From: Promethearchaeia archaeon | GTDB taxonomy: Archaea > Asgardarchaeota > Lokiarchaeia > Sigyniarchaeales > SOKP01 | Direction: 5' to 3' | DNA length: 64,000 nt | Assembly: GCA_029856045.1 (NCBI GenBank) | Contig: JAHQWG010000012.1 | Coordinates: 124,001-188,000 of the forward strand | Translations under genes and position numbers: made by a program | Part shown: piece after piece, positions 1-64,000 of the stretch | Position numbering within the stretch: position 1 is the stretch's first letter | How the letters are laid out: the number at the start of each line of letters is the position of its first letter | The notes under the pieces: generated by a model | Told to the model about the DNA's origin: nothing | The model's database searches: none | The model's input: only the letters and a program-made list of their open reading frames with translations

Positions 1-481
1 CTCCTTTCAAAATACAATTAATCTCTCTCCCTTCACTATCTATTCCTATCTCTTCAATAAGACCTGTGAAAATTCCATTGTAAATTATACAAATATTTTT
101 TGCCATAATATTATCAATATAATCTTTTGAAAGAGGATTTCCCACATCGATAGTAATATTTCCCTTTCCATAATTTAAAACAAGAATTCCATATCCTAAA
201 CTCTGTAATATTTCAAGTATAGAATTAATTATTTTCATTTTCTCTCGAAATTTTAATGATGCTACATCGCTAGTTTTAATAAAATCTTTAGCTATGGATT
301 TTCCAATAGATTTTCCAACCCAGATTAGGATATCCTTAGATTCTGAGCCAGCTAATTCTCCGAACTCAATTAGTTCTTCTGGTCTAATCATTAAAAGAGG
401 TAAATTTGAATCTTTTAAATAAATATGGGATTTTTCTTCATCTAAGAAAACATTTTCGACTTTTTTTACCCGTTTAAACAA
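1..481 (-). CDS. V4R-domain protein, partial (3' end beyond window)
   Basis: The minus-strand reading frame is open from 481 to the window edge (160 codons). The start is TTG at 481-479, chosen because GAGGTG lies 7 nt before it. The visible protein has a charged N-terminus, then a stretch around residues 27-60 (MIRPEELIEF, SKDILIWVGKSIGKSIA) like the first helices of the V4R (4-vinyl reductase) domain. V4R shares the fold of TRAPP Bet3 subunits and often serves as a small-ligand or sensor domain in archaea. The C-terminus, where V4R proteins carry conserved Cys/Gly residues, is missing. The longin-Arf GTPase gene lies upstream on the same strand. The V4R call rests on motif resemblance only; the reading frame itself is secure. 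Confidence 0.6.
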   Translation of the reverse strand, partial: MFKRVKKVENVFLDEEKSHIYLKDSNLPLLMIRPEELIEFGELAGSESKDILIWVGKSIGKSIAKDFIKTSDVASLKFREKMKIINSILEILQSLGYGILVLNYGKGNITIDVGNPLSKDYIDNIMAKNICIIYNGIFTGLIEEIGIDSEGREINCILKG

Positions 482-656
482 TATTCCGCACCTCTGTTTT
501 AATTTAAATTTTTTTTTTTTTTTTTAATTGTTTATTATTTTAGTGTTTATTATTATTATATTCTATCTAATTATAATTCAGTTTTTCAATTTTATTTAAT
601 TTTTTGTAGAATATAAGATTAAAAAAAAACATAAAAAAGATAGTCCAAGATAAATT

Positions 657-1661
657 TTAGACATCTGGTAAAATTGTGGATGCTTTCTCACTTAACCAAT
701 CTAAAGATTTTATAATATTAACATTATCTGCTACACTAATAGTCATAATATCCCAAGTTCGATTAGTAATTTCATTTAAATTAAAATGCTTGATTAATTC
801 CTTTTCTGATATTAGAGCAAAGGGTAAATCAATTTTATTAGCCAAAATTAGAAGTGGGACACCTTCAAGCTCGTATCGAATTAAAATATTCCATAGCTCC
901 TTTTTAGATTCATCAAATCTTACCTCATCGGCTGCATCTACCATATATATTAACATATTAGAATCTTGCATTCCTAAAAGCCACTTAGATCTAAGTCTTA
1001 CTTGACCAGGAACATCCCAAAAAATAAAATTATAATCGTTATGTGTATAATGTTCAATATTGAATTGTCTTGTTGGTTCATAATAATTTTGATTATATTC
1101 TCCCGTAGTTATTCTTCGTACATATGAAGTTTTACCAGCTTCATCAAGTCCAAAAATAAAAACTTTTAATATTGATCCATGATCTCTAAATGCTAAAAAT
1201 GGAGAATATCCTAAAACTTCATCATAATATCGTCTTATGTCTATAAAAATTGAGATTATTAATGTCTCTAATTCTAGATAATTACTAATTATATTTTGCT
1301 TTTCAGGTAAAAAATATTTGTTAATTTGTTCTTCAAAAACTTCTTTTAAATCATAGGGATTATCATCTTTTTCCAATACTAAACCAATAATTGCATCGGG
1401 ATAAATTAAACAGCTATAAATATTAATTCCTTCAGTAATTAATGGAGAATACAAAACTGGAGTCTTGTTCTTTCCCACTTCGAGATTGGATACTTTTTCT
1501 CTAAAATTCAATATTAGATCTGAGATAGACTTGTTTTTAACAATGTTAGATAATTTTTTTGGATAGCTTATTGTGTTCATATTTGAAAAATTATCTTGGG
1601 TTAAATCAACATTTAATATACTAATATCTCTACTGCTTATAAAAAATATATCTTTTAGCAT
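657..1661 (-). CDS. Longin-like domain fused to Arf-family small GTPase
   Basis: 334 residues. The C-terminal half is an Arf/Sar-type G domain: P-loop GLDEAGKTS at 171-179, switch I threonine T197 in PTRQF, G3 WDVPGQ at 215-220 and G4 NKID at 275-278. Arf normally has DVGGQ, so the Pro in G3 is unusual. Residues 1-150 are not part of the G domain. They begin with a beta-hairpin-like stretch (KDIFFISSRDISILNV), contain a second strand pair near 80-98 (INIYSCLIY, AIIGLVLEKDD) and then helices, the order expected of a longin/profilin-like fold. In eukaryotes longin domains belong to SNAREs, SRP receptor and GTPase exchange factors. A cis-acting regulator of the GTPase is my inference. There is no membrane segment or C-terminal cysteine. 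Confidence 0.85.
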   Translation of the reverse strand: MLKDIFFISSRDISILNVDLTQDNFSNMNTISYPKKLSNIVKNKSISDLILNFREKVSNLEVGKNKTPVLYSPLITEGINIYSCLIYPDAIIGLVLEKDDNPYDLKEVFEEQINKYFLPEKQNIISNYLELETLIISIFIDIRRYYDEVLGYSPFLAFRDHGSILKVFIFGLDEAGKTSYVRRITTGEYNQNYYEPTRQFNIEHYTHNDYNFIFWDVPGQVRLRSKWLLGMQDSNMLIYMVDAADEVRFDESKKELWNILIRYELEGVPLLILANKIDLPFALISEKELIKHFNLNEITNRTWDIMTISVADNVNIIKSLDWLSEKASTILPDV

Positions 1662-1799
1662 AGCAACTCGGTTTCAAATATTGTATTTTTAAACCTAATT
1701 ATTTTTTGGTTTTGTAAATTAAGAATAATTCAAATTATTAACTATTTAAAAATTGGATGATTAAAAAAATTTTTTAAAAAATAGTAAAATTTAATTGTC

Positions 1800-3218
1800 T
1801 TAATCAGAACCATTTTTTTCTTCATTTTGATTTTGCTCTGTATCATTTTGAATATTTTCTTTTTTTTTTGTTTCTTCAGAACTTACTGAAATCAGTTTTG
1901 AACCACAAACAGGACACTCAGACCAACCATTACGGCATCCGTAGGAACATTGCGGGCAAGGAATAATATCCTTAGTATCCTTCCATTCAGGAATATTTAG
2001 GGTTCCTTGACGAGATTTTGCAAGGTTTTCAAGTTCTTCTTCAGACCATTCAGGTAAGTTAACTCCTAAATCAGTACGAGATTTTGCTATATCTAATAAT
2101 TGCTCTTCAGTCCATAGTTCCATGTTTGGTGGAAGTCCAGTTCCAAGCCCACGCTCAGCTGCATCTTTTACAAGGTCTTCTCGAGTCCAAACCTCTAATC
2201 TCTGTCCGCCGGGTCCAATAGCCTGTCCTGCTTGAGTTGGAGGTGTTGGACCAGTACTCACTTCTGAAGGTTTTTTTGTAGAAGGTGCTTCATAACATAG
2301 TGCAGAGAAGCGTAATAATGCTTCAAAACAAGTAGCAAATGCGTTGACCGATTTACTTTCATCTTGAACAACAACAATCGTTGATCCATCTTGCATACTT
2401 GGCACTGCTATAGCGCAAATTGACACAGGAGAACTGGTTCTTTTTGACTCTGTTGCTGAGGAGAGTTTTTCCATTGCATCTATTAATTCTTTATCCTTTA
2501 GTAGAAAATCACAAATTGGTTCTCCATGCCTTTGATACTGTTCATGATAGCGAGTTAAATTATTCTTGGTTGTATCTTTATCCATTGAGGAAATTAGTTC
2601 AGTTATATATGAATAATTCTCGATCATTGATCCTTTATGTTCTGATTTTTCAGGATTAAAGTCGCCTAAATCAAGATCTCCTATCAAGGGTGCAAATAAC
2701 GGGTCCGCATCTTTTATTTTTCCAAATAAGGTAATCCGTGGAATAATACATTTAATTTCTGCATAATATGAAATTGAATTATCATTAATTGAAATTTTTT
2801 CTGGTTTTTCATTATCAACCATAATTCTTGGAATTGTCCGAAAATACACTTCAACAAAAGGTAATTGCTTAACAGGGATAATCGCTCCGCAACCCATTGG
2901 AATCAATAATTGAAAATTTTTAACATAAGAATTTATTAATTTTTCAAGATCATTTTTCACTTCATTATATTCTTCCTTTTCTAATTCTTTCTTAATATTA
3001 TCTTTTAATTTTTCCAACTTTTCTTCATTCTTCTCAATATTGCCCCCAAATACCTTCACTTCGTCTATTGTATTTTCCTTAAGAATAGAAATAGCATTAT
3101 CAATGATCTTTTGCTGTTCTTTGTTTAGTTCATTAAAAACTAAATAATTATTAACATCAAAATCACTACTTTTAATTAAAACTCTTAATTTTTGAAATAA
3201 TTCTGAAATAATTCTCAA
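1800..3218 (-). CDS. Unknown protein with C-terminal zinc ribbon and W-x-x-E-x-L repeats
   Basis: 472 residues, family not recognised. Residues 1-110 are helical and Lys/Glu-rich; 110-330 look globular, with several beta-like stretches. From about 330 comes a Pro/Gly linker, followed by three similar units built on Trp: EVWTREDLVKDAAERG, ELWTEEQLLDIAKSR and PEWSEEELENLAKSR. Near residues 421-442 a CPQC and a CPVC knuckle form a zinc ribbon, followed by a Glu/Asn/Lys-rich tail. The W-[TS]-x-E-x-L units could be short SAP/HeH-like helix pairs or a peptide-binding motif. It lies upstream of the longin-Arf gene on the same strand, 138 nt apart, so cotranscription is possible. Confidence 0.75.
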   Translation of the reverse strand: MRIISELFQKLRVLIKSSDFDVNNYLVFNELNKEQQKIIDNAISILKENTIDEVKVFGGNIEKNEEKLEKLKDNIKKELEKEEYNEVKNDLEKLINSYVKNFQLLIPMGCGAIIPVKQLPFVEVYFRTIPRIMVDNEKPEKISINDNSISYYAEIKCIIPRITLFGKIKDADPLFAPLIGDLDLGDFNPEKSEHKGSMIENYSYITELISSMDKDTTKNNLTRYHEQYQRHGEPICDFLLKDKELIDAMEKLSSATESKRTSSPVSICAIAVPSMQDGSTIVVVQDESKSVNAFATCFEALLRFSALCYEAPSTKKPSEVSTGPTPPTQAGQAIGPGGQRLEVWTREDLVKDAAERGLGTGLPPNMELWTEEQLLDIAKSRTDLGVNLPEWSEEELENLAKSRQGTLNIPEWKDTKDIIPCPQCSYGCRNGWSECPVCGSKLISVSSEETKKKENIQNDTEQNQNEEKNGSD

Positions 3219-3849
3219 CTCAAAGAATTAATTATAAAATAATAGTTTCTTTACTGCTATAAGGACTCTACTGCTATAAAAATTTAACTCTAAAAATAGA
3301 ATAAAAATAAAATCAAAATCAGAGTTATATAAATTGCTAGCTATTTTTTGAAAAAGTAAGAGTGTTTAAGAGCACAAAATACATTAATAACTTTCAAAAA
3401 TATAGTTCATAATTGAATACTCATGTATATCATATTTTTATATATTAACTATTGTTAATTAATACACTAATATTTCTCAAAACACTCTTTTTCCTTAAAA
3501 AAAAATTTTAATTACGAAAATCTTTAATCTAATCCAAAAAAACAAAATTTACACCATTGAGATTAAAAATTTATAGAAATTGAATAATGATTATGAAATC
3601 TTATATCAATAGTTAAAAAAATATTAAACATTTTTCACCAACAATTAAAATATTTTTAAAATAATTTTCAATAGTAATTAATAAAAATTGAAAAAATTAT
3701 AATTAAAAATTCTGAAGAAAAATGGAATTAGACTAAAAAAAGAGATTTTTTTAAATTATATCTTTTTGATAATTTATTATTGCATTAATTATTTAAATAC
3801 ATTTTACAAAAAAGGCTGTATCCTTTATAAAATAACACTTCAGAGGAAA
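3219..3849. other. Long AT-rich intergenic region between divergent genes
   Basis: About 630 nt separate the start of the zinc-ribbon gene on the minus strand from the promoter of the RHH gene on the plus strand. It is almost entirely A/T with stops in all frames. I found no tRNA-like stem pattern, no good ribosome binding site followed by a reading frame, and no clear long repeat. It probably holds the promoter of the minus-strand gene and leader sequence. Confidence 0.6.
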
Positions 3850-3884
3850 ATTTTAAATACTAGAATATCATAATAGATCATTAT
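3850..3884 (+). promoter_or_regulatory. TATA-like box and possible RHH operator
   Basis: ATTTTAAATAC at about 3850-3860 is a good archaeal TATA-like box. About 15 nt further on is the inverted repeat ATAAT-AGATC-ATTAT (3870-3884), covering the expected transcription start near 3880. A repressor dimer, such as the RHH protein encoded just downstream, could bind there and autoregulate. The arms are only 5 bp in very AT-rich DNA, so chance is a real alternative. Confidence 0.35.
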
Positions 3885-3931
3885 ATCAGATAAAATAAAA
3901 TGTGTTGAAATTCAAGGAGCTTAACCTTACT

Positions 3932-4012
3932 ATGAAAATTGTTACAGTAAATATACCAGAACCATATATAAACGCCATTGATAAATTAACAGGACATGAG
4001 GGTGGTGATTAG
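3932..4012 (+). CDS. Short ORF: truncated upstream copy of the RHH gene start
   Basis: ATG at 3932 opens a 26-codon frame ending with TAG at 4010-4012. Its first 24 codons match the start of the following RHH gene (4015-4086). The five codon differences after codon 1 are all silent third-position changes. It would encode only the beta-strand and first helix of an RHH fold, so it cannot be a complete DNA-binding protein. It may be a translated leader that couples translation into the downstream gene, because the ribosome binding site of that gene lies inside its last codons. It could equally be the relic of a tandem duplication. Confidence 0.4.
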   Translation: MKIVTVNIPEPYINAIDKLTGHEGGD

Positions 4013-4086
4013 AAATTAAAATAGTCACAGTAAATATACCAGAACCGTATATAAACGCCATTGATAAATTAACAGGGCATGAAGGT
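3932..4086 (+). repeat. Partial tandem duplication of RHH N-terminal codons
   Basis: Two 72-nt copies, 3932-4003 and 4015-4086, lie 11 nt apart. They differ at six positions: codon 1 (ATG versus ATT) and silent third-base changes in codons 3, 4, 11, 21 and 23. After codon 24 the copies diverge completely. The first runs into a stop, the second continues as a full RHH gene. Confidence 0.9.
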
Positions 4087-4293
4087 TTATATCCATCAAG
4101 GTCCGAACTTATCCGGGTCGCTGTACGGGATTTTTTGCTTAAGGAACTCAGAATGGCAAGCAATCTTTCTCTTTATCAAAAAAGAACGCCTGAAGAAAAA
4201 TTTGATCATGAAAATTTTGTTAGAGTTCCAGCTACCGATGTTGACTATGGGGGAGATAGAAATTTTAAAACCTTTAGGATTGTGAGAAAATAA
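4015..4293 (+). CDS. Ribbon-helix-helix (CopG/NikR-type) DNA-binding protein, apparent AUU start
   Basis: 92 codons plus TAA. The N-terminus (KIVTVNIPEPYINAIDKL) is the RHH beta-strand and helix 1; SRSELIRVAVRDFL is the classic second helix after the turn. A 45-residue tail follows (NLSLYQKRTPEEKF and onward). RHH proteins act as dimeric repressors, often autoregulatory. The frame has a TGA at 4006-4008 and no ATG, GTG or TTG before the domain is lost. Codon 1, aligned with the ATG of the upstream copy, is ATT at 4015, and GGTG at 4004-4007 sits 7 nt before it. I therefore place initiation at AUU. If near-cognate initiation does not occur here, this would be a start-less pseudogene. Confidence 0.7.
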   Translation: MKIVTVNIPEPYINAIDKLTGHEGLYPSRSELIRVAVRDFLLKELRMASNLSLYQKRTPEEKFDHENFVRVPATDVDYGGDRNFKTFRIVRK

Positions 4294-4446
4294 AATAATT
4301 AGTTTTAAACTTCATAAATATAAGATAAATAGAACAATATCCTGATTATCTTCCACCCTTTCTTTTTTTTTATAAAGAAAAAATTTAAAAATTTATAAGT
4401 TTTGCATAAAAGCTTTAAGTAAATTGAAAAATTTTTGCTTTAGAAA

Positions 4447-5316
4447 ATGTTAATAGTTGTATATTTTGATAAAATTATTGGACCTAAAGCAATCGCTAGT
4501 AAGCCCGAAGATTTGATTAAAAACTTAAAAAAAGAGACCTTAAATCAAATTGTTTCTCTCTTAGATACTGGTGATGAAGGTTTTTTCACCCATGATTTTT
4601 CTTCTGAACTTCGAACAGCAAATTGGATTTTTCGGGTACCATCTAGTTGGGCACGGGGAAGCATTGAACTAATTATGTTATCGGTAATTATTCAAAAAGA
4701 AATTGAAATTAAAGAATATCAATTAGAAATGAAAAAATTTATTGATCAAATCATAAAAATAGATGATTTATATAAAGCGTTTTACATACACAATCCGAGT
4801 TTAATGCATAAAACAGAGATTCAAAAAAAATTTAAAACTCTAAATGGTAAATTAGACAAATTATATAAAATCCTGTCGCTTAAGAGTGTGGAAACTGCAG
4901 GAAGGTTAATTAAATTAGAAGATTTTCAAAAAAACAAAATCATTTCTGTTCCAAAAATGATGTTAATAAATTTAAAAAAATTAATTAAAAATAAAAAAAA
5001 TTTATTTATTGTGCATAGAATACGGGGCGATTCTCTAAAAATTGATGTAATTCCAGTTACTTCGAAAGAAATAAATAAGTTGGAAATTATTTTTGGTGTT
5101 GATATGACGCCAGCTATTATAAAAAGAATAAGTGATATCTTTTCAAAATATGAAATTTCATTAGTTTTTACGTCGGGAATCTGTCAAGAGGCAGAAAAAT
5201 GTATTTATGAAGTCTATGTTGAGCTTTTAAATATAAATGATCTTGAGGATTTAAAAAATGAAATCTATGAAATCGAAGGAATTATCGATATTCAGACTGA
5301 AAAATTATCCACTTAG
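4447..5316 (+). CDS. Longin-like protein with C-terminal ACT-like domain
   Basis: 289 residues. The N-terminal half starts with a hydrophobic strand (LIVVYFDKIIGPKAI), has DEGFFTHDFSS near residues 43-53 and SSWARGSIELIMLSVII near 68-84. The same pattern (IGP, EGFF, WARG, MLSVI) is found in the protein at 58240-59316, so the two are paralogues. The strand-helix order suggests a longin/roadblock-type fold, as in Mon1/Ccz1 or DENN N-termini. The last 75 residues (MTPAIIKRISDIFSKYEISLV onward) read like an ACT domain, a small regulatory module that binds amino acids. The Ras/Rab-like GTPase gene follows on the same strand 267 nt downstream. A GTPase-linked role is inferred from domain type and context. 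Confidence 0.75.
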   Translation: MLIVVYFDKIIGPKAIASKPEDLIKNLKKETLNQIVSLLDTGDEGFFTHDFSSELRTANWIFRVPSSWARGSIELIMLSVIIQKEIEIKEYQLEMKKFIDQIIKIDDLYKAFYIHNPSLMHKTEIQKKFKTLNGKLDKLYKILSLKSVETAGRLIKLEDFQKNKIISVPKMMLINLKKLIKNKKNLFIVHRIRGDSLKIDVIPVTSKEINKLEIIFGVDMTPAIIKRISDIFSKYEISLVFTSGICQEAEKCIYEVYVELLNINDLEDLKNEIYEIEGIIDIQTEKLST

Positions 5317-5583
5317 TGAAATTTATTGCGTAAAAATACTAAAATTAATAGTGGAGATATTAAAAATAAGAAAAAATTCCTTTTTTTTAAAAAAACAATC
5401 AAATTTTTACCCATATTATGTTATCATAAAGATCCTTCTAAAATAGCCTTGAAACCGTTATAAATAAAAATTAAAAATAAATTATATTAATTTTGAAATA
5501 CTAAATATTTATTAAAGGAAATCATTAGAATTAATTTAATAATCAATTAAGCCAATTTAAAAATAGGTATTTCTTTTACAAAT

Positions 5584-6129
5584 ATGTCAACAAAAAGAAC
5601 ACTTATCTATAAAGTTTGTGTTATAGGCGATGGAGGAGTAGGAAAAACTTCCTTGGTTCTACAATATACAGAGAAAAAATTTACCGAGCAATATGTGATG
5701 ACGATTGGAAGCAATTTCGGGATTAAGAAAGTTGAGATTCCAGAATATCCTGATTTAGAAGTACGATTACAACTCTGGGATTTGGCTGGACAACGTCATT
5801 TTTCATTTGTTCGCCCTCCCTTTTATCGTGGAGCTACAGCATTAATGTATGTTTTTGATGTTACACGCCGGAGTTCGTTCACAAACCTCCCGAATTGGAA
5901 AGAAGAGGCAGAAAAAGTAATTGGGCAGAAAACATCAGTGATATTAGGAAATAAGATTGATTTAGCCCAAGATTATAGGGAGGTAGGGTCAGAAGAAGGG
6001 CGGGCAATTAGTGAAGAATATGATTCAGGAGGCTATTTTGAAACTTCTGCAAAAGAGGAAGTCAATATTAAGGAGGCTTTTAATACGCTTGTATCAACAA
6101 TTCTAAATAAATTAAATTTTGAGTTATGA
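5584..6129 (+). CDS. Ras/Rab-like small GTPase
   Basis: 181 residues, the normal size for a free-standing small GTPase. Motifs: P-loop GDGGVGKTS at 15-23, switch I T40 in MTIGSNF, G3 WDLAGQ at 65-70, G4 NKID at 123-126 and G5 ETSAK at 153-157. All key residues are present, including the catalytic Gln of DLAGQ. The C-terminus ends NKLNFEL with no cysteine, so it is not prenylated in the eukaryotic manner and must reach a membrane, if it does, through a partner. The upstream longin-like gene is a candidate partner. This is a canonical Asgard eukaryotic signature protein. Confidence 0.95.
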   Translation: MSTKRTLIYKVCVIGDGGVGKTSLVLQYTEKKFTEQYVMTIGSNFGIKKVEIPEYPDLEVRLQLWDLAGQRHFSFVRPPFYRGATALMYVFDVTRRSSFTNLPNWKEEAEKVIGQKTSVILGNKIDLAQDYREVGSEEGRAISEEYDSGGYFETSAKEEVNIKEAFNTLVSTILNKLNFEL

Positions 6130-6304
6130 AGAATAATTTACGAGAAAAAAGTAAATTTTATTATTTAATTGAGATTTCTCCTTGATTATATTTTAATAAC
6201 CATTTATTTCTGCAATAATTATATTTTGATAAATCTAATTTTATATAAGATTATTCTTTATTATTGTACCTAGAAGTAGTGATTTTTTTAATATTTCATA
6301 AAAA

Positions 6305-6314
6305 GTATAAATAT
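6305..6314 (+). promoter_or_regulatory. TATA box of the proteasome alpha gene
   Basis: GTATAAATAT is the clearest TATA box in the window. Its centre near 6309 predicts transcription start around 6332-6336. That is just upstream of the ATG at 6338 and downstream of the alternative TTG at 6326, so it supports a nearly leaderless mRNA starting at ATG 6338. Confidence 0.7.
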
Positions 6315-6337
6315 CAAAAAATTGGTTGAAAACTGAG

Positions 6338-7054
6338 ATGTTTGGAGGCGGAAAAATTCAATATGATCGAGCTCTGACTATTTTTTCTCCAGAGGGAAGA
6401 TTATATCAAGTAGAGTATGCATTAGAGGCAGTTAGAAGAGGAACCTTAATTGTAGGAATAAAAACAGAAAATGATGTGTGTTTAGCTGCACAAATAAAAG
6501 TTGCATCTACTTTAATGGAAATTGATTCAATCGATAAGTTATTTAAAGTTGATGAACATATAGGGTGTGCAATTTCAGGTTTACATGCAGATTCTAGGGT
6601 ATTAATAAACTATGCAAGGGTACAAGCTCAATCTTATAGGCTAGTATATGATGAACCAGTAAGATTAAATATGTTAGTAAAATCTATTGCGGATTTAAAA
6701 CAAATGTATACACAATACGGTGGAATAAGACCCTTCGGTTGTAGTTTATTTTTTATTGGTTATGATTCAGATGGACCTCAGATTTATACTACATCTCCAA
6801 GCGGGATTTATCGTAGTTTTAAAGCTTTTGCGTTAGGTTCAGGAGAGACTACTGCACGGGAATTTATTGAGAAGGAATATAACCCAACATTTTCATTGAA
6901 AGAAATTCAATTGCTTGCAATAAGAACTATAAAGGAAAGTGTTGAAGATGACATAACAGCAGAAACTATTAAAATTTCTCAAATCTCTAGTGAAGATAAA
7001 AGATATAAATTGCTTTCTAAATCTGAAGTTGAAAGTTTAATAGCAGAATTATAA
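6338..7054 (+). CDS. psmA: 20S proteasome alpha subunit
   Basis: 238 residues from ATG 6338. The N-terminus has the hallmark alpha-subunit signature YDRALTIFSPEGRLYQVEYA followed by LEAVRRGT. The last part is the gate-forming H0 helix region found in alpha but not beta subunits. No catalytic Thr is expected. Alpha subunits form the outer heptameric rings of the 20S core, gate substrate entry and dock PAN/Cdc48 ATPases. The frame could be extended to TTG at 6326, but that lies too close to the TATA box at 6305-6314. The gene seems to be its own transcription unit, with a T-run shortly after the stop. No beta subunit gene lies in the window. Confidence 0.97.
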   Translation: MFGGGKIQYDRALTIFSPEGRLYQVEYALEAVRRGTLIVGIKTENDVCLAAQIKVASTLMEIDSIDKLFKVDEHIGCAISGLHADSRVLINYARVQAQSYRLVYDEPVRLNMLVKSIADLKQMYTQYGGIRPFGCSLFFIGYDSDGPQIYTTSPSGIYRSFKAFALGSGETTAREFIEKEYNPTFSLKEIQLLAIRTIKESVEDDITAETIKISQISSEDKRYKLLSKSEVESLIAEL

Positions 7055-7122
7055 TAATAGGCTCTTTTTTAAAAAAATTAAGTGAAAAATAGAAAAAAAT
7101 TGATTTTTTGTTTTTCGGAAAT

Positions 7123-10100
7123 TTAAATGTTTTTAGTAAATAATATCGAATTCATTTCACTTGTGTAAATAACCACGCCATCCACAATTAATGTGTATTC
7201 AAACATAACTAAAAGTCCAGAGACACTCACTGAACTCGCATAGAATTGTGTAGTAAAAATTTTTCCTTCACCTGGATAAAGAATTTCATTCATTAACGTA
7301 TAATTATAACCAATATTGCCTTCACCCCAAGTGAATGTACTATTAATTAAACTACCTTGAGTAGGAATAGTAGCATTAACAAGATCAGAATAGATCGATA
7401 CATTAAGTACCACATTCCTCGCTGGGTGTGAGATATTAAAATTGACTTCTATTTCAATTCTTGAATTGGCTGGATTCGGATACTCTACTGTAGAATCATA
7501 GATATAACTTAATGTGACATTTCCTTCACTTGGTTCTTCTTCGGCTGTTATATTCAAAGCTTTATATGCCTCAATTGCGGACACACCATAACCGGGATCT
7601 ACACCTGAAAATCCATCGATTAATCCTGTTAATTTTAACTCTTGAATACCACTTACCGTTGCATAACTGGGTATAAAGTAATAGAGAGAACCGGCTAATG
7701 GATATATTAGGGTATTGCCATACCTATGCCCCGTTATTAATTCAATCTCTTGAGTAGCTGCAGTCCCATAGTAATCTCGAGCTGTCGCAGGTCCAACCAA
7801 ATTAATGTTAGTTAGACTTCTTGTATGATATAATATTGCCTGTCCGAAATTATCTCCATGTCTTATTACGTATAAACCAGAAAGAATTTTTGCCTCTCTA
7901 CCAACATACTCAACTAAATCAATTCCAACATACTCAATGCCATCCCCTAAATCAGTTTCTATATAGAAAAGATCTCCACCATCTGGTCGCTCATGAAAAT
8001 CATCACCTCTTCGGAATGTCGTAGGATCTTGAACATGATAAATATATTCCCATTCTAATTGTTTTTCAAAAAGTGTTTCAGGGTATCTTAATTGATCTTT
8101 TAACCAACTCGGTATATTCTTCCATGGATATTTTTCAAGATAGATTTTCCAAAATGGATAAGTCAAATCATCGTTAATACTTTCTTTTAAAGCAGGATTC
8201 TTATAAAATGTCATGCTGCCATCCAAAATATCTACTAAACAAATTCCCAAAAATCTATAAATTGGACTTTTGGAGTAAGACCCTATTGCAATATTAGTGC
8301 ATATAGAAACCCCATAATACACTTTACCAGAATTTCTATCAAAAATAAGATATGGATCATTATCTATCCAAAGCCCGGGTAAAAGTGCCCTTGAGACTCT
8401 GGTTTTTATATTTCTATTAATTAAATAACTACTTTCTGTCAAATTTAAAGCGTATGGAAATAACCCTAGGTTAGAAGTAAAATAAAATTGCTCAAGTCCC
8501 TCTAATTCTCCATCTGGTGCTCCTTTATATGAATATTTTAAGTTTTCAATTCCTGCTGACCAAGTTGTATTTAAAAGAATATCTGTCTCATATGCTCCAA
8601 GACCCCCTTCAGAAGAATCAAAAAAGCCATCTTCATCTGCTAAATTATCGAAATATGATGCAGTAAAGACAGAACTCTCGCGTTCACCAAAGAATATTGG
8701 ATAATCCTGAGATACATTAAAGATATTTTGATATTGACTTTCTGTTGCTAATAAATTACCAGTGAACGTATCCATGGCAAGAAATCCTTCCACATGATCA
8801 AAAAGGGCTGTGTGCAACTCTACGCCACCAGCAGTTATCCCGGACATTCTTAAGGTTTTTGGTGAAACCCAATATTCATTCCCTCCAATATAGATAATAT
8901 CACTATCTGCTATAGATTCATATTTTGAAGCAATCTGGGCAGACATTTTCTGAACTGCTGCACTTTGATCATATTGTCGGATGAGAGGTATAATTTCCGA
9001 ATCGGGAGTAATAGTAGACTCCGTATAATTCTCTATAGTGCGTTCTTCAAACATGTCTAATCCTGCACAAATTCGAGTCCACTCGACTTCACGAGCTGTT
9101 TTTTTATTCCATCTTTCTAAATTCCATGTAGAAGTACTTGATTCAATATTAACTGCCACTGGTATGCTAATGATGAGTGGAATTATTATAATAATTATTA
9201 GCCCAATAGCTAATATGCCCATTTTTTTCTGGTGGGAACTTAACATTATAAAACCTTTTCCTCGTTTCTTACCATAAAAAAATGTATATCCATTAATTAG
9301 GATCCCTAATACTATAAATCCAACAAAACCAAAAATCAAGGACGCCGATTGCAGAAGATTCAAACCGTCTAACGCAAGTAATGGTAAATTAAAAAAAGCT
9401 AATCCGAAAACAATACCAATAATTAAAAAGAGATCTGCAAGAGCATAAAAATCGTTCCTTCTAAGGTATGTATTTTTTAATATGTTTAAGATAATCCGAA
9501 AAATAATAACTCCTAAAATAAAATTTATTATGGGTAAATAAAGCGCTGAATAGAGAAAAATACTTGTTAAGTCCGTGCTATTTTGATCAAATAGCACATT
9601 AAATGCATTACTCATTAAATTTGGAGATAAATTAAAAATTCCATTATCTAAAAGATAAATTGCCCAGCTAAAATTTGATGATGCATCAATCAATTGACCA
9701 ATTAAATAAAAAACTCCAAAACCTATCGTCCACCAATAAATCATCGCTTTAAACTTAGATGTCCGACCCCATCCCAAATAAGTGCCGAGGAGAGTAAAAA
9801 GATTTCTTTCTGGGGGGATACTCATAATAATAGCCCCCAATAAGGCCCCAATTAAAGCAGTTTTATTAAATATAAAATTTGCGCTCCAAAAATTTAGTGT
9901 GAAAATTTCTACATAATTTACTCCTCCAGCTTTATTAGAATAGAGTTGAATTTGTAAATTCATTCCTGCTGTCCAACTAGGGATAAACCAAAATATTGAT
10001 AAAAAGAAGATAATTACAAATACCGGAATCAATAGTAAAAGATATTTTTTAAATTCTTTTCTCCTTTTAATTGGAGTATATTTATATCGAGGTTCTCTTG

Positions 10101-10335
10101 TGTATGCTCTATTATCTTTTTTATAAGGACCACGTTCAGATGGAGTTGTAGTTTTTTCTCTGACTTCAAATTTTTCCTCCTTAATCTCTCCTTTTTCTAT
10201 TGCATCTGGATAGAGTAGTTTTTCTTTTTCTCTTTCTTTTTGCTCTTCATTTGCTGCCCTACAATCTTTGCAGTAATAGTTAAATTTGTCATGTTTCTTA
10301 CAGGATTTCTTCTTTTCTTTAGTCATATTTATCAT
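7123..10335 (-). CDS. UPF0182 (COG1615) family large membrane protein with N-terminal zinc-like motif
   Basis: 1070 residues. Residues 1-95 are cytosolic and charged, with C12, H15, C22 and C25 arranged like a small zinc knuckle. Residues 97-395 contain about seven to eight membrane segments, including the stretch with GWGRTSKFKAMIYWW. Residues 400-1070 form a large, probably extracytoplasmic domain. The diagnostic piece is QLRYPETLFEKQLEWEYIYHV followed by DPTTFRRGDDF, which matches the UPF0182 motif of the pattern LRYPEDLF...YHVxDP. The molecular function of UPF0182 is unknown. The added zinc-like N-terminus is not something I know from the family. A TATA-like ATTTAAAT at about 10363-10370 places transcription start near the ATG at 10335. 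Confidence 0.85.
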   Translation of the reverse strand: MINMTKEKKKSCKKHDKFNYYCKDCRAANEEQKEREKEKLLYPDAIEKGEIKEEKFEVREKTTTPSERGPYKKDNRAYTREPRYKYTPIKRRKEFKKYLLLLIPVFVIIFFLSIFWFIPSWTAGMNLQIQLYSNKAGGVNYVEIFTLNFWSANFIFNKTALIGALLGAIIMSIPPERNLFTLLGTYLGWGRTSKFKAMIYWWTIGFGVFYLIGQLIDASSNFSWAIYLLDNGIFNLSPNLMSNAFNVLFDQNSTDLTSIFLYSALYLPIINFILGVIIFRIILNILKNTYLRRNDFYALADLFLIIGIVFGLAFFNLPLLALDGLNLLQSASLIFGFVGFIVLGILINGYTFFYGKKRGKGFIMLSSHQKKMGILAIGLIIIIIIPLIISIPVAVNIESSTSTWNLERWNKKTAREVEWTRICAGLDMFEERTIENYTESTITPDSEIIPLIRQYDQSAAVQKMSAQIASKYESIADSDIIYIGGNEYWVSPKTLRMSGITAGGVELHTALFDHVEGFLAMDTFTGNLLATESQYQNIFNVSQDYPIFFGERESSVFTASYFDNLADEDGFFDSSEGGLGAYETDILLNTTWSAGIENLKYSYKGAPDGELEGLEQFYFTSNLGLFPYALNLTESSYLINRNIKTRVSRALLPGLWIDNDPYLIFDRNSGKVYYGVSICTNIAIGSYSKSPIYRFLGICLVDILDGSMTFYKNPALKESINDDLTYPFWKIYLEKYPWKNIPSWLKDQLRYPETLFEKQLEWEYIYHVQDPTTFRRGDDFHERPDGGDLFYIETDLGDGIEYVGIDLVEYVGREAKILSGLYVIRHGDNFGQAILYHTRSLTNINLVGPATARDYYGTAATQEIELITGHRYGNTLIYPLAGSLYYFIPSYATVSGIQELKLTGLIDGFSGVDPGYGVSAIEAYKALNITAEEEPSEGNVTLSYIYDSTVEYPNPANSRIEIEVNFNISHPARNVVLNVSIYSDLVNATIPTQGSLINSTFTWGEGNIGYNYTLMNEILYPGEGKIFTTQFYASSVSVSGLLVMFEYTLIVDGVVIYTSEMNSILFTKNI

Positions 10336-10449
10336 TAAATTTTTTTAATTATTTTTAATACGATTTAAATAGATGTATTTTATTTATTTATTATTTTAGA
10401 TTATATTATATTAAATTGCAATAGATAAATAGTTTAAGTGCATTCAAGA

Positions 10450-10836
10450 ATGGCAAAAAAGAAAAAAATACGGGATGATTTTGAATTTTATTTTAAAAGA
10501 GGAGACGAAAAAAAAATTAAACAAATGTTAGTAGATTATCCTTGGTTATTAGATGAGCAAGAAAGACGTATGGATAGTGATATTGGGCAACAAAATGAAA
10601 TTCTAGCAGCACTCGGAGTCATGGAAGATGAACTTAATTCACCAGTGCCAATTGATGAAATAATATTCTCACTACGCGTGGATTTTAATATTCAAAAAAA
10701 AAATGATGAGATACTCGAAGTTCTAAATAATATTAAATCACTAGGTTATGTAAAAAAAGAGGAGGATGGATGGGTTTTAACTTCTGAAGGAGGCCGAATG
10801 TGCGATCAATTCTTGAATTCAAAATTAGAATTATAG
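10450..10836 (+). CDS. Small winged-helix-like protein
   Basis: About 128 residues from ATG 10450; an in-frame GTG at 10438 would add four. Residues 1-55 are basic then acidic helix (AKKKKIRDDFEFYF). Residues 60-128 resemble a winged helix: a helix with VPIDEIIFSLRVDF, a recognition-like helix DEILEVLNNIKSLGYVKK, then a beta wing DGWVLTSEGGRMC. Such wings are common in archaeal transcription regulators and in ESCRT-type WH proteins. It is divergent from the UPF0182 gene, sharing a 100-nt promoter region. Its target is unknown. Confidence 0.7.
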   Translation: MAKKKKIRDDFEFYFKRGDEKKIKQMLVDYPWLLDEQERRMDSDIGQQNEILAALGVMEDELNSPVPIDEIIFSLRVDFNIQKKNDEILEVLNNIKSLGYVKKEEDGWVLTSEGGRMCDQFLNSKLEL

Positions 10837-11054
10837 AAAAATCATATAAATCTTAAACTAAGAGGTTAATAAGTTGCTTTTCTTCAAATTTTATAAATTT
10901 CTGAAGGAATTTTGACATAAAAAATTAAAATTATAGTCTTCTTAATATCAAATATCCATTTATGCAATTAAAAATCAATGAAATTTATAATACAAGTGTT
11001 TTATTGTTATTTGTAGTATTAGATATTAAAACTATAAAAAAGTCGTGAAATATA

Positions 11055-14000
11055 TTGAGAAATCCCGCTAATTCAGATAATGTTGATGATGATCTTGTAA
11101 AGCAAATTTTTAAGATAATCAATATGGGGAAGGAACTTATTGAATTGGATAAATTCAATGATGGTATTGACTGTTATAATAAAGCCATAGGTATATTGAA
11201 ACAGATGCCTGGTTATGAAAATGAAGTTCAAAAAACTGAAAAATTAATTGAAGAAGCATATACTAAATATGATCAGGTTTTTCCGAAAAGTGAACAAGAG
11301 GGTGAAGAAATAGATAGAACTCAGTTAAAAAAAGAAAAGTTAGCAGATTTTACAAAGAAGAAAGAAGAAATAGAAGAAAAAAGTAAATTAGCTTATGATT
11401 ATTTGGGAAAAGGGTCAGATTTTGCCCAATCCAATCAATTTGATAAAGCTCTTGAGAAATATACACAAGCAAAAAATATTTTTCAGGAGATAGGTTGGAC
11501 CTCGGAAGTTCCTAAGGTTGAGCTGCTAATAAAGGAATTGAATGAAAAGAAAAATAAATTTCTAAAAATACAGGAAGAAAAACAAAAAATAATTGAAAAA
11601 AAGAAAAAAATAACAAAAAAAGAACAAGAAATTATTTCACAACATGGAGAATTTCTCCAGAAATCTGAAAATGCAAAAGAAACTAAATTAAAGACTTACC
11701 AACAAAAAAAGCAAAAAGAAAAAGACCTAAGTGCAGAAGCTTATGATCTGTTGGGTGAAGCTTCAGAGCTAATCCAATCCAATGAATTTGAGAAAGCGCT
11801 TGAAAATTATAATCAAGCAAAAAAATTATTTAATGAGATCAATTGGCAAAGTGAAATTTCTAAGATTCAACAATTTATAAAGGATTTGGAGGAAAAACAG
11901 AAGAAATTCATGATATTACAGCAAGAACTATTGAAAAAACAAGATATAAGTAAAGAAATAACTGAAAAAGATCAAGAATTTTTATTAAAACAACAAGAAT
12001 TAAAAAAGTATATCGAAGATATAAAAGAAACTAAAGTAAAAGCATATCAACAAAAAAAGCAAAAAGAAAAAGACCTAAGTATAGAAGCATATGATATGTT
12101 GGGAGAAGCTTCAGAACTTGAAGAAGAAAATCAATTCGATGAAGCTCTGGAGAATTATTTACTTGCAACCGAAATTTTTAAAGAAATAGGATGGCATTCA
12201 GAAGTTCCTAAGATTCAAGAATTGATGAAAAACTTAAAAATTAAGAAGAATAAATATTTAGAATTGCTTCAAAAAGAGAAGGAAATGCAAACACAGTTGC
12301 AAATTGAACAAAGTAAATTAAAAGAATTTGAATTAATCAAACAAGAATCTCTTCAAAAAGAGTCTATTCAAAAGGAAGAAAAAATAAAAAGAATGGAGCA
12401 ACAAAAGAAAGAACAGAGAAGAATTGAAAAAGAAATTCAAGATAAAGTAAATTATGTAGGTAAATTAGTAAGAGATTATGAGAAATCTTTAAAAAAAGGA
12501 AAGTTTGATCAACAAAATCCATACGAGGAGATTATTTCTATTTATGAAGGAATAATAGAAATCCTTAAGGAAACCGGTTGGACTGATCAAATTAATCCAT
12601 ATAAAGAAACTATTAAACATTACGAGGAAAAACTAGCTCGTGACGGAAAATTAAGAGAGATTGAACGCCAAAAGCAAGAAGAAGAATTGATATCTACAAT
12701 ACCTGTTGAAGATCAAATTGAAACTCAAGTTTTAACTGATAAAAGAAAGAAATTAGAGCAAAAAAAGAAAGAACAGAAAAGAATTGAAAAAGAAATTCAA
12801 GATAGAATAAATTATGCAGAACAATTAGAGAGAGAGTATGATTTAGTATTAAAAAAGAAAGATTTTTCTCAAAAAGCTCCATATAATGAAATAATTATGA
12901 TTTATGAAGATATAATAAAGATTCTTAAGGAAGTAGAATGGATGGATCAAATTAAACCTTACAGGGGAACAATTAAGCATTATGAGGAAAAATCAGCTCA
13001 TGATTTAAAATTAAGAGAGTTAGAACGCCAAAAACAAGAAATAGATGAGTTCGTAATTACTCCTTTGGTGGATGACTCAAAAAGTCAAAAGATTACAGAT
13101 AAAAGAGTTGAATTGGAACAAAAGAAGCTTAAACAACAACAGATTGAAAATGAAATCCAAGATAGAGTAAATTATGCAGAATCGTTAGAGAGAGAATATG
13201 AGTTGGTATTGAAAAAAAAAGATTTCTCTTTAGAATCTCCATTTGATGAAATAATTATAATTTATGAAGAACTAATTGAAATTCTTAAAAATGCAGGATG
13301 GACTGATCAAATCAAACCATATTCAGAAACAATAAAACATTATGAGGAAAAATCCGTTCGTGACACCAGATTAAGAGAGTTTGAACGCCAAAAGCAAGAG
13401 AAAGAAATGATCCCAATAGCAGTTGATGAAGATGGAGCTAAAACTCAAGAACTGTTAGATAAACAAATGGAATTAGAGATAAAAAAGAAAAAACAAGAAC
13501 GTATTGAGGAGGAAATACAAAAAAAAGTCAATTATGCAGAATCTTTAGCAAGAGAATATGAATTAGCACTTAGAAAAAAAGATTTTTCAAAGGTTTGTCC
13601 CTATGAAAATATAATTGAGATTTATAAAGAAATAATTGAGATTCTCAAGGAAACTGGATGGACAGATCAAATTAAACTTTATACAGAAACCATTAAACAT
13701 TATGAACAAAAATTAGAACACGATAAAAAATTTAGAGAATTTGAACGGCAAAAACTTGAGAAGGTTGAAATCGAATATTTTCCCCCTCAAGAATCTTTAA
13801 AAGATTCGGTTGCAACAGATCTAAGGATGATTAAACATGAAAAAAAGAAAAAGGAAGAAATTCAAGTTCAAAAAGAGATAGATGATATGATTAATATTGC
13901 AGAAAATATGGCAAGAGAATATGAAAAGAAATTGAGGTATAAAGATTTTTCAAAACCTTGTCCCTATGAAGAAATAATTAAAATTTATAGAAAGGCTAAA

Positions 14001-15743
14001 AACAAATTACAATCTGTCGAATGGAATGATCAAGCAGAATCTCTAATAGCGACAATTACCCATTATAAAAATAAATTAGAGAAAGATATTAAATTTCGTG
14101 AGTTAGAAAAAATTAAAGAATTAAAAAAGGAAAAAGAAAAATTAGAATTTCAAAAATTAACAGAGGAGCAAAGAGATCTAAAAGAAAGAGAATTGGATTT
14201 AAAGAGGAAAACTCTCTATGAAACTGAAGAAAGGGAAAAATTAATCGAACAATTACAAGAAAAAGCATTTCAATTAATGGATCAAGCAAAATCTAAATTA
14301 AGGAATAAGAAGTTTGATGAATCTATTGAATTATATGGGAAGAGTAAAGATATTTTCGAAGAAATTGAATATAAAGAAGGAATAATTTTAACAACAAATA
14401 CTATTCTTTCACTTAAAAAGGAAAGAGACACTTATTTTCAAAGATTGGAGAAAGCTGAAGAAATTGAAGCAATCAAACTTGTTGAAGAAAGAGAAATGGA
14501 ACAAAAATATAGAGAGACACTTGAAAAAGAAAAAGAAAAACGTAAAGAGAGATTATCAGAACTTGCTGTTAAAAAGAAGGAAGAAAAAAGAAAGGCTGAA
14601 AAGGCGTTTAGTTTAATCGATAAAGCTTCCAATTCAATTTTAAAAGAAAAATTTGATAAGGGATATGAACAGTATATGGAAGCACGTCAAATTTTTATGG
14701 AATTGGGGTGGAAACAAGAAGTTACAAAGATTGATCAAGACAATTTATTTTACCTAAAAAAGAAAATGAGAGAAGTTGAAGAGAGAAAAGAAAGACTTAA
14801 ACAGATAAGTGGAGAAAAGAAAAAAATGGAAGAATTAATGTCTGAATCTGAAAAAATACAATCTGAATTAGAGAAAAGTTCTGCAGCAAAGTTACGAAGC
14901 AAATATTTAGAAAAAGAGAAGGAAAAAATAAAACTTATAAGTAAAGAAGCAAAATCTTATCAAGCTTTGGATGAAGCAAATGAATTAATTGATAAGAAAA
15001 AGTTCAACTCTGCTGTAAGAATACTCAAAAAAGTTTATTCTGAATTTATTAATTCAGGTTGGAAAAAAGAAGCTCAAAAAATTAAACTTAAAATTGATAA
15101 AATCACAAATCAAAGCTTAATTCCGATAATTCAAGAGGAAAAAACTGAAAAAAAAGAATATTTTAAAGAAATAGATAGGGCTTATAATTTATTAGATGAA
15201 GCTGAAAGAGCAAGCCAACGAAAAAAATTTATGCGTGTTGTTTCAGTATTAGTAGAAGTAGAAGAAATTTTTGAAGACATCCAATGGGTTAATGCTTTAA
15301 AAATTATTAAGGAACAAATTGAAATAAATAAGATTAATGTTAAAGAAAAAAGAAAAAAAAGAGAAATTGAAGAAACTGGAGATATTATTGAAGGAAAAGT
15401 AGATTCTGAAACAGCATTTAATTATATGAATAAATGTAAAATGGCAGAGAGAAGAAATAATTTTTCAAGAGCGATCCAATTTGCTGAAAAGGCTCATCTT
15501 ATTTTTAAAGAATTAGGAAAGGATTGGGAAAGAGAAGCAAACAGAATAGAGCAATATATAGGTCAATTACAAACAGCACAGAAAGAGAGAAAAATAAAGA
15601 TTGATAGAGTAAAGACAGAAAAAACAAAAAAATTAGAAACGGAAAAAATAAAAGAACAAGATATTAAAGAGAGATTAGAAGAAAGAAGAAAACGGAGAGA
15701 TGATTTAAGAAAAAGACTTCAGGAAAGAAAAAATAAAAAATAA
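11055..15743 (+). CDS. Giant coiled-coil protein with TPR-like repeats
   Basis: 1562 residues, start TTG 11055; TATA-like TATTAAAAC about 27 nt before suggests a leaderless mRNA. It is extremely rich in Lys, Glu and Gln. Units of about 50-60 residues recur with the pattern xxF-xxALExY-xxAxxIF-xEIGW-xxEVPKI, resembling TPR helix pairs, joined by long charged coiled coils. Three such units have a 116-residue period, then five longer units (NYAESLEREYELVL, PYEEIIxIYE, WTDQIKPYxETIKHYEEK) have a 120-residue period, then about five more divergent ones reach the C-terminus. There is no membrane segment, enzyme motif or secretion signal. A cytoskeletal or scaffold role is inferred from architecture. 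It appears monocistronic. Confidence 0.9.
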   Translation: MRNPANSDNVDDDLVKQIFKIINMGKELIELDKFNDGIDCYNKAIGILKQMPGYENEVQKTEKLIEEAYTKYDQVFPKSEQEGEEIDRTQLKKEKLADFTKKKEEIEEKSKLAYDYLGKGSDFAQSNQFDKALEKYTQAKNIFQEIGWTSEVPKVELLIKELNEKKNKFLKIQEEKQKIIEKKKKITKKEQEIISQHGEFLQKSENAKETKLKTYQQKKQKEKDLSAEAYDLLGEASELIQSNEFEKALENYNQAKKLFNEINWQSEISKIQQFIKDLEEKQKKFMILQQELLKKQDISKEITEKDQEFLLKQQELKKYIEDIKETKVKAYQQKKQKEKDLSIEAYDMLGEASELEEENQFDEALENYLLATEIFKEIGWHSEVPKIQELMKNLKIKKNKYLELLQKEKEMQTQLQIEQSKLKEFELIKQESLQKESIQKEEKIKRMEQQKKEQRRIEKEIQDKVNYVGKLVRDYEKSLKKGKFDQQNPYEEIISIYEGIIEILKETGWTDQINPYKETIKHYEEKLARDGKLREIERQKQEEELISTIPVEDQIETQVLTDKRKKLEQKKKEQKRIEKEIQDRINYAEQLEREYDLVLKKKDFSQKAPYNEIIMIYEDIIKILKEVEWMDQIKPYRGTIKHYEEKSAHDLKLRELERQKQEIDEFVITPLVDDSKSQKITDKRVELEQKKLKQQQIENEIQDRVNYAESLEREYELVLKKKDFSLESPFDEIIIIYEELIEILKNAGWTDQIKPYSETIKHYEEKSVRDTRLREFERQKQEKEMIPIAVDEDGAKTQELLDKQMELEIKKKKQERIEEEIQKKVNYAESLAREYELALRKKDFSKVCPYENIIEIYKEIIEILKETGWTDQIKLYTETIKHYEQKLEHDKKFREFERQKLEKVEIEYFPPQESLKDSVATDLRMIKHEKKKKEEIQVQKEIDDMINIAENMAREYEKKLRYKDFSKPCPYEEIIKIYRKAKNKLQSVEWNDQAESLIATITHYKNKLEKDIKFRELEKIKELKKEKEKLEFQKLTEEQRDLKERELDLKRKTLYETEEREKLIEQLQEKAFQLMDQAKSKLRNKKFDESIELYGKSKDIFEEIEYKEGIILTTNTILSLKKERDTYFQRLEKAEEIEAIKLVEEREMEQKYRETLEKEKEKRKERLSELAVKKKEEKRKAEKAFSLIDKASNSILKEKFDKGYEQYMEARQIFMELGWKQEVTKIDQDNLFYLKKKMREVEERKERLKQISGEKKKMEELMSESEKIQSELEKSSAAKLRSKYLEKEKEKIKLISKEAKSYQALDEANELIDKKKFNSAVRILKKVYSEFINSGWKKEAQKIKLKIDKITNQSLIPIIQEEKTEKKEYFKEIDRAYNLLDEAERASQRKKFMRVVSVLVEVEEIFEDIQWVNALKIIKEQIEINKINVKEKRKKREIEETGDIIEGKVDSETAFNYMNKCKMAERRNNFSRAIQFAEKAHLIFKELGKDWEREANRIEQYIGQLQTAQKERKIKIDRVKTEKTKKLETEKIKEQDIKERLEERRKRRDDLRKRLQERKNKK
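11391..12434 (+). repeat. Three coding repeats with a 348-nt period
   Basis: Inside the giant protein gene, the segment beginning with codons for AYDYLG/AYDLLG/AYDMLG starts at 11391, 11739 and 12087, exactly 348 nt (116 codons) apart. Between units a near-identical stretch encoding YQQKKQKEKDLS recurs. High DNA identity in that linker suggests recent duplication or gene conversion. Confidence 0.85.
12421..14220 (+). repeat. Five coding repeats with an exact 360-nt period
   Basis: Equivalent positions (codons for the IEKEIQD-type start of each unit) fall at 12421, 12781, 13141, 13501 and 13861, an exact 360-nt (120-codon) spacing with no length change. Each unit keeps NYAE-x-L-x-REYE, a PYxEII-x-IY helix, a W-x-DQI turn and KHYEEK, ending with ERQKQE. 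The fifth unit is the most diverged. Confidence 0.9.
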
Positions 15744-15948
15744 AAGAGTGAAACATAGATAAAATGATTTTAACTTTTTTGCAGTAATTAATTTCAAAAA
15801 AATGAAATAAAAACGAGACAAAATTTCATAAATTTTTGTCGGCAATAAAAACTCATTAATTTTGGGGATATTTTTGGACTGTGGTCAATTTCCACTGCAA
15901 AATTAAAATAAGAGAAAAATATAATAAAAAATAAAAAGGTGAAAAATA

Positions 15949-16140
15949 ATTCAACTCTCTTCTGTTTGCTTACCTGAAAAATATTTAGAAATATTGGAAG
16001 TTTTTGTCACTGAAGGTCGATTTCCAAATAGATCAGAAGCTATTCGTGTGGCAATTCGAGATTTAATTAAAAAAGAATATTTATTAGAAGAAATATATAA
16101 AAAATCCCAGCTCCAATACCAGAATAGCCAGAAAAATTAA
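15949..16140 (+). CDS. Small ribbon-helix-helix protein, apparent AUU start
   Basis: 63 residues. The RHH fold is easy to see: strand IQLSSVCLPEKYLEIL, a turn with RFPNRSEAIRVAIRDLI as helix 2, then a short polar tail. It resembles the RHH protein at 4015-4293 (NRSEAIRVAIRDL versus SRSELIRVAVRDF), so the two are paralogues. The frame is closed upstream by TGA at 15940-15942. No ATG, GTG or TTG occurs before the conserved strand; the first is a TTG inside helix 1. GGTG at 15938-15941 lies exactly 7 nt before ATT at 15949; ATA at 15946 is the alternative. The likely role is DNA-binding repressor. Confidence 0.7.
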   Translation: MQLSSVCLPEKYLEILEVFVTEGRFPNRSEAIRVAIRDLIKKEYLLEEIYKKSQLQYQNSQKN

Positions 16141-16282
16141 AATCTTTTTTATTTCTTAATTAAATTGTTCATTTCTTAGAATTTTAGATCTCTAGAAAAA
16201 TAGTAAATTTGAAATTTTTCAGAAAACTTATATGTTACATATTATATGTATAGTACACATAACAAATAAAATGATACTAAAT

Positions 16283-16603
16283 ATGGCGGATATTAAAATG
16301 CAACTCAAAGATCATCTAAAAAGCGCCGAAGATTGGGGGAAAATGGAGACTCCAATTCCAGGAGTTTATGTAGTGAAAGTGCCTGCTACAAAAACACGCC
16401 CTGCTCTTCTATTTTTAGAGATAAATCCAATAAAAGACGATGGCAAACCAATAAAACGTAAGGGGCTTTTTATTGGAAATTTTGAAAATCTTTTACTCTT
16501 CTCAGAAGCACTTGCAGATGATAAAGTTGTTCAGCTTATAAGAACTCTTGAAGACATAAACCCGAAAGCTCAAACACAAATGAAAAAGTTAAAAATGGAT
16601 TAA
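16283..16603 (+). CDS. Small protein, possibly PC4-like ssDNA-binding
   Basis: 106 residues from ATG 16283 (MADIKMQLKDHL); upstream in-frame ATGs at 16271 and 16232 would add a hydrophobic stretch that looks untranslated. The core VYVVKVPATKTRPALLFLEI, then DDGKPIKRKGLFIGN and a long C-terminal helix, resembles the beta-sheet plus helix layout of the transcriptional coactivator PC4 (DG...GKKGISL...). PC4 proteins bind single-stranded DNA as dimers. The resemblance is weak and could be coincidental, so function is tentative; the gene itself looks real and is followed by a strong T-tract. Confidence 0.6.
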   Translation: MADIKMQLKDHLKSAEDWGKMETPIPGVYVVKVPATKTRPALLFLEINPIKDDGKPIKRKGLFIGNFENLLLFSEALADDKVVQLIRTLEDINPKAQTQMKKLKMD

Positions 16604-16627
16604 TTTTTTTTTTTTATTTTTATTTTT
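16604..16627 (+). terminator. Poly-T terminator
   Basis: A run of 12 T followed by two more T5 blocks begins one base after the stop of the PC4-like gene. Archaeal RNA polymerase terminates at T-runs without needing a hairpin, so this is a good terminator candidate. Confidence 0.6.
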
Positions 16628-16770
16628 ATATTAAATTCTAAGAAAAAAAAATATTGGGATGCAATTAATTGGAAATAATTAAAAATCTTATATTTTTTTT
16701 ATATCTTAAGACTCATTTATTTATATTATTATAAAATTTTCAAACTAAAATAAAAAAAATATGATTTAGA

Positions 16771-17037
16771 ATGGAAGATAAATGTGATGAGTGTGATGGT
16801 GCTATCTTTAGAATCGTAAATGATAGTATTCTAAAGCGAAGGTACAACTTTGTAACCGATACTAATTTGAAGATGTGTGAAGATTGTGGCGCGAAATATA
16901 TTACATGTAAAAATTGTGGTGCGCTATTAACTCGAGTACATCTTTCATTAGATGTATATGGTGTTAGGAGTAAATGCCGATCATGTGGTACTGAAGATCC
17001 AGAAGTTGCAGCATGGATTAAAAGGGGGGGCGGGTAA
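16771..17037 (+). CDS. Small zinc-finger protein with four CxxC knuckles
   Basis: 88 residues. Cysteine pairs C5/C8, C36/C39, C46/C49 and C69/C72 can form two zinc-binding sites, either as two ribbons or interleaved. Between the first two pairs is a basic stretch (LKRRYNFV). The C-terminus ends in a Gly-rich KRGGG. Tiny zinc proteins of this sort in archaea often accompany ribosomes, RNA polymerase or repair enzymes, but no family is recognised. It stands upstream of the GNAT and RFC genes on the same strand; the T-rich gap after it suggests termination before the GNAT gene. Confidence 0.8.
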   Translation: MEDKCDECDGAIFRIVNDSILKRRYNFVTDTNLKMCEDCGAKYITCKNCGALLTRVHLSLDVYGVRSKCRSCGTEDPEVAAWIKRGGG

Positions 17038-17163
17038 AAAAAGTTTTTCACTTTTTTATTCTTATTTTTTTAAAAATAGAATAATCTTGATAATTAAAAA
17101 TTAATAAATGATTAAAGAGATATTTTCTATATATCTTTATAAATATTATTTAGGTATCATATT

Positions 17164-17613
17164 ATGGACGTTCGTATTCGAGTCGGAACTCCTGATGATA
17201 GAGCGACATTAAAAAAGTTTGTTAATCAACTGGTTGCTGATTTAGGAGAAGATTTTGATGAAAAGAGATTTGATTGGGGCATATTACGTAGATTATATGA
17301 TCCATTGCAAAGGCATGGCATCTTCATAGCAGAAAATGAAGAAAATGGTGAACCAGCCGGAATGATCGTTGCTGAATTGAGAGTTGATCCCTATGGTTTA
17401 AGTGAAGGATATATAAAGTTAGTTTTTGTAAGTCCAGAGTATAGAGAAAAAGGAGTTGGAGAAAATTTGCTACAAGAGGCTCTAAATCATCTAAAGAAAA
17501 TCAAAGTTCAAAGAGTTAAGATAAATCTTAAAGAAGAAGCGATAAAAGCAGCTAAACTATATGAAAAATATAAATTTAAAAAGAAATACGAAGTACTGGA
17601 ATTAAAATTCTGA
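17164..17613 (+). CDS. GNAT-family N-acetyltransferase
   Basis: 149 residues, a complete single GNAT domain. It starts with the usual strand DVRIRVGTPDDRATL. GMIVAELRVDPYG is the beta2-beta4 area. KLVFVSPEYREKGVGENLL contains the V-x-P-x-YR-x-KG-x-G acetyl-CoA pyrophosphate-binding loop. AAKLYEKYKFKKKYEVLEL is the typical terminal segment. It transfers an acetyl group from acetyl-CoA to an amine; the acceptor (protein N-terminus, lysine or small molecule) cannot be told. It ends 24 nt before the first RFC gene and could be the first gene of that operon. Confidence 0.9.
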   Translation: MDVRIRVGTPDDRATLKKFVNQLVADLGEDFDEKRFDWGILRRLYDPLQRHGIFIAENEENGEPAGMIVAELRVDPYGLSEGYIKLVFVSPEYREKGVGENLLQEALNHLKKIKVQRVKINLKEEAIKAAKLYEKYKFKKKYEVLELKF

Positions 17614-17637
17614 TAAGTTGATGGAGAATTAAATTTA

Positions 17638-18636
17638 ATGGCATTGGATAATGAATCCTTATTAGATGTTCCTTGGATTGAGAAATATAGACCACAGGAA
17701 TTCGAGGATATTATTAGCCAGAATCTCGCAATTAATAATTTAAAAAGATTTATTAATAGTAAAACAGTTCCTCATCTTATTTTTACTGGTCCTGCGGGAA
17801 ATGGTAAAACAAGTTCGGCTTTAATTTTAACACATAAATTATTAGGTAATGATTGTAAAAAGAAAGGGCTTCTTCTAGAATTAAATGCCTCTGATAATGT
17901 CAGGATGGAATATGTTAGGAATATTTTGAAAAAATTTGTTAATCAATCATTAATTTCACAAGATTCGGAAGAGAATCATGGTAAAATCGTGATTCTTGAT
18001 GAGGCAGATAATATTCCTGGAACTGTTCAGCAGGCATTAAGAAGAATCATTGAAAAATCTTCAGGAAATGTAATTTTTATATTCTTGTGTAATAATATAA
18101 ACCGAATTATAGATCCACTTATTTCAAGATGTGCAGTTTTAAGATTTACACCATTAAATAAAGAGAAAATAATTTCTCGTTTAAAATTTATAATAAAGAA
18201 AGAAAACATCACTATAAAGAATCAAGATAAATTGTTAGATATATTATTTTTCATCAGTGAAGGAGATCTTAGAAAAGCAATAAATACATTACAAATGACT
18301 GTTGCTTTAGAAATTATTGATGATCTAAAACTTGATGAAATTTATTCGATCTCCGGCTATTTCAAACCAGAAATCTTGGAAAAATTATTTAATGCTTTAA
18401 AACTAAGAAAAATTGATGATTTAAAAGATATAGGTAAAAGTCTTAGGGGATACTCAAGTAGAAATTTAATAAGACAAGTGCTATTAAAAATATCTCAAGA
18501 GAAGGATTTAAATAATATAAATTTAGCAAAAATTTATAATTTCCTTGGAGAATACGAATTTAGAATAACTCAAGGTTCTAATTCAGAAATTCAATTAAAT
18601 GCATTATTTAATATGATCAGTAGGGAGTTGAGATAA
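17638..18636 (+). CDS. rfcS: Replication factor C small subunit (active type)
   Basis: 332 residues. The N-terminal PWIEKYRPQEFEDII is the RFC box. Walker A GPAGNGKTS is at 51-59, Walker B VILDEAD at 118-124, sensor I near residues 150-155, and the arginine-finger motif SRC at 163-165. Sensor II lies in GDLRKAINTLQ. Length and domain order (AAA+ lid, then C-terminal collar helices) match archaeal RfcS. It loads the PCNA clamp onto primed DNA as part of a pentamer with the large subunit. It lies immediately upstream of a second RfcS-like gene (6 nt gap) and of RfcL, clearly one operon. Confidence 0.96.
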   Translation: MALDNESLLDVPWIEKYRPQEFEDIISQNLAINNLKRFINSKTVPHLIFTGPAGNGKTSSALILTHKLLGNDCKKKGLLLELNASDNVRMEYVRNILKKFVNQSLISQDSEENHGKIVILDEADNIPGTVQQALRRIIEKSSGNVIFIFLCNNINRIIDPLISRCAVLRFTPLNKEKIISRLKFIIKKENITIKNQDKLLDILFFISEGDLRKAINTLQMTVALEIIDDLKLDEIYSISGYFKPEILEKLFNALKLRKIDDLKDIGKSLRGYSSRNLIRQVLLKISQEKDLNNINLAKIYNFLGEYEFRITQGSNSEIQLNALFNMISRELR

Positions 18637-18642
18637 ATAACA

Positions 18643-19689
18643 ATGACTATTAATTCTCCCGTTTGGTCGGTTAAATACAAACCAAAAACTTTAAGTGAAA
18701 TTTGTGGTAGAGAACAAATTAAATTTCAATTAAAAGAGTATATTTCAAAAAAAAATTTCCCTCATTTACTTTTGACTGGCTATTACGGAGTTGGAAAAAC
18801 TACAATTGCAAAATGTTTTGCTAAAGAATTTTTAGGAGGATCTTATGAATCTAATTTGAAAACTCTTTTTGCAGACGTACCCATATCCAAAGAAGAAAGA
18901 AAGCAAGCTGGAATTAGATCAACCTTTTCTACAGGGATGATTGGAAGTCGAGCAGGGAAGAGAAGATATATCCATCCCTTTCTGGATATAAAAGTAAAAC
19001 CTTTTATTCAAATAAGAGTGCTTGGAGAAGCTCCCTTTAAAATATTAGTTGTTAAAAATTTTGAAGCTTTAGGACAATTTCAACAAGGCTTTAGAAGGCT
19101 TATGGAAACTTATGGATCTAATTGTAGAATGATTCTAATTACTTCTAAAATCTCAACAATTATTGATCCGATCATTTCTCGTTGTCAAATTTTATTTATC
19201 CCTCCTGTAGAATTTAAAGACTATAGTGATTTTATTAAGGGAGTATCAAAAAAAGAAGATATTAACATAAATGAGCCTGCACTTAAAATTCTTTATAAAT
19301 ATTCAGAGGGTCAATTAAATAAAGCAATTAATATCTTGCAATTATCTGCAATGTTATCAACTAATATCAATTCAGAAGTATTATACGAAGTAATCAATAG
19401 TACTAAGGATAAGAAAATAAAAGAATTGTTAAAACTGATTTTAAAAAGCGATTTTTCTGCCGTAAGAGCACAATTGAGAGCAATTCGAAGAGAATTTAAC
19501 TATTCTGCGCAAGAAGTATATAAAAAATTATTAGATGAGATATTTATATTGCCTTTAAGTAAATCTATCAAAATTCAATATATTAATTATATTGCCGAGG
19601 CTGATTTTAAAAGTATAGATGGCTTGGATCCTGATATTCAATTATCGAATTTAGTATCTAAATTGTGTTTTTTATTTGAAAAAATCTAA
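18643..19689 (+). CDS. Second RFC small-type subunit with degenerate Walker B
   Basis: 348 residues with the RFC layout: VWSVKYKPKTLSEI, Walker A GYYGVGKTT at 46-54 and SRC at 179-181. The Walker B position reads ILVVKNFEAL (about 134-143) where DEAD is expected, so the Mg-coordinating and catalytic acidic residues are gone. About 35 residues are inserted between Walker A and B (near 83-118: KEERKQAGIRSTF, AGKRRYIHPF), rich in basic residues. It probably binds nucleotide without efficient hydrolysis while offering an arginine finger to a neighbour, comparable to the catalytically weak subunits in eukaryotic RFC or RfcS2 of some archaea. It is in operon between rfcS and rfcL. Confidence 0.92.
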   Translation: MTINSPVWSVKYKPKTLSEICGREQIKFQLKEYISKKNFPHLLLTGYYGVGKTTIAKCFAKEFLGGSYESNLKTLFADVPISKEERKQAGIRSTFSTGMIGSRAGKRRYIHPFLDIKVKPFIQIRVLGEAPFKILVVKNFEALGQFQQGFRRLMETYGSNCRMILITSKISTIIDPIISRCQILFIPPVEFKDYSDFIKGVSKKEDININEPALKILYKYSEGQLNKAINILQLSAMLSTNINSEVLYEVINSTKDKKIKELLKLILKSDFSAVRAQLRAIRREFNYSAQEVYKKLLDEIFILPLSKSIKIQYINYIAEADFKSIDGLDPDIQLSNLVSKLCFLFEKI

Positions 19690-19716
19690 TGGAAATTTAA
19701 TAAAAAGGAATCAATA

Positions 19717-20982
19717 TTGAAACAGAGAGAAAAAAAAACAGAATTACCCTGGGTGGAAAAGTATAGACCTAAATCAATTAGGGATATGGCAAAGCCCGTC
19801 GCAAAAGTAAATAGACAAAAAATCGATTTAATTGATGAGTTAATTAAATTCATCAAAAATTTTAAAAAAGATAGTAAAGAAAAGGCAATATTACTTGAAG
19901 GATCACCAGGCATTGGAAAAACTTCGGTTGTTTATGCTATAGCCAATGATCTAAACATGCAAGTAATAGAAACAAATGCATCTGATACTCGAACACAACG
20001 ATCTCTAAAAAGTAAATTAGATGAAGCTTCCAAAGCAAGAGATATGATGGATTTTATATCTAAATCTAAAAATAAAATTATCCTTATTGATGAAATAGAT
20101 GGAATTTATGGAGTTAGTGATAAAGGAGCTATTCCAACTGTTTTAGAAATTATGAATAATAGTGAATTTCCAATTATCATAATCGCTAATGAATATAAAA
20201 GAAGTTTAACTCCAATTTATAAAAAAGTAAAAAAATTTGAAGTTCAACCCTTATCTGAGGAAGCTGTTATTAAAATACTAGAAAAAATCCTTAAAAAAGA
20301 AAATATTCATGATTTTAAACCTAAAGATTTAATTTCTATTGCCCAGAAAAACAAAGGTGATCTACGTGCTTCTATTAATGATCTCCAAGGATTAATGCAA
20401 GGTGGAAGAAGCGCTGAATCTCTTAGAAATATTGATGAACTTCAAAGAGATACATCTGAAGTTATTTTTTCTCTAATACGGTCTCTATTTACAGAAGTAA
20501 AAACATTAATCGATGCAAAAAGATTACTTGATAAATCAGATGTGGATTATAGTTTATTATATAGATGGGTAAATGAAAATTTGCCGAAATATATTAATTT
20601 AAATGATGAGCTGGTCGATGCGTTTGAAAATATTTCCACTGCAGACCAGATATTTGGTCGAATAAGAAAATATCAAAATTGGGCTTTACTGCCTTATTTC
20701 TTTGATTTATTTGGTGGAGGTGTTTCTCTTGCTAAAAAGAGGAGTTATACCCCAAAATTTGTAAGAACTACTTTTCCTGAAATTATTTCAAATATAATTG
20801 GTAGAGATAAACTTTCTTTAGCAAAAAAAATAGAGGATGTATATGAAATTTCCGCTATCGAAGCAACAAGAACTGTAATTCCATTCCTGAGACTATTATC
20901 CTCGAAATCAATAAAAATGAAAAAGGAGATAAGCGATTGGCTGCAACTCGATTCAAAAGAGAAACAAGTTTTGAAAAAATAG
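19717..20982 (+). CDS. rfcL: Replication factor C large subunit
   Basis: 421 residues from TTG 19717, with AAGGA placed 7 nt before it. PWVEKYRPKSIRDMA is the RFC box, Walker A GSPGIGKTS at 62-70, Walker B IILIDEIDG at 121-129. A family-typical YRWVNENLP block lies near residue 290. It lacks the SRC arginine finger, as RfcL does. It is short for RfcL and ends WLQLDSKEKQVLKK without the usual C-terminal PCNA-binding QxxLxxFF box. It provides the A position of the clamp-loader pentamer. Third gene of the RFC operon, 27 nt after the second. Confidence 0.95.
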   Translation: MKQREKKTELPWVEKYRPKSIRDMAKPVAKVNRQKIDLIDELIKFIKNFKKDSKEKAILLEGSPGIGKTSVVYAIANDLNMQVIETNASDTRTQRSLKSKLDEASKARDMMDFISKSKNKIILIDEIDGIYGVSDKGAIPTVLEIMNNSEFPIIIIANEYKRSLTPIYKKVKKFEVQPLSEEAVIKILEKILKKENIHDFKPKDLISIAQKNKGDLRASINDLQGLMQGGRSAESLRNIDELQRDTSEVIFSLIRSLFTEVKTLIDAKRLLDKSDVDYSLLYRWVNENLPKYINLNDELVDAFENISTADQIFGRIRKYQNWALLPYFFDLFGGGVSLAKKRSYTPKFVRTTFPEIISNIIGRDKLSLAKKIEDVYEISAIEATRTVIPFLRLLSSKSIKMKKEISDWLQLDSKEKQVLKK

Positions 20983-21009
20983 AGATAATGATGCCTTTAA
21001 GATAGTTTT

Positions 21010-21621
21010 TTATAATTTCTTATAAAACATATATATTGCATTAACAAGGATCCAAGATGTAATTATAAATGTTACAGCCCATTCTGTTATCGGCCACCAT
21101 GTAAATAAGTTAAACAAGATTACACCAATACCAATAAAACCATGAAAAGCTTGTAATTTTGAAAATTTTGAATTTTTTAAAATTAAAATGCTAAAAAGAG
21201 TTAAGTAAAGAATCTCGCATATCCAATTTATCAAAGCAAAAATGACATGAAAAAATAAAATAACATTATTCTGTATTGCTGGAAAGCATCCGATAAGTGA
21301 AAAAGAAATGCAAGAAATAATGGAAATAATCACTGCACTTTTTTCAAGACTGTCATAATTATTATCACTTCTAAAAACTCGACCAAAATAAATAAAAAAT
21401 GGTATTGCCAATATTCCAGCTAAAACTAATCCCAAATTAAAAAAAAATCCACCTGGGCCTACACCCAATTCGCTTATCATATCGAGAAGAAAATTATAGT
21501 TTGGAGATAATAATAATGCGATAGTATTAAATAAAAGTCCAATTGCAACCGATAATATACCATAGACACTGCCACGTGCAAATCTATAAAGTTTTTCAAT
21601 AAAACTATTGTATTTTTCCAT
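21010..21621 (-). CDS. DUF998-like membrane protein
   Basis: 203 residues with six hydrophobic segments and little outside them. The segment with SPNYNFLLDMISELGVGPGG resembles the DUF998 signature, where a conserved D-x-x-S-x-LG lies at the first loop. A Trp/Thr-rich final pair of helices (FTWWPITEWAV) follows. DUF998 proteins have no agreed function. It is convergent with rfcL; its stop lies 27 nt from that of rfcL. Confidence 0.75.
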   Translation of the reverse strand: MEKYNSFIEKLYRFARGSVYGILSVAIGLLFNTIALLLSPNYNFLLDMISELGVGPGGFFFNLGLVLAGILAIPFFIYFGRVFRSDNNYDSLEKSAVIISIISCISFSLIGCFPAIQNNVILFFHVIFALINWICEILYLTLFSILILKNSKFSKLQAFHGFIGIGVILFNLFTWWPITEWAVTFIITSWILVNAIYMFYKKL

Positions 21622-21708
21622 AATTATTCAATTCTATAAATATTTTAAATTGTTTTGCGAAATTAAAAAAAATTCTTCATTTTAGAATTAAATTAAATAT
21701 ATTTAGAC

Positions 21709-21750
21709 TACTCTAAAATGAGTAAATACTAGGGATTATTTGAGTAATCC
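21709..21750. promoter_or_regulatory. Two adjacent inverted repeats upstream of the ECF gene promoter
   Basis: TACTC-N6-GAGTA (21709-21724) and GGATTA-N6-TAATCC (21733-21750) both have perfect arms and 6-nt centres. They end about 18 nt before the TATA-like element of the ECF-type transporter gene. The spacing of their centres is about 25 bp. This fits binding sites for a dimeric regulator, possibly substrate-responsive. A hairpin plus T5 for transcripts from upstream is the alternative. Confidence 0.45.
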
Positions 21751-21768
21751 TTTTTATAGAATGGGATA

Positions 21769-21783
21769 TTTTTATATATAATA
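21769..21783 (+). promoter_or_regulatory. TATA box of the ECF S-component gene
   Basis: TTTTTATATATAATA lies with its centre about 44 nt before the ATG at 21820. It would give a leader of roughly 20 nt. Confidence 0.55.
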
Positions 21784-21819
21784 ACTTTTTTAAAATCATT
21801 TCTTTAAGTTGGATTAAAA

Positions 21820-22632
21820 ATGGAGCCAGAATCAAAGATAATTCTTCCTAAAAGCTATTTTAACTCAAAATCTATTGCATTTCTAAGCGTAATGAGTGCA
21901 TTGGGCGTGGTTTTAGCATTTTTATCAGTATATACGTTACCTATAGGTCCCGGTGTCGCAATTGATTTGTCACATATAGGTACATATATTGTAGCTTTAA
22001 GTGGGGGACCTTTGTTAGGTTCAATAGCAGGAGCTATAGTAGGGCTTATTCCTGCTTTTCGTTTTGCAAATCCAGCGTTGATACCAGGAAAAGTTTTAAC
22101 TGGATTCTCTGTTGGATTTATTTATTATATTCTAAATGCAAAAATAACATTCTTTAAACAATATAAATATAAGAAAATATTTGCAATTTTAATTTCAGGA
22201 ATTTTAGGTTATATTCCTGAAATGATTTTCACGATATGGGATTTAAATATAATTATAGGAATGCCAGAAGCAGTAGTTTTTGAAATCTTAATTAAAGCAT
22301 GGATAGAAATTATCGTAATTTCAATTCTAATGAGTATAATATTTAAAAATAAACATATTTCAGACCTGATTAGTAATTTAATTGGAGAACGAGAACAAAT
22401 CAGAACGTCTGAAATCTTAGTTTTTACTAGTATAATCGATGCATCAATGCTGTTTTTAATGTTAATTTTCCTTCCATTCGACTTTTATTCACATGCATGG
22501 GGTTGGACTTTTACCAGTCAAACGGAATTTGAATATTTTATGTGGATAGTCGGACTAACAATTATTTTAGCCGGAATTATATTATATATTGCATACGATC
22601 TGAAGATTAAAAAGAAAAGAGAAATAAATTAA
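21820..22632 (+). CDS. ECF-type transporter S component (substrate-binding membrane protein)
   Basis: 270 residues with about six or seven membrane segments. The N-terminal SKSIAFLSVMSALGVVLAF and the following VAIDLSHIGTYIVALSGGP with LLGSIAGAIVGLIP match the layout of energy-coupling-factor S components (RibU/ThiT/PanT group), where a helix-rich bundle binds a vitamin or precursor and associates with an EcfT/EcfAA' module. No EcfT or ATPase gene is in the window, so it would share a module encoded elsewhere. The substrate cannot be read from the sequence, and I saw no riboswitch in the leader. The pair of inverted repeats upstream suggests protein-based regulation. Confidence 0.75.
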   Translation: MEPESKIILPKSYFNSKSIAFLSVMSALGVVLAFLSVYTLPIGPGVAIDLSHIGTYIVALSGGPLLGSIAGAIVGLIPAFRFANPALIPGKVLTGFSVGFIYYILNAKITFFKQYKYKKIFAILISGILGYIPEMIFTIWDLNIIIGMPEAVVFEILIKAWIEIIVISILMSIIFKNKHISDLISNLIGEREQIRTSEILVFTSIIDASMLFLMLIFLPFDFYSHAWGWTFTSQTEFEYFMWIVGLTIILAGIILYIAYDLKIKKKREIN

Positions 22633-22659
22633 AAAAAAAATACCAAAAAATATTATTTC

Positions 22660-24111
22660 TTATTTTTTTTCGATTATTTCTTTTACATAATAAAATCCGA
22701 CTAGATTTCCAAAATCTGGATATTTTCTTGAAGCTAATAAAATAATTACATGATTATTTAACTCAAAATGCCCATGATCAACAGCATATTGAACTGCTTG
22801 ACTTATAATATCCTCTACGGATTGATTAAAAAAATTTTCATCTGTAATATGGATTGGCATGACACCCCATAAAAGTTTCAATTCTCTTGCAGTTCTTTTA
22901 AACGGAGTAATTGCATATATCGGTAGTGGTGGTCTATATTTAGAAATCATCCGGCAACCAAATCCTTTTCTGGTAATAACTAAAATCTTACCTTGATAAT
23001 TTAAATTTACTAATTGATGTGAAAGATCTAAAATACCTCTACCTAATAATTGTGTATGTTGTAGTTTTTCAGAGTCAAATTCAGCAGGATCTCGTGCAGG
23101 TATAATCTCAGAAGCAGTATTTGCAATTCTGTTCATGTAGCTTACACTTTGTATTGGGAATTTTCCCATAGCTGTTTCGGCTGAAAGCATTACAGCATCC
23201 GTGCCATCGAATACAGCATTGAATACATCACTTGCTTCTGCTCTAGTAGGGATTGGATTTATTGTCATCGATTCCAGCATCTGTGTAGCTGTTATTACAG
23301 GCTTTCCTAAGATATTACATTGTTTTATTATTTCCTTCTGTTTGACAGGAACTAGGTCTGGGGATATCTCAACGCCCAAGTCTCCTCTTGCAACCATTAT
23401 TCCATCAGAAACATCCAAAATCTGCGCAAAATTTTTTAAAGCTATCGGTCTTTCAATTTTAGAAATTAATTTGATTTCTGAATTACTAAAATTTTGCATC
23501 AATTTTTTAACGTTCAATACATCGGCTGCTGTTCCAACAAAAGAAATAGCTAAAAATTCAGGATCAAGCTTTGCAATTAATTTCATATCTTCTACATCTT
23601 TTTTAGTTGGAACTTTCTGTTTAAGTTCACCAGAAGGGATATTAACTCCTTTATTAGAGGAAATTGGTCCGCCCGAAATTACTTGTCCTATTATATGATC
23701 CTTTTCTTTACTTTTAATTTCAATTCGAATGATACCATCATTAATAAATATAAAATCTCCAACATTTATATCCGAAAGAAAACCATCATAGGGGATGCTG
23801 AATTGTTCTTCATTTCCTTCAATGTTTTCTTCATAAATCTTTATTTTTTGATTCACATTCATAATAAATGGTTCTTTTATTGTTCCAACCCTAATTTTAG
23901 GGCCTTGTATATCGCACATTATGCCAATATATTCATTTACTTCTCGAATCATTTTAAAAGTTTCAGTTTTTTGTTCATGCGTTCCATGAGAAAAATTTAA
24001 TCGAAAAACGTCAACACCCGTATCAATTAATCTTTTAAGTGTGGCTTTATTATTAGAAGCAGGACCAAGTGTAGCTACAATTTTTGTTTTAACCAATTTT
24101 TCATAAGACAT
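22660..24111 (-). CDS. pyk: Pyruvate kinase
   Basis: 483 residues, full length. VKTKIVATLGPAS, VDVFRLNFSHG and IMCDIQGPKIRVG form the start of the TIM barrel. The B domain follows at about 70-165. The active-site signature LISKIERPIALKNF carries the catalytic lysine, and IMVARGDLGVEI, ATQMLESM and DAVMLSAETAMGK complete the barrel. The C-terminal domain follows. It converts phosphoenolpyruvate and ADP to pyruvate and ATP in glycolysis. It is convergent with the ECF gene (27 nt between stops) and lies directly downstream of a small hypothetical gene on its own strand. Confidence 0.98.
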   Translation of the reverse strand: MSYEKLVKTKIVATLGPASNNKATLKRLIDTGVDVFRLNFSHGTHEQKTETFKMIREVNEYIGIMCDIQGPKIRVGTIKEPFIMNVNQKIKIYEENIEGNEEQFSIPYDGFLSDINVGDFIFINDGIIRIEIKSKEKDHIIGQVISGGPISSNKGVNIPSGELKQKVPTKKDVEDMKLIAKLDPEFLAISFVGTAADVLNVKKLMQNFSNSEIKLISKIERPIALKNFAQILDVSDGIMVARGDLGVEISPDLVPVKQKEIIKQCNILGKPVITATQMLESMTINPIPTRAEASDVFNAVFDGTDAVMLSAETAMGKFPIQSVSYMNRIANTASEIIPARDPAEFDSEKLQHTQLLGRGILDLSHQLVNLNYQGKILVITRKGFGCRMISKYRPPLPIYAITPFKRTARELKLLWGVMPIHITDENFFNQSVEDIISQAVQYAVDHGHFELNNHVIILLASRKYPDFGNLVGFYYVKEIIEKK

Positions 24112-24145
24112 AAAAAATCAACTAGAAATAATTTTATTAATCAAA

Positions 24146-24595
24146 TTAATTGGTCATTTCTGATATCTTAATTAATTTATATCTTAGCTCTTTATATACT
24201 ATTTTCATTATCGTTTTGGTTTTGAAAAAATCATCCTTATTTTTTATCTCTTTTAAACACATTAAACTCAATCTAAATTGTTTAGCTTTTAGTGGATATT
24301 GTGTCAAAAGTAAGTTAGCTCTTTTTACTAAATCTCTAGCAATAAAAACAAGTAAATCAGAACTTTGATATGCTAAAATAAAAGATATGAAATAAAGATA
24401 TTTTGGTTTGTTTTCAGGATTAATAAATTTTATTAGATAAAAACGGTCTTTTAATTCATCTTTTAAAGAATAAATCGCTTTAACTTTATAGTTATGTCGT
24501 TTTTTTCTTAAATTTTCTGAAATAGGGAGAAATTTTCCTTTTAATCTGTTATTTCTTAACTCGAATGTTTTTATAAATACACTAAAAGAACTCAT
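24146..24595 (-). CDS. Small basic protein of unknown function
   Basis: 149 residues, Lys/Leu/Arg rich (LRNNRLKGKF, RKKRHNYKVKAIYSL), with one moderately hydrophobic stretch near residues 68-88 (YLYFISFILAYQSSDLLVFI). No domain recognised. It precedes pyk on the same strand with only 34 nt between, so it may be in the same transcript. No strong ribosome binding site is visible before its ATG. A plus-strand shadow frame overlaps it. Coding status is probable rather than certain. Confidence 0.55.
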   Translation of the reverse strand: MSSFSVFIKTFELRNNRLKGKFLPISENLRKKRHNYKVKAIYSLKDELKDRFYLIKFINPENKPKYLYFISFILAYQSSDLLVFIARDLVKRANLLLTQYPLKAKQFRLSLMCLKEIKNKDDFFKTKTIMKIVYKELRYKLIKISEMTN

Positions 24596-24725
24596 ATTGA
24601 TTAAAGAAGAATATGAAATAATAATAATAATTTTTACAATTAACTATTAAATTTAATCTAAATAACTTTAATAATAGAGATTTAAGATTGAAAAAAAATA
24701 AAAAAAATTGAGTTATTTAATTTTT

Positions 24726-25229
24726 TTAAAAACCTTCACTTGCCGAAAGTGCTGCTATTGCTCCATAAAATAATCCGTTTATAACCCCACTCAATATATA
24801 AACTAGAATAGTTACGACTTCAACCGAGAGGGAACCTCCGATAATGCCTAAGATTAAAGGAACAACAGCACAAATAATGGCGATTAAGAACCAAGCTCCG
24901 AATGCTGCTCCTTTACCCTCTCCAGTTCGTCCAGCAATAATTGCGGCTAATATTGGTGGAACAATTAATCCTATCATTACAATTAAAGCTACAATCATTG
25001 CATCAGGAGTTGCGGCTAATATTGCTAATATTCCTAGAGTTAACCATGCAGTTCCAGGGAGAATTAATATTGGAGCGAACAGACCACTGATAAATGCCAT
25101 TGGATCTGTTGTTATTAAACCAAAATATGTATCTATTTGATTTAATAAAAGGGCAACAATTAGTGCAAAAACAAAATTCAAAGCTACATAAATTAGTAAA
25201 CCTAAGCCAAATGCTTTACCAAAGCCCAT
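24726..25229 (-). CDS. Small Gly/Ala-rich membrane protein
   Basis: 167 residues, almost entirely hydrophobic, with about five membrane helices (roughly 8-30, 46-73, 77-100, 108-132, 136-163). One short charged loop, AGRTGEGKGAAFG, lies between helices 3 and 4. Gly and Ala are far more common than in neighbouring proteins. No transporter signature was recognised; it could be a small channel-like or DUF-type protein. A TATA-like ATTTATATAATCC on the minus strand near 25297-25317 is its likely promoter. It stands alone. Confidence 0.7.
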   Translation of the reverse strand: MGFGKAFGLGLLIYVALNFVFALIVALLLNQIDTYFGLITTDPMAFISGLFAPILILPGTAWLTLGILAILAATPDAMIVALIVMIGLIVPPILAAIIAGRTGEGKGAAFGAWFLIAIICAVVPLILGIIGGSLSVEVVTILVYILSGVINGLFYGAIAALSASEGF

Positions 25230-25360
25230 TTAAAAATCGAACTCTTATTTTTTTTTTTTATTTTAATATAAATTATTTTAATATAGTATAACTAAGGATT
25301 ATATAAATATATAAATCTTTAAGAGTCCATTCTTTTAAATTGATTTTTTCTTAGTGGAAA

Positions 25361-26443
25361 TTATTGCCTTTCAGAAGTTGAAATACAAGAAGAGTCCCCA
25401 ATTATTATGTTTTCTTTGATAAGATCTTCCAGAGTAGAGAAATCTCCAATTAGACTACTTGAAGTAATAATTTGATTTAGAGATGTATTATCTCCAATTA
25501 TTGTATCCGAACAAATACATTTATTTAGAACGACATTATCTCCCAGAGAAACATATGGGCCTATTATCGAATTGGTGATTTTTGCATTTTCACCAATTAT
25601 TACTGGAGGTATTATTTTAGAAGATATAGAATTTCCTTTAATTCTTAAAGATTCATAAAGTGGATCAATTTGTTTTATCTCACTTAACAAATAGCGATTT
25701 CCCTCAATAAGACTCTCTGGACGACCAAAATCTAATATGATATCATGCATTTTATTTATTTTAACTTTTTTTCCCATTTCAATTAATTTTTGTATTATTG
25801 ATGTTAATTGGTGTTCTCTTCCATTATCAAGTGGAATTTCGTATTGTTTTTGGATTAATTCAAAAAAAATGGAAGAAACTGAATTATTGATTAAATATGC
25901 TCCTGAAACAGCAAGGTTTGAAATAAATTGCTCGGGTTTTTCTATAATCTTTTTTATATTACCACCCTCATCACATTGTACTACCCCATAATATTCTGGT
26001 TGTTTAACTTCTTGCACATTAATTAAAATATCAAATTGATCTTGATGAAAAGAGATTAACATTGATGAGTAGTCTCGAGTTGGTAATCTATCACCTAAAA
26101 TGATGAAAAAATCCTTATTTCTTACATAATCTTTAGCCAATAAAATGGCATCAGCTAAACCAGAGAAATAGGGTGCATCATCTTCAAAACCTAAAGGTTT
26201 TTGTTCTACAAAAAAAAGTTTATAATAATCTGAGTAATTTTCTTTTAAATAATCAGAAATCTGTCTTCCTTTATATCCAATAATAAATAGAAGATTTGTA
26301 CCTCGTGGAAAATTGTTTTTCAATTTAATCAATAAATGATCAATAAGTTTATTCCCTGCAATTTTTAAAAACGCCTTAGGCTTTGTATAAGTGAATGGTT
26401 GGAGTCTTTTTCCAACACCAGCTATCGGAATAACAATCCACAT
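25361..26443 (-). CDS. Sugar-1-phosphate nucleotidyltransferase with left-handed beta-helix tail
   Basis: 360 residues. WIVIPIAGVGKRLQPFTYTKPKAFLKIAG holds the GxGxRLxPxTxxxPK nucleotide-binding loop (shown split: AGVGKRLQPFT then KPKAFL). ILGDRLP is the metal-binding GD, and GVVQCDEGGNIKKIIEKP is the family strand with EKP. From about residue 265 hexapeptide repeats (IIPPVIIGENAKI, SIIGPYVSLGDNVVL, DTIIGDNTSL) form a left-handed beta-helix, as in GlmU or archaeal RmlA-long. It makes an NDP-sugar for glycans or lipids; the exact sugar is not determinable. Confidence 0.92.
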   Translation of the reverse strand: MWIVIPIAGVGKRLQPFTYTKPKAFLKIAGNKLIDHLLIKLKNNFPRGTNLLFIIGYKGRQISDYLKENYSDYYKLFFVEQKPLGFEDDAPYFSGLADAILLAKDYVRNKDFFIILGDRLPTRDYSSMLISFHQDQFDILINVQEVKQPEYYGVVQCDEGGNIKKIIEKPEQFISNLAVSGAYLINNSVSSIFFELIQKQYEIPLDNGREHQLTSIIQKLIEMGKKVKINKMHDIILDFGRPESLIEGNRYLLSEIKQIDPLYESLRIKGNSISSKIIPPVIIGENAKITNSIIGPYVSLGDNVVLNKCICSDTIIGDNTSLNQIITSSSLIGDFSTLEDLIKENIIIGDSSCISTSERQ

Positions 26444-26574
26444 ATTTTGAGGAGCTTGTTTTTATTTTTAATATATTAATGCGCTTATTTAATAGTTATA
26501 TTAAATCATGTAGGATATTATTTAGAATTATACTATAAAATAAGAGTAAATAATAATTAATTTTCGGTTTAAAA

Positions 26575-27093
26575 TTATTGGTTTAAAATTTTATCCACGA
26601 TTTGGTATATTCTTGCTCTTTTTAACTGATCTTTAACGAGAGATTTCAACTTACGTAAATAATATCTATCAGAATTGTTCAATTTATCAATATATGCATA
26701 TTTTTTTAAGGTTAAGGTTAATTTTTCATCAAAAAAAGTAGGAGGTATCTCTTTTAATAACTCTATATTGCTCTCTTTATCATTTGTGTCAAGATTTTCA
26801 TTAGAATTAATCAATTCTTTATATTTATAGTTTAAATTTGTAATCCATGTTATTAAATTATCAAGGTCTCCACGTAGATAAGTTCTCGAATTTAAAAATT
26901 CTTTAAATTCCAATACATAAGAGATAAAAGCATTTATTGGGTCTTTCAATTCTGATTCTTGCTTTTGACTCTTCTTAATTGATTCTTTTATTTTTTTTAG
27001 CTTCTGTTCTTTAAAAGGGGATATAATTTTCGTTTTTGATTTTGCTTTATTATTTTTTGAGTTATCCTCATCCAACCATTTATTTAAAGACAT
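26575..27093 (-). CDS. Hypothetical charged helical protein
   Basis: 172 residues. Residues 1-50 are Lys/Ser/Asn-rich and probably disordered (NSKNNKAKSKTK, KKIKESIKKSQKQ). The remaining part is helical with conserved-looking hydrophobic spacing (DPINAFISYVLEFKEFL, LDNLITWITNL, LTLTLKKYAYIDKL). No family is recognised. It is divergent from the HAD gene, with 63 nt between starts, and downstream on its strand lies the nucleotidyltransferase gene start (131 nt away). Confidence 0.65.
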   Translation of the reverse strand: MSLNKWLDEDNSKNNKAKSKTKIISPFKEQKLKKIKESIKKSQKQESELKDPINAFISYVLEFKEFLNSRTYLRGDLDNLITWITNLNYKYKELINSNENLDTNDKESNIELLKEIPPTFFDEKLTLTLKKYAYIDKLNNSDRYYLRKLKSLVKDQLKRARIYQIVDKILNQ

Positions 27094-27156
27094 TTAATTT
27101 CGTTATACTCAATAAATTTTTATAATCTTCTTATTAAATGTTTAATGTGATTAATA

Positions 27157-27957
27157 ATGGATAATTTATTTAAGAATAAAATCAAACCTAAAGGTATTAT
27201 TTTTGATTTTGGTTTCACACTATTCTATTTTAAAAATCCATCGCTTGAAAGATATATAGAAATTGAATATCAAGGTCTAAATTTAGTTGCAGAATTTTTA
27301 AAAAACGAAGGGCTCTTTAATAAGAATCAAATTGATACATTTGTTGAAAATGTTAAGAAACAGAACAGAAAATTTTGGCAATTGAGCATAAAGACCAAAT
27401 TAGAATATCCTACTGCGAAAATTCTAGAATTTGTCTTAAAGAATATGAAGAATTTGGAACCTTCTATGTTAGAAAAATTTCTCACTACTGAAAATTTAAA
27501 AAAAATATCTGATAAATATCATTCGTTTTCTGATGATGCATGGATTCCTTTTGCAGATACTAAACAAACCTTAATAACGTTATTAGATGCAAAGATTAAA
27601 ACAGCTGTTTTATCTAATGCTAAACATCATGATAGTATAATTAAAATGCTTAAGAAACATAATCTTTTAAATTATTTTAATACAATTGTAACATCTGCAG
27701 GTTTCGGTAAGAGAAAACCAAATATAGAAATATTTCATTTTACTCTTGAAGAATTAGGTTTATCTCATTGCCCAGAGAGTTGCCTTATGATAGGAGACGA
27801 AGCAGCGGATATGATTGGTGGAAAAAAAACCAAATTAAATACATTTTTAATAAAAAGATCTTTTAAATTCCCCTTCGAACAAGATATCCTGCCTAAATAT
27901 AAACCAGATTATACAATCAATAAAATTTCTGATATCTTAAATTATATTCAGATTTAA
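27157..27957 (+). CDS. HAD-superfamily hydrolase
   Basis: 266 residues. Motif I is IIFDFGFTLF with nucleophile D17; the second acidic residue of the usual DxDxT is Gly19, so the general acid/base Asp is absent. Motif II is TAVLSNAKH, motif III is the Lys in GFGKRKPN, and motif IV is LMIGDEAADMIGGKK. A helical cap domain lies between residues 25 and 120. Length and order fit the subfamily of haloacid dehalogenase/phosphatase enzymes with a C1 cap. D+2 = Gly occurs in some sHADs and lowers confidence in phosphatase activity. The gene is convergent with the radical SAM gene, overlapping by 4 nt. Confidence 0.88.
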   Translation: MDNLFKNKIKPKGIIFDFGFTLFYFKNPSLERYIEIEYQGLNLVAEFLKNEGLFNKNQIDTFVENVKKQNRKFWQLSIKTKLEYPTAKILEFVLKNMKNLEPSMLEKFLTTENLKKISDKYHSFSDDAWIPFADTKQTLITLLDAKIKTAVLSNAKHHDSIIKMLKKHNLLNYFNTIVTSAGFGKRKPNIEIFHFTLEELGLSHCPESCLMIGDEAADMIGGKKTKLNTFLIKRSFKFPFEQDILPKYKPDYTINKISDILNYIQI

Positions 27958-29504
27958 TTCTCTCCTTCATGCTTAGATTCGATTTCTACCTCATATACAT
28001 CTAAAAATTCAATCATATTCTTAATTAAATTATCAAGAAATGTTATTCTATTTTTTTCATATATTATTTTTACAAAAGAATCTTCCAATCTATTTTTTGA
28101 TTCTTTTAAATGTTTAATATTTAATTCTTGCAATTCAATATAGGAATCTCTATATAAATTCAAAATTTCTCTTAAGGATAAATTTTTACTAGGGCGAACA
28201 CAAGTTAAACCATAATCTAATTGTTCCTTATATTTCCACCAATCAAGAAAATAAAATTCACTTCCATATGTCTCTCGATAATAATCCAAATTGCAATATA
28301 GTGGCGTTCCTGGAAAATTTCGAAATAAATTATAATTCAAATTAACTAAATCAACTTTCTCAGAAATCTTTTTCGCAAAATCAAATGTTTCCTTAAAAGA
28401 TTGTCTTGTTTCGCCAGGATGATTGATAATAATATTTAAAACGCAGAACATCTCCAACTTTTCTGAAATTTTCATAATTTCATTAAATTTTTCTATATAT
28501 TGAGCGGGATTTTTGGTTTTATTCATGATTGAAAGCATTTGTTTCGAATAAGTCTCTAATCCATACATCAATGAGACTTTTCGGGCTGCCAGTTTAGTTA
28601 AAACATCTTCATTTAAAACATCCAACCGACATTCGGCCCACACGTGAAAATCAGGCTCTATAGGGTATAAATCCAAAAATTTTAATAGCCATTGCCGATT
28701 AAAGCCGAAAATGGGGTCATAAAAAGCATATGATTTAATATTATTAATTTCACCAAATTTAAGCATAGATTCAAATTCTATTTTTGCACGTTTTGGAGTA
28801 TAACTTCTCCATTTTTTATGTATGTTTCCAGTTCCTTCAATCAATTTTTTTTCCATACAAAATGAGCAATTAAAAGGACAACCCCTACTAAGAGAAATGC
28901 TTAATGTGGTGAATTCTTTTAAATATTTTTCATATAAAGAGAAATCTATTACCGGAAGATCATCTAATTGTTCAATGGGATTGTTTAAATATTTTTTAGG
29001 TGTTTTTCTCTTTTTAAATCCATCATTAATAATATCTAGGAAGGATCTTTCACCCTCTCCAATAATAATATAATCTATAGGTGTCTGGTTAAATATAAAA
29101 TCCTGAGGGACAGAGCTAACATGAGCTCCACCTAAAACAATGGGAATTTGCGGATAATTCTTCTGGAAATATTTCGCAATCATCATAGTAGGAATAAAAT
29201 GCTTTGATGTGGGAACGGTTATTGCAATAATTGAATTTGTATCTAACTCAAAATTTATTGTGTCTATTAATTTATCCATTTGAGAGTGAAATTTTTCTAT
29301 TGGTTCAAATTGATTTGGATTAAAATTACCTAACTTCTCTTCTTTAATTAGGTCAATTATATCAGTTTTCACATTTCCTATCTTACTCTTTATGAGATTC
29401 TCTATATAAACGGGTCCTATTAAGATTTCTTCGAGCATATACTCTTTCTTCCCTAAAATATTTGGATTCACAAATAAGATATTTAATTTTTCTTCTTTAA
29501 TCAT
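27954..29504 (-). CDS. B12-binding-type radical SAM protein
   Basis: 516 residues. The N-terminal 180 residues have a Rossmann-like B12-binding layout: LNILFVNPN at the start, IIAITVPTSKHF, IPIVLGGAHVSSVP and DYIIIGEGE. The radical SAM core begins with SLSRGCPFNCSFC, a proper CxxxCxxC for the 4Fe-4S cluster (about residues 207-214). HVWAECRLDVL and LMYGLETYS are the glycine-rich and SAM-binding strands. A C-terminal helical region with WWKYKEQLDYGL follows. Family members do methylations or ring rearrangements on lipids, cofactors or peptides; the substrate is not apparent. No His is seen at the usual DxHxxG cobalamin ligand site, which is common in this class. Confidence 0.93.
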   Translation of the reverse strand: MIKEEKLNILFVNPNILGKKEYMLEEILIGPVYIENLIKSKIGNVKTDIIDLIKEEKLGNFNPNQFEPIEKFHSQMDKLIDTINFELDTNSIIAITVPTSKHFIPTMMIAKYFQKNYPQIPIVLGGAHVSSVPQDFIFNQTPIDYIIIGEGERSFLDIINDGFKKRKTPKKYLNNPIEQLDDLPVIDFSLYEKYLKEFTTLSISLSRGCPFNCSFCMEKKLIEGTGNIHKKWRSYTPKRAKIEFESMLKFGEINNIKSYAFYDPIFGFNRQWLLKFLDLYPIEPDFHVWAECRLDVLNEDVLTKLAARKVSLMYGLETYSKQMLSIMNKTKNPAQYIEKFNEIMKISEKLEMFCVLNIIINHPGETRQSFKETFDFAKKISEKVDLVNLNYNLFRNFPGTPLYCNLDYYRETYGSEFYFLDWWKYKEQLDYGLTCVRPSKNLSLREILNLYRDSYIELQELNIKHLKESKNRLEDSFVKIIYEKNRITFLDNLIKNMIEFLDVYEVEIESKHEGEN

Positions 29505-29662
29505 ATCAATAATATTTAAAATTATTTAGAGTTTAAAATCTCCGATAAATTTACTTAAAATTATACATTTTAAATTTAATAGGATTTTCAATTTTCTTCA
29601 TAATATTTTAAGGAATTATGGAAATTTAACAAAATTTTCATTTATTTCTTAATTTAAAGTTA

Positions 29663-29673
29663 TTTTTAAATAG
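29663..29673 (+). promoter_or_regulatory. TATA box, leaderless transcript for the gene at 29696
   Basis: TTTTTAAATAG has its centre near 29668. Transcription should begin at about 29693, only a few bases from the ATG at 29696, so the mRNA is probably leaderless. Confidence 0.55.
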
Positions 29674-29695
29674 ATTCTATTAGAATTTAATATTA

Positions 29696-31066
29696 ATGTT
29701 AAAAGCGGAAATTAAAAAAAGTATTATCAATGATATATCTTCTCATAGGTTAGGCGCAGTCTTATATATTGAGATTTATAATTTTATTTGTAGCTCGAAA
29801 AGTCCTAATCCAATTTCTGAGAATAAATTACATGAAATACTTTTTAAAATGATTAAATCTAAAGAACTCGATTTGATAATTCCGGATCCTTTTTTAATCA
29901 AATGGGAAAAAAAAACTTTAAAAAATTTAAACTATCTGCAAGATAACGACCATTACGTAAGAAATTTTTATTACATCAATGATAAGCTTATCAATAACTC
30001 AAATAAAAATCAACCCTTAATTGATACAAGGCCTTTAAATAAAGATGAAGGTGGAAAATTAGAATTAACTGCAGAGAGATTTATTAATATTATTTCAAAA
30101 TTTCCCAGAATCAAAGAAAAGATTATTTTTTCATTACCAAATAAATTTCCTTCAATAAAATTACATTTTATTGATAATATATTTGAAAGGGAAAAATTAG
30201 TAGAGAAATCTTTTGATACTCAAATTAAAAAGATTGATAAAAAACAAGATAAAATTGTAATAAAATTAAAGGAACAGGAAGATGCAATTGAACTTATCAA
30301 AAAATATCGAGAGAAATATATGTGTGTTTATATTACTCTTATAGAAACAATTCAAAAAGAATTATCCTATCTGGAAAAATATAAATCTAAGATTGATAAT
30401 TATGAGGAAATATATAGTGATGTTATGGAAGCTTTTAAAAAATATTCTATAATGTTCGCCGAAGAGGCATGGACTGAAGATTCAATAACAGTTCGGAAGG
30501 GAATAATTATAAAAACTGGAAAACTATATTATTCTTCTGTAATTTTTAAAGAAGAGTTCTTTTTAATCAAAGGAAATCAAGAGTATTGGGTACTTTTTGA
30601 TATGAAAAAATTTCCAGGTTTATTAAATTTTTTATTAAAATTAGGATACGAGGAAATGGGGATTGATAAAAAAAATGATTTAAACAGAGTTGGATCAAAA
30701 TTAACTTTTGAATTTCCATTTTCGAACGTAGAGCAATTATTTTTTTTATGTAAATATATTTTTATGGCAAACTTATTTCATTTACTATTTTTAATAAATT
30801 TATTTTTTAAGATAAATGGAGATCTTACAAAATTAGACGAAAAAAGAGATAACTTATCTGAAATATTTTTACCCATTTTAAAACCACTATTTAACATTAA
30901 TCAAGTAAAACCTGCAAAAAAGATCACTTTTGCATTCCCTGATGCAAACAAGGACGAAATGAATATAATATTTCATCGATTCCTTTTTTTCAATTCTCGT
31001 ATAGTTGAACAAAAGTTACGATTTTTTCAATCATTATACAAACGAAAATTAGAAAAAACTGGTTAG
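29696..31066 (+). CDS. Unknown protein with central coiled coil
   Basis: 456 residues, no recognised family. Residues 1-90 may hold a winged-helix-like fold (IEIYNFICSS, ISENKLHEILFKMIKSKELDLII). Residues 165-235 form a coiled coil (EKSFDTQIKKIDKKQDKIVIKLKEQ in two blocks). Residues 240-456 are mixed, with strands IKTGKLYYSSVIF and EYWVLFDMKKFP and a hydrophobic stretch near 350-372 that could be a membrane-associated helix. An N-terminal DNA-binding-like module plus coiled coil would suit a structural or regulatory protein. Its stop lies 4 nt from the 3' end of the tRNA on the opposite strand. Confidence 0.75.
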   Translation: MLKAEIKKSIINDISSHRLGAVLYIEIYNFICSSKSPNPISENKLHEILFKMIKSKELDLIIPDPFLIKWEKKTLKNLNYLQDNDHYVRNFYYINDKLINNSNKNQPLIDTRPLNKDEGGKLELTAERFINIISKFPRIKEKIIFSLPNKFPSIKLHFIDNIFEREKLVEKSFDTQIKKIDKKQDKIVIKLKEQEDAIELIKKYREKYMCVYITLIETIQKELSYLEKYKSKIDNYEEIYSDVMEAFKKYSIMFAEEAWTEDSITVRKGIIIKTGKLYYSSVIFKEEFFLIKGNQEYWVLFDMKKFPGLLNFLLKLGYEEMGIDKKNDLNRVGSKLTFEFPFSNVEQLFFLCKYIFMANLFHLLFLINLFFKINGDLTKLDEKRDNLSEIFLPILKPLFNINQVKPAKKITFAFPDANKDEMNIIFHRFLFFNSRIVEQKLRFFQSLYKRKLEKTG

Positions 31067-31069
31067 AAA

Positions 31070-31191
31070 TGGGGGTAGGGGGATTTATTCACAAAAAGCG
31101 AAATGCTTTTTCTTTTGAACCCTCGGCCTTTAGCTCCGCAAGCTAACGCCCTTTCTGGAACAAAAAGTTATCCATACTAGGCTATACCCCC
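31070..31191 (-). tRNA. tRNA-Arg (anticodon GCG) with apparent insertions in D-loop and T-loop
   Basis: Read on the minus strand from 31191. The acceptor stem is GGGGGTA (31191-31185) with TACCCCC (31077-31071), discriminator A at 31070, no encoded CCA. D-stem GCCT pairs GGGC (31151-31148). The anticodon arm is TTAGC - TTGCGGA - GCTAA with anticodon GCG at 31139-31137. The variable loop is AGGCC. The T-stem GAGGG pairs CCCCC (one A.C mismatch), and TTC follows in the T-loop. The anticodon loop is uninterrupted. The D-loop is 27 nt (31178-31152, about 16 extra), and its insert can pair CTTT with AAAG. The T-loop is 37 nt (about 30 extra) with a perfect hairpin AAAAAGC-ATTTC-GCTTTTT. These look like noncanonical archaeal tRNA introns. 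Confidence 0.82.
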
Positions 31192-31686
31192 ATATTTCTT
31201 ATATATTTTCTTTTCAATCTATATATATTCTAAATCTTTCCTACATTATAATTTTATTAATTATCATTTTTCTATGTTTTAGAGATTCTTTAACTTCTGG
31301 CTTTCCCAGTTGATCCCCAATTTACGAGATCTTATCCAAATATGAAATCTCAATACTTATTCTGGTTAAATGAATTATGTCAAAGATATATTCAAATATA
31401 GAAAATATTTAAATTTTATAAGTTCTTCATTATCAAATTTTTTAATTTTATATGTACTTGATTAAATGCTCTGCTTTACATTAAGAAGTTGTTTAAGTAG
31501 TTCCGATTTACTAAAGAGGACTTTATCAATTATAATTATATTTAATTTTAATCTTTTCAAAAAAGGAAGATTAATAAATCCTATTTTTTATTCACGTAAT
31601 ATAAGGGTTATTAATAAAAAGATAGACCCTTTAAAAAATAACTCAAAAGACTGGAATTTAGTTTAAACAAACTAATTTGAGGAAAT
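31192..31686. other. Intergenic region between tRNA-Arg and histidine kinase
   Basis: About 495 nt, AT-rich. AT-rich TATA-like tracts on the minus strand at about 31200-31235 probably belong to the tRNA promoter. On the plus strand ATTTTATAAG near 31415 is a TATA-like element well before the kinase. A 66-codon frame at 31466-31666 has no ribosome binding site and an unconvincing composition. I saw no further RNA gene. Confidence 0.5.
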
Positions 31687-34020
31687 ATGACTTTTAGTTT
31701 AGAGTTAGCAAAAGAAAAATTTAAGGACCTTTTTAAATATTCTTTAGACCTAATTTATGTTCATGATTTTAGAGGAAAATTTCTTGATGCAAATGAAATC
31801 ACGTTAGAAAAACTAGGTTATAAAAGGGAAGAAATTAACAATTTAAGTTTCAAGGATTTGATTAGTAAAGATCAATTAACAGTAGCATTTAAGGCATTAA
31901 CAGAAATTAGAGATTTTGGAAAGCAAATAACACCTAGAGAATATAGACTTAAAACGAAAAATGGAGATTTTATTTATGTCGAAACATATGGCATTCCGCT
32001 AAAAGAGGATGGAAAAATTTTTGGAATTTTTGGGATTGCTAGAGATATTACAGAACGGATGATAGCAGAACAAAAATTAAAAGAATCCGAAGAGAAATAT
32101 CGAAGACTTGTTAATAACATAACAGATATAATAATAGAGGAGGACCTCAATAGCAAAATTTTATATCTAAGTCCCAAAATTTTTGAGATTTTGGGTTATC
32201 AACCTCAAGAACTAATTGGATCAAAATTGTATAAATATATTCATCCCAAGGATTTTCCAATGGCTGTGGAAAGAGCAAAAGAATTAGTAAATACTGGGAA
32301 GATTGAAGCACTGCGTTATAGATTACGCCATAAAGATGGACATTATGTTGAAACATCTGCAAAAGGTACTATATATAAAATTAATGGAAAAAACAGATAT
32401 ATTGGTGTAATAAGGGACATCACCGAACAAATAAAAGCAACACAAAAACTAAAAGAATCAGTAGAAAAATATAGAGCAGTAGTCGAACAGGCAAATGACG
32501 GTATCGTGATAATTCAAAATGAGTTATTCAAATATGTAAATCCCAATATTTGTGAAATGTCGGGTTATACTCGTGAAGAGTTAATAGATAATTCATTTAA
32601 AATTATAGTGAATCCCGAAGTAGTTGATGAGGTAGCAGATAGACATACACGTAGAATGGTGGGAGAAGATGTTCTTAAAAAATACGACACTCTACTTATT
32701 AGTAAAGATGGAAAGAGAATTGACGTGTCAGTTAATGTAAGTATTATTATGTATAATGGAAAACCTGCAAATTTAACCATTTTTCATAATATCACTGAAC
32801 GCAAGAAAATGGAGGAGAGATTAAAAGAATCGGAAGAAAAATATCGAGATATACTTGATAATATTGAAGAAGGATATTTTGAACTTGATCTGAATGGTAA
32901 TTTTACTTTTGTAAATGAATATCATAGTAATTTCTTAGGTATTCCAAAAGATGAAATAATAGGAAAAAATTATGCAGATTTTGTAGATCAGAAATATAAA
33001 AAAATGTTATTTAAAATCTTCACTCAAGTTTATAGAGAAGAGGTTCCTAGTGCAACATTTGATGTTGAGGTTACTAGATATGACGGAGTGAAACGAGTAT
33101 ATGAAGGTACTTGTAATTTAAAATTAGATTCTAACGGTAAAAAAATTGGTTTTTACAGTCTAACCCGTGATATCACAGAAAGAAAAAAAATGGAGGCGTT
33201 AAGAGAAAAATTTACAGAGCAATTAAAAATTGAAGTAGGTATGAAAACCAAGGAATTGCAAGAGATAATATCCCAACAAAAATTGTACCTTGAACAAATC
33301 ATAAAAGCCTCACAGTTTAAGACAGAATTTATGGGTTCAATGTCTCATGAGTTAAGAACTCCTCTAAATGCAATTATTGGATTTACTGATTTACTTCTTG
33401 AGAGTTCTTATGGACCAGTAAATGAAGATCAATTCGATTTTCTTAAGGATATTAAATCTTCTGGAGAACACTTGTTATATATGATAGATCAGATTTTAAA
33501 TATTTCAAGAATTGAAGCGGGCGAATTAAATTTAAGATTCCAAGAAATTAACTTAAAAAGTCATATTGCTCAAATAAAGTCATCAATTCAGCCTATGTAT
33601 GAAAAGAAAAAATTAGAATTTGAAATTATTGGGTTAGATACGGATAAAAGTATTTATGCAGATCCAATAAGGTTAAAGGAAATATTTTATAACTTATTAA
33701 CTAATGCCATAAAATTCACTAATAAAGGAAAAATAACACTTAAAATTTTGGACAAAGAAGATCAGTGGGAATTTCAAGTGATTGATACAGGTATAGGGAT
33801 TATGAAGAAAAATTTTGATTTAATCTTTAAGGAATTTAAGAGGGTAGAATCTCCAGAGGTTATTGCTGTTTTGGGAAGTGGGTTAGGATTACCAATAACT
33901 AGAAAATTAGTATATATGCACGGAGGAACAATTTCTTTTACAAGCGAAATAGGTAAAGGTTCAACTTTTATTTTTACTATTCCAAGAAATATAGAGCAAA
34001 AAAATCAAGAATTAGAATAA
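31687..34020 (+). CDS. PAS-domain sensor histidine kinase (four PAS domains)
   Basis: 777 residues; TTTGAGGAAAT gives a ribosome binding site before ATG 31687. Four PAS/PAC units lie at about 12-125, 138-250, 262-375 and 388-505, each ending in a DITER/DITEQ/NITER motif and joined by LKESEEKYR linkers. A short coiled coil follows, then HisKA with FMGSMSHELRTPLNAIIGF and the phosphorylated histidine at H554. The ATPase domain has the N box (NLLTNAIKFT from about 669), DTGIGI and GSGLGLPITRKLV. There is no membrane segment, so it senses an internal cue. No response regulator gene lies nearby. Such hybrids are often acquired from bacteria. Confidence 0.97.
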   Translation: MTFSLELAKEKFKDLFKYSLDLIYVHDFRGKFLDANEITLEKLGYKREEINNLSFKDLISKDQLTVAFKALTEIRDFGKQITPREYRLKTKNGDFIYVETYGIPLKEDGKIFGIFGIARDITERMIAEQKLKESEEKYRRLVNNITDIIIEEDLNSKILYLSPKIFEILGYQPQELIGSKLYKYIHPKDFPMAVERAKELVNTGKIEALRYRLRHKDGHYVETSAKGTIYKINGKNRYIGVIRDITEQIKATQKLKESVEKYRAVVEQANDGIVIIQNELFKYVNPNICEMSGYTREELIDNSFKIIVNPEVVDEVADRHTRRMVGEDVLKKYDTLLISKDGKRIDVSVNVSIIMYNGKPANLTIFHNITERKKMEERLKESEEKYRDILDNIEEGYFELDLNGNFTFVNEYHSNFLGIPKDEIIGKNYADFVDQKYKKMLFKIFTQVYREEVPSATFDVEVTRYDGVKRVYEGTCNLKLDSNGKKIGFYSLTRDITERKKMEALREKFTEQLKIEVGMKTKELQEIISQQKLYLEQIIKASQFKTEFMGSMSHELRTPLNAIIGFTDLLLESSYGPVNEDQFDFLKDIKSSGEHLLYMIDQILNISRIEAGELNLRFQEINLKSHIAQIKSSIQPMYEKKKLEFEIIGLDTDKSIYADPIRLKEIFYNLLTNAIKFTNKGKITLKILDKEDQWEFQVIDTGIGIMKKNFDLIFKEFKRVESPEVIAVLGSGLGLPITRKLVYMHGGTISFTSEIGKGSTFIFTIPRNIEQKNQELE

Positions 34021-34088
34021 TAATCCTTATATTCTAAATCGGTTTAGTTATAAAAAATAGTTTATATTAGACATAACAGAAACTAAAA

Positions 34089-35189
34089 TTAGATAATATT
34101 AACAATATCCTTGCATTTGGTTTCGCATATTTGCTTACCAATTTTTGCAATTCTAGATACTAACTCTGAAATTTTCCAATGTTCATAATCTTTAACATAA
34201 GTATTAAAGGTATCTTTTAATGGCTCTCTCCACTTTGATTTTATCATTTCTACACCAATTTGAGCTCCAACAATCGCTCCTACATTGCCACAATTACAAT
34301 CTGTGTCCAAACCAAGCATTGCTGCAATACAAATTGAATGTCCAAGGGGATCTTCTTTTGCATTAGCGCCATACAATAATGATAAAATTATAAAACCTGC
34401 ATTAGGTAATACATGAACTCCTGATAATATCTCGTGATTTAAGAATTCCCTCTTTCTTCTAACGTTAGCTTTTTGTACTAATTCTGCTCTTATTATATTC
34501 CAATATTCCATTAATTTCTCTCTTGCTTTTCGAAAATTATTCGTATTTTCATCATATAATTCAATTGCTTTAAAAATCATATCTGTATATCTACTTTCTT
34601 CTCTTAAGGGAAGTAATTTTATTGAATTATGAATATTTTTTCTAATATCTTTTTCAAAAAAAGCATTAGATATTAATGTCGCTACATATACTTCCCCATC
34701 AATACCAATTCCGGTATGTGAAATAGATCCATCAATTTCTGCGTAATATTTAGCCATCCTTGGACAACCAGGACATATTTGCCCCCAAATATCTGCTCTC
34801 ATTTGTGCTCCAATAGCATCATACCAAATATTTTTTGTAATTCCTGATTTGGGTGGATCGATTCCTTTTCTTAAATTTTTTAAAGCTACTCTCTCTGCGG
34901 TGAAATTTTGTTTATAGAGGCGATTCACCCATTCCTTTGTAATATCTTTTGAAGAAATATCAAGTCCATGTTTTTCTAACGCAATAAGAGCACATATTTC
35001 ATACATTTCATCATCATTGACATAATTGACATCAATTGGTTTTAAATAAGAGTCTATTGTTCCATATTTTTGCTTAATGAAATCATAAGGTTTAAACTCA
35101 ATTGGAGCACCAACATGGTCTCCCGCAACTCTACCAATCCAACTGCCTAAAACTCTATTATAATAATTTTCAAATTTTATTTGTTTCAA
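34089..35189 (-). CDS. ADP-ribosylglycohydrolase-like protein (DraG/ARH family)
   Basis: 366 residues. RVLGSWIGRVAGDHVGAPIEF matches the family start (GxxxGxAxGDxxGxP). YVNDDEM is the first metal-binding acidic cluster. SHTGIGIDGEVYVATLISNAF and the C-terminal LGLDTDCNCGNVGAIVGAQIG (second metal site, usually GGDTDT) follow. DraG/ARH enzymes remove ADP-ribose from arginine or other groups using a binuclear Mg site; some relatives act on ADP-ribosyl-nucleotides. Residues are replaced around the second cluster (DTDCNCG), so substrate may differ. It is a single gene on the minus strand. Confidence 0.88.
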   Translation of the reverse strand: MKQIKFENYYNRVLGSWIGRVAGDHVGAPIEFKPYDFIKQKYGTIDSYLKPIDVNYVNDDEMYEICALIALEKHGLDISSKDITKEWVNRLYKQNFTAERVALKNLRKGIDPPKSGITKNIWYDAIGAQMRADIWGQICPGCPRMAKYYAEIDGSISHTGIGIDGEVYVATLISNAFFEKDIRKNIHNSIKLLPLREESRYTDMIFKAIELYDENTNNFRKAREKLMEYWNIIRAELVQKANVRRKREFLNHEILSGVHVLPNAGFIILSLLYGANAKEDPLGHSICIAAMLGLDTDCNCGNVGAIVGAQIGVEMIKSKWREPLKDTFNTYVKDYEHWKISELVSRIAKIGKQICETKCKDIVNII

Positions 35190-35354
35190 ATTAATAATCT
35201 CGGAAATCTTTAGCTTTTACTAGTTCTTTGTTTTTTTATTTTATATAGATTTCGTGTAAAAATCGCTTTTGAAAAGATTATTATGACCAAGGATGAATTG
35301 TAAGTAAGAACTTATATAAAAAATAGATATAAATTTAGACTTAGCAGTAAAAAT

Positions 35355-36437
35355 TTAAATATTTGTGAGTTCTTTCTCATACTTTTGAACATCAAACAGA
35401 GAAATATCTTTATCAATTATTATTTCTTTTTTAACTCCGAGATAAGCACATGCAAGCTTGGTTGCTGCGACAATTTCTGCCTTTTTCAGAGTAGTAGAAT
35501 ATTCCTCATCTCCATATTGATTTGCTCTCTCTCTTTTCATTCCATATAGAAGAGATGCAATCTTATCAGCTACTTTGAAAGATAATTGATTTTTTACAAC
35601 GATTCGGGTAATATTATTTATATCAAAATAGTTTAGGTTTTCATGTTTCGCTCGAATATAACCTTTTAAATTATCTGAATTTCTTTCACATTCTATACCA
35701 GTCCAATCGAACAATGATAATTGCCTTCTGAAATATATCATCTCCCAATTAATTCCAAGCTCTTGAAGGAATTGATATAATAACTCGTCATCAAATTTTT
35801 TTGCCTCAATTATAATATAAAGCTGTATGCCGTAGTATTTATGAACTTCCTGTAAATAATATCCTCTCTGTTGCATGCTCGATAATAATTTTAATTTAAT
35901 TGATGAAATATTAGGGGAAAGATTCTTTTTTTGGCAACTTAAATATATAACGTTTCCTTCCTCATTTATATACTCTCTATTTAAAAAGCCAATAATACTT
36001 TCACGATTTTCTTGAATAAATTCCATTAATCCGTTCAATGTAGGATGAACATTATTAATAGTCAAATCAGATTCTTCAATTGATACATAATCATCTTTTT
36101 CCCCGCCAACTGATATTCTTATCTTATTTAGATCTAGATCTTTTTCGTCCCCAAATACTTTTTTAATTGAATCATTAATAGGAAAGATTTCTTCCACCAA
36201 AATCTTAACATCTGCCATAGATATTTCATATGGCTCCGGACTTCCCATAAATTTATTTACAATTGGCGCTTCCGATGCTTCAATTTGTAGATCATAATTA
36301 TTTGAGAGATCAATTCTTATAATTAATTTCGCATTTTCTGGTCTACTAATCACAGTAACTGAAGTTCGATCATCTACTACAGCTCTAAACTTTTCTCCCT
36401 CTTTAGATTCTGTTCTCCGCTCACTATTCCTTCTCAT
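35355..36437 (-). CDS. Unknown archaeal protein, possibly RNA/nucleotide-binding
   Basis: 360 residues from ATG 36437; an in-frame TTG at 36446 adds three. A TATA-like TTTATATAAAT at about 36471-36481 places transcription start near 36451. The N-terminus is strongly basic (RRNSERRTESK). Central parts are mixed alpha/beta (KLIIRIDLSNNYDLQIEAS, IKLKLLSSMQQRGYYLQEV). The C-terminal LKKAEIVAATKLACAYLGV is helical. No domain recognised; the gene has good codon bias and no frame breaks. Confidence 0.75.
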   Translation of the reverse strand: MRRNSERRTESKEGEKFRAVVDDRTSVTVISRPENAKLIIRIDLSNNYDLQIEASEAPIVNKFMGSPEPYEISMADVKILVEEIFPINDSIKKVFGDEKDLDLNKIRISVGGEKDDYVSIEESDLTINNVHPTLNGLMEFIQENRESIIGFLNREYINEEGNVIYLSCQKKNLSPNISSIKLKLLSSMQQRGYYLQEVHKYYGIQLYIIIEAKKFDDELLYQFLQELGINWEMIYFRRQLSLFDWTGIECERNSDNLKGYIRAKHENLNYFDINNITRIVVKNQLSFKVADKIASLLYGMKRERANQYGDEEYSTTLKKAEIVAATKLACAYLGVKKEIIIDKDISLFDVQKYEKELTNI

Positions 36438-36595
36438 TCTTCTCAAATAAAGAACAACCTTTTAGAAAATATTTATATAAAGAAATTATCTCTCTTAATA
36501 AAGAATAATAATTTTAACATAAATTCTTATTGATCTTTTTTTTGATAATATTGTAAAAATATTTAGAATCTAAAAAGATTCCAAAAAAAAAAATT

Positions 36596-36790
36596 CTATT
36601 TTTTTTCTTCCATCTCTAATTCCTCTTTCAGAAAATATTTATCCCCTTTCTTTGTATATATAATTATGTTACCCCAATTATTACGGAGGGTATAATTATC
36701 TCCATCAACAGAAATAAGTTCTATTGAGTATGGAAGATTTTTCGTACTCCTTATTTCTACTAAAATTGCTTTCTCTTGTTCCTCATCCAT
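36596..36790 (-). CDS. Small beta-rich hypothetical protein
   Basis: 64 residues. The sequence alternates strand-like pieces (AILVEIRSTKNL, YSIELISVDGDNYTLRN, NIIIYTKKGDKYFLKEE), suggesting a small beta barrel or SH3-like fold, and ends in an acidic-basic tail. No ribosome binding site is obvious before the ATG. No family is recognised. Small size leaves some doubt about coding. Confidence 0.55.
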   Translation of the reverse strand: MDEEQEKAILVEIRSTKNLPYSIELISVDGDNYTLRNNWGNIIIYTKKGDKYFLKEELEMEEKK

Positions 36791-37060
36791 AAGAGTGAAA
36801 ATAATTGATTGTAAAAAAATTTTTTGATTAAATTTGGTTAAAAAAGTAAAAAAAAAACAGAGACTAAAAAAAATTCAATTACAAAAACCAATAATAAATC
36901 TATTTCCATTAAGACTGCGGAATATTTATTAAAAACTATCAATTTTTTTAATAAAAATACATAAAACAAGGATTTATATAAATCAATAGCTAAATAAATA
37001 TATATCACACTATTAATAATTTTAAAACTAATTATAGGAAAGAATAGAGTTCAAGTTTAG

Positions 37061-38308
37061 ATGCCTAAAAACGTTCTTGATATCGGATTTTTCAGTATGA
37101 TGTATTCTCAAGTAAGTGGGATTGCAAAAGCTGTCAGAAGTTTAGCCGAAGCTATAGCAAGAACAGGGCACAGAGTCCATGTTTTTTCTCCCAAAATTCA
37201 AAATGGGGAACCTAAACCAAAAAATCTATTTATTCATAGTATTGGTGGGTTTAGGGTAGGAACAAATCCAGAAATAATATTTTCACTCCCAATTCACAAT
37301 TATTTTTTTCCTGAGCATGAATTTTTAAACATAAGCCATATTATGACTCCTGTAACTATTGGAGTGATGGGACTTAATTGGTCAAAATATTTAGGTATCC
37401 CACTGGTTGGAACTCATCATTCTCCACTTTCATATTATTCAGATACATATATTCCTATAGCAGGGAAGATAATGAGTAAGACTGGTTTTTTATGGGCATG
37501 GGAGAGACATATTTGGCAAAAATTTGATTTGGTTTCTGTTCCAACTCCCTCAAAAAAGGAGTTATTACTTGAACACAGATTTTTTAAAAATCCAATTATA
37601 AGCTTAACGAATGGCATTGATGATTTCTACTTCCAAAAAGTTAATGGGAATGGTATTAGAGAAAAGTATAATCTCGGTGATAAAAAAGTTTTAGTTTATG
37701 CATCTCGTCAATCTCCTGAAAAAAACATTGAAAAAGTAGTAAAGGCATTTAAAAGAATACATAAAGAAATCCCTGATTCTCATTTATTATTAGTCGGAAC
37801 AGGACCTGCTATGCAATCAATTAAACGTAGAATTAATTGGTACAAATTACAAAAGCATATAACACAAACAGGATACGTATCGGACATGGAATTACTAAAT
37901 ATTTATAAGACAGCTGATGTATCATGTCTATACAGTTGGGTTGAAGCGGAGGGTTTAGTTTTATTAGAATCAATGGCTCAAGGTACTCCTTCAGTAGGTG
38001 CAAATGGATGCGGTATTAAAGACGTGATAAGACATAAAAAAACAGGATTTCTCGTTAATAATTTGAAGGAATTTGAGAACAGAGTTATTCAATTATTTAA
38101 AGATGATGATTTAAGAGCAGAGTTAAGTAAAAATTGTAAAAAATATGCAGATATGCATAGGATAGATGAAGTGGCAAAAATATGGATTGAAATTTACAAA
38201 TTTACCATAAATGAATTATATCCTTTACGGTATTATAAAAGATCTAAAGAAGAAAGATTTCAGAAAGTCTTTGAATTTTCACAAAAAATCCCAGGTATTT
38301 CTTTTTAA
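37061..38308 (+). CDS. GT4-family glycosyltransferase (GT-B fold)
   Basis: 415 residues. FFSMMYSQVSGIAKAVRSLAEAIARTGHRVHVFSP is the acceptor-side N-terminal Rossmann (seen as SGIAKAVRSLAEAI then GHRVHVFSP). KVLVYASRQSPEKNIEKVVKAF opens the nucleotide-sugar domain, and EAEGLVLLESMAQGTPSV carries the E-x7-E motif for the donor. GTHHSPLSYY is typical of lipid or lipoglycan glucosyltransferases. No membrane helix is seen; a basic tail (YYKRSKEERFQK) may bind membranes. It probably glycosylates a lipid or glycan. It converges with the PRC-barrel gene, 5 nt between stops. Confidence 0.92.
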   Translation: MPKNVLDIGFFSMMYSQVSGIAKAVRSLAEAIARTGHRVHVFSPKIQNGEPKPKNLFIHSIGGFRVGTNPEIIFSLPIHNYFFPEHEFLNISHIMTPVTIGVMGLNWSKYLGIPLVGTHHSPLSYYSDTYIPIAGKIMSKTGFLWAWERHIWQKFDLVSVPTPSKKELLLEHRFFKNPIISLTNGIDDFYFQKVNGNGIREKYNLGDKKVLVYASRQSPEKNIEKVVKAFKRIHKEIPDSHLLLVGTGPAMQSIKRRINWYKLQKHITQTGYVSDMELLNIYKTADVSCLYSWVEAEGLVLLESMAQGTPSVGANGCGIKDVIRHKKTGFLVNNLKEFENRVIQLFKDDDLRAELSKNCKKYADMHRIDEVAKIWIEIYKFTINELYPLRYYKRSKEERFQKVFEFSQKIPGISF

Positions 38309-38313
38309 AATCT

Positions 38314-38619
38314 TTATTTAATATCTTTATATGATATTTGCTCTTCCTTGCTTTTTTCTAAAAATTTTGCAATTTCATTTTCAAAAATATAAAATTTCTC
38401 ATTCTTAAATGAGATAAAAGGAAAAGGTACCATTATTAATCCTTTCTCTAATTTAGGTAATTTCGAGATAATGCTTTTATTATCAGTCAATTTCACAATA
38501 TATGAGATAATTTTCCCTGTTTCTTTTGATACTACGAGGTCATCTAATTTACCGATTTTGGCTCCTTGCTGATTGAATATTATACTTCCACCCAAATGTT
38601 TTGATAATAAAATAGTCAT
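38314..38619 (-). CDS. PRC-barrel domain protein
   Basis: 101 residues. Typical small PRC-barrel layout: LLSKHLGGSIIFNQQGAKIG (strand, then QGxxIGxxxD), KLDDLVVSKETGKIISYIV, LPKLEKGLIMVPFPFISF. PRC-barrel proteins occur in RNA processing (RimM-like) and in archaeal cell division (CdpB1/CdpB2 bind SepF and ESCRT-III). A division link cannot be asserted from this gene alone. Confidence 0.85.
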   Translation of the reverse strand: MTILLSKHLGGSIIFNQQGAKIGKLDDLVVSKETGKIISYIVKLTDNKSIISKLPKLEKGLIMVPFPFISFKNEKFYIFENEIAKFLEKSKEEQISYKDIK

Positions 38620-38767
38620 AATTAGAAAATATTAAATTTTATAATCTTAAAATTATTTAGGATTTTTTCTACATTATTTAAAAAAACAAAAAGAATTTGT
38701 ATTTTAGTATTCCTTTAATTCTTAATGTAATAGTTTTTAATAATTTTAAAAATATAAATAGAAGATA

Positions 38768-39832
38768 ATGCCTGAAAATAAGGAAAATATTAACAAGAAA
38801 GAAGAGAAAAATTCTGATACGAAAATAAATCTTGAGGAACAGAAAGAAAAGAACCTCGATGATAATAATGTTATTGAGGAAGAAATATCTGAACCAAGTT
38901 TCATGCCCACATTTCAAGTTAAAGCAAAATATTTTCCAATCCCAATTATTGTGGTTGTAATCTTATCCGGAATTTTGGCTTATCTTAGCTATGTAATAGC
39001 TGGAATTCAACTCGAAGGGGTAATCTTTCCTGAATCTGAATATGGAGGTATAGGTGCGTTATTAAATGGGCTAATATTTATTAGTTATGCAGCTATTACA
39101 AGTTTTATTATAATATATGTTATTAAGAAAAAAGGAATTAATGCTTTAAAATACATATTTGCTTTCTCTTTTGCATTTTTATGCTTTTTTCTATTGATTC
39201 TCTATGGGGATATAATTTTATGGCTAATAACTAGGGACATATTTGAAAATGAACTTTATATAATTGTCTCAAATATAATGTATGTATGTATAGGTGCCTT
39301 TACAATTCTTATAACATATAAATATGTAAAAGGAAATTCCTTTATAATTAAAAATTTCTTTGTTCTACTTATTGGCTTATTGATTGGGGCTTTTTTAGGA
39401 ATGGTAATTCCACCAATTACCACTATAATTATTTTAATCCTAATTTCAATTTGGGATATTTACGCTGTTAAATCGAAACGAGGACCAATTAAAAAAATGT
39501 TTGATATTTTTTTTGAAAATTCTCCAAAAAAAGAAAAAATTAAAAAATTAGAAGAAAAAGTAGAAGATGGAGATTACGAGGTTGAATATGATATATCTTC
39601 TTTAGAAATTGGTATTGGAGATTTAGCTTTTTACAGTATGCTAACCTCTCATGCAATAATTTTTACAAATAATGTTATAATTTTAATCGCAACAGCATGT
39701 GCTGTAATATTAGGTACCGGAATTACAATCTTGGGATTAAAGAAAAATAAGATTTTACCCGGATTACCCATCTCTATATTTCTAGGATTAGGGACAATGT
39801 TATTAACCAACTTGATTTTTTCAATTTTATAA
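38768..39832 (+). CDS. Presenilin/SPP-type intramembrane aspartyl protease
   Basis: 354 residues. Residues 1-50 are hydrophilic and acidic, followed by about nine membrane segments, the presenilin-like number. The two catalytic motifs are visible: D230 in ISIWDIYAV (YD motif site, here WD) and D285 in GIGDLAF (GxGD), separated by a charged loop of about 40 residues. The third motif, normally PAL, reads PGLPIS at 331-336 in the last helix pair. This enzyme class cuts transmembrane segments. Its substrates are unknown. It begins a row of plus-strand genes. Confidence 0.88.
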   Translation: MPENKENINKKEEKNSDTKINLEEQKEKNLDDNNVIEEEISEPSFMPTFQVKAKYFPIPIIVVVILSGILAYLSYVIAGIQLEGVIFPESEYGGIGALLNGLIFISYAAITSFIIIYVIKKKGINALKYIFAFSFAFLCFFLLILYGDIILWLITRDIFENELYIIVSNIMYVCIGAFTILITYKYVKGNSFIIKNFFVLLIGLLIGAFLGMVIPPITTIIILILISIWDIYAVKSKRGPIKKMFDIFFENSPKKEKIKKLEEKVEDGDYEVEYDISSLEIGIGDLAFYSMLTSHAIIFTNNVIILIATACAVILGTGITILGLKKNKILPGLPISIFLGLGTMLLTNLIFSIL

Positions 39833-39861
39833 AAAGATCATTTATTTATGGAGTGTTTATT

Positions 39862-40776
39862 ATGGGAAATATAAATTCAAATCAAGAAATAATAGAAAAT
39901 TCTAAAATTTTAATAAATGTGGGAGATTGCACCAAGTGTAAAGCTTGTGTTAACGATTGTGTTCCCAGACTATTTTATTTCAAAGATGATAGGCTTCAAA
40001 TAGCGAATAATTTCGAAGAAGATTGTATTGAATGCGGTCATTGCGTAGCTATCTGCCCTGTTAATGTGATTCAATTAAAAACTCGTCCTTTAGATGGAGT
40101 GAAAGATCTTCCAGCAAAAGAAAAGGGAATAACTTACGATTCTTTATATAATCTTGTTCAAACTCGAAGGTCAATCCGACAATTCAAAGAAAAGCCAGTT
40201 CCAAAAGAAACTATTGAAAAGATTTTAGAATTATCAAGACATTCTCCTACCGGTTCTAATACTGAAAATGTTCATTATACGGTCGTGAAAAATCCAGAAT
40301 TACTTATAAAATTTTCAGAAGCTTTAACAAAAAATGTTTCTGAATTTATAAAAAAATATGAAGATCCTGAAGGGTTTATTTCGCTGAAAGCGTTATTAGG
40401 AGAAAAGATGTTGAGAATCGTAGGGGAACAACTTGATTCTTTTAAAAGGATATTACTAGGAATTAAGGTTGGAATAGAATTTTGGCATTGGAATACAGAA
40501 ATTATTATTATTCATGCTCCTAAAGAAACGACATCCACTTTAGTAGAAGATTGCTCGTTAGCTGCTTGTCATATAATGTTGGCTGCAGAAACTTTGGGTT
40601 TAGCAACTTGCTCTTTAGGATATGCGACCTCTCTCTTAAATCAATTCAGTTCTGTTTCTGAATTAGTTAAAATCCCGAAAGGACATGTTGTAGGATATAC
40701 ATTATCAATAGGGTATTCAAATGTTAAATATCATAGAATTCCAGCTCGGAAACCAGTAAGAGTTAAATGGCTTTAA
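39862..40776 (+). CDS. Ferredoxin-nitroreductase fusion flavoprotein
   Basis: 304 residues from ATG 39862, preferred over GTG 39853 because GGAGTG lies 7 nt before it. Two 4Fe-4S sites: CTKCKACVNDC followed by P, and CIECGHCVAIC followed by P. The nitroreductase domain starts TRRSIRQFKEKPVP and has the SPTGSNTENVHYTVV FMN-binding piece and AETLGLATCSLGY near the C-terminus. It moves electrons from ferredoxin to an FMN-bound substrate. Many anaerobic archaea and clostridia have the same fusion. Substrate is unknown. It lies 30 nt after the presenilin-like gene. Confidence 0.93.
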   Translation: MGNINSNQEIIENSKILINVGDCTKCKACVNDCVPRLFYFKDDRLQIANNFEEDCIECGHCVAICPVNVIQLKTRPLDGVKDLPAKEKGITYDSLYNLVQTRRSIRQFKEKPVPKETIEKILELSRHSPTGSNTENVHYTVVKNPELLIKFSEALTKNVSEFIKKYEDPEGFISLKALLGEKMLRIVGEQLDSFKRILLGIKVGIEFWHWNTEIIIIHAPKETTSTLVEDCSLAACHIMLAAETLGLATCSLGYATSLLNQFSSVSELVKIPKGHVVGYTLSIGYSNVKYHRIPARKPVRVKWL

Positions 40777-40976
40777 AACTTATCGATAATTATTATTTTA
40801 AGCAAAGAATAAGAATTAGTTTTCACACCAAATAATTTATTAAGAGAAATGGTGAAATAGGTTTTATTAAAAAAAAAGAAGATAAATATCTGTAAATGGT
40901 GTCAAGAACACGGCACCGGTAAAAAATGATATCTTAATGCTAAAAATTGCTATAATTTAAAAAATTCGAGATTAAA

Positions 40977-41369
40977 ATGAGTATAATAAATCAGCCTAAG
41001 GATATTTTAGGTTTAGCATTAAAAAATTTACTTACACCAATGCTAAATGAGGAAAAAATTTTAAAGAAAATTAAGAATTGGCATCGAATAATCGTAGTTG
41101 AACTAATTGGATTATATGAAATAACCCTTATTTTTAATAATTCAGAAATTACTATTGAATATGGAGAGAAACCAAAATATGATTTAAAAATAAGAATGAC
41201 ACTTGATGCTTTAATAGCTATAACCGAGGGGAGAATGGGGTTAATCTCTGCTTTTTTAAGAAGAAAATTAAAAGTAAAAAAAATTTACCGCATTTTTACA
41301 ATAAATAAATTTCAAAGTATTTTAGTTAAAGCATTACATTTGGCAAATAAAACTTATGTGGAGGCTTAA
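40977..41369 (+). CDS. SCP2-like lipid-binding protein
   Basis: 130 residues. The second half matches an SCP2 (sterol carrier protein 2)-type pattern: VVELIGLYEITLIFNNSEIT (strands), then KIRMTLDALIAITEGRMGLISAFLRRKLKVK, where the family has D..x.L..l..G...p..a...gklk.kGd. SCP2 folds bind lipids or acyl chains in a hydrophobic tunnel. It ends 2 nt before the FAD oxidase start, an operon pair, so it may present a lipid substrate to that enzyme. Confidence 0.75.
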   Translation: MSIINQPKDILGLALKNLLTPMLNEEKILKKIKNWHRIIVVELIGLYEITLIFNNSEITIEYGEKPKYDLKIRMTLDALIAITEGRMGLISAFLRRKLKVKKIYRIFTINKFQSILVKALHLANKTYVEA

Positions 41370-41371
41370 AT

Positions 41372-42847
41372 TTGACAACCATTAAAGAAAGAAATATTTT
41401 TGAAAGGATAGAGAAAGAAAAAATATTAAATGGATTAATAAGGATATTTGGAAAATCTAATGTTTCTGATAGGCAACATGATTTATATCCCTACTCCTAT
41501 GATATGACTGAAGCAACACCACATATGCCGGATTTTGTTGTAATTCCTGAAACTGTAAACCAAATTATTTCTTTAGTAAATTTTTGTAATGAGTATTCAA
41601 TCCCAATTGTTCCCTATATTAGCGGAAATAACGTAGGAGGTCTCACAATTCCAAATGAAGGTGGAATTATTTTAGATATGGGTAAAAAAATGAATAAAAT
41701 TATCAAAATTCATGAATCGATGATGTACGCCATATTAGAACCTGGTGTGACATTCGGACAATTAAAAAAAAATTTAGATGAGAACCATCCTAACCTGAAA
41801 TACGGCTATACAATGGCCCCACCATATGCTAGCGTTGTTGGAAACGCTCTCTTATCCGGATTATCAAATTTAAGTGGTTCCTATGGAAGTATGGCAGATT
41901 GGGTAAATGGGTTGGAAATTATTCTAAATAATGGGGATTTAGTTAGAACAGGCTCATGTTTTATCTCTAAGGAATTTAAACCCAATAATTGGTTTGCGCG
42001 ATATCCAATTCCCGACTTAACCGGTTTATTTATTTGTTGGCAAGGAATGACCGGAATTGTAACTAAATGTGCTATCCAATTATGGCCTAAAAAGGAATAT
42101 AATAAGGTATTATTAGGAATTGTTTATGGACATGAGGAATGTGCTGAAATTATTAGAGAATTGGGTAGAATTGAAGTTTGTGAGGATATTTCTGCAATTA
42201 ATTCAGAAATAGCAAAAATGACGTATGGCTTGATTAAACCTAAAAAGTTTGAAAAAGAACCAGATTATGTAGTTTTAATATCCATTTCAGGTCATACGAA
42301 AGAATTACTAAATGCTAAAATAAATTACGTGAGAAAGGTTTTTAAGAAAATAAAGGAAAGAGTTAAAAATAAAATATTCCTTACAAATTTCTTCACCTTC
42401 GCTAATATTTTAGGACCTGAATTTAGAATGTTCTACGATATTCCCAGCGTAATAACTCCTCTTTATGAATGGGATGGATTAACTTGGATCGGGAGTTATG
42501 CAAACCCAGATCATCTTGGACCCCTTATGGAGAAATGTTATAACTTATTTAACCAATATGGAATTGGTCCAATAATTTATATGAAAAGCATGAAATCAGC
42601 CCATTATTGTGTTTTCAGACCAATTATTCGATATAATAAGAAAAAAGAGCAAGCAATAGTAGAAAAACTACAAAAAGAATTTTTAAAAGTTATGCTTGAA
42701 TACGATTGTGTGCCCTATAAAACACCAGTGTGGATGACAGAAAAAATAAGAGAAAGGTGTGACCCAAATTGGATTAAATTATTAGAACGAATTAAAAATG
42801 CAATGGATCCCAATAATATCTTTAATCCGGGAAAATGGGGATTATGA
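41372..42847 (+). CDS. FAD-linked oxidase (GlcD/VAO family)
   Basis: 491 residues from TTG 41372, with GGAGG 7 nt before. The FAD_binding_4 (PCMH) domain starts PDFVVIPETVNQIISLVNF and contains IPIVPYISGNNVGGLTIPNEGG. The following VLEPGVTFGQLKKNL piece, the YASVVGNALLSGLSNLSGSYG loop and GMTGIVTKCAIQLWPK are family hallmarks. The C-terminal cap ends MDPNNIFNPGKWGL, typical of GlcD. It oxidises a hydroxy-acid or alcohol with FAD. Coupled with the SCP2-like gene, lipid-derived substrates are possible. Confidence 0.92.
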   Translation: MTTIKERNIFERIEKEKILNGLIRIFGKSNVSDRQHDLYPYSYDMTEATPHMPDFVVIPETVNQIISLVNFCNEYSIPIVPYISGNNVGGLTIPNEGGIILDMGKKMNKIIKIHESMMYAILEPGVTFGQLKKNLDENHPNLKYGYTMAPPYASVVGNALLSGLSNLSGSYGSMADWVNGLEIILNNGDLVRTGSCFISKEFKPNNWFARYPIPDLTGLFICWQGMTGIVTKCAIQLWPKKEYNKVLLGIVYGHEECAEIIRELGRIEVCEDISAINSEIAKMTYGLIKPKKFEKEPDYVVLISISGHTKELLNAKINYVRKVFKKIKERVKNKIFLTNFFTFANILGPEFRMFYDIPSVITPLYEWDGLTWIGSYANPDHLGPLMEKCYNLFNQYGIGPIIYMKSMKSAHYCVFRPIIRYNKKKEQAIVEKLQKEFLKVMLEYDCVPYKTPVWMTEKIRERCDPNWIKLLERIKNAMDPNNIFNPGKWGL

Positions 42848-42939
42848 TTTTTTAACAAAAGAATGTTTAAAAAAAAAAATTAAATAAAATTTAGAATCCA
42901 AACAGATACTGAGATTTCTTTAGTTTTTTTTTCATAGAT

Positions 42940-43263
42940 TTATGGAGGAACCAATGGCCATGGAGTATATAATTCCCATTGGCTACTCTGGATAATCAAT
43001 TGTGATTCAGCTGTAAGTTTCTGATACTCAGGATCCAAGACAGCTTTTGTTACCGTTTTTTCCATTTTAGCCATACTCTCCCATTGGAATTCTATAATAA
43101 GGGTACTCATATCTTGGGTCCCGATTAAGTGACGATATCGCTTCTTGTTGTCAGGAAATCCAAGCTTCTTTTCGATTTCATTGAATTTTTTGTTAATCTC
43201 TTCTAACTCATCCCATTTATCCTGATAAATTTTCTGAATTTGACGCCATATAACTATTACCAT
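42940..43263 (-). CDS. Dimeric alpha-beta barrel (NIPSNAP/ABM-like) protein
   Basis: 107 residues. It starts VIVIWRQIQKIYQDKWDE, then a loop RYRHLIGTQDMSTLIIEFQWESMAKMEKT, where TLIIEFQWESMAKME is the usual second strand plus helix of dimeric alpha-beta barrel proteins (NIPSNAP, antibiotic monooxygenase). The C-terminus ends with a Pro-rich WELYTPWPLVPP. Enzymatic activity is not predictable. It is convergent with the FAD oxidase gene. Confidence 0.75.
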   Translation of the reverse strand: MVIVIWRQIQKIYQDKWDELEEINKKFNEIEKKLGFPDNKKRYRHLIGTQDMSTLIIEFQWESMAKMEKTVTKAVLDPEYQKLTAESQLIIQSSQWELYTPWPLVPP

Positions 43264-43391
43264 TTAATTTCACCTTTTAAAAAATGAATAAATTCATTTT
43301 CAAACATAATTTAACAAAGGATCTATTTATATTTTTGTACAAAAATATTTTTCTGATCGCTCTGTTTAGAACGCCGCAAACCTTATAAATG

Positions 43392-44153
43392 TTAAAAGAG
43401 TTTCTGATCTTTAATTTCTTTTATTCTTTTTTCACGCTCTTCTTTTATCTCTTTTAATTCTTGCGGATCAATTGGTTTCAAAGGATTTCCTTTATTGAGT
43501 GCTTCTTTTAATTCCGCAACTACTGCACGAAAAGCATTTTCTTTAGGATTAAGGTGTGTTTTTGCCGTTGGTGGTCTTTTTATCCGTTTTATTTCGATAT
43601 CACTATGAACTCTAGGAATTTGAGCTAAATTTGGATTTGAAGGTAACGCAGGTAAGTATGGAATATTAGTAAGCACTTTAGAGACAAGATCTTTAAAGAC
43701 TTTACTTTCCAAAATCTCTTTCTCTTTCGTTAAATTTATGTTTTCTTCTCTTATATCTTGAATTTCTTTATTTTTCTGTATTTCAATCTCTTTAATTTTA
43801 TCCTTCTGATACTGAATAAAATGTTTTAATTTCCCTAATTTATCATTTGATATTTCTATTGCATTCAATATAGTTTGGTTATTTATATCTATACTTCTTA
43901 CTAACTGTTCCTCCTCATTGAGTAAGTGTTTTTCAAGGTGTTTATTTTTCTCCTTTTCTATAAGAATTCCATCATTTTTGCAAATTTTTTTGAGAATTTG
44001 TATGTATTCATTATAATTCTCCAGCTGTACCCCAGGATCCATTCCATATCGCGGATCATAATCAATATTAGGGATATTTTTTTCTTTTAAATACTCGAGA
44101 TGTTCTTTGGGTATTTTTCTTTTTGTTTTTTCTTCCATTTGTTGGAATTTCAA
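43392..44153 (-). CDS. Hypothetical coiled-coil protein
   Basis: 253 residues, highly charged. Residues 1-60 hold a KEHLEYLKEKNIPNIDYDP segment and an acidic stretch. Residues 70-160 form a long coiled coil (LKHFIQYQKDKIKEIEIQKNKEI in blocks). A middle Pro-rich part (IPYLPALPSNPNLAQIPR) precedes a basic C-terminus with PKENAFRAVVAELKEALNKG. This last piece recalls short interaction motifs of scaffold proteins. No family is recognised. Confidence 0.65.
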   Translation of the reverse strand: MKFQQMEEKTKRKIPKEHLEYLKEKNIPNIDYDPRYGMDPGVQLENYNEYIQILKKICKNDGILIEKEKNKHLEKHLLNEEEQLVRSIDINNQTILNAIEISNDKLGKLKHFIQYQKDKIKEIEIQKNKEIQDIREENINLTKEKEILESKVFKDLVSKVLTNIPYLPALPSNPNLAQIPRVHSDIEIKRIKRPPTAKTHLNPKENAFRAVVAELKEALNKGNPLKPIDPQELKEIKEEREKRIKEIKDQKLF

Positions 44154-44497
44154 TTAAATATCTTTTTGATTATATAGAATCAAGTAAGGTAATATATATA
44201 ACAAGAAAGACTATTAATTTAGTAATAATTCTAATTATCAATCAATATATTTCCGAGAAATAAAGCCAATCCATAAATTTTTTAAATATTTTCCCGGAAT
44301 TTTTTCAATGGATAAACTAAGTTTTACTAATTCAATAATGAATAAATTGGTAAGTTTAAAAATTGGACTTGATGAGTTTGAAATTTCAAACATAACTTTT
44401 TAAATTTTTTTTAATTCTTAAAATTAAATTTAGTTGGCATTAAGAATCTTTTAAAGGTCGTTAAAAAATAACAGAAAATGATAACATTCAAGAACCA
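44154..44497. other. AT-rich intergenic region
   Basis: About 340 nt between divergent genes. It contains the palindrome TTTGAAATTTCAAA near 44378-44391, which could be a regulator site for the winged-helix gene but is easily found by chance in such DNA. A 31-codon frame at about 44309 is not convincing. No RNA gene seen. Confidence 0.4.
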
Positions 44498-44740
44498 ATG
44501 AGTGGCTATGAAAAAATTGTCACTTTTTTCAATAACATGGAAGAAAACCATCCAGTTTCCATTAAAGAGATCGAAGATAACACAAATTTATCATGGACTT
44601 ACATAAAAAAGGTTCTTTTCAAAATAGAAGATAACTATCACTTAAATCTTAGAAAATCTGGAGGTACATGGATTGTATGGAAAGAACCGGGCCATTTAAG
44701 GCGTAGACTTAAAGATTCTTGCAGTCAATATTTAAAATAA
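44498..44740 (+). CDS. Small winged-helix-like protein
   Basis: 80 residues. Helix 1 is YEKIVTFFNNMEENHP, helix 2 SIKEIEDNTN, recognition helix LSWTYIKKVLFKIED, wing SGGTWIVWKEP, then a basic tail HLRRRLKDSCSQY. This is a compact winged helix-turn-helix with a tail suited to DNA contact. It lies 33 nt before the FrhB-like gene on the same strand and may regulate it. Confidence 0.75.
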   Translation: MSGYEKIVTFFNNMEENHPVSIKEIEDNTNLSWTYIKKVLFKIEDNYHLNLRKSGGTWIVWKEPGHLRRRLKDSCSQYLK

Positions 44741-44773
44741 AAAGATACAATTGTAGATTAAAGTGGATAAGAA

Positions 44774-45718
44774 ATGTTAAAAGTTGAAAAATCTTCTCCT
44801 GATTTGGAGACTGAAGTTATTTACAATGGAAAATGTGCCCATTGTGGCACTTGCGGAGCTTTTTGCCATCATATAGCGTATGATGATGTTGGACTTCCAC
44901 AATTTGAATTTGAATGCCAAGAAACAATCGGTTTATGTTATAATAGTTGTCCTAGAACAGACCTTCCGTTAGGAAAAATAGATGAAATGCTTTTTGGTCA
45001 GAAAAGAGCAGATATGGCTCTTGGGTTTTATAAAGACATAATCTCTGTAAAAACTAAAAAAGCAGCTTCTGTTTTATTAGGTTTAATTGAAGCAGCATTT
45101 TCTGAAAAAATGATTGACGCAATGGTTTTACCGAAGGATGCTACGAAAATTAAAGGAAAAAATAACAATATCCCAGTTGTCGTAAAAGCTGCTAAAGAAG
45201 CTAAAAAATATATCCCCGAAAGAAGCCTTCAATTAGCAGGTCCATTAGTCACTGGTATCGGTGAAGCATGGGAAAATGGTGCTAATAAAATTGGGTTTCT
45301 TGGAAATCCTTGCCATCTTACAGGAGTTAGTAAAGTCATGCTTTCTCCGTTTAGTACTGGGGCAAATTATACAACATTAAAGATTGGGTTTATGTGCGCT
45401 TCTGGAGGGTTGCCGGGTTGTAAATTTTGCGTGGATTTCGCTGCTGAGCATTCAGATTTATCAGTTGGAACAATGGGTGCAGAAAAAGAAGAAACTCTAG
45501 TAATTATTAGAAATAAAACAGGTCAAGATCTTATTGATGCCGCAATAAAAGGGGGTCAGATTGAAATTGCGAATAAGACTCCAGATTTAATAAAGTTGAA
45601 AGAACTTACAAATAGAAAGAAGAGAAAAAATATTCAGACTTTAATTGGATCTGATATGGCTAAAATACATTACTTGGGTCTCACACTTGAAGATCTGAAA
45701 TATTTTATGAGTGAATAA
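44774..45718 (+). CDS. F420 hydrogenase/dehydrogenase beta-subunit-like protein (FrhB/FdhB)
   Basis: 314 residues. The N-terminal CAHCGTCGAFCHH (C21, C24, C27, C31) is the 4Fe-4S site. The FrhB_FdhB_C region starts with KTKKAASVLLGLIEAAFSE and includes GPLVTGIGEAWENG and IGFLGNPCHLTGVSKV, then CASGGLPGCKFCVDFA with two further cysteines. The fold binds FAD and F420 in methanogens; relatives reduce other substrates with ferredoxin. A T-rich terminator follows the stop. Confidence 0.9.
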   Translation: MLKVEKSSPDLETEVIYNGKCAHCGTCGAFCHHIAYDDVGLPQFEFECQETIGLCYNSCPRTDLPLGKIDEMLFGQKRADMALGFYKDIISVKTKKAASVLLGLIEAAFSEKMIDAMVLPKDATKIKGKNNNIPVVVKAAKEAKKYIPERSLQLAGPLVTGIGEAWENGANKIGFLGNPCHLTGVSKVMLSPFSTGANYTTLKIGFMCASGGLPGCKFCVDFAAEHSDLSVGTMGAEKEETLVIIRNKTGQDLIDAAIKGGQIEIANKTPDLIKLKELTNRKKRKNIQTLIGSDMAKIHYLGLTLEDLKYFMSE

Positions 45719-45724
45719 ACCCTA

Positions 45725-45743
45725 TTTTTTTTTTTTCCTTTTT
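45725..45743 (+). terminator. Poly-T terminator after the FrhB-like gene
   Basis: TA followed by T12, CC and T5 starts about 7 nt after the stop codon. It could also serve the convergent GTPase gene, whose stop lies about 15 nt further on, but the polarity suits the plus-strand gene. Confidence 0.6.
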
Positions 45744-45757
45744 ATATTAAAATTACC

Positions 45758-46291
45758 TTATATATTTTTATTCATCTTATCTTTAATTTTTCTGACTAGT
45801 TGTTCAAAGACGTCTTTATTGTTTTCCCCTGTTTTAGAAGAAGTTTCAATATAACCCTCAATATTATGTGATTTTTGAAATTCTAATACTTCTTCAAAAT
45901 CTATAGCGCCTTTTGCTTTCACTAAATCGCATTTAGAACCAACTAAAATAATAGTAAGATGTTTTGAATTTTGTGTTACTATCTCATACCACTCATTCAA
46001 TTTTTTAAAGGTTGAATATCTAGCGAGATCAAAAACTAAGAGAGCGCCTACTGCACCTTTACAATAAGAAGGAAGGAAGAATCTAAACCTCTTTTCTCCC
46101 GCAAAATCCCAGAGCTGTAATTTATACGGATTATCATCGATCTCCAAGTCATATGAGGCTAAATCCGCACCTATTGTGAGCTTTTGGGGCATATACTTTT
46201 GGTAACATAACCGGCGGATCATTGTGGTTTTTCCTACGCCACCTTCACCTAGAACAACAATTTTAAATACATATAAAGGTTTATTGCTCAT
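45758..46291 (-). CDS. Rab-like small GTPase with altered G4 motif
   Basis: 177 residues. P-loop GEGGVGKTT at 15-23, switch I T39 in LTIGADL, G3 WDFAGE at 61-66, G4 SKCD at 119-122 and G5 ETSSKTG at 149-155. G3 has Glu where Rab/Ras have Gln, and G4 has Ser in place of the guanine-contacting Asn (NKxD), so nucleotide affinity or hydrolysis may be atypical. The C-terminus is KDKMNKNI with no cysteine. A TATA-like TTTATAAAT at about 46364-46374 lies upstream on this strand. It is a second free-standing GTPase of this window. Confidence 0.93.
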   Translation of the reverse strand: MSNKPLYVFKIVVLGEGGVGKTTMIRRLCYQKYMPQKLTIGADLASYDLEIDDNPYKLQLWDFAGEKRFRFFLPSYCKGAVGALLVFDLARYSTFKKLNEWYEIVTQNSKHLTIILVGSKCDLVKAKGAIDFEEVLEFQKSHNIEGYIETSSKTGENNKDVFEQLVRKIKDKMNKNI

Positions 46292-46379
46292 TTTCGAATT
46301 TTTTATTATTATACCTATTAGAGATAAATGATTCTTCTATAATATATGGAAAATATTTATGTTATTTATAAATTTATAA

Positions 46380-47243
46380 TCAATTTTTTTTGTTAAAATT
46401 AAGAAAATTTAATAATACTGCTTTTTTTGAATCATCGGTTATATTATTAATAACCTTTTCTGCGGAATCATAAGAAAAATCTATTATATTTTTATAGATC
46501 TGATACAAAAACCAAATTGTATAGATTGGTGGTATAATTACCCCTAGATATAGTCCATAAGAAATATTAACTGGTTGAGAACCTTCAATACCGGTTCCTG
46601 GGAGATAAAAGGGCAGCGCCAGTATTTGACTGAAGAATGCTAAAAATGACATTCCCAAGGTAAAAATCAGAATTATTATAAACAAAAAAAGGTTATACAG
46701 AGAATATTTTTTAAATCTCTTAACTTCAATAAATGAAATTACATCTTTATTCGTCTTATTTCTATAATTCTGTATTATTTGATTCTTAAAATTCTTTAAA
46801 TCGATTTCTATTATTGCGTTATTTAGAACTTTAATAAGGAGCAAAAAGAATTCAAATCCATATAAGAATACAAGGGGAATCAAAAAAAACAAGAAAAAAT
46901 TATCTACTAATTGTGGATGGAATAATGAATCTAACCCTGCTAAAAAGATTAAAAGCATTTGCAAATAAGAAAATATGGTCAATATATTTGAGTTTCCCCC
47001 TTCTCCTCCAAAAGGGTTATATAATATAATAGAATCCTCTATTTTCGTAATTTTCTTATTAGATTCTATTATTTGAAAAAATAATGAAAAACTAAACGAG
47101 ACAATGGGATATAAAATTAAAATTGGGTTTATCCAATTTTGAACCAAAATTAGAAAGAATCCTATTAAAAATATGGAACTTTTTAAGAGGATGTCTCTCT
47201 GTATAAGAAGTTTGGTTGAGTTTAAATAATATTTTTCGGGCAT
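46380..47243 (-). CDS. Multi-pass membrane protein of unknown function
   Basis: 287 residues with about six membrane segments. A Tyr/Ser-rich N-terminus (MPEKYYLNSTKLLIQRD) precedes segments 1-2 (ILLKSSIFLIGFFLILV; ILILYPIVSFSFSLFF). Two further pairs follow, with a cytosolic-looking loop DLKNFKNQIIQNYRNKTNKDV between them. The C-terminus is soluble and helical (YDSAEKVINNITDDS). No family recognised. Downstream on its strand is the Rab-like GTPase gene, 88 nt away. Confidence 0.7.
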   Translation of the reverse strand: MPEKYYLNSTKLLIQRDILLKSSIFLIGFFLILVQNWINPILILYPIVSFSFSLFFQIIESNKKITKIEDSIILYNPFGGEGGNSNILTIFSYLQMLLIFLAGLDSLFHPQLVDNFFLFFLIPLVFLYGFEFFLLLIKVLNNAIIEIDLKNFKNQIIQNYRNKTNKDVISFIEVKRFKKYSLYNLFLFIIILIFTLGMSFLAFFSQILALPFYLPGTGIEGSQPVNISYGLYLGVIIPPIYTIWFLYQIYKNIIDFSYDSAEKVINNITDDSKKAVLLNFLNFNKKN

Positions 47244-47383
47244 TTAATTAAATAGATAATTTTGAATTATTTTAATTTTTCTTTATAAGTTTTATTTTTA
47301 TTATAATTTACTAATCTCTTATTCATTAAATTTAATTAAAATATTTATTAAATAGTATTTAGAAACTTATATGGTGTAAATTT

Positions 47384-49357
47384 ATCGTATTTAAATATGC
47401 AACCTTTTTCCCTTATGAAGCCTTTAGACAAGGACAAGAGGAAAATACAAAAAAAATTAGTGATTGCGTCAAAGAAAGAAAGAACATTATTTTAGTCGCT
47501 CCCAATGGTACTGGAAAAACAATAATTGCTCTTAGTAGCATTTTACCCTTGGCTCTTGAAAATGGCTTAAAAATTGTATATCTTTGCAGAACTCACACAC
47601 AAAATTTCAGAGCGCTTAGAGAATTAAAAAAAATTACACAATTTTTATCAAAAAATAAATTTGATAAACAAGTCAATGGAATTAGCATTAAAGGGCGGCA
47701 TGAAATGTGTCTTAACAAAATATTGCTTCAACTCAAATTATCGCCTCGTGACAGTATTTCTGTTTGCAGAGATTTAAGAAAAAATAAAAATTGCAAATAT
47801 TTTTCAAAACTAATGAAAGATCTGGGAAAAACCGAAGATGTTTCGATAATTGCAAAAAAGCTTCTAATACAACCATGTGATGCTGATGAAATCATTAGTT
47901 TTGCAGAAGAAGCAGGGTACTGTCCTTATTTTTTAAGCAAATATTTATTAGAAAAAGTGGGAATTGTAATTTGTTCATACCATTGGCTTTTTAATCCTGA
48001 TATAAAGGACGTTTTCTTAAAATTTTTAGATACCGATCTATTTAACTGTATTTTAATAAATGATGAATGTCATAATCTCTTAAGTATGGCTACAGAAGTG
48101 AATTCTGAGCGTATAACCCCATTTATTCTTAAATTAGCTCTAAAAGATTTAGAACTATATAACTCTGATCGGAATATGATAAATTTAATAAGAATTTTAA
48201 TTGCTCATCTGGAAAATAAACAAACAAATCTTAACGTAGAGGAGCGTGAATTAAATCCAGAGATTTTGATAAAAAATCTTTATGAAAAGATAGGATTAAA
48301 GGATTTAAACAGCTTTAAAATTTTAATAAAAGATTTGAAAGAATTTAGTTCTTATGTAGCCGAAATTAAATCAAGTCAGGGATTAGCTCAACGCGATTAT
48401 ATCGGATCAATCGCAAAATATTGGTTAAAATGGTTAGAAGTCTTAGATAGTGAACGATATTTCTTTTGTTACAATATTAAGACAACACGAGAAGGTAAAA
48501 AAAACATTTCTATGGATATTGTGGCTTTAGATCCTCGGGAAATAACTGTTCCTGTTTTTAAGAATGCATTTTCTACATTGAGTCTCTCTGGTACAGTAAA
48601 CTCATACGTTTATTCCAATTTAATGGGGTTAAATGAAACCGGGAAAACAAGTAAAGTTATTGTGTCACCATCCCCCTTCCCAAAAAATAATATTAAAGCT
48701 TTGATCATTGAGAACGTAAATACCAAAAGAGGAAACAGAAACGCTCAAACATATAAAAAAATGGTTAATAAAATTGAAGAAGTTATTTATTCCACTCCGG
48801 GAAATGTCGGGATTTTCTGTGCATCTTATAATGTACTTAAAGGCCTTTTAGAACAAGATATTGAGCAAAAAGTGCAAAAATACAAGAAAAAATTGTATAT
48901 TGAAGATTCAAAAATTTCTGCGGCAGAAAATGCAAAAATGATTGAAGATTTTAAAGGTGAAGGAAAAAATAATGGAGGAATACTTTTAGGAGTAGCAGGT
49001 GGGCGTAATTCTGAGGGCGAAGATTATCCTGCTGAATATATGAATTCAGTTGTGGTAGCAGGTTTCCCTTATCATGTCCCTACTCCACGAGTTAATGCCA
49101 AAATTAAATATTATGATAAGGTTTTTCATAATCGAGGTTGGGAGTTTGCCTATCTTTATCCGGCGATTGAAAGAGCGAATCAAGCAGCTGGACGACCAAT
49201 TAGAAGACTCGATGATAAGGGAGCAATTATATTTCTAGACAATAGATTTAAAGATAAAATGAAATGGATATCATCTTGGCTTAGAGATGAGATTGAAATT
49301 GTTCCAGATAAAAAAGGGGCAATTGTTCAGCAATTATATCCCTTTTGGAATGAATAA
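47384..49357 (+). CDS. XPD/Rad3-type iron-sulfur DNA helicase, apparent AUC start
   Basis: 657 residues if begun at ATC 47384. FFPYEAFRQGQEE is the Q-motif-like start, Walker A APNGTGKT at 39-46, motif II NDECHNL. Four cysteines between these motifs (VCRDLRK, NCKYF, QPCDAD, GYCPYF) are the XPD 4Fe-4S site. SLSGTVNS, GGRNSEGEDYP and QAAGRPIRR are motifs III-VI. The stop TAG at 47360-47362 and absence of ATG, GTG or TTG before Walker A rule out a canonical start that keeps the P-loop; the first TTG is 47549. GGTG at 47373-47376 lies 7 nt before ATC. It unwinds DNA in repair or transcription-linked processes. Confidence 0.9.
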   Translation: MVFKYATFFPYEAFRQGQEENTKKISDCVKERKNIILVAPNGTGKTIIALSSILPLALENGLKIVYLCRTHTQNFRALRELKKITQFLSKNKFDKQVNGISIKGRHEMCLNKILLQLKLSPRDSISVCRDLRKNKNCKYFSKLMKDLGKTEDVSIIAKKLLIQPCDADEIISFAEEAGYCPYFLSKYLLEKVGIVICSYHWLFNPDIKDVFLKFLDTDLFNCILINDECHNLLSMATEVNSERITPFILKLALKDLELYNSDRNMINLIRILIAHLENKQTNLNVEERELNPEILIKNLYEKIGLKDLNSFKILIKDLKEFSSYVAEIKSSQGLAQRDYIGSIAKYWLKWLEVLDSERYFFCYNIKTTREGKKNISMDIVALDPREITVPVFKNAFSTLSLSGTVNSYVYSNLMGLNETGKTSKVIVSPSPFPKNNIKALIIENVNTKRGNRNAQTYKKMVNKIEEVIYSTPGNVGIFCASYNVLKGLLEQDIEQKVQKYKKKLYIEDSKISAAENAKMIEDFKGEGKNNGGILLGVAGGRNSEGEDYPAEYMNSVVVAGFPYHVPTPRVNAKIKYYDKVFHNRGWEFAYLYPAIERANQAAGRPIRRLDDKGAIIFLDNRFKDKMKWISSWLRDEIEIVPDKKGAIVQQLYPFWNE

Positions 49358-49367
49358 AAAAAATATT

Positions 49368-50606
49368 TTACACCTTTTTTTTAGTCGATTTGAATCCAAA
49401 AAGAATAAATAATACAGAAATTGTTGGGAATAAGAACAATACGAGAATAGTAAAATAAAAATTATCATTTATTATTAATAGGATTCCAATAAAAATATTT
49501 CCTGTAAAGTTTCCTAAACTAAAAAATGAATTTGCCATACCAACATAACGCCCCTTATTCTCAGGTGTAGTTTTTTGGGAGATATAAATAAATGTCGCTG
49601 TCCAAAAGGCAGCATAACTGAAGCTTACTAGAAATTGAGAAATTAGAAAACCCCAGAAATCTCGGGAGAAATAATAGCCAAGCATAGCAAATGTGCTAAA
49701 TAGAAATCCTAAAATGAGTATGAATTTCATGTTTTTCTTATTAATGATTTTTCCAATGATAACAGAAATTGCAATTTGAAGTAAATAATTTATACTAATT
49801 AAAAAGCCAATTTCTGTATCTGATGTTAAAGTTAAAGCAAAAAAAATAGCAAGTACATTAAAAATAGGGCGAACCCCAAAATTTCTAAAAAATAATGCAA
49901 AATAAAGAGAAGGAGATATCTTATTTAACATATTATCATGTTGGATTTTCTCTAAATCAACATTTAAAAGATTATTTTGTTTCAGAGATCTGTTTAACTT
50001 AAAAATTTCTTCTCTATTCTCTTTAATAAATAAAGTAAAAACAAAACTAATTACTAAAAATGAGAAATAATAATAAAATAAATTTTCAATTCCAATAAGA
50101 TCTATATATATTCCACAAAAAAAAGAACCAAAGAACCATGCCGAAGCAACAACTGCATTGTAATAAGAAATCCATTTTGCATCATTTAAACAGATTTCTG
50201 AAAATAAAGGATAAGTCATACCAAAACAACTAAAAAAAAACCCATTAATAAAAATTAAAGGAAAACAAATCCATATGTATTCTATTCCTATAAAAAATAT
50301 GAAAATTGCATTAATTATAATCCCAATAATTCCAAATCTAATAAACCAATTTCTTGTCTGAAATTTATCGGAAAAAAAGCCAATAAGAGATGGAAAAATA
50401 AAAGATGCTAAGGAAATCATTGAAATAATAAAACTGATGAGGGAATTGTCAGCACCAAGAGCTGAAAGAAATCTTGGATAATAGGTAAAAAAGGAGATCC
50501 CTCCAGCCATTTGAAAAAAAACGGATAGAAGAAGAATAATACGATTTCTCATTATATAAAAAATCATTGATAATTGAAAAGATTTATTTCTTTTAACTAG
50601 ATCCAA
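49368..50606 (-). CDS. Major facilitator superfamily transporter
   Basis: 412 residues with 12 predicted membrane segments in two bundles of six and a cytosolic loop near 195-222 (KENREEIFKLNRSLKQNN). GFFSDKFQTRNW between helices 2 and 3 fits the MFS motif A (GxLaDrxGrr). The second half has the corresponding GKIINKKN. It is nearest to multidrug/sugar-type permeases, but the substrate is unknown. Its stop lies 10 nt from that of the helicase (convergent). Confidence 0.9.
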   Translation of the reverse strand: MDLVKRNKSFQLSMIFYIMRNRIILLLSVFFQMAGGISFFTYYPRFLSALGADNSLISFIISMISLASFIFPSLIGFFSDKFQTRNWFIRFGIIGIIINAIFIFFIGIEYIWICFPLIFINGFFFSCFGMTYPLFSEICLNDAKWISYYNAVVASAWFFGSFFCGIYIDLIGIENLFYYYFSFLVISFVFTLFIKENREEIFKLNRSLKQNNLLNVDLEKIQHDNMLNKISPSLYFALFFRNFGVRPIFNVLAIFFALTLTSDTEIGFLISINYLLQIAISVIIGKIINKKNMKFILILGFLFSTFAMLGYYFSRDFWGFLISQFLVSFSYAAFWTATFIYISQKTTPENKGRYVGMANSFFSLGNFTGNIFIGILLIINDNFYFTILVLFLFPTISVLFILFGFKSTKKKV

Positions 50607-50660
50607 TATCTCCAGCTCTTAAGGCTTAATTAGTTCATCGAAATAAAAAAAGTGAATTTC

Positions 50661-51272
50661 TTATATTGATTTTATTAATAATAGAGAAGCTCCTGGAGAT
50701 AACCCCAAAAATAAAATAATTGCAAAACCTCCAATTATCGAACCAAGACTATACTTCTTTCCCTTAAGATCCTTATTGACAAATACTAGAATTCCATAAC
50801 TTAAAGATATAAAACCAATAATTGAGATAGTTCCAATAATTAACATGCTCAGCAGTTGGAGATTATTTAAATTCTGCCATTCTGAAGTTAGAGGAATAAA
50901 TAAATCAGCAAATTCAGTTAATTCAAGCGAATCAATAATATAAAATATCAATGGAGGAGGAGAAAATTCAGATATATTAATAATTAGGATTAAGATAAAA
51001 TCAAAGTATAAACCCCATGCAAGTATTATATAAAAAATACCTAGTAAAGTTTCTGGAATAACTGGTTGATAATATCCGGTTTTAATTTTTATATTTTTTC
51101 TCCTTTTGAAAAAGATCTTATAAATCAATAAGATTCCCATTATTAGAAAAATAGTCGCAAATAGATTTTTTATGCATGGCATAACTAAAATATAAATGTT
51201 TATTATCATATCTATAACGTCACTAAAAGACGTTATAAAACCACTAAACGGGTCAAAATCAAAAAATAACAT
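50661..51272 (-). CDS. Five-helix membrane protein of unknown function
   Basis: 203 residues with about five membrane segments (near 18-50, 70-100, 110-120, 138-160, 172-200). A basic loop KIFFKRRKNIKIKTGYY follows the first segment. It begins with Asp/Phe-rich LFFDFDPFSGF. No family recognised. It lies upstream of the MFS gene on the same strand, 54 nt apart, and may be cotranscribed. Confidence 0.6.
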   Translation of the reverse strand: MLFFDFDPFSGFITSFSDVIDMIINIYILVMPCIKNLFATIFLIMGILLIYKIFFKRRKNIKIKTGYYQPVIPETLLGIFYIILAWGLYFDFILILIINISEFSPPPLIFYIIDSLELTEFADLFIPLTSEWQNLNNLQLLSMLIIGTISIIGFISLSYGILVFVNKDLKGKKYSLGSIIGGFAIILFLGLSPGASLLLIKSI

Positions 51273-51455
51273 TTACTTCATTCTTTCCTAAAGAAAAAAC
51301 TATTTAAAATTGTAAAAAATTGTTGGTGTTAATATCTTAATACTTAATGAGATGTATTGCTTTTTTTAAAACAAGCAAGATGTATTATCAATTATTAAAA
51401 AAAGGAATTTTATAACTATGACGGATCTTAGATATCGCTCTTTTTGCCTTTAGAT

Positions 51456-51869
51456 TTATTTTTTCTCCTTTTTTTTATACAAACTCACATCTTTTTTTTC
51501 AAGGGAAAGTGGATCGCCACCGAAACGGATTTTTTTTCCTTTATAATAATAAATAGTTCTATCTTCGCAAATCTTTGACCATTCTTTTAGACCCAATTTC
51601 CTTATCATAACTGAGTTATAAACTTTCGAATTATGTGGTAAAAAGATTTCAAAATTGACGATAGGCATAAGCATTTCGCAAGGGAATTCTTCACATTCAT
51701 AACAAAAATCACATCCCTTATTGATAACACATTCATAAGTTTTACATGTAGGAAATTTAGATATTTTACCTTTTTCTTCTCGACATCCCTTGCAGTTATA
51801 AAATTTTATTCCAGGACAAGCTTTACAATAAATTCCGCAGGGAGCATGCCATTTTAACGATTCTTCCAG
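51456..51869 (-). CDS. DUF3795 cysteine-rich protein, apparent CUG start
   Basis: 137 residues from CTG 51869. The N-terminal half is the DUF3795 cysteine pattern: APCGIYCKACPG (C11, C15, C18), NCKGC (C26, C29), C42, C47, C53, C56, C59 and CEEFPCE (C64). DUF3795 proteins begin with APCGLDCxxCP, so the conserved region starts at codon 9 of this frame. The frame is closed upstream by TAG and has no ATG, GTG or TTG before the ATG at 51674, which would discard all cysteines. GGAG in GAGGAG (51882-51877) lies 7 nt before CTG. The gene follows glgA at 15 nt. DUF3795 probably binds metal; function is unknown. Confidence 0.85.
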   Translation of the reverse strand: MEESLKWHAPCGIYCKACPGIKFYNCKGCREEKGKISKFPTCKTYECVINKGCDFCYECEEFPCEMLMPIVNFEIFLPHNSKVYNSVMIRKLGLKEWSKICEDRTIYYYKGKKIRFGGDPLSLEKKDVSLYKKKEKK

Positions 51870-51884
51870 AAAATATCTCCTCTA

Positions 51885-53663
51885 TTAATTATTTTTTATT
51901 AATTTTATTGATTTATTATAGATATTTATTAGTTTTTGAGAAACTATTTTCCATCTGAAATTATCCTCTACTCTCTTCAGACAATTCTGCTTAATCTTAT
52001 CATAAAAAAGGTTGTCCTGTAAAACTTGCTTTCTAAGAGCAGGATAAGAAATATCTTGTGCCATTAAATTCAATTCAGATTTTGGAATTAATCCTTTAGT
52101 ATTCTTCATTCTGCAAATTTCAGAGATTATTAACATTGAAATAAGTGCATTAGCTAATTCCTCTGGATTTTCATTCTTAACTAAAATTCCTGTTCCATTT
52201 TCTAAGTCTTTATTAAGATCAATTATGGATTCTTGAAAACCTCCAACTCTCGTAGCAATTACAGGGATTTTGGAAGACATGGCTTCAAGCGCAATAATAC
52301 CAAAGGGTTCCCATCTAGAAGGACAACAATAAAGATCTGCATAAAAGTGGGCAAGGTGATAAATTGATATTGATTTTCCAAATAAAATTCTAAGATTTTG
52401 GGGATAAATTTTCATAAATTCGGCATAAGATTTGACATCATCTAAAGTATATTCGTTGGGCATCAGAAGCATTAAAAATCTTACATTAGGAACCTTCTCA
52501 ATTACTAGAGGAATTGATTCCAGAATTGTATCTATTCCTTTTTGATATGAAATTCTACCTGAAGTTAGAATTAAAGGACCATCTTGATTAAACGCTTTAA
52601 CTTTTCGATCTTGGAGTATCGGATAGATTCCATTTAAAGAATTAACAACATCTAAAACGATTTTCGATGTAATAATTGGTTCATTTTTAGGAATATTCTC
52701 AATTTTATATGTCAATAGAAATTTTCTTATATCCCATCGGGATATTTTTGAATAATCAGTAATGCCAGTAAAATTTATAATTTCTTTAGAAAAATTTTTT
52801 TTTATCTCAGTTATGATTTCAGTGTAATCCCAGTCACATCCATCCCATACAAAATCAGATTTAGGAGAAATTAAATCACCTCCAAGATTGGGTATTACAT
52901 CTGATTCTAAGTATGATTTACTCACTGAAGTTATAACATCTGCAATTAATGCGCAAATTTTTTCTAATGAAGGATTTATATGCTCATTGTTTCTTGCTAA
53001 TTCGAAAATCTCCTCAAATGATAATTTTTTTTTCTCATTATCCAAACAAATTAGCAGAGATGTATCATCAATGCCACATGCTTTTAAAAAGCGCTTATTT
53101 TTTCTTGGCCATGTCAATAAATGAAATGTAATAACAGAAGGAATATTTAAATCATGTTTTAATAATTCCTGTTTCATAGCGATATAAGCTATGAATGGAT
53201 GATAATCATGAATATGCACAATATCAGGTAATAAATTTGGATTATTTTCAATTAAATATTCCACATAATGTCTAATTGCATAGCTAAATAATCCAATTTT
53301 TCCAGATAAGGATTCAGGACTATAAACACGTGGATCATCTAAAATCTTTTTTGAAATTTCATTATTTCCGGAAATTAATATAACATTTATTACATCAACT
53401 TCTACTTTATGTAGTGAAATTTCATATTTTGCGTGGGGAATGTGAATATCAAATTCATAGGGGATAAAATCCCCCGTAAAATTAAATCCTAAATCAGATA
53501 TATTCGAATTTGATTGAAAATTATCTTTTTTACCGTGAGAAGGCATAAAGATTGTAATATCTAACTCATCTTTAAGAGATTTTGCTTGGTTTGCTGGAAC
53601 TTCACCTAATCCTCCAACTTTAACCACACCTGCATATTCAAAAGTAAATATCCAAACCTTCAT
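51885..53663 (-). CDS. glgA: Glycogen/starch synthase (GT5)
   Basis: 592 residues. WIFTFEYAGVVKVGGLGEVP has the KxGGLGEV donor-phosphate loop of GT5. HIHDYHPFIAYIA is a family motif. ILTSGRISYQKGIDTILES starts the second Rossmann domain, and EPFGIIALEAMSSKIPVIA with GGFQES holds E-x7-E and the GG phosphate loop. It elongates alpha-1,4-glucan from ADP- or UDP-glucose. It is longer than bacterial GlgA by about 100 residues, as in archaeal enzymes, which have a stretched middle. It forms an operon with the DUF3795 gene. Confidence 0.95.
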   Translation of the reverse strand: MKVWIFTFEYAGVVKVGGLGEVPANQAKSLKDELDITIFMPSHGKKDNFQSNSNISDLGFNFTGDFIPYEFDIHIPHAKYEISLHKVEVDVINVILISGNNEISKKILDDPRVYSPESLSGKIGLFSYAIRHYVEYLIENNPNLLPDIVHIHDYHPFIAYIAMKQELLKHDLNIPSVITFHLLTWPRKNKRFLKACGIDDTSLLICLDNEKKKLSFEEIFELARNNEHINPSLEKICALIADVITSVSKSYLESDVIPNLGGDLISPKSDFVWDGCDWDYTEIITEIKKNFSKEIINFTGITDYSKISRWDIRKFLLTYKIENIPKNEPIITSKIVLDVVNSLNGIYPILQDRKVKAFNQDGPLILTSGRISYQKGIDTILESIPLVIEKVPNVRFLMLLMPNEYTLDDVKSYAEFMKIYPQNLRILFGKSISIYHLAHFYADLYCCPSRWEPFGIIALEAMSSKIPVIATRVGGFQESIIDLNKDLENGTGILVKNENPEELANALISMLIISEICRMKNTKGLIPKSELNLMAQDISYPALRKQVLQDNLFYDKIKQNCLKRVEDNFRWKIVSQKLINIYNKSIKLIKNN

Positions 53664-53934
53664 TTCATGAATTTGATATTTTTAATCAAATGCAATAATA
53701 AATTAAATATGATTTTATTATTCTTAAACCTAATTTTAAATAATTATTAATTCGCATTAAGCATTGAATTTCTATAAGAAAATTCAATTTAATTTAAGGA
53801 ATTTTAGATTTCATCCCAAATTGATTAATAAAGTTATAGAAGAAACGAAAGAAAGAATTAATGAAATTGGGAAAAAAAAATATTTTAACTTTTTAAATAT
53901 GTATTAAATTAAAACAAAAGAATGGTAATTTGTC

Positions 53935-55155
53935 ATGGAAAATATTGAAAAAGAGATTATGGAAAAAATTAATAAGATGAAAGATGAGATTATTAAATTT
54001 CACCAGCAACTTGTTCAAATGCCTTCTGAAGTTCCTCCTGGAAAATATCGAAAAATTTCTAAATATATAGCGGAAAAAATTAATGAATTAGGAATGACGG
54101 CTGAAATTAAAAGAAATAATGTTTTAGCTGAACTGGGCAATAGCAATGGTCCATCTTTAATATTCAATGCTCATTTTGATACAGTCCCGGTTTTTGATGG
54201 TTGGACGAAAGATCCTTTAGGTGGAGAACTAATCGAAAATAAGATTTATGGTCGAGGGGCAGCAGATGATAAAGCATGTGTAACCGCGGAAATTTTTGCA
54301 GCTAAGGCATTAATTGATGCTGGAGTTGATTTAAATGGTAAATTAATTATTACAGCTGTTGTTAATGAAGAAATTGGTGGGATTGGTGGCACTGAATATC
54401 TTGTTAATGAAGAAATTGTTAGAGGAGATGTTTGTTTATTGGGAGATGCTCCTAGTGATTATCCAATTGCATATACTGAAGGTGGGTTTCAGATAAGCTT
54501 CAATATAACTGGAATACGTAGACATTCAATGGCATATCCAGATCTACCTTCTCCTAATCGCAATAAATATTCGGGAATAAACGCTATTCATAAAATGTTA
54601 AAAATTATGAATTTTTTAATGGAATTACAAGAGGATTTTAATAAAGAAGAAACTAAATATCCTTGCCATCCTGATCTCCCATCTAAGATTAGCAGTGTTA
54701 CTTTTTCTATGATTGAAGGAGGTACATCACTTACTGCAGTACCTGATAAATGTCTCCTACAATGTTGGATTAGCTTAATTCCAGAACACGATGCCGAAAA
54801 TATAAAAACAAAGATTTTAAATTATATAGAAGAATTGAAAAAAGATGATACCGATTTAGATATATTTGTTCAAATCCCAGTGACTATTGGACCACAAATA
54901 GCAGAGATTAACTCGGATTTTGCAAAAATTGTTAAGAAATCCTTTAAAATAGTTTATGGTGAAGATAGAGAATTTAAGTTATTCATGGCCACCGATGATG
55001 CTCATTTATTTCAAGAAAAAGGAATCCAGACAATTTCAATTGGTCCATTTCGCGGAGAAAGCCAAATTCACGCTCAAGATGAGTTGGTATATATTGAAGA
55101 TCTAATAAATACTACAAAATTATATGCATTAACTGCTTTGAATTATCTTAAATAA
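53935..55155 (+). CDS. M20-family metallopeptidase (ArgE/DapE/CPG2-like)
   Basis: 406 residues. SLIFNAHFDTVPVFDGW holds the first zinc histidine and catalytic Asp, GRGAADDKACVTAEI the bridging Asp, VVNEEIGGIGGTEYL the catalytic Glu pair and LLGDAPSDYPI the next acidic ligand. A dimerisation domain follows at about 185-300. Near the C-terminus the last His ligand is in ESQIHAQDEL. It hydrolyses an N-acyl or peptide amide bond; substrate cannot be decided between amino-acid deacetylation and dipeptide hydrolysis. It looks monocistronic. Confidence 0.94.
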   Translation: MENIEKEIMEKINKMKDEIIKFHQQLVQMPSEVPPGKYRKISKYIAEKINELGMTAEIKRNNVLAELGNSNGPSLIFNAHFDTVPVFDGWTKDPLGGELIENKIYGRGAADDKACVTAEIFAAKALIDAGVDLNGKLIITAVVNEEIGGIGGTEYLVNEEIVRGDVCLLGDAPSDYPIAYTEGGFQISFNITGIRRHSMAYPDLPSPNRNKYSGINAIHKMLKIMNFLMELQEDFNKEETKYPCHPDLPSKISSVTFSMIEGGTSLTAVPDKCLLQCWISLIPEHDAENIKTKILNYIEELKKDDTDLDIFVQIPVTIGPQIAEINSDFAKIVKKSFKIVYGEDREFKLFMATDDAHLFQEKGIQTISIGPFRGESQIHAQDELVYIEDLINTTKLYALTALNYLK

Positions 55156-55265
55156 AAAAGAATTTGAAATGTTATTTTATTTCTTTCAAATTATATTTTT
55201 TAATTTTTATTTTTTAAATAATAAAACTTTTTTTACTTTCTATTTCTATTTCTATTTGAATTATT

Positions 55266-56468
55266 ATGTGTGATACATTTCTTGCATTAGCAAATAGTAC
55301 TAAAAATGGGGAAGTTATTTTTGGAAAAAATAGTGATAGACCTCAATCAGAAGCTCAATTAGTTACCTATTCTCCCAGAACCAAGCATACAATTGGAGAA
55401 GAATTAAAATGCACATATATTTCGATACCCCAAGTTAAAGATACTTCTGCAGTATTATTAAGCCAACCTTGGTGGATGTATGGTGCTGAAATGGGGGTAA
55501 ATGAATATGGTGTAACTATCGGTAATGAAGCTGTTTTTACTAAGGAACCTTTAAGGGATACAGGTCTATTAGGAATGGATCTCTTACGTTTAGGACTCGA
55601 AAGAGGTAAAACAGCAAAAGAATCACTCACGGTGATCACAAATTTATTGGAAAAATATGGTCAGGGTGGGAGCTGTGCTGTCGGAACTCAAGGATGGACC
55701 TACCATAATTCATATATAATTGCAGATCCTAAAGAAGGATATGTACTTGACACAGCAGATAAGTGGTGGATTGTTGAAAAAATCCAAGATGTTAGGTCTA
55801 TATCAAATAATTTATCTATTCGTGGAAAAGGAGATCTTAGAAAAAAAGGAATAATACAGCATGCGATAGAGAGTAGATATTGTAAGGATGATAATGATTT
55901 TGACTTCGCACAAATATTTTCAAATCCGCCAATTCCAGATACATTTCCACCTTCTTGTAGAGATGGAAGATCTATGCAATTACTAAATGAAAATAAAGGG
56001 AATATTAACCAATTTTTGATGATGGATTTTTTAAGAGAGCATGAAGTGGGGATCTGTATGCATGGATCATTTGAATCAACTGCAAGTCAAGTAAGTATGC
56101 TAAGATCAGGTTTAAAAAAATCAATTCATTGGTTTACAGCAAGTACTATGCCTTGTTTAAGTATTTATAAGCCCTACATATTTCCTGTAGAAGGTCTAAA
56201 AGTTATGAAACCAGGCCCGTATGCTAAAATTAATACTGGTTGGTTCTGGAGTAAACATATTGCACAAATAAAACCATATAGAAAAAGATCCAAAAAAGAA
56301 GAAAAAGAGAAATACATCAAAATATTGAGAACATTAGAAAATCAAGTAATAAGTCAAGTTAATGAGATTTTAACTGAAGAGGAGAAAATCTCCGATGAAG
56401 AATTTCGAGATAAAATTAAAATAATCAATTCTGAAGCTTGGAAAAAATCTGAAGAAATGATTAATTAA
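55266..56468 (+). CDS. C69-family (secernin-like) dipeptidase
   Basis: 400 residues. MCDTFLAL places Cys2 to become the N-terminal nucleophile after Met removal. GKNSDRPQSEAQ, QPWWMYGAEMGVNEYGVTIGNEAV and LGMDLLRLGLERGKTAKES match the C69/secernin Ntn-hydrolase core. HGSFESTASQVSML and FTASTMPCLSIYKPY near residues 260-300 are conserved parts of the second half. Secernins also occur in eukaryotes. It probably cleaves dipeptides or amides; it precedes the ATC-hydrolase-like gene by 87 nt and follows the M20 peptidase by 110 nt, hinting at a peptide-salvage cluster. Confidence 0.93.
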   Translation: MCDTFLALANSTKNGEVIFGKNSDRPQSEAQLVTYSPRTKHTIGEELKCTYISIPQVKDTSAVLLSQPWWMYGAEMGVNEYGVTIGNEAVFTKEPLRDTGLLGMDLLRLGLERGKTAKESLTVITNLLEKYGQGGSCAVGTQGWTYHNSYIIADPKEGYVLDTADKWWIVEKIQDVRSISNNLSIRGKGDLRKKGIIQHAIESRYCKDDNDFDFAQIFSNPPIPDTFPPSCRDGRSMQLLNENKGNINQFLMMDFLREHEVGICMHGSFESTASQVSMLRSGLKKSIHWFTASTMPCLSIYKPYIFPVEGLKVMKPGPYAKINTGWFWSKHIAQIKPYRKRSKKEEKEKYIKILRTLENQVISQVNEILTEEEKISDEEFRDKIKIINSEAWKKSEEMIN

Positions 56469-56555
56469 AAAATAAAAGAAATTTAATAGAATCATTTTTT
56501 TAATAAAATAAAAGAAATTGATAGAAAAACTAAAAATAATAGCTGATAAATAAAA

Positions 56556-56993
56556 TTGAGTAAAAAATCTGCTGAAGATCTCCCTAAAAACGCAATAGAA
56601 GCTCAAGGCCAACTAATTAAAGCATTTTATGAAAAATATGGAAATGAAATTCTTCCAATTATTGAAACGGTGCTAGGAAGGCAGGGTCGTGCTCTTGGGT
56701 TAAGAACTAAAAAAAAAATATCTGATAATAAATTATCTACAGTAGCCAAGGTGTTTTCTAAAAGTAATGACCCCGAATCAGTTAAAGTAATTTCAATTTC
56801 TGATGAAAAATTTCATATTCAAGGAATGCAATGCCCATTTGGTTTAGAAAATACCTCAAGAGAACTTTGTGAAGCTGTAATGGCAATTGATTATGAGTAT
56901 TTCAACATAGCGACTGATAGAAAGATAAATTTACACATTAATAAAACAGTAGCAGCAGGAGATCCTTTTTGTGATACGATTTATACGGTTTAA
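56556..56993 (+). CDS. L-2-amino-thiazoline-4-carboxylate hydrolase-like protein
   Basis: 145 residues from TTG 56556; no strong ribosome binding site. AIEAQGQLIKAFYEKYGNEILP and the later MQCPFGLENTSRELCEAVMAIDYEYF plus AAGDPFCDTIYTV at the end match the layout of the ATC-hydrolase/related family, in which a Cys-x3-GL and a final GDxxCD are conserved (V4R-like fold). Enzymatic role in archaea is unknown. Confidence 0.75.
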   Translation: MSKKSAEDLPKNAIEAQGQLIKAFYEKYGNEILPIIETVLGRQGRALGLRTKKKISDNKLSTVAKVFSKSNDPESVKVISISDEKFHIQGMQCPFGLENTSRELCEAVMAIDYEYFNIATDRKINLHINKTVAAGDPFCDTIYTV

Positions 56994-57140
56994 AATTATG
57001 ATTTCAAGAAAGGTTGAAGAATATATTAAAAAATTAGTTAAATCTTTGAGTCTTTTTTTTTAAATTTCAATTTTATTTCTTTTAATTTAAACATTTTAAG
57101 AAAAATATAATCTAAATAAGAACCCTCATAACCTAAGATA

Positions 57141-58232
57141 ATGGGTCGTATTATTTTACACATCGATATGGATTGTTTTTTTGCCGCAGTCGAAGCGAGA
57201 GATAATCCAGAATATAAAGGAAAACCCCTTATTGTAGGAGCGGATCCTAAAGAGGGAAAAGGTAGAGGAGTTGTGGCTACGTGTTCTTATGAGGCGAGAA
57301 AATTTGGGATTCATTCAGCAATGCCGATATCTCAGGCATATAAATTATGTCCTCATGCAATTTTTGTTCGACCTAATTATTTTAAATATGCAGAAGTTTC
57401 TAAAAATGTGATGAACATTTTGAAAACATATTCACCAGCTTTTCAACAAATGGGTTCTGATGAAGCCTATTTAGAGTTAACAGAAATATGTTCTAATTTT
57501 AAAGAAGCTAGGAAAATAACGGAAAATATAAAAGATGTAATCTATGACTCTGAAGGTATAACATGTTCTATTGGTTGTGCCCCTACAAAAACTTTAGCTA
57601 AAATAAGTTCAGATCACAACAAACCAAATGGAATTACCATAGTTGAATCAGAAAATATTAAATCATTCTTAGAAAATATGGATATTATTAGGATTCCAGG
57701 GATTGGAAAAAAAACTAAAAAATACTATAACGAGAAAGGAATAAAAGTAATTGGAGATTTCATTAAAATCCCTTTACCTAGGATGATTGAGTTATTTGGT
57801 AAAAGTGGAAAATGGATTTGGGAGATCGTAAATGGATTAGATGATAGGCCTGTACAAGAATTTAGAGAGGACAGAAAATCAATCAGTAGAGAAAGAACGT
57901 TTCTTGAAGATACAGATGATTTTAAATTAATACTAACAACTTTTGAAGAGATCAATAAGAAAATTCATAAACCAATTATTAAACACAATATTTTCTATAA
58001 AACAATAACTTTAAAGATTAGATTTCAGGGTTTTATTACTTTTACTCGATCTAAATCACTTTTAATTCCTATCCAAAATGAGAAAAAAACATTAGAAATT
58101 ATTTTAGAGTTATATAAAGAATTTTCAAAAGGAAAAAGAAAAATTCGTCTTATTGGAATTAAATTATCCAATTTAGATACTAAGATAAAATTCAAACAAA
58201 GAAATTTATTAAATTTTTTAACTGTTCCATAG
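57141..58232 (+). CDS. dinB: Y-family DNA polymerase IV (DinB/Dpo4)
   Basis: 363 residues. ILHIDMDCFFAAVEARDNPEY has the catalytic D and the tyrosine-gate region (steric gate FF). SYEARKFGIHSAMP is a family motif. QMGSDEAYLEL holds the second acidic pair (SxDE normally; here GSDE). CSIGCAPTKTLAKISSDHNKPNG and a helix-hairpin-helix GIGKKTKKYY follow. The C-terminus QRNLLNFLTVP is a PCNA-interacting PIP box. It copies past lesions during repair synthesis, docked on PCNA. Confidence 0.97.
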   Translation: MGRIILHIDMDCFFAAVEARDNPEYKGKPLIVGADPKEGKGRGVVATCSYEARKFGIHSAMPISQAYKLCPHAIFVRPNYFKYAEVSKNVMNILKTYSPAFQQMGSDEAYLELTEICSNFKEARKITENIKDVIYDSEGITCSIGCAPTKTLAKISSDHNKPNGITIVESENIKSFLENMDIIRIPGIGKKTKKYYNEKGIKVIGDFIKIPLPRMIELFGKSGKWIWEIVNGLDDRPVQEFREDRKSISRERTFLEDTDDFKLILTTFEEINKKIHKPIIKHNIFYKTITLKIRFQGFITFTRSKSLLIPIQNEKKTLEIILELYKEFSKGKRKIRLIGIKLSNLDTKIKFKQRNLLNFLTVP

Positions 58233-58239
58233 ATTTTTA

Positions 58240-59316
58240 TTATTTTCTTAGATATTTGGGAAAGGATGTAGTAATCTGAATATCAGCTATTAAAACAACA
58301 AAAATTTCCTTTTTATATTTAAATTCATCAATAATTTCATGTTTTTTCAAAATTTTGAGAATTTCAAGCAATGAAGTAAAAGCATCTTCTGAAATTAGAT
58401 TTGGTAGAGTGTTTTTTAAGATAGGACCTGCTCGAAGTTTTGAAAGTACATTGTATATTTTAGGATCTGCAATAAATTGAAATAATTGAAATGAATCTTC
58501 CTTAGTTGGAATATATTTATCAAAAACTTTTTTAACTTTTTGGATAACAAGATCACTAATTTTTGGACTTTCGTCAAAATGCTCTATTAGACTTTTTGGT
58601 GGCATTCTTATAGCTTTAACTTCTTTTAAAAGAAGTAGATGTTGTTCATAGATAATTTCGGTTATTAAAATAAATTGATTATCAATAAATTTTTTTATTA
58701 CGCCATCAAACAATGATTGTTTAAAATTTTCATTAAACCATTTTTGTAAATCATCACATCTAATAGCACCTTTAGAAAGCTTTTCATGAGTATCAAAGAT
58801 TTCCTTCTCTTTAAATATAGATGCTATTTTTTCTTCTTCACTCTTATCACGAAATTCCTCTAATGATTTCCAATGTATTTCTTTTAACCAACTCTTAACT
58901 AATTCTTCATTTTCTTCTATATTTTTTTGAACTTTCTCATCATATTTTTGTTTTTCATATATATGGAATGCTTTATATGCCTCTTTATTAGATTGTAACT
59001 TTTCTGTAAATTCAATAAACCATAATAGAACATTTTTTTCTCTCTCTTTATTAACACTTTGATTTACAATTACCGATAACATTAACATTTGTCTGCCACC
59101 ACGCGCCCAATCAGAATAAATATCAAAATAATAATTCATAGAATTAAGATCTTCAAAATTATAAATAAAAAAGCCTTCTTCAAGTGGGTGATCCATAAGG
59201 TTTGCAATTCTACGCATTAATTGGGCATCTAAAGCATTTTCTGGAAATGAACAATATATTTGTGGACCGATTTTTGTATGAAAGAATGATAAAGTGACAA
59301 ATAATTTCAAATACAA
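58240..59316 (-). CDS. Longin-like protein with helical/winged-helix C-terminus
   Basis: 358 residues. The start KLFVTLSFFHTKIGPQIYCSFPE, then EEGFFIYNFEDLNS and SDWARGGRQMLMLSVIV near residues 45-85, matches the protein at 4447-5316. This half looks like longin/roadblock-type. From about 110 to 270 the protein is charged and helical. The last 90 residues include two helix-turn-helix-like pieces (LRAGPILKNTLPNLIS; LEILKILKKHEIIDEF), suggesting winged helices. The C-terminal part differs from the ACT-like end of the paralogue. Its stop is 7 nt from dinB (convergent). GTPase partnership is inference. Confidence 0.78.
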   Translation of the reverse strand: MYLKLFVTLSFFHTKIGPQIYCSFPENALDAQLMRRIANLMDHPLEEGFFIYNFEDLNSMNYYFDIYSDWARGGRQMLMLSVIVNQSVNKEREKNVLLWFIEFTEKLQSNKEAYKAFHIYEKQKYDEKVQKNIEENEELVKSWLKEIHWKSLEEFRDKSEEEKIASIFKEKEIFDTHEKLSKGAIRCDDLQKWFNENFKQSLFDGVIKKFIDNQFILITEIIYEQHLLLLKEVKAIRMPPKSLIEHFDESPKISDLVIQKVKKVFDKYIPTKEDSFQLFQFIADPKIYNVLSKLRAGPILKNTLPNLISEDAFTSLLEILKILKKHEIIDEFKYKKEIFVVLIADIQITTSFPKYLRK

Positions 59317-59529
59317 TTCTACCTAAATTATTAAAATATAGTATAGATTTCCAGTATTAATATTAATATTGAAAAAATGGTTAACTTTTAAAAATTTATG
59401 GAAACCACTCTATTTGATTAAAAGATCTTGCCTTAATTTTTTATTAATTTGTTTCAAAATAACTTTTGTTATTAAAAATTTATAAAACTTAAAATTAAAC
59501 ATATTTTTGAGTTATGTGAGTTGTTAATT

Positions 59530-60657
59530 ATGTCAAAAGTATTAACACTTCGGCAAAGAGTTTTAAACACATTTTCTCGAAAAACAATTGATAGAATCGT
59601 ATTTAGTCCCAGACTTTATTACTGGTACTATGGAAACCGTCTATGGAGACGACCAAGAACTGATAAAAAATGCGCAGGTAAGATACCTAAATATATTTTA
59701 AGAAAAAGTCTACTTGGAATTTTTGATTATCTTGAAGCAAGTCCACGATATGTTATAGAAAATTTTTATCTACCTTTAATTTGGCCAAGAAAAAAAGTAA
59801 GATATGTTCGGGTTAAATGGGGTAAGGACCGAGATGGGTCATTAATTACTGTTTATAAAACAAAAATAGGGAATCTTTATAAAAAAAGTCGAGGAGGGCA
59901 TCTTGTAGAATATCCAGTTAAAACTGTTAATGATATGAAAATTTTAAAATATATTATAAGACATACAAAATTTCATTTTTATTTGCCAATTTTTAAGTTA
60001 GCAAAAAAAATAATTGGAGATAGAGGTGTTGTAGGTACCTTTTTTGCTCGTTCTCCTTATATGAGTTTAATAACACAATATATGGGTTTTGAAAGGACAA
60101 TTATAAATTTAAGGCGATATCCGAATGAAATGGAAGATTTAATGAAATTTATGGACGGTTGTGATGATGATATGTTTGAAATTCTATGCAATTCCCCAAT
60201 TAAAATTTTTAATTTCGGAGAGAATATTGATTGTAATTTAAGTCCTCCAAGATATTTTGAAAAGTTTCTAATTCCATATTATGAAAAACGAGTGAAACAA
60301 TTTCATAGAGTTGGAAAATATTGCCACATTCATATGGACGGTTCCTTAAAGGATTTACTTCCATACTTAGAAGGATTACCATTTGACGGTTTAGAAGCCC
60401 TTACAGCTAAACCCCAGGGTGATGTCACTTTAGAAGAAATTCAAGATTCAATAGGCAAAAAGATTTTTCTTGATGGAATTCCTGCTTTAATATTCTTGCC
60501 TCAATACTCATTTAAATATGTGAAAAAATATACTCAAAAAGTGTTAGAGATGTTCTCTCCAAACCTTATTTTAGGAGTATCTGATGAACTGCCTCCAAAT
60601 GCTGATTTTAGGAAAGTGGAAATGGTCGCCGATATAGTAAAACATTATGAACTATGA
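59530..60657 (+). CDS. Uroporphyrinogen decarboxylase-like (URO-D fold) protein
   Basis: 375 residues from ATG 59530; the in-frame TTG at 59521 is less likely. The fold is suggested by LTLRQRVLNTFSRKTIDRIVF at the start, FFARSPYMSLITQYMGFER, KIFNFGENIDCNLSPPRYF, YCHIHMDGSLKDLLPYL (potential metal-binding His/Asp as in MtaA/CmuA-type methyltransferases) and FDGLEALTAKPQGDVTLEEI. The URO-D superfamily includes heme biosynthesis enzymes and corrinoid methyltransferases. The zinc-like HxHxDG points to the methyltransferase branch. No corrinoid protein gene lies beside it. Substrate uncertain. Confidence 0.85.
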   Translation: MSKVLTLRQRVLNTFSRKTIDRIVFSPRLYYWYYGNRLWRRPRTDKKCAGKIPKYILRKSLLGIFDYLEASPRYVIENFYLPLIWPRKKVRYVRVKWGKDRDGSLITVYKTKIGNLYKKSRGGHLVEYPVKTVNDMKILKYIIRHTKFHFYLPIFKLAKKIIGDRGVVGTFFARSPYMSLITQYMGFERTIINLRRYPNEMEDLMKFMDGCDDDMFEILCNSPIKIFNFGENIDCNLSPPRYFEKFLIPYYEKRVKQFHRVGKYCHIHMDGSLKDLLPYLEGLPFDGLEALTAKPQGDVTLEEIQDSIGKKIFLDGIPALIFLPQYSFKYVKKYTQKVLEMFSPNLILGVSDELPPNADFRKVEMVADIVKHYEL

Positions 60658-60688
60658 AAAAATATTAAAAGTATTTTTCTATAATATT

Positions 60689-61708
60689 TTACTTAGTTTT
60701 TATATAACCATTTTGATAAAACCAGTCAATTTGTTCCCTAATAGCAATATATAAATTTGTTCTAGGCATCATCAACTCGGTCCATGCTTTAGAACAATCG
60801 AATTCTCGATAGTGCTCAGAAGCGGCAACACTCTCTAAAGGTGTTTTTGGGTCGGTATGTCTTATTTTACACGAGATGAATTCATCGAAGAATGCAAACA
60901 TTTTCGCTAAAATTTTTGGAAACATAAAAAATGGAGCTTTTTTTCCTGCAACATCAGCAATTAAACGTAAGAAATCTCCGAAGGACATGTTTTTATTTCC
61001 TGCAATATAACGTTCTCCTCCTTTTCCATTCTTAATCGCAAGAACATGTGCCATTGCAACATCTTTAACAGAAACAATATTTAATCTTGTATCAACAAAA
61101 CCCGGCATTTTCCCGTTCATGAAGTCCCTTATAATCCTGCCAGTAGGTGTAGGTTTTATATCATAAGGGCCGATAGGAACGGTTGGAAGAATAGAACAAG
61201 TTATTAATCCCTTTTTATTCCATTTTTGTGCTATTAATTCACCCAAATACTTTGATCTCTTATAATGACCAGGTAATTCTTTTGGAGTTGCAAAAAGTTT
61301 TTCATCTCCTAAAGAACCATCAGATGGCATACCTATAGCACTTTCTGAACTGGTAAAAATTACTTTTTTAATTCCTTTTTCCTTTGCTTCTTTCATTAAT
61401 TTATTTGTAGCCCATACATTCACATCATATATTGCCTGTATTTTTTTAGAATCTGCCCAAAACCACATAGGTAAAAATATGTAAATTGCTCCTGCATGAA
61501 TTATATAATCACAATCATCCATTGCTTGACTTATGGATTTGATATCCCTCAAATCACCATAAGCAAAATCAATATCTAAATCCCTAAGGTTTATTAAATT
61601 TGAGGTTTTTCTCACGAATACTTTAACTTCATAACCTTTCTTAATAGCTGCTCTTACAATATTCGCCCCAATAAATCCGTTTGCACCTGTTATTAAAACT
61701 TTTGACAT
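60689..61708 (-). CDS. NAD(P)-dependent epimerase/dehydratase (extended SDR)
   Basis: 339 residues. VLITGANGFIGANIV is the GxxGxxG dinucleotide motif. CDYIIHAGAIYIF, VIFTSSESAIG and HYKRSKYLGE (catalytic Tyr-x3-Lys) are typical of extended SDRs. The C-terminal part resembles dihydroflavonol-4-reductase/hopanoid-epimerase types. It probably modifies an NDP-sugar or a lipid carbonyl. It converges with the URO-D-like gene, 31 nt between stops. Confidence 0.92.
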   Translation of the reverse strand: MSKVLITGANGFIGANIVRAAIKKGYEVKVFVRKTSNLINLRDLDIDFAYGDLRDIKSISQAMDDCDYIIHAGAIYIFLPMWFWADSKKIQAIYDVNVWATNKLMKEAKEKGIKKVIFTSSESAIGMPSDGSLGDEKLFATPKELPGHYKRSKYLGELIAQKWNKKGLITCSILPTVPIGPYDIKPTPTGRIIRDFMNGKMPGFVDTRLNIVSVKDVAMAHVLAIKNGKGGERYIAGNKNMSFGDFLRLIADVAGKKAPFFMFPKILAKMFAFFDEFISCKIRHTDPKTPLESVAASEHYREFDCSKAWTELMMPRTNLYIAIREQIDWFYQNGYIKTK

Positions 61709-61860
61709 TTTCCAAGCCTGTTCGAAATCAAATTTTTATTTAACTATTATAATAATTTTAATCAATAAAAAAAATTAAGACTTTTAGATTACTTATAAAT
61801 TATCATTCTTAAGCCTAATTTAAATTAATTTTCGATCAATATTTAATAGAGGTTTTTATT

Positions 61861-63078
61861 TTGCAAAATTCAAATGCTGTTCTAGAGAAAGAGATGAGAA
61901 ATTATATTCTCGAAATTTGTGAAAAAATTGGACCGCGCCCACCTTGTTCTAAGAAAGAAGCAGAGGGGTCTAAATTTTTTTATAATACAATCAAAAAGTA
62001 TTGTGATAAGATTACCATTGAAAAATTTTATACACATCCCGGAGCATATAAGGCAGCATTTAGAATCCCGATGATTTTTTATATTATTGGAATCTGTTTT
62101 TATTTTTTGTCCCCCTGGTTAAGTTTAATTATTACAGTAATTTCAGTTTTAATTTTATGGGGAGAAATGTGTTTTGTTAAAGAAATTATTGATCCTTTTT
62201 TTTCTAAAAAGAACTCTCAAAATGTTATAGGAAAAATAGAACCCAAGGAAATGAGAAAAAAAATTATAATTATTGGAAGTCATATCGACTCAAATTGGGA
62301 ATTTCCTTTAATTAGAAAAATTCATTCCGGGTTTGCGGTAATTATTGCAATAAATCTATTTTTAAATGTGATTTTATTAGTGATTTTATTAATTCAGAAT
62401 TTCTTGATTATTTTTCAAATGCAAGTAATCTTTTCTAATATTTACTTCTTTTTTTTTTGGATATTTATAGCTGGCGTTCCAATTATCTTAATTCAATTAT
62501 TTTTTATAATTTCAAATCGTTCTGTTATGGGGGCTAATGATAATCTATCAGGAACTGCAGTATGTTATGAATTAGCTAAAAATTTGAACCATCCTAAAAA
62601 TAAGCCTAATTCAGTAGAAATTTGGATTAATTCCTATGGATGCGAAGAAATTGGGTCTAAAGGAAGTAAAGCGTTTGTTAAATCCCATTTAGATGAAATT
62701 AAAAATGGTATAGTAATAAATGTTGATAATGTGGGAAATAAAAATGGGATACTTCAAATAAGTACAACTGAAATTTTTGGCTTAGTGAAAATGGATAAAA
62801 AAATTATAGGGCTTATAAACGAGGTCGCTAAAGAGTTGAATATAAATGTAAGATTGGCTCCTTTAATGGCATATACGGATTCATTAAGCTTTAGCCGTAA
62901 AAATATTGCAACCACTTCAATAAGTAGTATACCACGCTCATCAAAAGAACTTTTTTATCACACAAGGAATGACGTCATTGAAAATGTAGATTTTAAAAAT
63001 TTGGTTAATGTTTTTAAAATATGCATGCAAATTATAAAAAAAATAGATAATTCCTGTTCAAATTCCTACACTGTTTGA
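61861..63078 (+). CDS. M28-family zinc peptidase with internal membrane helices
   Basis: 405 residues from TTG 61861 with GAGGT 7 nt before. The M28 zinc ligands are visible: IIIGSHIDSNW, VMGANDNLSGTAVCYEL, YGCEEIGSKGSKAF, YTDSLSF and YHTRNDVIENVDF. Between the N-terminal segment and the catalytic core lie two hydrophobic pairs (about residues 67-100 and 158-220; for example IPMIFYIIGICFYFL, and the Phe-rich piece IYFFFFWIFIAGVP). Thus the protein is probably membrane-anchored with the active site placed between anchors. It is likely an aminopeptidase. Confidence 0.9.
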   Translation: MQNSNAVLEKEMRNYILEICEKIGPRPPCSKKEAEGSKFFYNTIKKYCDKITIEKFYTHPGAYKAAFRIPMIFYIIGICFYFLSPWLSLIITVISVLILWGEMCFVKEIIDPFFSKKNSQNVIGKIEPKEMRKKIIIIGSHIDSNWEFPLIRKIHSGFAVIIAINLFLNVILLVILLIQNFLIIFQMQVIFSNIYFFFFWIFIAGVPIILIQLFFIISNRSVMGANDNLSGTAVCYELAKNLNHPKNKPNSVEIWINSYGCEEIGSKGSKAFVKSHLDEIKNGIVINVDNVGNKNGILQISTTEIFGLVKMDKKIIGLINEVAKELNINVRLAPLMAYTDSLSFSRKNIATTSISSIPRSSKELFYHTRNDVIENVDFKNLVNVFKICMQIIKKIDNSCSNSYTV

Positions 63079-63220
63079 GCTACAAGTGATTAATTGCAAT
63101 TTTAATAAAGGATTTAATTAAAACAATATTATATATCTTCTTACTGAGTCTATATTATCAAAAAAAAATAATTTTTTTTTTAGAGTTTAATTATAAACTA
63201 ACTTATGAGGGATATTTTTT

Positions 63221-64000
63221 ATGGGTTTATATGATGAATTAGTCAAAATTGTGGGAAATAAATATTGCTCAGATAAAGATTACATTAATATATCTTATTC
63301 TAGAGGATTGGATCCAGTTCTACCAGAGATTATCCCACAAATCGTGATAAGACCGGAATCAACTGAACAAGTATCTGAAATTGTAAAGATTGCTAATAAA
63401 TATAAAGCCCCAATCTTACCGAGAGGTGGTGGTTGTGGCTTGATGGGAGGTAGTAAACCCATTAGTGAAGAAACAATTTTAGTAGATATGAAAAGAATGA
63501 ATAAAATTTTAGACATTGATGAAGATAATCATTGTGTCACGGTTCAATGTGGAATAAATTGGTCTCAACTCAATGCTAGACTGTTTGATAAAGGTTATTA
63601 TACAGGTAATATGGGTCCTGGAAGTGGGTTAGCCGCTGCAGTCGGTGGAGGGTTATCTCATCATTCAGGAGGTGGTGGGGGTTGTGCAAAGTATGGAGAA
63701 TGCACTGAAAATTGCGTTGATTTAGAAATTGTATTAGGAACTGGGGAAGTTTTAACATTTGGTTCAGGTGCAAGCCAATATGTAAAAAAACCATTTATAC
63801 GGCTTGGTCTTGGTCCTGATTTAATGGGAATTTTCCTTGGAGATAATGGAACAATGGGTATAAAAACTACTGCAACATTAAAAATATATCCTAAACCTCC
63901 ATATTATAGAGGCAAAACTTACTTGCTCGAAAAAGATCCCTATGAAAATTCCTGTAATATGGTTCAAGAAATGATGAAAATGGGTTGGGCAAATCATTTA
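63221..64000 (+). CDS. FAD-linked oxidase, partial (runs off window)
   Basis: 260 codons are visible from ATG 63221, with GAGG about 11 nt upstream. IIPQIVIRPESTEQVSEIV and APILPRGGGCGLMGG are the FAD-binding PCMH start, then VTVQCGINWSQLNARL, GPGSGLAAAVGGGLSHHSGGG and LMGIFLGDNGTMGIKTTATLK. It is a GlcD/D-lactate-dehydrogenase-type enzyme, related to the one at 41372-42847 but not close. The downstream neighbours are not visible. Confidence 0.92.
   Translation, partial: MGLYDELVKIVGNKYCSDKDYINISYSRGLDPVLPEIIPQIVIRPESTEQVSEIVKIANKYKAPILPRGGGCGLMGGSKPISEETILVDMKRMNKILDIDEDNHCVTVQCGINWSQLNARLFDKGYYTGNMGPGSGLAAAVGGGLSHHSGGGGGCAKYGECTENCVDLEIVLGTGEVLTFGSGASQYVKKPFIRLGLGPDLMGIFLGDNGTMGIKTTATLKIYPKPPYYRGKTYLLEKDPYENSCNMVQEMMKMGWANHL

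Follow-up and report, generated by a model that had tools for sequence, protein, structure and literature searches.

Results

The window, by which we mean the entire 64,000-nt stretch of DNA that was analyzed, comes from a Lokiarchaeal genome, in keeping with the Asgard-like host surmised in the original prediction, and carries on its minus strand, at positions 31191..31070, a tRNA-Arg(GCG) gene with two inserts: one of 17 nt at the border of the D-loop and the D-stem (21/22) and one of 30 nt in the T-loop (58/59). The gene spans 122 nt with the discriminator A included, and when both inserts are taken out, a 75-nt cloverleaf of an archaeal tRNA-Arg with the anticodon GCG is obtained, in which the acceptor stem has 7/7, the D-stem 4/4 (one of them G-U), the anticodon stem 5/5 and the T-stem 4/5 base pairs, and in which the anticodon loop reads UUGCGGA and the T-loop UUCAAAU. 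A minus-strand cloverleaf arising upon removal of a D and a T insert had been predicted for exactly these positions, and it is upheld here with exons that are backed by orthologues. The same is true of the uninterrupted anticodon loop, seated on an intact stem, and of the length given for the T insert, whereas the D insert measures 17 nt instead of about 16 nt and the mature RNA 75 nt instead of 76 nt.

Exon 1 (31169..31191, minus strand; GGGGGTATAGCCTAGTATGGATA) supplies the 5' strand of the acceptor stem, U8, the 5' strand of the D-stem and the D-loop, and is followed by the candidate 17-nt D-arm intron (31152..31168, minus strand; ACTTTTTGTTCCAGAAA), whose placement at 21/22 may slip by one base. 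Exon 2 (31115..31151, minus strand; GGGCGTTAGCTTGCGGAGCTAAAGGCCGAGGGTTCAA) continues with the 3' strand of the D-stem, the anticodon arm, the variable loop, the 5' strand of the T-stem and UUCAA of the T-loop; within it, the anticodon GCG (31137..31139, minus strand; Arg, reading CGC and CGU) sits in the loop TTGCGGA flanked by TTAGC and GCTAA. Both of these codons are in use (72 of 15,624 codons in 37 ORFs of the window). The candidate 30-nt T-loop intron (31085..31114, minus strand; AAGAAAAAGCATTTCGCTTTTTGTGAATAA) comes next, and its slip from 58/59 to 57/58 or 59/60 would leave the mature RNA unchanged. Exon 3 (31070..31084, minus strand; ATCCCCCTACCCCCA) contributes the end of the T-loop, the 3' strands of the T-stem and the acceptor stem, and the discriminator A; CCA is not encoded. 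Upstream of the gene, at 31224..31240 (minus strand), lies a possible BRE/TATA element, GAAAGATTTAGAATATA, and by eye a similar A/T-rich element occupies the same place in the related loci L027, L038 and L048.

A homologue search for tRNA-Arg(GCG) covered 58 related genomes. Within the genus of the window genome, G004 has kept both inserts at 97% identity; G001 and G002 are without either of them, have kept the exons and carry an intron after the anticodon instead. The loci of the latter two (L038 and L048) are syntenic with the window gene as judged by their protein neighbours, and their counterpart of exon 1 is near-identical and directly followed by GGGCG. Both inserts are thus missing from syntenic orthologues with otherwise continuous exons, as is expected of introns spliced by an endonuclease, and both are present in L027. 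Among the other homologues, L029, L035, L036 and L045 are uninterrupted, and ARAGORN calls them tRNA-Arg(gcg); in L039 the D-loop alone has an insert, at a place different from that of the window D insert, L033 and L040 have the T insert only, and L043 (in G016) has inserts in both arms, its D insert being different, longer and at about the same place as that of the window. When the D, T and anticodon-loop patterns are taken together with that of L039, this one gene shows inserts at four different places in a single family. A chance cloverleaf is excluded, as many relatives have the same exons either without an interruption or with one at another place. As far as the sequences tell, introns of this kind are turned over quickly in this Lokiarchaeal family. 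We consider it highly probable that the window gene, the only tRNA-Arg(GCG) found in the genome, is functional and that both of its inserts are introns removed by the archaeal tRNA-splicing endonuclease.

Interrupted T-arms taken from several tRNA isotypes gave an alignment of 47 columns in which only one row has a gap, and only one, and a model built from this alignment was used to collect further T-arms in relatives, 59 of the 71 extracted being exactly 47 nt long. In ten sequences, the T-stem, the UUC/GAA central helix and the intron hairpin together had 89% of cells paired against 75% upon shuffling (0/500), with double changes in 7/7 pairs of the hairpin, and in the 59 distinct 47-nt T-arms the intron helix comprises nine pairs (columns 12-20 with 26-34) with double changes in every pair, exceeding all 500 shuffles, although the shuffle figures overstate significance given that the T-arms are related and were partly picked by similarity. 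The same double changes are seen in 39 representatives below about 80% identity. A 7-bp hairpin had been proposed for the T insert; it is real, and its helix covaries in the family. The complete fold consists of a 3-nt 5' bulge, a 3-bp central helix, a 5-nt 3' bulge and the covarying 9-bp intron helix, which is a relaxed form of the bulge-helix-bulge and not the strict 3-4-3 motif. The UUC/GAA pairs between the T-loop and the 3' end of the intron form in 59/59, 59/59 and 52/59 T-arms, a helix that covariation does not prove because the T-loop is invariant and the helix hardly varies, and since A58 is invariant, too, 58/59 is the simplest assignment of the intron site. When the T hairpins of G000 (the window genome) and G004 were compared by eye, no compensatory change was found, as the two substitutions do not form a pair in the main register. 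As a separate observation, in L112 (G000:C36, T-arm 246108-246154, plus strand), a CAU tRNA with three inserts (D-arm, anticodon loop and T-loop), UUC at the start of the T-loop is replaced by CUC and GAA at the end of the intron by GAG, so that both strands of the central helix have changed as a pair.

By its length, position and predicted fold, the T insert of the window is a member of a fixed-length family of T-loop introns. In a search of the phylum, matches to the T-arm model at E<=0.001 occur in all but one (64 of 65) of the genomes listed for the Lokiarchaeal family of the window and in 27 of 163 others, a split counted by hand from the table, with mostly uninspected profile matches making up the out-of-family figure. 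The tRNAs concerned have about 18 anticodons (isotypes assigned by eye), including Arg(GCG, CCU, UCU), Trp, Lys(CUU), Thr(CGU, UGU, GGU), Ser(GGA, GCU), Val(CAC), His, Cys, Asp, Pro(CGG), Leu(UAG, CAA, GAG), Ala(GGC), Phe and Met/Ile(CAU). One origin that would account for this uniformity of length and position across so many tRNAs, and that is compatible with both inserts being spliced, is recent mobility: the T-loop introns would be an element of fixed length that has moved from one tRNA gene to another, a process proposed for Thermoproteales, and would have reached the window gene in this way. Such an origin would also suit the 86% identity over 55 nt of the window T-arm region to that of a tRNA-Leu(UAG) in G003, as well as the varying presence of the intron between species of one genus. 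On the other hand, length and position could also have become uniform without any transfer, through a shared structure and the selection that the endonuclease imposes. Most T-loop intron sequences have diverged, too, and we give a mobile origin slightly less than an even chance. With the same reserve, it is conceivable that in one Lokiarchaeal family a mobile 30-nt T-loop intron has spread over most isotypes and has been gained and lost within one genus, as an Asgard counterpart of Thermoproteales transposition with a preferred site of its own.

Two forms of a helix compete in the D insert. The MFE structure of the full precursor contains the CUUU/AAAG type of helix that had been predicted and favours a hairpin that opens the D-stem, whereas that of the isolated D-arm prefers UGGA of the exon paired with UCCA of the insert, giving a D-stem, an internal loop, the UGGA/UCCA helix and a loop, that is, a bulge-helix-loop type with no stable intron helix. 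The original prediction had named the lack of a bulge-helix-bulge fold at both inserts as evidence against it; the fold found is bulge-helix-bulge-like at the T insert and may be of a relaxed form at the D insert. Being short (17 nt) and the more weakly folded of the two, the D insert could perhaps stay in a functional tRNA and enlarge its D-loop, with only the T insert being spliced. This is very unlikely, however, in view of the orthologues with a normal D-loop, of the dissimilar, longer insert in G016 and of at least nine other tRNAs of the window genome with inserts in or adjoining the D-arm, and we thus favour removal of both inserts.

ARAGORN reported no tRNA on the window and cmscan (Rfam) none at E<=1, so the suspicion that standard scanners miss this gene is true for both. 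Invisibility of this sort would befit a decaying pseudo-tRNA with degenerative inserts, the function of which is covered by another gene. However, a search of the genome with the spliced sequence as a query revealed no further tRNA-Arg(GCG), the low-scoring matches being other tRNAs or the same gene; a second intact copy had likewise been named in advance as speaking against two noncanonical introns, and that reading is thereby supported. Furthermore, the exon stems are intact save for one A-C mismatch common to uninterrupted relatives, the same structure is kept in G004, and the T insert conforms to a family with a covarying helix. We take the intact exons, the conservation in G004 and the failure to find another copy as grounds for rejecting a pseudogene, to which we give very little probability. 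The mismatch pairs A50 with C64 (31123 with 31079, minus strand) and also occurs in the intron-less Arg(GCG) relatives L029, L036 and L041; being common to them, it is no sign of decay and is possibly tolerated or edited. Self-splicing introns are far longer than 17 or 30 nt, and the two inserts are far too short to be rated among them.

Splicing by the endonuclease, as we propose for both inserts, calls for an enzyme acting at noncanonical sites, and the genome encodes two PF01974 paralogues, alpha and beta, whose genes lie around G000:C15:85544-85777 and G000:C14:9060-9308, respectively. A search with alpha retrieved records from Lokiarchaeota. Alpha is closest to the alpha chain of Aeropyrum pernix (3P1Z_B, E=1.8e-38), has kept the Tyr/His/Lys positions, and its K55-P56-R57 aligns with K44-P45-R46 of the Crenarchaea-specific loop (CSL), residues important for cutting in the A. 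pernix enzyme (PMC12397907); in the alignment, beta is without the catalytic His. An (alpha-beta)2 enzyme with the CSL is associated with varied intron positions (PMC12397907), and at the level of genes, alpha and beta with the KPR motif in alpha fit cutting at noncanonical sites.

Discussion

The model that we propose for the window gene begins with a precursor that would be transcribed with both the 17-nt D-arm and the 30-nt T-loop introns. The GAA at the 3' end of the T intron would pair with U54-U55-C56, so that a short central helix would separate the T-stem from the intron hairpin, with A57, A58 and the first intron base forming the 3-nt 5' bulge and with a 3' bulge of 5 nt. An (alpha-beta)2-type endonuclease with a CSL-like loop, probably assembled from the two paralogues, would then cut in both bulges, leaving the exons to be joined by an RNA ligase. 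For the D insert, the form that is cut would be the relaxed one in which UGGA of the exon is paired with UCCA of the intron. The exact cut sites may differ by the slips mentioned above, the two introns may leave in either order, and the mature product would function as tRNA-Arg.

The window gene is a further case of the already published Asgard multi-intron tRNAs. In Atabeyarchaeia and Freyarchaeia, 92-95% of tRNA genes contain introns, more than half of the genes several of them, and often at noncanonical positions (PMC11291895). The likeness is that these, too, are Asgard archaea with most tRNA genes interrupted and noncanonical sites used; they represent other Asgard classes, however, whereas our case is from Lokiarchaeota and features a fixed 30-nt T-loop family with covariation and presence/absence. 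Crenarchaeota use noncanonical sites such as 20/21, 22/23, 56/57 and 59/60 and may combine two noncanonical introns with a canonical one in one gene (PMC4090602), as in tRNA-Pro(UGG) of Pyrobaculum islandicum, for which introns at 25/26, 56/57 and the canonical site are cited therein. Thermoproteales share with the window gene the D-side and T-arm introns in one gene, the (alpha-beta)2 endonuclease and similar introns across isotypes, but they belong to a different phylum and the positions differ slightly (21/22 and 58/59 in our case). From the same phylum as the window gene, a Lokiarchaeota tRNA-Sec with a T-arm intron is described (Mariotti 2016, as cited in PMC5330540), a different tRNA that is likened to ours by this description only; the tRNA-Sec of the window genome (L025; G000:C1:2268-2355, minus strand) has no obvious intron, unlike the one reported. 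In open PMC papers, we found no description of a uniform T-loop family in one Lokiarchaeal family or of turnover between sister species, though an earlier one is possible, and such a fixed-length family with its turnover appears to be less documented.

Since several Lokiarchaeal tRNA genes are invisible to common scanners, what look like gaps in the tRNA sets of these genomes are in part artefacts. The within-genus pattern, in which two species have D and T introns and another two have an anticodon-loop intron instead at this locus, offers a system for tRNA intron gain and loss in relatives of the eukaryotic ancestor, and the occurrence of a CSL-like KPR loop in an alpha subunit from outside Crenarchaea is relevant to the evolution of broad-specificity splicing endonucleases.

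In the original prediction, D and T introns in one gene had been expected to be notable for an Asgard-like genome. Such a rarity does not hold, given the published interrupted tRNAs (PMC11291895) and at least three more such genes in the window genome, one of them with three introns. The tRNA count for this genome combines matches to RF00005, sub-threshold Rfam matches and matches to the T-arm model. Above its cut-off, RF00005 finds 25 tRNAs, 10 of which have an insert by inspection; the sub-threshold matches contribute at least 13 more, most with an insert in or adjoining the D-arm, and the T-arm matches add Arg(UCU) and Trp, each with D and T inserts, as well as a CAU tRNA that is interrupted in the D-arm, the anticodon loop and the T-loop. 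Altogether about 27 of 42 genes are interrupted, in a set that is incomplete and with inserts not all delimited. The tRNA-Trp(CCA) and tRNA-Arg(UCU) genes are L113 (G000:C47:64266-64311, minus strand) and L114 (G000:C27:110004-110048, plus strand); the tRNA-Trp of G001 (L148) has the T insert only. Three further genes have inserts of other kinds: in tRNA-Arg(UCG) (L023; G000:C43:5386-5488, plus strand) the insert interrupts either the T-stem on its 5' side or the variable region, which is another site, in tRNA-Pro(CGG) (L021; G000:C8:48322-48431, plus strand) it apparently lies inside the anticodon, and an Ala tRNA (L073; G000:C27:177922-178003, plus strand) has two or three inserts, one of which resembles a partial duplication (TTCAAGAGGTCA repeated).

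Follow-up and report, generated by a model that had tools for sequence, protein, structure and literature searches.

The stretch of DNA analysed here (the window, 64,000 nt from a Promethearchaeia archaeon) carries on its forward strand a helicase gene whose open frame, 47363-49357, contains no ATG, GTG or TTG upstream of a TTG at 47549 when scanned from its first position. Initiation at this TTG would yield a 602-aa protein devoid of motif I. From which codon, then, is the protein translated, and by what means? The first-pass annotation had proposed an ATC located exactly 7 nt after a GGTG, with a closing TAG upstream and the first canonical codon lying past the Walker A loop; re-reading of the sequence confirmed all these coordinates (Table 1). 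The comparative evidence presented below suggests, with a probability of roughly 0.8, that the helicase is translated from this AUC by GGUG-led initiation and that the weak codon acts as a brake on its expression.

Table 1. Features of the helicase locus and of two further window genes with a near-cognate codon in the start column.
Feature	Position in the window	Strand	Remarks
In-frame TAG closing the helicase frame upstream	47360..47362	+	ORF reading
ATG-GTG-TAA, two-codon mini-ORF in another frame, overlapping GGTG	47371..47379	+	
GGTG, complementary to CACC of the 16S 3' end GGATCACCTCCT	47373..47376	+	
7-nt spacer between GGTG and ATC	47377..47383	+	Same length in all 23 near-cognate-start species
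ATC, putative helicase start codon	47384..47386	+	Column ATC/ATA in 23 species, ATG in others
XPD/Rad3-type helicase, 657 aa from ATC	47384..49357	+	Pfam and XPD structure matches
TTG, first canonical in-frame start codon (codon +55 from ATC 47384)	47549..47551	+	Beyond Walker A
GGTG-N7-ATT, putative start of ribbon-helix-helix (CopG-type) gene	4004..4017	+	ATG in column in three congeners
RHH_1 protein, 92 aa from ATT	4015..4293	+	First canonical codon 40 codons downstream
GGAG-N7-CTG, putative start of DUF3795 gene	51867..51880	-	ATG in column in congener G004
DUF3795 protein, 137 aa from CTG	51456..51869	-	First canonical codon 65 codons downstream

The helicase and the selection acting on it

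When read from ATC, the gene encodes a complete XPD-type protein, in agreement with the earlier claim that it is otherwise intact. It carries the Pfam domains DEAD_2, HBB and Helicase_C_2 (matches of 2e-27, 2.1e-13 and 6e-35) and matches XPD structures at 7e-42. A Walker A motif, GTGKT, is found at residue 42 (nt 47507) and DECH at residue 227; Walker A, a DEAH-type motif II and the three domains together place the protein among the XPD/Rad3 helicases of superfamily 2. Cysteines 109, 128, 137 and 165 fall by position in the interval between motifs I and II, which we take to be the region of the XPD FeS domain. The full architecture is shared with known members of this group, such as Thermoplasma Ta0057 and the XPD of TFIIH, and only the start codon differs.

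Protein identity to three congeners (G001, G002 and G004) is 89-91%, whereas identity at four-fold sites is 68-74%, which indicates purifying selection on the helicase. In the same kind of comparison, the 19 codons upstream of ATC show no synonymous and 7-8 amino-acid-changing codon differences, while the 54 codons downstream of it show 2-4 synonymous and 2-3 amino-acid-changing ones. Since the upstream differences all change the amino acid and the downstream mixture is coding-like, coding constraint appears to begin at about the ATC. The same first 54 codons (47387-47548) contain few synonymous changes among congeners, 2-4 as against 22-24 in the next 145 codons, and it is possible that another nucleotide-level signal lies after the AUC.

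The start column in related genomes

The three congeners mentioned above have the same TAG and the same GGTG-N7-ATC, and no canonical start is closer. A more distant congener (G003), only about 65% identical in protein and 42% at four-fold sites, shows CGGTG-N7-ATC, and GGTG-N7-ATC is found altogether in five species of the genus g1, four of them besides the source genome. In the same column of the alignment, eighteen further species or loci from four other genera carry GGTG-N7-ATA or GGTG-N7-ATC, the first canonical codon being at least 24 codons downstream in these 18 loci; the column is offset by two codons owing to a two-codon length difference before FFPY. For instance, it holds ATA in G007, G010, G011, G017, G018 and G023 and in many other species of genus g8, and ATC in G015. 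A total of 23 species thus have ATC or ATA in the helicase start column, which makes a sequencing error at the ATC unlikely.

When 65 genomes of the family were searched for GGTG-N7-ATH with the conserved RAY-TAY..TTY-TTY behind it, 21 genomes matched, as compared with a single match for the reversed control pattern. Twenty loci were extracted and 18 of them encode the helicase, including one (L263) in which GAGKT replaces GTGKT and the rest of the sequence is that of the same helicase. Seven orthologues have ATG in the start column, and all of them lack the GGTG (L010/L290, L016, L040, L041, L283, L284 and L287). GGTG followed by ATG at a spacing of 4 to 10 nt was found at the helicase start in none of the 65 genomes. 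In three genomes (G005, G019 and G024) GGTG lies 6 nt before ATA, so that its GTG is in frame and the choice of start is ambiguous, and six sequences (G008, G016, G021, L036, L038 and L039) have an N-terminal extension with a canonical start upstream.

On a tree of 34 sequences the states of the start column need three changes, against a mean of 7.3 when shuffled, and the tree is most simply read as a single old gain of the near-cognate start in family f1 with losses afterwards. The alignment of orthologues suggested by the first-pass annotation therefore supports its proposal: no canonical start fits the conserved N-terminus, the near-cognate column is conserved, and the Shine-Dalgarno (SD) spacing is fixed and its motif matches the 16S rRNA.

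Putative near-cognate start codons and GGTG in the genome

The helicase is one of several genes of this kind. Two other window genes have putative near-cognate starts, and both their ATT (4015) and their CTG (51869, minus strand) correspond to ATG in the same column in congeners; in the first, the ATT stands behind GGTGGTGATTAGAA and the three congeners with ATG share 95-96% protein identity. At C15:107710, ATA is preceded by GGTG at 7 nt in four congeners and the column reads ATG-GAA-CC in G006 and G010. At C27:310294, four congeners have ATT with the same leader, and most other genera have ATG or TTG. At these four genes, then, near-cognate codons occupy the very column in which relatives have ATG or TTG, and so take the place of canonical starts. 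They can also replace each other, as in one SDR gene that has ATT in G000 and ATA in G004.

The association with GGTG was studied in a census of 1.17 Mb (859 coding ORFs, about one third of the genome), which took all codons lying after the closing stop and ahead of the first canonical start and tested them against every preceding 4-mer at spacings of 3 to 14 nt. Of the 877 combinations, GGTG at 7 nt was the one most strongly associated with AUA, AUU and AUC (AUH; p=5.3e-6, about 0.005 when corrected). GGTG at 9 nt ranked next. Spacings 6 and 9 are partly masked by the in-frame GTG of GGTG, so that the raw table overstates how sharply 7 nt is preferred. At 7 nt after GGTG there were 11 AUH, 6 other non-canonical and 10 canonical (ATG, GTG or TTG) starts, as compared with one AUH in 131 occurrences of the same arrangement inside genes. 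Extrapolation by length would give about 30 such genes in the genome. The AUH set comprises a zinc-ribbon protein (ATA-TNFCPYCG), an SDR protein (ATT-FDKFLEGKGAVITGAASG), an ABC ATPase (ATT-TESYAIRTQNLTKNFG), an AMP-ligase-like protein and others, products being assigned by inspection, and their N-termini are those expected of these products.

In 400 kb of a control family (f2, G030) GGTG at 7 nt precedes seven canonical and no AUH starts (Fisher p=0.02); the two AUH and four canonical starts counted in three other genera of the helicase's own family (400 kb) are too few sites for a comparison. A general SD effect was considered and rejected: GGAG or GAGG at 9-13 nt precedes 52 canonical and 7 AUH starts without AUH excess (773-kb sample, in which the counts overlap at GGAGG), so the near-cognate link is with GGUG. 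The comparative columns support the first-pass annotation in its proposal that initiation at AUU, AUC and CUG recurs in this lineage, but the pattern is tied to GGUG and not to SD motifs generally. Its parallel with the spacing of UUG genes holds for the one at 479-481 (minus strand), which reads GGTG, 7 nt and TTG; those at 41372 and 19717 have the same spacing but begin with GGAGG and AGGA, which are other anti-SD registers. Mean folding energies at +4 to +64, -7.5 for the 11 AUH genes, -5.9 for 24 canonical genes with GGTG and -5.5 for 139 others, come from too few genes to claim a downstream hairpin. Most window genes lack a recognisable SD motif, which fits leaderless or short-leader transcripts.

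Some genes fall outside this pattern. Two conserved-looking ones, a topoisomerase VI B-like gene and an Obg-like GTPase gene beginning inside the G1 loop (by inspection; C27:72949-75997 and C27:178683-179877, minus strand), lack both a canonical start and GGUG; split genes, frameshifts or other starts are possible. The frame of a Roadblock/LC7-like gene (by inspection; C27:116359-116764, plus strand) opens with ACG, which follows the GTG of GGACGTG at 7 nt and may be the start codon.

The initiation machinery looks ordinary. The 16S 3' end, GGATCACCTCCT, is intact and carries CACC, so that GGUG can pair with it. A single initiator tRNA gene was found (C27:220560-220656, minus strand, L081), with a CAU anticodon, A1-U72, a GGG stem and a short anticodon-loop intron, and no second initiator-like tRNA appeared among the tRNA matches examined in a partial survey. 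The translation factor aIF1 is present in all good genomes and shows, by inspection, the zinc-finger, basic-loop and GGTVK..IELQGDH motifs usual in other archaea. An altered initiation machinery was rejected on these three grounds. Introns that escape ARAGORN are present in many tRNA genes of this genome; for 9 of the 25 tRNA loci it gave no call. A tRNA-SeC gene is predicted in the source genome (L087, C1:2268-2355), which may use selenocysteine.

Proposed mode of initiation, alternatives and known systems

These observations suggest a simple mechanism. By pairing with CACC at the 3' end of the 16S rRNA, the GGUG of the helicase mRNA would hold the 30S subunit in such a way that the P site receives the AUC located 7 nt farther on. 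The ordinary CAU initiator tRNA would read this codon with a third-position mismatch, so that the protein probably begins with methionine. The other genes with AUA, AUU or AUC starts would use the same GGUG-led mode. In the helicase, the near-cognate codon would be a fixed brake that keeps expression low, and presumably selection maintains it: the weak codon is kept across the family and AUG is found only in relatives without GGUG, which makes a brake on expression most likely.

The principal alternative to a selected brake is neutral drift, in which GGUG lets the ribosome tolerate any AUN and AUG decays to AUH in an AT-rich genome at no cost or benefit. The interchange of AUH codons, seen in the SDR gene and in the ATC and ATA of the helicase, and the recent change from ATG in two window genes speak for it. 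However, the helicase shows GGUG with AUG in none of the 65 genomes, even though a single mutation would create it, a fact in favour of selection for low expression, and ATC is retained in five g1 species while identity at four-fold sites drops to 42%. We regard drift as a rather unlikely account of the near-cognate starts. The reasons for the persistence of the weak codon are nevertheless less certain than the mode of initiation; the association of GGUG with near-cognate codons may be a matter of tolerance and not of selection for weak expression, and the recent changes in other genes may be drift.

Other readings dispute the initiation event itself. Initiation by another tRNA, such as tRNA-Ile, with a residue other than methionine is suggested by the predominance of AUA, AUU and AUC, all isoleucine codons, but it is very improbable given that CTG and probably ACG starts occur too, that relatives have ATG or TTG in the same columns, and that the only initiator tRNA among the matches of the partial survey is an ordinary CAU one. 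Ribosomes could also start out of frame, at ATG 47371 or GTG 47374, and enter the helicase frame by frameshifting or by termination and reinitiation, as the mini-ORF overlapping GGTG in four species of the genus would allow. This mini-ORF is absent from other genera, where TTGGTG, CGGTG or AGGTG is found, and the GTG frame of other near-cognate genes ends after one or two codons, for instance in GGTGAATTAAAATA; this route is very unlikely. Decay or mis-assembly of the gene copy might be supposed from the lack of a canonical start for 55 codons in a multi-contig draft assembly. Yet the arrangement is common to independent assemblies of many species and the intact protein is better conserved than its four-fold sites, so that this explanation has a negligible probability.

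The proposed initiation at AUC led by GGUG has its closest counterparts in bacteria. The infC gene of E. coli starts at AUU. In Staphylococcus aureus, the closest case demonstrated by experiment, infC starts at AUA, a conserved weak start, and AUA or AUU starts with an extended SD give about 10% of the expression of an AUG reporter (PMC13009471). Like the helicase, bacterial infC combines an SD sequence with a conserved near-cognate AUH codon; however, its product is IF3 and its start serves autoregulation, whereas the helicase has no known link to start-codon selection and belongs to an archaeon, in which starts are selected by aIF1, aIF1A and aIF2. The ccpN (AUA) and cvfC1 (AUU) genes of Staphylococcus likewise have conserved, SD-aided AUH starts in genes unrelated to translation, where AUH lowers expression to about 10% of that with AUG (PMC13009471); the archaeal starts are predicted from sequence. 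The staphylococcal cases involve an extended SD and a handful of genes, in contrast to the 4-nt GGUG at 7 nt and the 11 AUH against 10 canonical starts of our sample.

With SD-led and leaderless initiation in archaea the present system shares the predicted pairing of GGUG with the anti-SD CACC and ordinary-looking aIF1 and initiator tRNA. A review of archaeal initiation names only AUG, GUG and UUG as starts and describes SD sequences as not prevalent in the single Lokiarchaeote that was examined (PMC7531240), and according to one report the aIF1 of Sulfolobus solfataricus favours discrimination against starts that are non-canonical (PMC6237735). Conserved AUH starts thus have precedent in bacteria; no archaeal report was found in the open-access literature, although one may exist unseen.

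It is possible, but we propose it tentatively, that this lineage possesses a distinct GGUG-led mode in which AUA, AUU and AUC are regular starts, making up about half of the genes with GGUG at 7 nt, while genes without GGUG need AUG, GUG or UUG. If so, start-codon stringency would be set for each mRNA by its leader and not by initiation factors alone. Should AUA, AUU and AUC prove to be regular, conserved starts in Lokiarchaea, gene callers would truncate or lose genes, as with the helicase, which loses its Walker A, and named genes together with a testable rule, GGUG plus 7 nt, would open start-codon stringency among the archaeal relatives of eukaryotes to experiment.
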